Assembly: GCA_016928395.1 (NCBI GenBank)
Contig: JAFGKV010000127.1
Location: forward strand, 1-21,268
DNA: 21,268 bases
Direction of reading: 5' to 3'
Source of the DNA: Candidatus Fermentibacterota bacterium
GTDB lineage: Bacteria; JAFGKV01
In this document: positions 1-21,268 of the stretch, in pieces
How positions within the stretch are numbered: the stretch's first letter is position 1
Layout of the letters: the number at the start of each line of letters is the position of its first letter
Notes under the pieces: generated by a model
The model's input: only the letters and a program-made list of their open reading frames with translations
The model's database searches: none
What the model was told of the DNA's origin: nothing
Program-made: the position numbers and the translations under genes

Positions 1-91
1 CGAGAGCCAACTGCCGGCTGTACTCTCAACCCTGAGAATTCTGAGGGAGCCCGGCGTCCTCAGAGGCCGCACTGAACCCCGAACCCTGAAT
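1..91. repeat. Dispersed intergenic repeat module, copy 1
   Basis: This copy runs from 'agccaactgc' at position 5 through 'tactctcaacc', a 'ctgaggg...cctcag' stem (about 41-64) and two GAACCCY heptamers (74-87). The same order of elements recurs at 12331-12449, and the central part recurs at about 12091-12140. The left end is cut by the window edge. It ends about 25 bases before the start codon of the DUF3795 gene. No coding potential is seen. Confidence 0.7.
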
Positions 92-115
92 GGTCAGAAC
101 CACAAGGAGGAACCA

Positions 116-451
116 ATGTCACGGATGATCGCGGTATGTGGACTTGTCTGCTCGGAGTGCCCGGCGTACCTCGCAACCAAGGCTGAGGATCATGAAGCCT
201 TGGCCAGAGTCGCCCAGATGTGGAGCAAGGAGTACAATGCCGAGCTGACGCCCGAGGGTTGCCGATGCGATGGGTGCCAGGAGCTTAAGGGCCGTCATAT
301 CGGCCACTGGTCCGAGTGTCCGATCCAGGCCTGCGGCCATGGGAAGGGTCTCGTAACCTGCGCATCGTGCGCCGACTATGCCTGCGAGAAGATCACCGGA
401 TTCTTCGGTATGGTGCCCGCGGCCAAGGAGACGCTGGACGCGCTGCGCTGA
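116..451 (+). CDS. DUF3795 domain protein, small cysteine-rich
   Basis: This 111-residue protein has eleven cysteines, at about residues 8, 12, 15, 49, 51, 54, 68, 73, 82, 85 and 90. The N-terminal 'CGLVCSECPAY' and the later 'CRCDGC' and 'CASCADYACEK' clusters match the DUF3795 family, whose members are probable zinc- or metal-binding proteins of unknown function. The length is normal for the family. No signal peptide or membrane segment is visible, so it is probably cytoplasmic. The ATG start is well supported by a perfect AAGGAGG at 104-110, five bases upstream. The gene stands alone: a dispersed repeat lies directly upstream, and it converges on the SPFH gene across a hairpin-rich 123-base gap. 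The family call is firm, but no biochemical role can be assigned. Confidence 0.9.
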   Translation: MSRMIAVCGLVCSECPAYLATKAEDHEALARVAQMWSKEYNAELTPEGCRCDGCQELKGRHIGHWSECPIQACGHGKGLVTCASCADYACEKITGFFGMVPAAKETLDALR

Positions 452-465
452 GTCCGGCGGGAAGG

Positions 466-551
466 CGTTCCGTTGGGAGGGATCGGCGCCCAATCCTGAG
501 CCCTTCCCGCGGAACGGGTATGCCGGCCCGCCCCTAGCGGCAGGCCGGCAT
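466..551. terminator. Hairpins between convergent genes, possible bidirectional terminator
   Basis: Two inverted repeats fill the gap between the DUF3795 gene and the SPFH gene. The first pairs 466-481 with 501-516 (13 of 16 positions). The second is a perfect 9-bp stem, ATGCCGGCC (520-528) with GGCCGGCAT (543-551), around a 14-base loop. Neither is followed by a T tract on either strand, so this is not a classical intrinsic terminator. The position between converging genes is the main reason for the call. Confidence 0.45.
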
Positions 552-574
552 GAAGTAACGGTGGGCGCGCCGAG

Positions 575-1459
575 CTATGACGTCGCGGGGGGAGCCTTCT
601 GACGATCGCGGAGCAACTCGCCGATGCCTGCGATGCTGCCCAGAATGCCGGATGTTTCCATGGGCAAGAAGACCTTGGTCGCCTGCCCATCAGCGACTTT
701 CTGCAGAGCCTCCAGGTACTTGATAGCGATAAGATCACTGGTCGGATTGCCTTCGTGGATCGCCTTGTACACGGTCTGGATGGCTTCTCCTTCGCCCAAG
801 GCCACGGTTTCCTTCTGATAGCGATCCGCGTCGGCCACCTTCTTGATCGCCTCCGCCTGTCCTTCGGCCTTCAAAATCGCCGACTGCTTGTGGCCCTCGG
901 CTTCCAGGATCATGGCGCGGCGTTCCCGCTCGGCCTTCATCTGCCGGTGCATGGACTCGGTGACATCCCGAGGCGGCTCGATGCGCTGCAGCTCAACCCG
1001 CGTAACCCTGGTTCCCCACTTGTCCGTGGCATCATCCAGGATCTGACGCAGCTTGGTGTTAATGAGTTCTCGGGAGGTGAGAGACTCGTCCAGAGCCAGG
1101 TCACCGATGAGATTCCTCAGATTCGTCTGGGCCAGCTTTGTCGCAGCCATGTAGAAGTTGGCCACATTGTAGGTGACCTTGACAGGATCGGTCACCTCGT
1201 AGTAGACGACCGCATCAACTTCGACCGCCACGTTGTCCTTGGTGATGACCGCCTGCGGCGGCACGTCGACGACCTGCTCCCGCATGTCGACCTTGAGCAT
1301 CCGTTCCATGAAGGGGATGATCACCGTCAACCCGCTGTCAACGGTGCGCTGGTACTTGCCCAGGCGCTCGATCAACGCTTTCTGCCAGGGACGAACGGTC
1401 TTGACCCCGTTGGAGGCGAAAATGAAGACGACGATAGCAGCGATGACGAGCAAAATCAT
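575..1459 (-). CDS. SPFH/Band 7 membrane protein (stomatin/QmcA-like)
   Basis: This 294-residue protein has an N-terminal membrane segment (about 1-17, [15 protein letters not shown]). An SPFH/Band 7 domain (about 19-190) carries the typical '[15 protein letters not shown]' start and '[18 protein letters not shown]'. A charged helical stretch follows, with the flotillin/stomatin-type '[17 protein letters not shown]'. The C-terminus '[20 protein letters not shown]' is characteristic of the stomatin/QmcA branch. The length is typical of QmcA-like proteins. SPFH proteins form large membrane-bound oligomers that organise lipid microdomains and regulate membrane proteases. The gene starts three bases after the stop of nfeD, with AGGAGGG about eight bases before its ATG, so the two are almost certainly one operon. 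A specific partner cannot be read from the sequence. Confidence 0.95.
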
Positions 1460-1462
1460 CGA

Positions 1463-1906
1463 TCAACCCTCCTCGTGGTAAGGACGCACGATGGCTCGGG
1501 TGCCATCGATTCTGGATACGATTACCGCAGTGTCGATTTCAATGGGTTCTCCTGTCTCACTTTCCGCCCGCCACTCCTCCTTTTCCAGCCGAACCCTACC
1601 CATGTTCCTCACATTGTCGATAGTCTCCAGCACAATGCCCTGGCGCCCCTGTAGCCGGCTCGCCCCGACCCCGTCAGGCTGAGGCTTGGAAACCCGCTCC
1701 GCGAATCGGCGCGAGAATGCGACCAGCGCCAGCGACACCGCGATGAAGGCTCCCCACTGCCACGGCGTGCTGAGGCCCAGCACGGCCAGCACGCCAGCCG
1801 CAGCAGCGCCGATGCCGAACCAGAGCAGGAAGAACCCCGCCGTGAAGATCTCGCCGACCGCAAACACCGCGGCAACGACGAACCAAATCCACCACACCAT
1901 AGCCAT
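1463..1906 (-). CDS. NfeD family protein (short form)
   Basis: This 147-residue protein has hydrophobic segments filling about residues 1-75 (MAMVWWIWFVVAAVFAVGEI, then AGVLAVLGLS and AFIAVSLALVAF). A soluble C-terminal OB-fold-like domain (about 85-145) begins with 'LQGRQGIVLETIDNVRNMG' and ends in 'TRAIVRP'. This is the short NfeD type, without the N-terminal ClpP-like serine protease domain of the long form. Short NfeD proteins are usually encoded next to stomatin/SPFH genes and are thought to work with them at the membrane, as seen here. An AAGGAG lies eight bases before the ATG at 1906. A second ATG two codons in (1900) is less well placed. This is the first gene of a two-gene operon. 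Confidence 0.93.
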   Translation of the reverse strand: MAMVWWIWFVVAAVFAVGEIFTAGFFLLWFGIGAAAAGVLAVLGLSTPWQWGAFIAVSLALVAFSRRFAERVSKPQPDGVGASRLQGRQGIVLETIDNVRNMGRVRLEKEEWRAESETGEPIEIDTAVIVSRIDGTRAIVRPYHEEG

Positions 1907-2132
1907 CGCTCACTCTCCTTGCAGGGGTTGGTGTGCGGCCCGAGGTGAAAGTGGGTGGCCTGTCCGGTGGAGGCAACACTATCACCACGAGCAGCGCCGA
2001 TAGCGAGAAGTCAATCCATACTACCCCACACAACGGCGGACTATTCCGCGCATGCCCGCCTGAACTCTTCGCCTCCAAAGCCCTGGGCCGAGTCTGAGAA
2101 TAATCTGAGCGGAGGCGTGCATTCATTTCTGG
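1907..2132. other. Intergenic region upstream of nfeD
   Basis: This 226-base gap lies between divergent reading frames. It should hold the promoter of the nfeD-SPFH operon on the minus strand. A TTGACT hexamer is visible on that strand, but I found no convincing -10 at the right distance. No RNA gene or repeat was recognised. Confidence 0.4.
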
Positions 2133-2483
2133 GTGACTGGCCGACAAGTGTATGACGCGAGAAGGCGAGGTGGTGCAGTGTTCTACCGCTATTTCCTTGG
2201 GCCCGGCGATCCAGATCCCTTCTCAGATACCACGACAATCCCGTATGGACTCCCCTGGTCCAGCGATGTCATGCTGGAAGTCTGTGATGGAAGGGGACGT
2301 CGGATACGGCTCCTGGTCAATGGAACGCAAGATGCCGGCGAGTACTCCGTCTCGTGGAACGGCGAGGACGACGCGGAACGAGCCGTGGACGACGGCATCT
2401 ACCGCTCGCGGTTGACCGCCCATGACGCCGGTGGCCGTGCGTTCATCCACACGCGAACCATCACTCTCAGACGCCACGCCTGA
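2133..2483 (+). CDS. Orphan FlgD-Ig-like / type-A sorting-like C-terminal domain
   Basis: Residues of about 29-116 form one complete FlgD-type Ig domain: 'GDPDPFSDTTTIPYGLP' (family pattern NPFNPsTTI.ysLP), 'VMLEVCDGRGRRIRLLVNG' and 'AGEYSVSWNGEDD'. It continues with 'DGIYRSRLTA' and ends in 'TRTITLRRHA'. In FCB-group bacteria this domain normally sits at the C-terminus of large secreted proteins. Here nothing precedes it: an in-frame TGA lies at 2106-2108 and there is no ATG. The listed start is a GTG without a clear ribosome site. A GTG at 2178 with GAGG seven bases upstream is the better candidate and would give 101 residues. There is no signal peptide. It may be a small expressed protein or the surviving 3' end of a decayed secreted protein. 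The family is clear, its status as a live gene is not. Confidence 0.55.
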   Translation: MTGRQVYDARRRGGAVFYRYFLGPGDPDPFSDTTTIPYGLPWSSDVMLEVCDGRGRRIRLLVNGTQDAGEYSVSWNGEDDAERAVDDGIYRSRLTAHDAGGRAFIHTRTITLRRHA

Positions 2484-2510
2484 GACTAAATCCGCATGTA
2501 GTGTGTTGGG

Positions 2511-5500
2511 TCAGCCTCGGCCCTGTTCATCGGCCAACTCATCAATCAGGCCTTCGGGGCTACGGAGTCCGCCTGCCGCCAGTGCGTCAGAGAGCTCCCG
2601 GGCGGAAAGCTCTGCGTGCAAGATTCTCAGGACACGCTCTGAGTCAGCGGACAACCGCGCAGCCGGCAGGTGCGCCGCCAGGCTTCCCCACAGCTCTGCG
2701 GCCCGGCGATGATGTCCCTGGGCCAGGAGCAGCCGAACCCACGAGCCCAGAACCTGTTGCGCGTGTCGCCTGTCACCGCTCCCCTTCAAGACCGCCAATG
2801 CCCTCACGGCAGCATCCCTTGCCGCCGGGAGATCACCCTTGGAGACGAGGGCCTCGCACAGACCACGAAGACAGGTGACCATACCCCATCGGTTCTGATC
2901 GTGCTCAAAAACCTGTAGACTCTCCCGGTAGAGAGCGGACGCCCGATCGAATTCGTTCGTGATGCAGAGGGCATCCGCCAGGCACGCCCGCGAGACGGCT
3001 GCCTCGTGGTGCGCGCCCAAGACGGTGCGGATCGCCAGGCTCTCCTCCAGAGCGTGCCGGGCTTCATCTCCATGCCGCAGGTCGATATGCACATTCCCCA
3101 GGATGCACAGGCACACTGCCATCAGGTCCTGGTGGCCGAGATCCCGAGCGATTTCCAGCGCCTCCCGTGCGCGCTTCAACGCCTCGTCCAGTTCTCCATT
3201 GTCCAGGGCTAGATTGCACAAGCTCGTAATGGCCACCATCTCGGCCCTGCGATTCCCGATGCGACGACTGGTGTCACGACTCTCTTCGAAGTAAGCCCTC
3301 GCGCGCGCTAAGTCACCCCGGGAGCGGCAGAGGGTGCCGAGAGTATTGAGAGAGCTCATGAGTCCTGCCACGACGCCTTCGTTCCGGTGGAGCCTGAGGC
3401 TGTGAACGTAATGGTCTTCGGCGGCGGCATAGTCTCCGGCCTCCTGCGCCATGATGCCCATGTCGCCCAGTACATAGGCTTCCATGCCCCGGTCACTCGT
3501 GCTCTTGCAGAGAGCCAGCGCCTCGTCCAGCAGGGCCATGGCCTCGGCTCGATCGCCCTGGGAGGTGGCCACCAAGGCTAGATGCCTGAGGGTGAACGCC
3601 AGATCACGGTCTGCGCGGAGGTCAGCCTGAATCCGCCGGCTTTGCTCCAGGAGCGAACGGGTGCCCGCTCGTTCGCCAAGGCGAAACTGGAATGATCCCT
3701 GCCATGACATGAGCCGTGCGCGTAGCCGGGCAAGCCCTTCCGAAGATGGCAGGGCATTCAGCCGACGCGCCGCATCCCCACAGAGGCGGTCTCCCGCGTG
3801 GTACCACGCGCGTAAGGAGATGAGCAAGCAAAGCGGATCTAGAAGCCCTTCCAGGAGTGATGGTTCTCCCGTCCGAACCCCCCATTCCCACGCCGCGGCG
3901 ATGTTGTCGGACTCCGCGTCGACCCTAGCCAGGGTCTCGGGATCACCGGCTCGAATGCCCTTCTCTTCCGCGCTGAGGAAGTCCGCGTACCACCCGGCGT
4001 GCGCGGCCAAGGTTCTGGCCGGCTCCGCTTCAAGGCCGGCCAGCTTCTCGCGAAGAAAGCTCCGCAGCAGATTGTGCATCTGATACCTGTGCGGGCCTGC
4101 TCTCTGAATGAGGGAGCGATCGACCATCTGGGCCAGCATGCTGAGATCTAGCCCGGCCACGGCGACCGCGGCGTCTCGTCGAAAGCCGCCGGCAAACACT
4201 GAAACGCGTGCCAGAACTCGTCGGTGAGCATCATCAAGCAGCCTCCAGGAGCGATCGAACACTGCCCGCATGCTTCTGTGCTGCCGGGACGCATCCCGGG
4301 TGGTGGTCGAGAGGAAGTCAATGTCTCGGCCGATCTCTCCGGCGATGGCCGCGCACGTCAGGGTGCGAACCCAGCTCGCCGCCTGTTCGATGGCCAGGGG
4401 CACACCGTCAAGCATTCGGCAGATGCGCACCACATCCGGCATGTCGGCTTTCGTCACGTGAGCTCCTGCTCCGAGCCGTCGCACGTGTTCCAGAAAGAGC
4501 TGTATTGCGTCGTCGCCGCCCGCCCCCGGATCGCGCAGATCATCAGAAACACGGAGCCCTTCAAGATGCAGGAGAGCCTCCTCTTCGAGGTTCAGCCTGG
4601 TCCGCGAGGTGACCAGGAATCGGGGCCCGCAGGCATGCGTCAGGAGCCGCGTGAGTACGCAGGCGCCTTCAGTCAGACGATCGAAATCATCCAGGACCAA
4701 GAGAAGTCTTTTCTGGCTGAGAAACGCGGCCAACTGATCCGTCGGATCCTCTTTCCCGTAGAGAGTGACGTCGAGAGCATTGGCGATGGCCAGTGCAACG
4801 AAAGCCGGGGAATGAACTGTTCCCAAAGGCACAACGAAGGCCCCATCCGCGAAGTCACTCGACAAATCCTGTGCCGCGTGGAAGGCGAGGCGGCTCTTCC
4901 CGATTCCGCCAGGACCCAGCACTGTCAGCACCCTGCACGGCGTCGCGGCAAGAACCCGGCGAATCTCCGCCATCTCCGCAGTTCTTCCGATGAAGGGAGT
5001 CATGGTCCAAGAGGCCGGAACAGAGGGAGGAGCCGGCGTTCCTGTCGACGCTTTGACTCGCACTCCGTCTACCGGAGAACCATGGCCGGTGGCCGCGCCG
5101 AGGAGGGAGGAGATCGCGGCCCGCACCTCGGGCAGGCTCTGGAGCCTGAGATCCGGATCCGGATCGAGCATACGATAGATGGTGCAGGCGAGATCGTCCG
5201 TGATATCCGGCCGGGCATCGGTCAAAGATCGGATCATCCCGCCTTGTTCGGCGGGATGCGACGCTCCCCATGGCGGCCTTCCAGACAAGAGCTCAAACAG
5301 CAGTGCACCTGCCTGCCACATTGCCGAGTGCATGCCCGGGGGCTGGCCTTCCCGCACCTCCGGGCTCATGTAGTTGGCTCGACCCGCCTCGCATGTCGTC
5401 GCTACGATGCGGACCTGTGGTTGCTGCAGTTCGCCCTCGACCTGAATGTCATCCGGAGCGAGGCATCGGAGGAAGCTGTCATGCTCCGTCATTGCATCGA

Positions 5501-5615
5501 GCTGGTCGAGGATCGCCACCCCAAGCGCGGCAACGTGGGGGAGGGGCAATGGATGGCCTTGAACGAGATGCCGCAAGGTGCGAGGTGTGTCGTTGCCGGG
5601 GATTGCCGTGTGCAT
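2511..5615 (-). CDS. Pseudokinase-STAND ATPase-TPR regulatory protein
   Basis: This is a 1034-residue multidomain protein. Residues 11-172 resemble the C-lobe of Hanks-type Ser/Thr kinases: 'LVQGHPLPLPHVAALGVAIL', an activation-segment end 'NYMSPEV' (81-87) and 'LLFELLSGRPPW' (105-116). The catalytic loop reads 'LRCLAPDDIQV' (49-59), lacking the HRD aspartate and the lysine. No DFG is visible and the whole ATP-binding N-lobe is absent. Residues 207-520 form a STAND/NB-ARC-like ATPase: 'FIGRTAEMAEIRRVL', Walker A GPGGIGKS (234-241), Walker B LLLVLDD (304-310), a TSR sensor (336-338), 'GVPLAIE' (404-410) and an MHN triplet in place of MHD. About eight TPR-like repeats follow to about residue 960. 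Such proteins are usually signal-sensing switches, and the target here is unknown. The ATG has GAGG seven bases upstream, and an in-frame stop ten codons further up rules out an N-lobe in this frame. Confidence 0.88.
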   Translation of the reverse strand: MHTAIPGNDTPRTLRHLVQGHPLPLPHVAALGVAILDQLDAMTEHDSFLRCLAPDDIQVEGELQQPQVRIVATTCEAGRANYMSPEVREGQPPGMHSAMWQAGALLFELLSGRPPWGASHPAEQGGMIRSLTDARPDITDDLACTIYRMLDPDPDLRLQSLPEVRAAISSLLGAATGHGSPVDGVRVKASTGTPAPPSVPASWTMTPFIGRTAEMAEIRRVLAATPCRVLTVLGPGGIGKSRLAFHAAQDLSSDFADGAFVVPLGTVHSPAFVALAIANALDVTLYGKEDPTDQLAAFLSQKRLLLVLDDFDRLTEGACVLTRLLTHACGPRFLVTSRTRLNLEEEALLHLEGLRVSDDLRDPGAGGDDAIQLFLEHVRRLGAGAHVTKADMPDVVRICRMLDGVPLAIEQAASWVRTLTCAAIAGEIGRDIDFLSTTTRDASRQHRSMRAVFDRSWRLLDDAHRRVLARVSVFAGGFRRDAAVAVAGLDLSMLAQMVDRSLIQRAGPHRYQMHNLLRSFLREKLAGLEAEPARTLAAHAGWYADFLSAEEKGIRAGDPETLARVDAESDNIAAAWEWGVRTGEPSLLEGLLDPLCLLISLRAWYHAGDRLCGDAARRLNALPSSEGLARLRARLMSWQGSFQFRLGERAGTRSLLEQSRRIQADLRADRDLAFTLRHLALVATSQGDRAEAMALLDEALALCKSTSDRGMEAYVLGDMGIMAQEAGDYAAAEDHYVHSLRLHRNEGVVAGLMSSLNTLGTLCRSRGDLARARAYFEESRDTSRRIGNRRAEMVAITSLCNLALDNGELDEALKRAREALEIARDLGHQDLMAVCLCILGNVHIDLRHGDEARHALEESLAIRTVLGAHHEAAVSRACLADALCITNEFDRASALYRESLQVFEHDQNRWGMVTCLRGLCEALVSKGDLPAARDAAVRALAVLKGSGDRRHAQQVLGSWVRLLLAQGHHRRAAELWGSLAAHLPAARLSADSERVLRILHAELSARELSDALAAGGLRSPEGLIDELADEQGRG

Positions 5616-5933
5616 GAGATGCCCTCGGTAGTCTGTGGGTCTTCAGCAAAGACTCCACCGTGAAGCTGTCGCATGGGGTCCCTTCGCGCAAGAGCCGCCA
5701 CGCTGCGTCCCTGCCGTATTCGATCCGGGCGGCTCGAGGCATGCCGTCTCCTCCCCGGCGCGCGGGTCGGCTTCGCGTCTGGCGTCAATCCTGCCCGCCG
5801 ACCGCATGTCCCCATTTCACTGTTGCAACGGCCCACGTCAGGGGATACGTTCGTGGCATTCAGAATTGTGGGCGAGTACGCCCTTTCTTGGGATGCTCGT
5901 CACAGCGACAGCCCCCCGGAAAGGAGCGCCGCC
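5616..5933. other. Divergent intergenic region
   Basis: This 318-base gap separates the minus-strand pseudokinase-STAND gene from the plus-strand repeat protein, so it should contain both promoters. On the plus strand, TTGCAA (5823-5828) and TACGTT (5846-5851) are 17 bases apart, a weak sigma-70-like match. AAGGAG at 5921-5926 is the ribosome site of the downstream gene. Open frames cross the region on both strands, but none shows family features or a good start, and I regard them as non-coding. Confidence 0.4.
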
Positions 5934-7742
5934 ATGCGAAGGTTGATCGTCCTCCTCTTCCTATCTGTGGCCCTCTCCGCCAGCCTTGCCCAGATCCCCC
6001 GCATGATCAGCTACCAGGGCAAGGTGACCGATGGGTCAGGCAACCCCGTGGCTGACAACACCTACGTCATGAGGTTTCGCATCTACAATGCCTCCAGTGG
6101 CGGCACGATGCTGTGGGACAGTTCGAATCAGAACGTGGCGGTGAATGGAGGGGTCTTCAACGTGTTGCTTGGCGAGAGCCCTCAGCCGGCCTTGGGACTG
6201 GCCTTCGACGCGGACTACTGGCTTCTGGTGACGTTCGCGGGAGTCGATCAAACGCCCCGACATCGCCTGGCCTCAGTCGGCTATGCCTATATGGCCAGTG
6301 GCCTGGTACCGGGGACCGTCGTCTCTGGATCGGTTACCACGGGCTCGTCGGCAGCCATTGCCGGGGTGAACACGGCGGCCACGGGCAGCACGTACGGCAC
6401 GTATGGGCAAGTCAGTTCCACCGCGGGCACGGGCCTGTATGGGTGGGCAACAGCCACCACAGGGTACCCGCGAGGCGTCGTGGGTGTGAGCAGCTCCCCT
6501 ACAGGAACGGGAGTGCTCGGGTACAGCAACGCCACCTCAGGCGCCAACTGCGGTGTCTACGGGTACAGCCCCTCACCCGACGGTCGGGGAGTCTATGGCT
6601 ACGCCCTGAACTCAGGTGGACAGAACTTTGGGGTCTACGGAGAAAGCGCCTCTGCTATCGGTCGCGGTGTCTACGGGTATGGGACCGCGACAACCGGCGT
6701 AAACTACGGCGTGTACGGCCGCACTGATTCGCAGAACGGCTATGGTGTGTTCGCCTCGGCCACAGCAAACACGGGTAGCAACTACGGTGTCTATGCCTTG
6801 ACCACGTCGATGGCCGGCACGGCATTATACGGCTGGGCCCAGGCAGCTACCGGCACCATCTACGGTGGCCGGTTCCGAGCGGATGCATCCGCCGGCAGGG
6901 GTGTCTTTGGCGAAGCAACCGCCACGACCGGCACCACCTACGGGGGGTACTTCCAGAGTGCATCAGCATCAGGGCATGGCGTCTACGCGTACGCCTCGGC
7001 GGAGACGGGCGATACGTATGCCGTTCGCGGGGAGTGCGAGTCAACGGAGGGGGTCGCGGTGCATGGGTCGGCTCTCGCGAACTCTGGCAACACCGTCGGC
7101 GTCGAGGGCGTGAGCTACTCCACCTCAGGCAAGGGGGTCTTCGGCCGCGCCGGTGCCACCACCGGAGTAGTATTCGGAGGACGTTTCGAGGCAAACTCCA
7201 CCAGCGGTAGAGGAGTGAATGGGGTGGCCATGGCAACTACGGGCACCAACTACGGGGTCTACGGCTACACGGCATCCACTTCTGGTTACGGAGTCTACTT
7301 CTCGGGCGGTCTCGCCGGTTCCGGCACCAAGAGCTGTGTGGTGAAGACATCCAGGGGACCGAGCCTGATGTACTGTCAAGAGAGCCCCGAAAACTGGTTC
7401 GAGGACTTCGGCGAAGGGCGCCTCGTGAATGGGCGGGCGCACATCGAGCTGGATCCCCTCTTCCTGGAGACGGTGACCATCGATGAGGCGAACCCCATGA
7501 AGGTGTTCGTGCAGCTTCATGATGAGACGTGCAAGGGCGTGGCCGTGAAGAAGGGCCTGACTGGCTTCGATGTGATCGAGCTCTGGGAGGGCACGTCACA
7601 CGGCGCCTTCGACTACCGCGTGGTTGCCAAGCGCAAGGGCTACGAGGAGCGACGGCTCGACTACTGCGCAGCGGCGGAGACCGACTCTCACCTGTTTCCC
7701 GAGTTACGGGAGAAGGAAAACGAGCGCCTCAGCGCGGACTAG
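5934..7742 (+). CDS. Secreted surface protein with twelve 26-residue repeats
   Basis: This is a 602-residue protein with a Sec signal peptide (about 1-19, MRRLIVLLFLSVALSASLAQ). An N-terminal module (about 20-125) carries 'IPRMISYQGKVTDGSG', 'GGTMLWDSS', 'NGGVFNVLLG' and 'PRHRLASVGYAYMA', which I recognise from secreted proteins of uncultured diderm bacteria. Residues 148-459 are twelve consecutive 26-residue repeats of the form ATTGxxYGVYG...GxGVYGxAx without a gap. The C-terminal module (460-602) has 'WFEDFGEGRLVNGRAHIEL', 'ETVTI', 'FDVIELWEGTSHGAFDYRV' and 'AKRKGYE', a conserved ending of fibre-like proteins. The architecture suggests an extended beta-rich stalk carrying a globular tip, perhaps an adhesin. 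Binding partner and anchoring are unknown. AAGGAG lies seven bases before this ATG. An in-frame ATG at 5673 would bury the signal peptide and is rejected. Confidence 0.85.
   Translation: MRRLIVLLFLSVALSASLAQIPRMISYQGKVTDGSGNPVADNTYVMRFRIYNASSGGTMLWDSSNQNVAVNGGVFNVLLGESPQPALGLAFDADYWLLVTFAGVDQTPRHRLASVGYAYMASGLVPGTVVSGSVTTGSSAAIAGVNTAATGSTYGTYGQVSSTAGTGLYGWATATTGYPRGVVGVSSSPTGTGVLGYSNATSGANCGVYGYSPSPDGRGVYGYALNSGGQNFGVYGESASAIGRGVYGYGTATTGVNYGVYGRTDSQNGYGVFASATANTGSNYGVYALTTSMAGTALYGWAQAATGTIYGGRFRADASAGRGVFGEATATTGTTYGGYFQSASASGHGVYAYASAETGDTYAVRGECESTEGVAVHGSALANSGNTVGVEGVSYSTSGKGVFGRAGATTGVVFGGRFEANSTSGRGVNGVAMATTGTNYGVYGYTASTSGYGVYFSGGLAGSGTKSCVVKTSRGPSLMYCQESPENWFEDFGEGRLVNGRAHIELDPLFLETVTIDEANPMKVFVQLHDETCKGVAVKKGLTGFDVIELWEGTSHGAFDYRVVAKRKGYEERRLDYCAAAETDSHLFPELREKENERLSAD
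6375..7310 (+). repeat. Twelve in-frame 78-bp repeats encoding 26-residue units
   Basis: The reading frame divides exactly into twelve 26-codon units with no insertion or deletion. Fixed positions are the TG at units 3-4, YG near units 7-8, and a G-x-G-V-Y-G near units 18-23. Synonymous codons vary freely between units (ggtgtctac, ggagtctat, ggggtctac). The array is therefore old and conserved at protein level, not a recent DNA amplification. Confidence 0.85.
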
Positions 7743-7756
7743 CCAGACCCAGGCTG

Positions 7757-7786
7757 GGGGACTATTCTAAGATTAGAATAGTCCCC
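7757..7786. repeat. 14-bp-stem palindrome, copy 1 of a covarying pair
   Basis: GGGGACTATTCTAA (7757-7770) pairs perfectly with TTAGAATAGTCCCC (7773-7786) around a two-base GA centre. The inner core CTATTCTAA..TTAGAATAG is shared with the palindrome at 11841-11870, while the outer arms differ but stay complementary. It lies just after a stop codon and could act as a transcription end, though no T tract follows. Confidence 0.85.
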
Positions 7787-7870
7787 GCGGAGCAGTCAAC
7801 GGGTCGGTCAGGACTCGTGCGGAGTAATGCGGGGTGGGGTTTCGCGCATCTTGGCTGCACGGAGACCATC

Positions 7871-7950
7871 GCGGCACCGTTGCCTTGTAGGGGCGACCGT
7901 CTCTGGTCGCCCCGAGTGCGGGAGGGCAGAGACGCCCTCCCCTACGGGGA
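7871..7950. repeat. REPIN-like double hairpin with complementary loops
   Basis: Hairpin 1 has a 9-bp perfect stem, GGGGCGACC (7890-7898) with GGTCGCCCC (7905-7913), and loop GTCTCT. Hairpin 2 has an 8-bp perfect stem, GGGAGGGC (7920-7927) with GCCCTCCC (7934-7941), and loop AGAGAC. The two loops are exact reverse complements, so the hairpins are inverted copies of one design. GTAGGGG (7887-7893) and CCCCTAC (7939-7945) form short terminal inverted repeats. Parts of this element recur at 12042-12068 and 12248-12286. Confidence 0.8.
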
Positions 7951-7979
7951 TGTCCACCGCACCTCTGCCCTTATTGCGC

Positions 7980-8008
7980 TTGACTGCGGAGTCGCTGCCG
8001 CGCACTAT
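7980..8008 (+). promoter_or_regulatory. Possible sigma-70-like promoter of the DUF3078 gene
   Basis: TTGACT (7980-7985) is followed after 17 bases by CACTAT (8003-8008), 48 bases before the start codon. The -35 is good and the -10 matches only three of six positions, so this is tentative. Confidence 0.25.
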
Positions 8009-8056
8009 CACGGTCTTGTTGTGTGCCTGTGGAATCCGCAACACAAGGAGGTTCGA

Positions 8057-8929
8057 ATGCGCGTGCTCATGGCCGTGTGCATGATGGCCCTGGCCTTGCC
8101 GGCCATGGCCTGGGAGAAATCGGCCGATCTCGGCCTGAACTTCAACCAGACTGCCTATAGCAACTCATGGACTGGCGGCGAGTCCGGCGCCATCACGTGG
8201 ACCTTCACTGGCAACCTCGCTGCCCAGAAACAGATGAGCCCCAAGGTCCATTGGGGCAACCAGCTCAAGCTCCAGTTCGGCCAGACTCACAATCAGGCCA
8301 CTGCGGGTGATGGCTCAAAAAACTGGGAGTCTCCCCAGAAGTCATCAGACCGGATCTTCCTGGAGAGCATCGCCAAGTTGACCCTGGGCGCCTTTGTGGA
8401 TCCATACACCGCGTTCACCTTCGAGAGTCAATTCTACGATGCCAGCGTGCCGCGCGTGCCGCGCTACATCAATCCCATGCTCCTCACGGAGTCTATTGGT
8501 GCCGGCAAGACCCTCATCAAGAATGAGCACACGGAACTGCTCTCCCGTCTCGGGTTCGCCATCCGTGAGCGGTTCGACCGTGTGGTCATAGACATCGCCA
8601 CAGAGGAGACCGAGATGGAGACCACCACCGACGGCGGTCTCGAATGGGTCAGCGACTTCAGCCACACACTCAGCGACAACGCCAAGTATGTGTCGAAGCT
8701 GCGGGTGTTCCAGGCCGTCTTCAGCAACGCCGCCGATGATCTGGAGGGCTTACCCAACGAGGACTACTGGAAGACCGCCGACATCGCCTGGGAGAATGCG
8801 CTCTCGGCAACTGTCTCCAAGTACCTGCAGTTCTCTCTGTTTGCCGAAGTTCTCTACGACAAGGAACTCGATCTCCGGGGCCGCTTCCGCGAGGTCCTCG
8901 GCGTCGGAATCGCCTACAAGCTGTTCTAA
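8057..8929 (+). CDS. DUF3078 family outer-membrane beta-barrel protein
   Basis: This 290-residue protein has a Sec signal peptide (about 1-18, MRVLMAVCMMALALPAMA). The mature start 'WEKSADLGLNFNQTAYSNSW' and 'TGGESGAITWTFTGNL' match DUF3078 proteins. The remainder alternates amphipathic strands, as expected for a barrel: 'HWGNQLKLQFGQT', 'PYTAFTFESQFYD' and 'YLQFSLFAEVLYD'. The last residue is phenylalanine (GVGIAYKLF), the usual signal for assembly into the outer membrane. The family has no established substrate, and a porin or structural role is possible. AAGGAGG at 8045-8051 sits five bases before the ATG and fixes the start. A longer in-frame extension reaching 7529 would hide the signal peptide and run back into the previous gene, so it is rejected. 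The gene converges on the DUF362 gene. Confidence 0.88.
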   Translation: MRVLMAVCMMALALPAMAWEKSADLGLNFNQTAYSNSWTGGESGAITWTFTGNLAAQKQMSPKVHWGNQLKLQFGQTHNQATAGDGSKNWESPQKSSDRIFLESIAKLTLGAFVDPYTAFTFESQFYDASVPRVPRYINPMLLTESIGAGKTLIKNEHTELLSRLGFAIRERFDRVVIDIATEETEMETTTDGGLEWVSDFSHTLSDNAKYVSKLRVFQAVFSNAADDLEGLPNEDYWKTADIAWENALSATVSKYLQFSLFAEVLYDKELDLRGRFREVLGVGIAYKLF

Positions 8930-8935
8930 GCGCAA

Positions 8936-8966
8936 GGCAGCGTGCGCGAGACCGTCGCGGGCTGCC
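8936..8966. terminator. Hairpin between convergent genes
   Basis: GGCAGC (8936-8941) and CGCGA (8945-8949) pair with TCGCG (8955-8959) and GCTGCC (8961-8966), leaving a five-base loop and small internal bulges. It begins seven bases after the DUF3078 stop and lies before the end of the opposing DUF362 gene. There is no T tract, so the terminator function is inferred from position. Confidence 0.45.
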
Positions 8967-9011
8967 TGCTCGAGGGGTAGCGTGCGGGCTGCCGCGGTCG
9001 GAGGCCGATTC

Positions 9012-9968
9012 CTACGCGGCGATTTCCTTTATGGCGAGTGCTGCCAAATCCATCTCGCCCACGCCCAACTCACGGGCGATGCGGATATGATGAAAAGGCG
9101 TGATGTCGCCCCAGAAGGCATGGGCGGTGTACGCATCAATGGCCACGGGATCGACGCCGGCGATGACAGTCTGGGCGACCCGCACCTCGCCGGGGCCGCT
9201 GGGGCCGTTGGTCAGGAGCACGTGGTTCGCATCCATGATGATGAGATCCTGCCGCACGGCCGAGTTCAGTTCCGCGATGCACCTATGGAGATCGAGCCTG
9301 TGGAATCGCAGGCGGTCCCAGGTGATGCCCATGAGGTTCTTCATCGACAGTGTCACGCCCGATCCGGCGTGATGCTTGGCGATGGGCATATTGATGAAGA
9401 CATCGGCATCGAGCACATCGGCCGATACCATGTCGGTGCGCAGGAGTACTCCGCGGGGAATCGGTATCTCCCGGTAGAGATCAGCCGTGGTGAGCGCTTT
9501 CACCGCGCCGCCAGCACGTTCTGCGGCTGCGCCGATCCCGTTGGCGGCGAACAGGCTTGCCTCGTCATGGCTTACGAGCAGCACCTCCCTAGCCCCGGCC
9601 TTCATGCATCCGGAGACGACCACCTCGACGAGATCCGGATGCGTGTTGATAGCCAGTTCCGGCCTGCCGCGTCCCACGGGATTCGGCTTGATCACCACCC
9701 GGCTGCCGGGCTTTACGAAGGCGCTGAATCCCCCAAGCGCTTCCACGGCGGCGCGGCAGTTGTCCGCAGGAGACGGGCCTCTGGCGACGGCAAGATCAAT
9801 GGGGAGGGTCAGGAGCCTATCCGCGGCGTACGCCAGCCCGGGTGATCCCAGTGCCGCGCCCGCACCCAGGGCGGCGGTCTTCCGGAGGAAGTCTCTGCGG
9901 GACAGCCTGCTCATGGCGTTCAGTAGTGTTCGCGCGGGACGACGGCTTCGTGGATCCTGGTCGTGCAT
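9012..9968 (-). CDS. DUF362 family protein with Tat signal
   Basis: This is a 318-residue protein. A twin-arginine signal, SRRDFLRK at residues 23-30, is followed by a hydrophobic stretch ending near 'GLAYAA' (about 49). The mature part has the DUF362 hallmarks 'VVIKPNPVGRG', 'THPDLVEVVVSGCMKAGARE', 'FINMPIAKHHAGSGVTLSMK', 'NLMGI' and 'GVDPVAIDAY'. Only two cysteines are seen, so the 4Fe-4S ferredoxin part present in some relatives is absent. The protein should be folded in the cytoplasm and exported by Tat, but its activity is unknown. AGGAGGT lies seven bases before the ATG at 9968 and touches the stop codon of the upstream TPR gene, which implies translational coupling. An internal ATG at 9914, at residue 19 just before the twin arginines, is a possible alternative start. 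Confidence 0.9.
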   Translation of the reverse strand: MHDQDPRSRRPARTLLNAMSRLSRRDFLRKTAALGAGAALGSPGLAYAADRLLTLPIDLAVARGPSPADNCRAAVEALGGFSAFVKPGSRVVIKPNPVGRGRPELAINTHPDLVEVVVSGCMKAGAREVLLVSHDEASLFAANGIGAAAERAGGAVKALTTADLYREIPIPRGVLLRTDMVSADVLDADVFINMPIAKHHAGSGVTLSMKNLMGITWDRLRFHRLDLHRCIAELNSAVRQDLIIMDANHVLLTNGPSGPGEVRVAQTVIAGVDPVAIDAYTAHAFWGDITPFHHIRIARELGVGEMDLAALAIKEIAA

Positions 9969-9979
9969 GACCTCACCTC

Positions 9980-11545
9980 CTAGTTGTCGGCGCCTGCCAA
10001 GGCCTGGCGGGCCTGCGGGGTTCGTGGATCGTCAGGAGCGAGTTCGATGAACCGCCGGTAGGCATCACCGGCTCTCTCGCCATTGCCCAGTCTCTCGCAG
10101 GCGGTGGCCAGCATGAAGTAGGAGTTGGCGAAGAGCGAGTCGAGTTGAATAGCCCGCTCATATGCGCGCACCGCGTCTTCGACCTGCCCGGCCGCCAGAA
10201 GGCCTTCTCCAAGACTGTCGTAGGCATTGGCATCCTCCGGCGCCGCCTCGACGTAACGGCGGAAGTAAGGGAGCGCGCGTTCCGCCTCATTCTGGCCGAG
10301 TAAGGCGTAGCCCATTCGGTTGAGGGCGTTCGGGTCGTCTGGGTTCTCACTGAGGAACGCGGCGAACTCCCGTTCGGCGTCGTCGAGCCTGTTCTCCCCC
10401 GCATAGGCCATTCCCAACAGGATGCGGGTGTGCCCTTCGTCAGGCGCCAGGTCTCGCGCTTTCTCCAAAGCCGCCACGGCCTTGGCATTCGCACGCGACT
10501 GCAAATAGAACGTGCCCAGCGCGCGGTGTGCCGCCGGATCATCGGGAGTGCGCAGCGCCGTTGCCTCGGCATCCGCCACCATGGTGAAATGGTCGAGCTG
10601 GAGCTGGGCATTGGGCATCATACGCCGATCCGGCAATGACGCGAGCAGGGCGGCCAGCTCGCTGGCGCCGCGGGTAAAGTCGCCCTCCAGAGTCGTGGTG
10701 GCCACGACTCTGCGGAACGAGGCACAGAGCCGAAGCGTCTCATTCGCCGAGCGCGAAAGGACCGTGTCGCACCGGGCGATGGCCATTTCATAGTCGGGCA
10801 CGGCGAAGTCCTGGGCGGTTCGGGCATAGACCAGATAGTCATCCCAGTCGAACTCAGCATGCCGGTCCACGAAGGATCGCTGCTGCAGCGCCACCCCGAA
10901 TACCGGCGCGAACGGGTAGTCGCGGACCACACGGACGAAGCAGTCCGCCGCGCGCGTCGAGTCGCCAGCAGCCTGATAGGCCTCCCCGAGGCGAAACACG
11001 ATCTGGGCAGCGGCATGCGGCGCCAGGGAGGGCTGGAGCGCCTTCTCGTACAGCATGATCACGCGATCGCGGTCTCCGCTCTGGTAGAGGCAATCCGCAG
11101 CAGCCAGGGACACCTCATTCACCCACTGGGCCGACGGGGCCTCCGCTTCACGGCCGGCCAGTTCCAGGGCGCTGCCATAGGCCTCAGCCGCCTTTGCCCA
11201 CGAGGAGGATGCCACGAGGCATTCGGCCTTTCTGCGGGCCGCTTCCGGCGCATAGGCGCTTTCGGGGTAACGAGCGACAACCACATCGAACGCATCCACC
11301 GCGCCCACGGTATCCTGGAGCGCCAGGAGTCGCAGATTCGCAGCGCCGAAGGCGGCTGTGGCCGCGAGACGATGCTGTGGATCCTCGCGCAGGAGTCCCT
11401 CGTAGATCTCGAGAGCATCCTGGTAGTCTCCGGCCACTTCCAGGGCGACCGCATCACGGAAGTGCTCCCGGGCCTGGGAGCATGGCGGGCGGGTAATGAG
11501 CATGGCCATGGCGGCCCACGCTCCCCACGACAAGGGTCTGAACAT
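9980..11545 (-). CDS. Secreted/periplasmic tetratricopeptide repeat protein
   Basis: This 521-residue protein begins with a signal peptide (about 1-25, MFRPLSWGAWAAMAMLITRP then CSQA). TPR helix pairs cover most of the rest. An N-terminal set (about 26-210) includes 'GDYQDALEIYEGLLREDPQH' and 'SGDRDRVIMLYEKALQ'. A central region (about 220-345) is less regular. At least four well-formed repeats follow at about 350-515, such as 'ALGTFYLQSRANAKAVAAL', 'LLGMAYAGENRLDDAEREF' and 'YDSLGEGLLAAGQVEDAV'. TPR proteins serve as interaction scaffolds, and the partner is not evident. GGAGGAG lies just before the ATG at 11545. An upstream in-frame ATG at 11665 would hide the signal peptide and overlap the likely promoter. 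The DUF362 gene follows 11 bases downstream in the same operon. Confidence 0.87.
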   Translation of the reverse strand: MFRPLSWGAWAAMAMLITRPPCSQAREHFRDAVALEVAGDYQDALEIYEGLLREDPQHRLAATAAFGAANLRLLALQDTVGAVDAFDVVVARYPESAYAPEAARRKAECLVASSSWAKAAEAYGSALELAGREAEAPSAQWVNEVSLAAADCLYQSGDRDRVIMLYEKALQPSLAPHAAAQIVFRLGEAYQAAGDSTRAADCFVRVVRDYPFAPVFGVALQQRSFVDRHAEFDWDDYLVYARTAQDFAVPDYEMAIARCDTVLSRSANETLRLCASFRRVVATTTLEGDFTRGASELAALLASLPDRRMMPNAQLQLDHFTMVADAEATALRTPDDPAAHRALGTFYLQSRANAKAVAALEKARDLAPDEGHTRILLGMAYAGENRLDDAEREFAAFLSENPDDPNALNRMGYALLGQNEAERALPYFRRYVEAAPEDANAYDSLGEGLLAAGQVEDAVRAYERAIQLDSLFANSYFMLATACERLGNGERAGDAYRRFIELAPDDPRTPQARQALAGADN

Positions 11546-11611
11546 ACACTCCTCCGAATGGAGATGAAGACGACCCGGCCGCACGACCGGCAGATTGATT
11601 CCCGAGCAGGG

Positions 11612-11640
11612 ATGATAGGAAGGTCGAAAGGCAAAGACAA
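11612..11640 (-). promoter_or_regulatory. Likely sigma-70-like promoter of the TPR-DUF362 operon
   Basis: Read on the minus strand, TTGTCT (11640-11635) and TATCAT (11617-11612) are separated by exactly 17 bases and lie about 67 bases upstream of the TPR gene start. Both boxes match four of six consensus positions. No operator was recognised. Confidence 0.4.
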
Positions 11641-11840
11641 CACCCGAGCCCACGGCGGATAGCATATCCGCACGTAACGCCGGTAGCCAAGCAACAAAGC
11701 GGCCATGCGGTGATCAAGGGCCATCGGTCTCCAAGCCACCGTCTGCAGAGCGTGAGCCGAGGGGCGCGAGCGCACACGTGTACGCTGCGAGTGTACACCG
11801 GAGTCCTGGTGTCTCCCCCCGAAGCACAGTGATGAGCATA

Positions 11841-11870
11841 GCCAGCTATTCTAATATTAGAATAGCTGGC
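11841..11870. repeat. Perfect 30-bp palindrome, copy 2 of a covarying pair
   Basis: GCCAGCTATTCTAAT (11841-11855) is followed directly by its exact reverse complement (11856-11870). The central 20 bases differ from the 7757-7786 copy at one position, and the outer five bases on each side are different but still fully paired. It is about 300 bases upstream of the TPR gene start. Confidence 0.85.
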
Positions 11871-12041
11871 CGGAACGGTTTCAGACGGATCGGGACACGG
11901 GCCTGCGGCCAATTCTGGGCACGGAATGCGGGTACCGGTACGGGCTTTGTTCGAGAGTACATGGGTCTGCCATCCGAACGCTCTCGCCATCGGACACACT
12001 CGATTCCGATGCCGAGTGCGACCCCGGCCCGTTCGCCCCCT

Positions 12042-12068
12042 GGCGACCAGGGACGATCACCCCTACAA
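12042..12068. repeat. REPIN-like element, degenerate inverted copy
   Basis: The 27 bases from GGCGACCAGG to CCCCTACAA match the reverse complement of 7887-7913 with three differences. The original stem is broken by these changes. A new 6-bp hairpin, CCCTGG (12038-12043) with CCAGGG (12047-12052), overlaps its left end. Confidence 0.65.
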
Positions 12069-12145
12069 CGGCCGGTTGCCATCCGGCCGTGTCTCTCAAC
12101 CCCGAAGAATCCGAGGGCATCCCCGCCGTCAGAGTCCCGCCGTGT
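12068..12145. repeat. Hairpin plus partial copy of the dispersed module
   Basis: ACGGCCGG (12068-12075) pairs perfectly with CCGGCCGT (12083-12090). It is followed by 'tctctcaacc', 'gaagaatccgaggg' and 'gccgtcagagtcccg', which match the central part of the modules at 1-91 and 12331-12449. The GAACCCT tail is missing from this copy. Confidence 0.65.
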
Positions 12146-12163
12146 TCCAGAGAACATGCAAGG

Positions 12164-12247
12164 CTCGTACTCATACTCGTACTCGTACTCGAGCTTGGAT
12201 TCCCGGCTCGCCGATTACGACAACGATACCGACACCGACCCCGAGGC
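12164..12247. repeat. Two opposed hexamer arrays
   Basis: Five CTCRTA-like units (12164-12193, the last one CTCGAG) are followed, after an 18-base spacer, by six CGANNN units (12212-12247: CGATTA, CGACAA, CGATAC, CGACAC, CGACCC, CGAGGC). In the phase TACGAC the second array is roughly the reverse complement of the first, so the two halves could fold into an imperfect hairpin. The hexamer period preserves any reading frame, but nothing suggests translation. Confidence 0.75.
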
Positions 12248-12286
12248 GGGCGGAGTCAGAGCTCCGCCCCTACGAGGCAACGGTTC
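12248..12286. repeat. REPIN-like element, third copy
   Basis: GGGCGGAG (12248-12255) pairs with CTCCGCCC (12262-12269) around a six-base loop, TCAGAG. The following 'CCCCTACGAGGCAACGGT' matches the reverse complement of the left flank of the 7871-7950 element. Over 22 bases (7873-7894) there are two differences. The stem sequence differs from the first copy but remains fully paired. Confidence 0.65.
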
Positions 12287-12307
12287 CTCGCAGAGCTGGG
12301 CGGGCCT

Positions 12308-12330
12308 GATAGCTGAGGGCCGATAGCTGA
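12308..12330. repeat. Short direct repeat GATAGCTGA
   Basis: GATAGCTGA occurs at 12308-12316 and again at 12322-12330, immediately before the third dispersed module copy. It appears to be part of the same repeat cluster. Confidence 0.5.
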
Positions 12331-12449
12331 CAGCCAACTGCGGGCCGTACTCTCAACCTCGAAGAATCTGAGGGCGCGTCGCGCCGTCAGAGTCCCGACT
12401 GAACCCTGAACCCTGAACCCCGAACCCCGAACCCTGAACCCTGAACCCT
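12331..12449. repeat. Dispersed repeat module, full copy with heptamer array
   Basis: 'agccaactgc', 'tactctcaacc' and 'gaatctgaggg' follow the same order as at 1-91. An imperfect 11-bp stem follows (about 12367-12393) in which TCTGAGGGCGC faces GCGCCGTCAGA with one mismatch. The end is seven tandem heptamers, GAACCCT or GAACCCC (12401-12449), compared with two in the first copy. It stops about 29 bases beyond the tldE stop codon. Confidence 0.75.
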
Positions 12450-12477
12450 CTGAAACGTCACCTCGCCAGGCGAGGGT

Positions 12478-13773
12478 CTACACCGACTCGGTGACCGAAC
12501 TGAAGGTGAAACCCTCGCTCATGACGGCGGGCACCCGCATACTCCCGTTCACGTACTCCGGCCGGCTCAGACCGACGATGTTCTTGAAGAGCGTTACAGG
12601 AGATTCGTTGAAGCGCAGGTTTTTCACCGGGCCCGTCACTACGCCGTTCTCGATCAGGAACAACCCGTCGCGGGTCATGCCCGTCAACAGCAGCTCCTTC
12701 CGGTCTACATAGCGAATGTACCACAGCCGCTTCACCAGCAATCCACGGTGGCACGAGCCGACCAAATCCTCCACTGAGCGATCGTCGCCGCCAATGCACA
12801 GGGGGAAGAGTGATGGATCGGGAGACTCATTCTTCACGTGTGCCCAGTACCTCGTATGGTGCAGTCTGCGCACCACGCCGTCCTCGACCCATACGATGCG
12901 CCTCGAAGGAAGCCCGTCGTCGGAGAAGGGCGGCGCCGGAAGCCGCGGGTCATCGATCTCGGTGGTCAGGGTGAATCGCGAGCTGAAGAACTCTGTGCCC
13001 AGTGTGCCCGCAAAGACAGTGCTTCCTTCCTCCCCTTCCCGGGCGCCCAGGCTCATAGCCGTGAACAGGAGCAGTTCCGCCACGGCCAGAGGCTCGAGGA
13101 TTACGGTGTAGTCGCCTGGCTCCAGGGCCCGCGGATTCTGAGCGGCGTGGGCCGTGGCCGCGGCCCGGCCCGCGATCTCCTCAGGCGCGATATCCTCTGC
13201 CCGCCACGAGGCGCCCGCCGCATAGCCGCTGCCGTGGGCGCCGTGCATGGTGGTGGAGAGCGACAGCTTGGAGTGCTGGTCATAGCCGAAGAGCCCGAGC
13301 GTTGTCGCCAGCGCCGACACGCCGGACGAAGCGCTCATCAATCCACTGGGGACGAACCCCTGGGCCTTTGCCCGTTTGACAATGCCTGCCACATGATCCG
13401 CCAGAGCCGCAGGTGTCGCCTGAGCAACCTTCGGGTCGAACCGGGGCTGCGCCACAGGGTAGGATTGGGGGCCGAGGGGCGGTACGAACTCGGGGTCTTG
13501 TGGCGCTGCCAAGGCAATAGTCTGTGCCCGCTCTGCCACTCTCTCCAGTGACGCATCGTCCATGGAATTGATGATGGAACTTCCTTGACGCGTGCCGAAG
13601 GAGACTATCACCCGCAGTGATTCCTCCTCACCACTGCGGTTCTGGGTAATGGCCCCCTCCGCAAATCGCGTCGTAAGGCTTGCGCTGAAGTCATATTCGA
13701 CCTGGGCCTGCGGCGCCGATATCCGTGAGAGAACCCGGCTCAGTAATGCCTGTACGTCGTCTTTGGTTCTCAT
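12478..13773 (-). CDS. tldE: TldE/PmbA-like subunit of the TldD-TldE protease
   Basis: This 431-residue protein, close in length to PmbA/TldE (about 450), has family features including 'QVEYDFSASLTTRFAEGAIT', 'RNSGEEESLRV'-type N-terminal segments and 'LEPGDYTVILEPLAVAELL' (about 215-235). It also has 'DDGLPSRRIVWVEDGVV' and the C-terminal 'GMTRDGLFLIENGVVTGPVK', 'NLRFNESPVTLFKNIVGL'. As expected for TldE, the HExxxH zinc site of TldD is absent. TldD and TldE form a heterodimeric metalloprotease that digests unfolded peptides and matures some peptide antibiotics such as microcin B17. The start ATG overlaps the TldD stop (ATGA), with GGAGG seven bases upstream, giving tight translational coupling. 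No peptide precursor gene was seen nearby. Confidence 0.93.
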   Translation of the reverse strand: MRTKDDVQALLSRVLSRISAPQAQVEYDFSASLTTRFAEGAITQNRSGEEESLRVIVSFGTRQGSSIINSMDDASLERVAERAQTIALAAPQDPEFVPPLGPQSYPVAQPRFDPKVAQATPAALADHVAGIVKRAKAQGFVPSGLMSASSGVSALATTLGLFGYDQHSKLSLSTTMHGAHGSGYAAGASWRAEDIAPEEIAGRAAATAHAAQNPRALEPGDYTVILEPLAVAELLLFTAMSLGAREGEEGSTVFAGTLGTEFFSSRFTLTTEIDDPRLPAPPFSDDGLPSRRIVWVEDGVVRRLHHTRYWAHVKNESPDPSLFPLCIGGDDRSVEDLVGSCHRGLLVKRLWYIRYVDRKELLLTGMTRDGLFLIENGVVTGPVKNLRFNESPVTLFKNIVGLSRPEYVNGSMRVPAVMSEGFTFSSVTESV

Positions 13774-15218
13774 ACCTTCGCCTCCCCTACGCGGATAGCG
13801 CGGAACCGGCAGTAGCTGGCGCCATGGGTCATTCTCATCCTCTGGGACGGCTCGCCTTTGCCGCAGTTCATGAGGCCGAACGGCTTCCAGTGGGAAGGGC
13901 CGGCAATGGCATCACAGCTTCCCCAGAACTGACGCGTCTGCGACTGATACGTGACCTTCTTCAGCGGCTTCGTCACCGTGCCGCCCTCGATCATCCAGAA
14001 CATGTCGCCGCCGAACTGGAAGTTGTTGCGCATCTGATCGATGGAGAAACTCCCGCGCCCCTGAATGTAGACGCCGCGGTCAACACCGGCGATCAGCGAC
14101 TCGGGGGTTACCTCCTCGCGTGAACCCGGCTCCATGTACAGATTGGGGATCCGGTTGATGGGGAAACTCCGGAACCCGTCGGCGCGGCAGCACCCTACCG
14201 AGTGCTCCCAGCCGATCAGGGGGGCGGTCTCCCGGGTTGTCCCCAGGCCGACCAGAATGCCATCTCGGATGATGGGAAACTTCTGCATGGCCACCCCGTC
14301 GTCGTCAAAAAACCAGCTCCCCGCACCGCCCGGCATGGTATTGTCTACCGTGAAGTTCACGATCTCGCTGCCGTACTTGAGGCTTCCGACATCATTGGGA
14401 CGAATGAAACTCCGGCCTGCGAAGTTGCTCTCCCACCCCAGGATGCGATCCAACTCCGTGGGATGGCCCACCGATTCGTGCATTGTCAGGGCTAAGTGAT
14501 CGGGGTCAAGAACAAGATCCATGACGCCCACGGGGCTGGGATCCGCGCAGCACTTGAGCACTGCCTCTTCGGCCCACCAGCGCGCCCGGCCGGCCAGGTC
14601 CAGAGAGCGGATGAACTCATACCCGGCCTGTCGTGCCCCGCCCTGGTAGCTGCGTTCCTGCGACTCGCCGTTCTTCACGGCCACGGCCTGGAGCATGGGG
14701 TTGGCGAAGGTGGTGGTCATGTCGACGTAGGTGCCGTCGGTGGTGGCGATGATCCTGTGCACCCGCGAAAACTCAAGCAGGCCAAGGGTCATGACCACAC
14801 CGGGCACCCCAAGCATGGCGTCGCACGCCGACAACAGCAGATCGGCCTTCTCGCCGTGGGGAACGGCGAATGGGTCTTCCTCGCACGGACCGATGCACGT
14901 CGCAACGTGGGCGGGCTCGGGCGCCATGACGAGAGGCGGCGTACGCCTGGCCTTGGATGATGCCTGGGCTGTGGCGACGGCACGATGAGCCGTCTTCGCC
15001 ACGGCGTCCCTGGAAAGCGTGGTACTTGAGGCGAAACCCCATGCACCATCGATGAGCATGCGCACCGCATACCCGAAGCTCTCAGCCTCATCGATCAGCC
15101 GGAGTGATCGCCTCTTGACGAAGATGCGGTTCTCGCGTTCTTCCACCACGCGCATGTCGGCAAAACTGGCCCCGGCTTCCTGGGCGATGCCCAGGGCGAT
15201 CTCAGTGTATTCCCTCAT
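13770..15218 (-). CDS. tldD: TldD-like catalytic subunit of the TldD-TldE metalloprotease
   Basis: This 482-residue protein is the same length as Escherichia coli TldD (481). The zinc protease motif HESVGH (H247, E248, H252) lies in 'LALTMHESVGHPTELDRILG', the family HExxxH signature. The C-terminal 'CGKGEPSQ' offers C452 as the probable third metal ligand. Other family segments are 'FVKRRSLRLIDEAESFGYAV' (about 33-52), 'NFTVDNTMPGGAGSW' and 'YIQGRGSFSIDQMRNNFQFG'. It is cytoplasmic, with no signal peptide. It pairs with TldE, whose gene overlaps by four bases. AGGAG lies about six bases before the ATG. The gap from the preceding membrane-protein gene is only 25 bases, so it may be transcribed with the glycosyltransferase genes. 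Confidence 0.95.
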   Translation of the reverse strand: MREYTEIALGIAQEAGASFADMRVVEERENRIFVKRRSLRLIDEAESFGYAVRMLIDGAWGFASSTTLSRDAVAKTAHRAVATAQASSKARRTPPLVMAPEPAHVATCIGPCEEDPFAVPHGEKADLLLSACDAMLGVPGVVMTLGLLEFSRVHRIIATTDGTYVDMTTTFANPMLQAVAVKNGESQERSYQGGARQAGYEFIRSLDLAGRARWWAEEAVLKCCADPSPVGVMDLVLDPDHLALTMHESVGHPTELDRILGWESNFAGRSFIRPNDVGSLKYGSEIVNFTVDNTMPGGAGSWFFDDDGVAMQKFPIIRDGILVGLGTTRETAPLIGWEHSVGCCRADGFRSFPINRIPNLYMEPGSREEVTPESLIAGVDRGVYIQGRGSFSIDQMRNNFQFGGDMFWMIEGGTVTKPLKKVTYQSQTRQFWGSCDAIAGPSHWKPFGLMNCGKGEPSQRMRMTHGASYCRFRAIRVGEAKV

Positions 15219-15243
15219 GCCCTCTCCTCTCTATGCTATCACC

Positions 15244-18200
15244 TTACGACAGGGCAGGTAGCAGGGTTGGGCTCCGCGATTGCCCCACCGGGCCCGGATG
15301 ACTCCGGGTGCCGGGCTCTTCACCCTCGGGACGGTAGGCACGCAACTCAATGGATTCGATGCGAACCCGACCGACCCCGTCGGGAAATTCCAGGCGGAGT
15401 CTCGTCACGGATCCACGCCACACCCATGCCGGCAGCAGCCCCACATCGACTCGATAGGTGTGCGTCGTGTCGTCTGCCTCCATGAAAAACGCCATGGCCG
15501 CGGAACCGTCCAGCGTGTCTCGACGGGCTGAGGCAAAAACGACCCGCGCCGTGCCGACGACATCGCATGCCAGCCTCAGCACCAGCGTATGACCCCCATC
15601 GGGCTGGATGAACACGGGCGGTGATGTCAACGCCTTGGCGTGGCCCGAAACTGCGGCGGGCAGGCCCGCGCCGGGCGAGGATTCCTCCCGAAGGCCTCGA
15701 ATCCCTGACCAGGTCGACAAAATCTCGGAAGCCGACCATCGCCGCACGAGATCGGACTCCTGCGGCAGGTCGCCAAGATACCGAGGCACATGCCCCACAT
15801 CGACCGCAAAGGGTGCCGATGCGATGAAGTTCCACACTGCCTGATCGCGGGGAATTGGCCGGCCGCGCGCTTCCAGAATGATCGTGTCGTCTACGAGAGC
15901 GGAAGGGGCGTAGTTCCGATAGAGGTGGCGCGTGATCAGCGGATGGCGCAGCGGATGAATGAGCCAGTCATACCCGTATTTCTCCGCATCGCCCGAGGGG
16001 AAGAGCACCATCCGGGGGCGTACCGCGGCCAGGGATGCGACGACCTCGCGCTGCGCGGCCAGGGATGCGGCATAGGTTGTCTGCACGTAGCGCGTGGGGC
16101 AGGGCCGGTCTGCCAGGAAGTAGAGCAAGCCGCCATTGAGGAAGTCATAGAATCCCTCATTCGGACCAAGAGTCTTGTTCACGTAGTCCACCACGTGCTC
16201 GATCCATGCGGCGGTCCCGGGGTCGGCCACCACGCCGGCGCCCGCCCGCCGTAGCCGAAGCTCCTTGAGGCGTGCGGATCCATCCCGCCGCGACTCAGGC
16301 CCCAGGCGCCCGGATAGAATGCGGGCGGGGGCGGTTTCCGGATCCACCACCATGATCCGGAACCCGAGAAATAGCAAGACGCCCAACGCCATGGCATGGG
16401 AGACGGCACCCCGGCGGGCGGTGCGCAGCGCGTTCGCATGATGCTGGATGAGCACTACCAGCACCACGAACACCAAAGGAAGGAGCTTGCCGACATGATC
16501 CATATCGGGCCTTCGAATGACCGCCCGGAAGAAGGCCGCCGAACCCGCAACGACCACCGGGAGCGCGAGGGTTGATCCGGCTACCTGACCCAGAGAACGG
16601 CGCGCGGCCAGATGCGCCAGACCCCACACGATGACGAAGGGAGGCAGATAGAGGGCCGTTGCCTTGGACTGAACGAGGCGACCCAGTCCTTGTGCCCCGT
16701 GGCGCAGGAGCATCCAGGGAAGTTGGGGATACGGCCGGGATGAGCGATCCGACAGCCCTCCCACGATGGAGAATGAGGTCTGGATGAAATGCGGCAGGGC
16801 TCCCCGTACTGCGAGATAGATCAGAGGAACCGCGGCGCCCACGAGCCCCCCGCACAGCACGGCAGCCGTCGACCGCCACCATGGCCGCGGCCACGCCGGA
16901 TCGGGCGGGAGTGTGGCCCCGTAGGCCAGAGTGGCTGCCACCGCCACCGCCGCCGCAATTCCGCCATCCAAGCTGTAGAACACTGCCAGAGCCCCCAGAC
17001 AGCCCGCGGCGAACGCGGGTCGGCGATCACGACACCGGCGCACGAGCCACATGGTCATGGCCGCATACGCGAGGAATGGCAGCCAGTACCGCCCGTGGGG
17101 TGGCGGGAGGGTGAATGCCGCGACCGCAGCAGCAGCCACGCCCTTTAGAGGCGAGCCGAGGCAGATCGCCAGCAATACGTAGAGCGCGACCATGGCAAAG
17201 GGATCCACGGCGTGCTGGATCGCGCGTACGCCATGCACCGACCAGTCACGGGCCAATCCCATCTGCGGCACCAGGCCGTTCTCGGCCAGGCCATGCCAGA
17301 GGAATACCTCCTTGTAGGGGGCTGCCCCCTGGGCGATGGCCGCCGCGGGGGTGAGCCGCTCGCCCTCATGGTAGAGGTCGATGGGTTCGCGCACATCGTG
17401 TACGTAGCACGTGGCGTAGAGCACGGCGGGGGCCCACACCCACCAGAACAGCCGGGAGGTCAGCCGCCGGGAGATGGCCGAAGCGCGCCCGGCCGCCACG
17501 GCCGCGAGAATGCAGGCGGCGATGACCGCGACGACCGCGGCAGTTCTCAGGGCATGACTGGCAGGATCGGCATTGAGAATCACCAGGCCGCCAAGGGGAA
17601 AGACCCCCGCCGCCGCGACGCGCCGGGCATTCTCTCGCCCCATGCGTAGCGACAGTAGCCCTGAGGCCGCCGCCCATAGGGCGCCCACTAAGACACTACA
17701 CACGAGCGCGAACACGATGGAGGCACGGCGCAGGGTCGCGAAATCTTCTCCAGGCCCCCACGCGATCATGGAGGCGAGGCCGATGCCAGCCAAGACTATG
17801 GCGCCCAGGGTTTCCGCCTCGAAAACGCGACGAGATGCGCCCGATTCGTTCGCGGGCGGGCCCGGCGACTCGACGGAAGTCGATGAGAGAGCCCTCGCCC
17901 TGCCCTTGAAGGAGACCGCCGTGAGCAGGGCATAGGCGGCGCCGCAGATCGCCAGAGCCGAGCCTACACCGATGCCAGCGGCGACCGGGGCGGGCCAGGC
18001 CAGGAGCGCGGCAGGAGCCACGATCGCCAGAAGACTCCCGGGCCCGGCTGGTCTGTGCAACCGAGCGGCGCGCAGGGCCACCACACACGCCAGCGGCACA
18101 ATGATGCAGGCCATGAGGAAGATGGGCACTTCGCGGCCCTTGGCATAGCCTTCGACCACCGCCTGGTTGATGACATCGCCATCCCAGCGCAGGACCGGCG

Positions 18201-18321
18201 CCACGTGGGGCGCAAGCAGGGCCACGACTCCCAAGCCGAATGCGCCGGCGCACAGCGCGACGAAGGTGGCCGCGCCCGATGGGCCGACCGGGGATACTCG
18301 CCCGACGGCCGAGCGAGGCAT
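15244..18321 (-). CDS. Giant GT-C-like membrane protein with C-terminal beta-sandwich
   Basis: This protein is 1025 residues from this start. About a dozen or more hydrophobic segments lie between residues 15 and 665. An extracytoplasmic loop after a membrane helix reads 'DVREPIDLYHEGERLTPAAA' (about 309-328), the acidic-loop arrangement of GT-C lipid-linked-sugar glycosyltransferases. 'GAAPYKEVFLWHG' follows it. A soluble region (about 700-820) includes 'FYDFLNGGLLYFLADRPCPT' and 'RMVLFPSG', similar to periplasmic tails of this class. The last part (about 903-994) has 'DGGHTLVLRL', 'YRVDVGLLPAWVWRGSVTRL' and 'RIESIEL', resembling carbohydrate-binding beta-sandwiches. GT-C activity is inferred, not shown. 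The length is about twice that of typical GT39 enzymes. GAGG precedes the ATG at 18321. An in-frame ATG at 18420 lacks a ribosome site and would overlap the previous gene. Confidence 0.75.
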   Translation of the reverse strand: MPRSAVGRVSPVGPSGAATFVALCAGAFGLGVVALLAPHVAPVLRWDGDVINQAVVEGYAKGREVPIFLMACIIVPLACVVALRAARLHRPAGPGSLLAIVAPAALLAWPAPVAAGIGVGSALAICGAAYALLTAVSFKGRARALSSTSVESPGPPANESGASRRVFEAETLGAIVLAGIGLASMIAWGPGEDFATLRRASIVFALVCSVLVGALWAAASGLLSLRMGRENARRVAAAGVFPLGGLVILNADPASHALRTAAVVAVIAACILAAVAAGRASAISRRLTSRLFWWVWAPAVLYATCYVHDVREPIDLYHEGERLTPAAAIAQGAAPYKEVFLWHGLAENGLVPQMGLARDWSVHGVRAIQHAVDPFAMVALYVLLAICLGSPLKGVAAAAVAAFTLPPPHGRYWLPFLAYAAMTMWLVRRCRDRRPAFAAGCLGALAVFYSLDGGIAAAVAVAATLAYGATLPPDPAWPRPWWRSTAAVLCGGLVGAAVPLIYLAVRGALPHFIQTSFSIVGGLSDRSSRPYPQLPWMLLRHGAQGLGRLVQSKATALYLPPFVIVWGLAHLAARRSLGQVAGSTLALPVVVAGSAAFFRAVIRRPDMDHVGKLLPLVFVVLVVLIQHHANALRTARRGAVSHAMALGVLLFLGFRIMVVDPETAPARILSGRLGPESRRDGSARLKELRLRRAGAGVVADPGTAAWIEHVVDYVNKTLGPNEGFYDFLNGGLLYFLADRPCPTRYVQTTYAASLAAQREVVASLAAVRPRMVLFPSGDAEKYGYDWLIHPLRHPLITRHLYRNYAPSALVDDTIILEARGRPIPRDQAVWNFIASAPFAVDVGHVPRYLGDLPQESDLVRRWSASEILSTWSGIRGLREESSPGAGLPAAVSGHAKALTSPPVFIQPDGGHTLVLRLACDVVGTARVVFASARRDTLDGSAAMAFFMEADDTTHTYRVDVGLLPAWVWRGSVTRLRLEFPDGVGRVRIESIELRAYRPEGEEPGTRSHPGPVGQSRSPTLLPALS

Positions 18322-18367
18322 GTCATGCCTCGTCACAGGTACACCTTCACGTCGGGGAAGACCTCCC

Positions 18368-19915
18368 TCACCTGAGCCCCAGGCGATAGACCCCGGTGGT
18401 GCCCTCGCCGTAAGGGCCATCCCATTGTTCGGCCATAATCCGGTTGGCCCTTACCCCGCATGAGCGCAACATCGGCCACACTCGTTTCTCCAGGACGCGG
18501 TCTCTCGTGGAGATTTCCAAGTAGTACGCGGACTGCCGTAGGATATCGCACCCTTCGGTGAGGCCGACCACACGCAATGGCGCATGTACGTACCCCAAGG
18601 CAGGAACGCTAAGAGCCTCAGCCGCTTTCCCCGCCGCCACGATGGGGAGATCCCCCGCTGCTGCCCGAAGGTAGTCTATCGCGGCCTTGTGGGCGCGAAT
18701 GGTCCCCCTGTACCCAAGGGTGCTCTCATGTACAGACCATTTGTCCATCTTCCAGACCTCGGCTGAGAACGCCGCGGAAATCATAAGGCCGGCCGAAACC
18801 GCCACGATTGGCCATCCGGCGCGGCGCCGGACCAATGCAGCCGCGGAACAGATGGCCAGACCGGGCCATGCCGGCAACATGTACCGGGGAAATCGGTAGT
18901 GATACGTGCAGAAGAGCAGCGTCAGGGCCAGGGCCAGCAGCGGCACGATCCTCCAGAAGCCACCTCTGGCCCAACAGAGAGCAGCCACCACCACGAAAAG
19001 GCCCACCGCGGCCCCGTCGGCCGCTCCCATGCGAGGCATTGCCGCGGCCCCTACCACGCAAAGGGCGCAGACAGCAAGGGGGATCGCCATGCGCCAGCCG
19101 CGCCGAACTCCCAGCAGCACTGCCGCGCTGAACGGCACCCAGGCCCACTGATCGACCACCAGTCGCCGCACCCAGTACACCCAGCCGTCAAGACCCGCTC
19201 GGACATTGTGCAGCAGCGAGAAGTCCTCCACGTTCTCGGGGTAAAGGAACCACCCGAAGCGGACCTTGCACGCCACGAGCCACGCCGCATAGACGATCAC
19301 CGGAACCCACAGGAAAACCTGCCGGAATCGTGGTCTCCAAAGACCGAGCGTTCCCATGGCAGATAGAACCGCGGGTGCCAGTATTCCGGGCGCCTTGGTG
19401 AGTGGGGCCAAGGCGCCTGCCAGCAGATAGATGGCCGGCCATCCCCGGTGGGCGGCGAGCAGGGTCAGGATCGAGAGCGCAGCCACCGGTATGTCCAGCC
19501 GCACCAAGGTGGTCTGCACCAAGAACGGGGGCCATGCCGCCACCAACAGCGCCGCCATTGACCCTGCGGAAGACCCGGCAAGGCCGGCGCCCAAACCATA
19601 GACCGCCGCCACCATCACCATGGAGAACACCACGGATAGGGCATGAGCAGTCTCGACGTGGGGGCCGAACAGTCGGAATGCGATCCCCTCCAGAAGAAAA
19701 AAGAACGGGGGATGCACCTCGTCCTCGATGAACGGATCGAAGGTGCGCATCATGTGCAGGGCATTGGGTATCATGTAGGCCTGGCCGTCGCCAAACTCGG
19801 GCTGTCGAAGTGTCGCGATCCCCGCGCCTGCCGTGATAAGGAGGCCGGCGACAAGCCCCCAATGGGCGCCCAGGGTTCGCAGGGTTCGTGATCGCGCGTG
19901 TGTCATGAGGCCCAT
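18368..19915 (-). CDS. GT39/ArnT-like membrane glycosyltransferase
   Basis: This is 515 residues from the ATG at 19915, a normal length for the GT39/PMT-2/ArnT group. After the first membrane helix comes 'FGDGQAYMIPNALHM', then 'FIEDEVHPPFFFLLEGIAFR' in the first outer loop. This has the acidic residues and 'HPP' typical of enzymes that use polyprenyl-phosphate sugars. About ten further hydrophobic segments follow, with 'APLTKAPGILAPAV' and 'YHYRFPRYMLPAWPGLAI', also usual for the family. A soluble C-terminal tail of about 120 residues ends the protein. The sugar and acceptor cannot be read from the sequence. The start is seven bases after the AEC transporter stop. A frame-extending TTG at 19936 has no better ribosome site, and an ATG at 19906 is also possible. 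It is probably cotranscribed with the genes on both sides. Confidence 0.88.
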   Translation of the reverse strand: MGLMTHARSRTLRTLGAHWGLVAGLLITAGAGIATLRQPEFGDGQAYMIPNALHMMRTFDPFIEDEVHPPFFFLLEGIAFRLFGPHVETAHALSVVFSMVMVAAVYGLGAGLAGSSAGSMAALLVAAWPPFLVQTTLVRLDIPVAALSILTLLAAHRGWPAIYLLAGALAPLTKAPGILAPAVLSAMGTLGLWRPRFRQVFLWVPVIVYAAWLVACKVRFGWFLYPENVEDFSLLHNVRAGLDGWVYWVRRLVVDQWAWVPFSAAVLLGVRRGWRMAIPLAVCALCVVGAAAMPRMGAADGAAVGLFVVVAALCWARGGFWRIVPLLALALTLLFCTYHYRFPRYMLPAWPGLAICSAAALVRRRAGWPIVAVSAGLMISAAFSAEVWKMDKWSVHESTLGYRGTIRAHKAAIDYLRAAAGDLPIVAAGKAAEALSVPALGYVHAPLRVVGLTEGCDILRQSAYYLEISTRDRVLEKRVWPMLRSCGVRANRIMAEQWDGPYGEGTTGVYRLGLR

Positions 19916-19922
19916 ACGACTC

Positions 19923-20882
19923 TCAGTTCGAGACAAGCCGCCACACTGTCAGGCAGAGCGGCAGGGTGAGGGAACAGAGAGCATAGGTCACCAGCATGAT
20001 GCTGCCGATTTTGCGCTCGTCGCCGCCATAGGTGCGAACCTGGAGTATGATACCTGTGGCCGGTGCGGATGCGGCCTGGATTACGAAGAACTGTGCAAGG
20101 AGCTCATGCTGCTGCGCAAGCCCAATCCCACGCAGCACCACCATGACGATGGCGGGCAGGGCAGTGAGCTTGAGCGCCGATACCTGCAGCGCATCCCGGC
20201 CATGGTCCCTCAGGCAGCAGGGCACACCGCCTAGAATCGCACCGAGCGCAAAGGTGGCAACGGGCACGGTGGCCTGGCCCATCAGCGACACAGCATTGAG
20301 CACGACCGACGGCATCCACCGTTCGCAGCCGACCATGGCGCCAGCAATGCCGACGAGGCTGGCCACCAAAGGCGGCGTCATGAGGCCTCTCCACCCTCGC
20401 TTCCCCTGGGATCGATTCGTTGCCAGAAGCGGCCCCAGGCTCCACAACAGGGGGTTCACGCCGATTATGAACAGGAAGGTATAGAGCGCGAAAGTCTCGA
20501 ACTGATCCGGAAACAGCCGCAAGCCCACGGGCAAGACCAGATAGCCGGCATTCTGCAGGCCGACCAGCGGAAGCAGATTGCGCGAAGACGAGAGCCGTCG
20601 GCCGAACGCGACTGCTGCCAAGCCTAGCCCGATCGCGGTTATGGCCACGGCAGAGAGGGGAAGCACCCACCAGAAGGAGAGGGCGTCGGGGTCGAACATG
20701 GTCACGAGATTGGAGAAGATGAGCGCAGGCAGAAACACGTTCACCGTGGCGGCAGTCAGCCCAGTGACGTGGGCCTGGGTGACGACATTTGTGCGGACAA
20801 GCACACCGGCCGCCGCCACCACCAAGAAAATGTCAAGGATGGCAGTAAAGGTACCCCAGAATGCGGGAAGGAATGCTGCCAT
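19923..20882 (-). CDS. AEC-family (auxin efflux carrier-like) transporter
   Basis: This is a 319-residue polytopic membrane protein with eight to ten hydrophobic segments. N-terminal 'TVNVFLPALIFSNLVTM' (about 47-63) matches the AEC family motif around the first helices. 'LVGLQNAGYLVLPVGL', 'MGQATVPVATFALGAILGG' and 'FVIQAASAPATGIILQVR' match the conserved positions of the second half. Bacterial members export or import small organic acids such as malate or malonate, and the substrate here is not evident. GAGG lies seven bases before the ATG at 20882. It is the first gene of the five-gene minus-strand run and ends seven bases before the glycosyltransferase start. Its link to the downstream glycosyltransferase and TldDE genes is positional only. 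Confidence 0.92.
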   Translation of the reverse strand: MAAFLPAFWGTFTAILDIFLVVAAAGVLVRTNVVTQAHVTGLTAATVNVFLPALIFSNLVTMFDPDALSFWWVLPLSAVAITAIGLGLAAVAFGRRLSSSRNLLPLVGLQNAGYLVLPVGLRLFPDQFETFALYTFLFIIGVNPLLWSLGPLLATNRSQGKRGWRGLMTPPLVASLVGIAGAMVGCERWMPSVVLNAVSLMGQATVPVATFALGAILGGVPCCLRDHGRDALQVSALKLTALPAIVMVVLRGIGLAQQHELLAQFFVIQAASAPATGIILQVRTYGGDERKIGSIMLVTYALCSLTLPLCLTVWRLVSN

Positions 20883-21128
20883 GCCGGTGCCTCGAATTCC
20901 TTAGAGCTCAGGATCGATAGAGATTCCCGGTCGCCTGTCGAGCATGAAGGGCGAGGTGGTACGCAGATCGGCACCAATCAGGGGAGCCCACGCCAACAAC
21001 GCAACCGCACCGTACCGGCGAGCGAAGGGAGCCGCACGCGGGCCTCACGCAAAGCCGCCTCGAGAAGTGAGGAGTGAGGAGATGGGGCGGCAGGCTTCTG
21101 AGTGCGGAAGGTGGAACTGAGAGCTACC

Positions 21129-21224
21129 CTGTAACTTCACGCGGCAACCTTAGAAGTTTCCCTATGTATGAGCAGGGCAACGCCCGGGGCCCCCACTAAG
21201 CTGTAACTTCACTCCACGCGGCAC
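21129..21224. repeat. Direct repeat CTGTAACTTCAC...GCGGCA
   Basis: CTGTAACTTCAC followed by GCGGCA occurs at 21129-21146. It occurs again at 21201-21222 with four extra bases (TCCA) between the two parts. The 54 bases between the copies show no feature. Confidence 0.6.
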
Positions 21225-21230
21225 CCATCA

Positions 21231-21266
21231 CCCTCATCCCCCGCATCCGCGGGTGCGGGGTGAGGG
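21231..21266. repeat. Long GC-rich hairpin at the window end
   Basis: CCCTCA (21231-21236) pairs with TGAGGG (21261-21266), and CCCCGCA (21239-21245) pairs with TGCGGGG (21254-21260), around an eight-base loop and a two-base bulge. No T tract follows. It looks like another intergenic repeat, not a terminator, but no second copy lies in this window. Confidence 0.55.
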
Positions 21267-21268
21267 CG

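Follow-up and report, generated by a model that had tools for sequence, protein, structure and literature searches.

The fibre gene and its locus

We analysed a 21,268-nucleotide stretch of DNA from a Candidatus Fermentibacterota bacterium (contig JAFGKV010000127.1 of assembly GCA_016928395.1; hereafter the window), which carries a gene for a repeat-bearing protein with a signal peptide, here called the fibre gene. The features of the locus are as follows.

2511-5615, minus strand: divergent neighbour encoding a kinase-like/NACHT/TPR (STAND-type) protein by Pfam, a possible regulator
5920-5926, plus strand: ribosome-binding site AAAGGAG of the fibre gene, 7 bases upstream of the ATG at 5934
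5934-7742, plus strand: fibre gene, 602 amino acids plus stop by translation, with paralogs genome-wide
5934-5990, plus strand: Sec-type signal peptide, residues 1-19 (MRRLIVLLFLSVALSASLA), read from the sequence
5991-6287, plus strand: N-terminal Ig-like beta domain, residues 20-118 (NCBIfam NF053851; pLDDT mostly >90)
6375-7310, plus strand: shaft, residues 148-459, twelve 26-residue units, each a 12+14 pair (repeat analysis and model)
7314-7664, plus strand: C-terminal tailspike-cap-like beta-sandwich, residues 461-577, with the motif ESPENWFEDFG (PHROG 6616, phage tail proteins, predicted fold and conservation)
7665-7739, plus strand: C-terminal tail, residues 578-602, with helices predicted in the AlphaFold2 model
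8057-8926, plus strand: DUF3078/DUF481-type outer-membrane-like protein, downstream of the fibre gene

Sites of the AGGAG type are also found ahead of the start codons of most fibre paralogs, which likewise start with a hydrophobic leader. The signal peptide of the fibre protein probably ends at ...SASLA/QIPR, as judged by eye.

The 26-residue shaft unit

An earlier note on this DNA described the shaft as twelve units of exactly 26 residues with no indel and with well diverged synonymous sites, and both observations hold: all 11 spacings across residues 148-459 are 26, and codons are identical at 36.4% of the identical residues between units, where 34.5% is expected at saturation. Self-identity of the shaft at a lag of 26 is 0.41, compared with a mean of 0.11 and a maximum of 0.17 after shuffling. 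Scored with a profile made from units of the own genome, those of the paralogs included besides those of the fibre protein itself, all 12 units reach between 34.9 and 59.9 bits, against a maximum of 11.6 bits in 200 shuffled arrays. A DNA tandem-repeat finder detected no array at the fibre gene when run on the window. Saturated codon choice at constant unit length indicates that the units are old and that their length has been held by selection on the protein.

Each unit consists of a pair of strand-turn elements of 12 and 14 residues (roughly ATTGxTYGVYGxSASTxGRGVYGxAT), a subdivision that the earlier note did not contain, any more than it did the residue pattern described next or the existence of a large paralogous family. 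Conserved small positions (V9, G11, S13 and S15 in one half; V21, G23, A25 and A1 in the other) alternate with variable ones, with mean entropies of ~1.2 and 3.3 bits respectively in the per-position table; read from sequence, this alternation is the pattern of two putative beta strands that each turn one face inward. Scans of the whole protein gave no Pfam or NCBIfam model for the shaft, and a literature search found no paper on a 26-residue shaft repeat of this kind.

The N-terminal domain and mosaic adhesive trimers

The N-terminal domain matches NCBIfam NF053851 (Bdello_MAT_N) over positions 3-75 of 162 with 28.7 bits (E 1e-6), a match that covers about half of the profile and lies below the curated NCBIfam score of 60 bits. 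The same model matches 30 loci in the own genome (0 of 30 above the curated cut-off) and 20 of 35 aligned homologs, but 0 of 14 control genomes; structural matches of the domain are to generic Ig-like sandwiches. Judged by its profile match, the domain is a diverged homolog of the Bdellovibrio MAT N-domain, outside the curated subfamily. The mosaic adhesive trimer (MAT) fibres of Bdellovibrio bacteriovorus function in prey recognition, are intertwined trimers, number 21 in HD100, and have been described by their varied tips, which are swapped between shafts (PMC10769870).

The fibre protein shares with these fibres a signal peptide directly followed by a conserved beta domain (residues 1-19, with the domain from residue 20), a beta-rich repetitive shaft and a phage-fibre-type C-terminal tip, as well as a common N-terminus combined with exchangeable tips in many paralogs, here about 31 genes with at least three other tip types. 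Unlike the Bdellovibrio fibres, it has a shaft made of strict 26-residue units, one cap type is kept by most of its paralogs, and no evidence of predation was found for the organism that bears it. The MAT capping-loop motif (V-G-G/N-x-x-x-P-x-x-x-L) is absent from the fibre protein, while a VGIGTxxPxxxL-type motif was found in two paralogs (L041, L045) and 18 ORFs of relatives. Neither a Pfam match to the S74 peptidase/chaperone nor an SDxxxK motif was identified in the fibre protein; S74 marks one MAT subgroup only, and non-S74 MATs exist. We have not filed the protein as a MAT member because its N-domain scores below the cut-off, the capping-loop motif is absent, and its trimer is putative.

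The cap-like C-terminal domain and its phage relatives

The C-terminal domain, in whose homologs the ESPENWFEDFG motif is near-invariant, matches PHROG 6616 and the C-termini of siphophage tail proteins (E 2e-7 to 5e-6 in database searches and 7e-12 pairwise) at 30-35% identity, with the phage matches covering ~20% of the query. In comparison with Enterococcus phage phiFL2A gp57, Lactobacillus prophage Lj965 and Lactococcus phage PLgT-1, only the last ~120 residues are common, and the N-terminal and shaft regions are unrelated. Folded alone, the domain reaches a pLDDT of ~95 over its core, and the predicted fold is most similar to the C-terminal domain of the Pam1 tailspike (7eea; Z 9.1, rmsd 1.8 Å over 70 residues), followed by the Klebsiella K1 lyase (7w1c/7w1d; Z 8.6 for 7w1d) and K64-1 S2-4 (9k4a; Z 8.6), with R2 pyocin, AP22 and Sf6 fibres or spikes and H-type lectins among the lower-ranked matches. 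Foldseek against the PDB with the domain alone returned no significant E-value, the best being 3.9e-3 at a probability of 1.00. By the structural alignments, the domain is predicted to take the beta-sandwich cap fold of trimeric tailspikes.

With the trimeric tailspikes (Pam1, K1 lyase, K64-1 S2-4 and Sf6) the fibre protein would have in common a beta-helical shaft, as modelled, followed by a C-terminal beta-sandwich cap. It differs from them in having no detectable sequence similarity and no recognised enzyme domain, and in possessing a bacterial signal peptide, another N-domain and a much more regular repeat. The R-type pyocin fibre (6cl6) and the AP22 gp53 tip (4mtm) also share a lectin-like C-terminal beta-sandwich with it (Z ~6), but the match is weaker, is not accompanied by sequence similarity and involves a different shaft. 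The pyocin and AP22 domains of cap-like fold have been described as trimeric and lectin-like (PMC6116203). No Pfam match to the head repeats or to the C-terminal membrane anchor of trimeric autotransporters (YadA) was found at E values up to 10.

A family of paralogs with alternative tips

In the own genome (4.79 Mb in 343 contigs), a search returned 98 matching stretches, and 35 stretches match an alignment of the C-domain. The fetched loci contain 31 ORFs with the N-domain, 30 with the C-domain and 22 with both, several of the single-domain ORFs being interrupted by contig ends. Their arrays range from a few to 23 units (308 units in total), and 236 of the 242 spacings of up to 30 residues are exactly 26. 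Some fibre genes are clustered in tandem in groups of two to four (G000 contigs C193 with L025, C96 with L031 and C1 with L034). At the DNA level, certain units of different paralogs share 95-99% identity, indicating recent copying elsewhere in the family. Homologs were found in Candidatus Eisenbacteria (isolate Prado127, the nearest), Zixibacteria, Acidobacteria and Fermentibacteria, and further in Bacteroidota, Rhodocyclaceae, Planctomycetes and Anaerolineae.

Tips other than the tailspike-type cap occur on the same N-domain and shaft. A 403-aa ORF of the own genome (L038) ends in a tip of ~86 residues (YDSGW...FRVRIWRY) for which there was no Pfam, PHROG or phage match, and which is also borne by a sister-species gene (L054, 2878-4353). 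L026 has a weakly Peptidase_G2-like C-terminal end (E 0.013, below the cut-off), L049 and a 593-aa ORF of L038 carry a diverged ESPENLLIYRG form of the cap motif, and L047 combines the N-domain with hardly any shaft units and a C-terminal end without a match. The sister species has, at its syntenic locus, a fibre gene (L054/L112) with the YDSGW tip and a shorter array of 6 scored units, whereas that of the window has the tailspike-type cap and twelve; replacement of the tip alone or of the entire gene would each be compatible with this difference. Distances between N-domains correlate poorly with those between C-domains (r 0.09, compared with r values of 0.72 within N and of 0.56 within C), which suggests that modules have been shuffled among fibre genes. 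In the closer subset, however, no correlation is seen among the C halves either, so that the test is weak evidence, though consistent with shuffling.

Fold of the shaft

The earlier note inferred a strict structural period between two conserved modules, and this is what the AlphaFold2 monomer model displays: the array is regular, every 26 residues holding two strands, and is flanked by confident N- and C-terminal domains, rather than being a confident structure in which the period is missing. The shaft is modelled as a beta-solenoid with a pLDDT of ~70-80 that drops to 50-58 towards the C-terminal end. The best match to the whole model is the curli subunit CsgA of Pontibacter korlensis (8c50; Z 25.5, rmsd 8.7 Å over 305 residues), and the whole shaft also aligns with the helix of the Pam1 tailspike (7eea; Z 15, 4.3 Å over 311 residues). 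Statements on fold made here are based on VIA-align rows and not on Foldseek, which gave no significant E-value for the whole model against the PDB. Matches from a sequence search of the PDB (a MORN-named chain and Fab chains) were discarded as weak or composition-driven. The monomer model favours a solenoid with one 26-residue unit per rung, which we do not claim as proven. For CsgA, the handedness predicted by AlphaFold2 varied with alignment depth (PMC10192328).

Relatives differ in the period of the shaft. In Acidobacteria, some units are spaced at 39 residues and a period of 65 is seen, and shafts between the same N- and C-modules have strict periods of 15/30/45/60 instead of 26 in L058, L061, L062, L063, L070 and L072, which are mostly from Zixibacteria. 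Taken together, these values point to the half unit as the probable basic element. Viral triple beta-spirals are built of 15-residue repeats, of which the 15-residue-based Zixibacteria shafts are reminiscent. It is plausible, although we consider it less probable than a solenoid, that three chains are intertwined in a triple-stranded beta-helix, beta-prism or beta-spiral, as in MAT shafts and viral fibres. Each element of 12-15 residues would then be one strand of a three-fold shaft shared by the chains, not half of a single-chain solenoid rung. Such a shaft would be in keeping with the intertwined trimers of MAT fibres (PMC10769870) and with a basic element in relatives of 13 or 15 residues that need not be a two-strand rung, and chain intertwining is invisible to monomer prediction. 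Against it, the monomer model packs as a solenoid, alignable with both CsgA and the helix of the Pam1 tailspike, and spacings in the own genome are nearly all the full 26. The role of the protein would be the same with either shaft.

The CsgA match raises a second alternative, in which the protein is a matrix component with a structural rather than a recognitive function, its curli-like solenoids joining by their ends to build extracellular-matrix fibrils. The shaft has in common with CsgA (8c50) a two-strand rung with small or hydrophobic residues inward and variable residues outward, an alternation that resembles curlin repeats (PMC10192328). However, its unit is 26 residues long with Gly/Ala/Ser positions and no curlin N/Q signature, no Pfam curlin match was obtained at E values up to 10, and the C-domain has the predicted tailspike-cap fold. 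As globular domains at both ends of the array would block end-to-end stacking, we regard curli-like polymerisation as unlikely. That the gene as a whole came from a phage, as a prophage tail fibre rather than a cellular adhesin, is more improbable still, since despite the homology of the C-domain to siphophage tail proteins the gene encodes a signal peptide, has some thirty copies spread over many contigs, lies among chromosomal housekeeping-type genes, matches phage proteins over just a fifth of its length, and found no relative in an IMG/VR scan with the fibre protein as query. Plasmid sequences also gave no match to the fibre protein.

A putative repertoire of attachment fibres

We conclude that the gene probably encodes a secreted, likely trimeric, MAT-like surface fibre with a beta-structured shaft of 26-residue units, a reading that draws on the observed anatomy, period, family size, homologies and tip differences and on predicted domain folds. 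This conclusion concerns role and the intertwined shaft concerns fold, so the two overlap. The signal peptide, as read from the sequence, would export the protein, and the N-terminal Ig-like domain would sit at the cell surface by analogy with MAT fibres. The twelve units, whose period and pattern are observed and whose topology is predicted, would form a rigid beta-structured shaft, each unit contributing a 12-residue and a 14-residue strand-turn half whose small side chains face inward and variable ones outward. The tailspike-type beta-sandwich may cap and trimerise the fibre, bind a surface glycan, or both. We infer surface location, trimerisation and adhesion from these likenesses, and some thirty genes that differ in unit number, in outward shaft residues and in some cases in the tip would then provide a repertoire of attachment fibres, with other cells, polysaccharide or substrate as candidate targets.

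The earlier note had proposed a new fibre-type adhesin architecture, of which the secreted, fibre-like nature stands and the adhesin function is probable. The architecture is not new throughout, since its N-module has a homolog in the N-domain of the characterised MAT fibres (PMC10769870) and its C-module has homologs in the C-termini of siphophage tail proteins and, by predicted fold, relatives in trimeric tailspike caps. On our best reading, the shaft repeat is new, while a MAT-like working principle and phage-type tips are known. More tentatively, the 12+14 GVYG unit may represent an undescribed shaft fold, either a new kind of trimeric stalk or a very slender solenoid with a Gly/Ala/Ser core, within a recombining repertoire of ~30 fibres in which phage-type tips and shaft quanta of 13 residues (Eisenbacteria, Acidobacteria) or 15 residues (Zixibacteria) would be swapped between shared anchor and cap modules. 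If true, this would place modular recognition of cells or surfaces outside the known predators, in an uncultured phylum.

Beyond the model predator, uncultured environmental phyla would also possess chimeric surface fibres with phage-type tips, the idea behind MAT, and the repertoire here is at least as large as in that predator. Because paralogs vary in unit number between fixed end modules, shaft topology and length should be directly measurable. In the absence of a Pfam model for either the repeat or the cap, such proteins have probably been left as hypothetical in many genomes.

Genomic context of the fibre genes

The STAND-type gene is also divergent to the fibre gene in the sister genome, where its ortholog adjoins the fibre gene at the syntenic locus and the NfeD and SPFH neighbours are kept. 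Genes of this type were observed near fibre genes on contigs C186, C119, C171 and C260 of the own genome (G000) and on contigs C85, C355 and C276 of G001. They lie within ~3 kb of 4 of the 15 own-genome fibre loci with the window excluded, which is commoner than expected (rough binomial P ~0.004, with the background area estimated by hand). The downstream DUF3078 gene was considered as a fixed partner and rejected, as its orthologs in the sister genomes have no fibre gene directly upstream. Further along the window, an intergenic stretch at 12399-12449 consists of 7.3 copies of the 7-bp tandem repeat CTGAACC.
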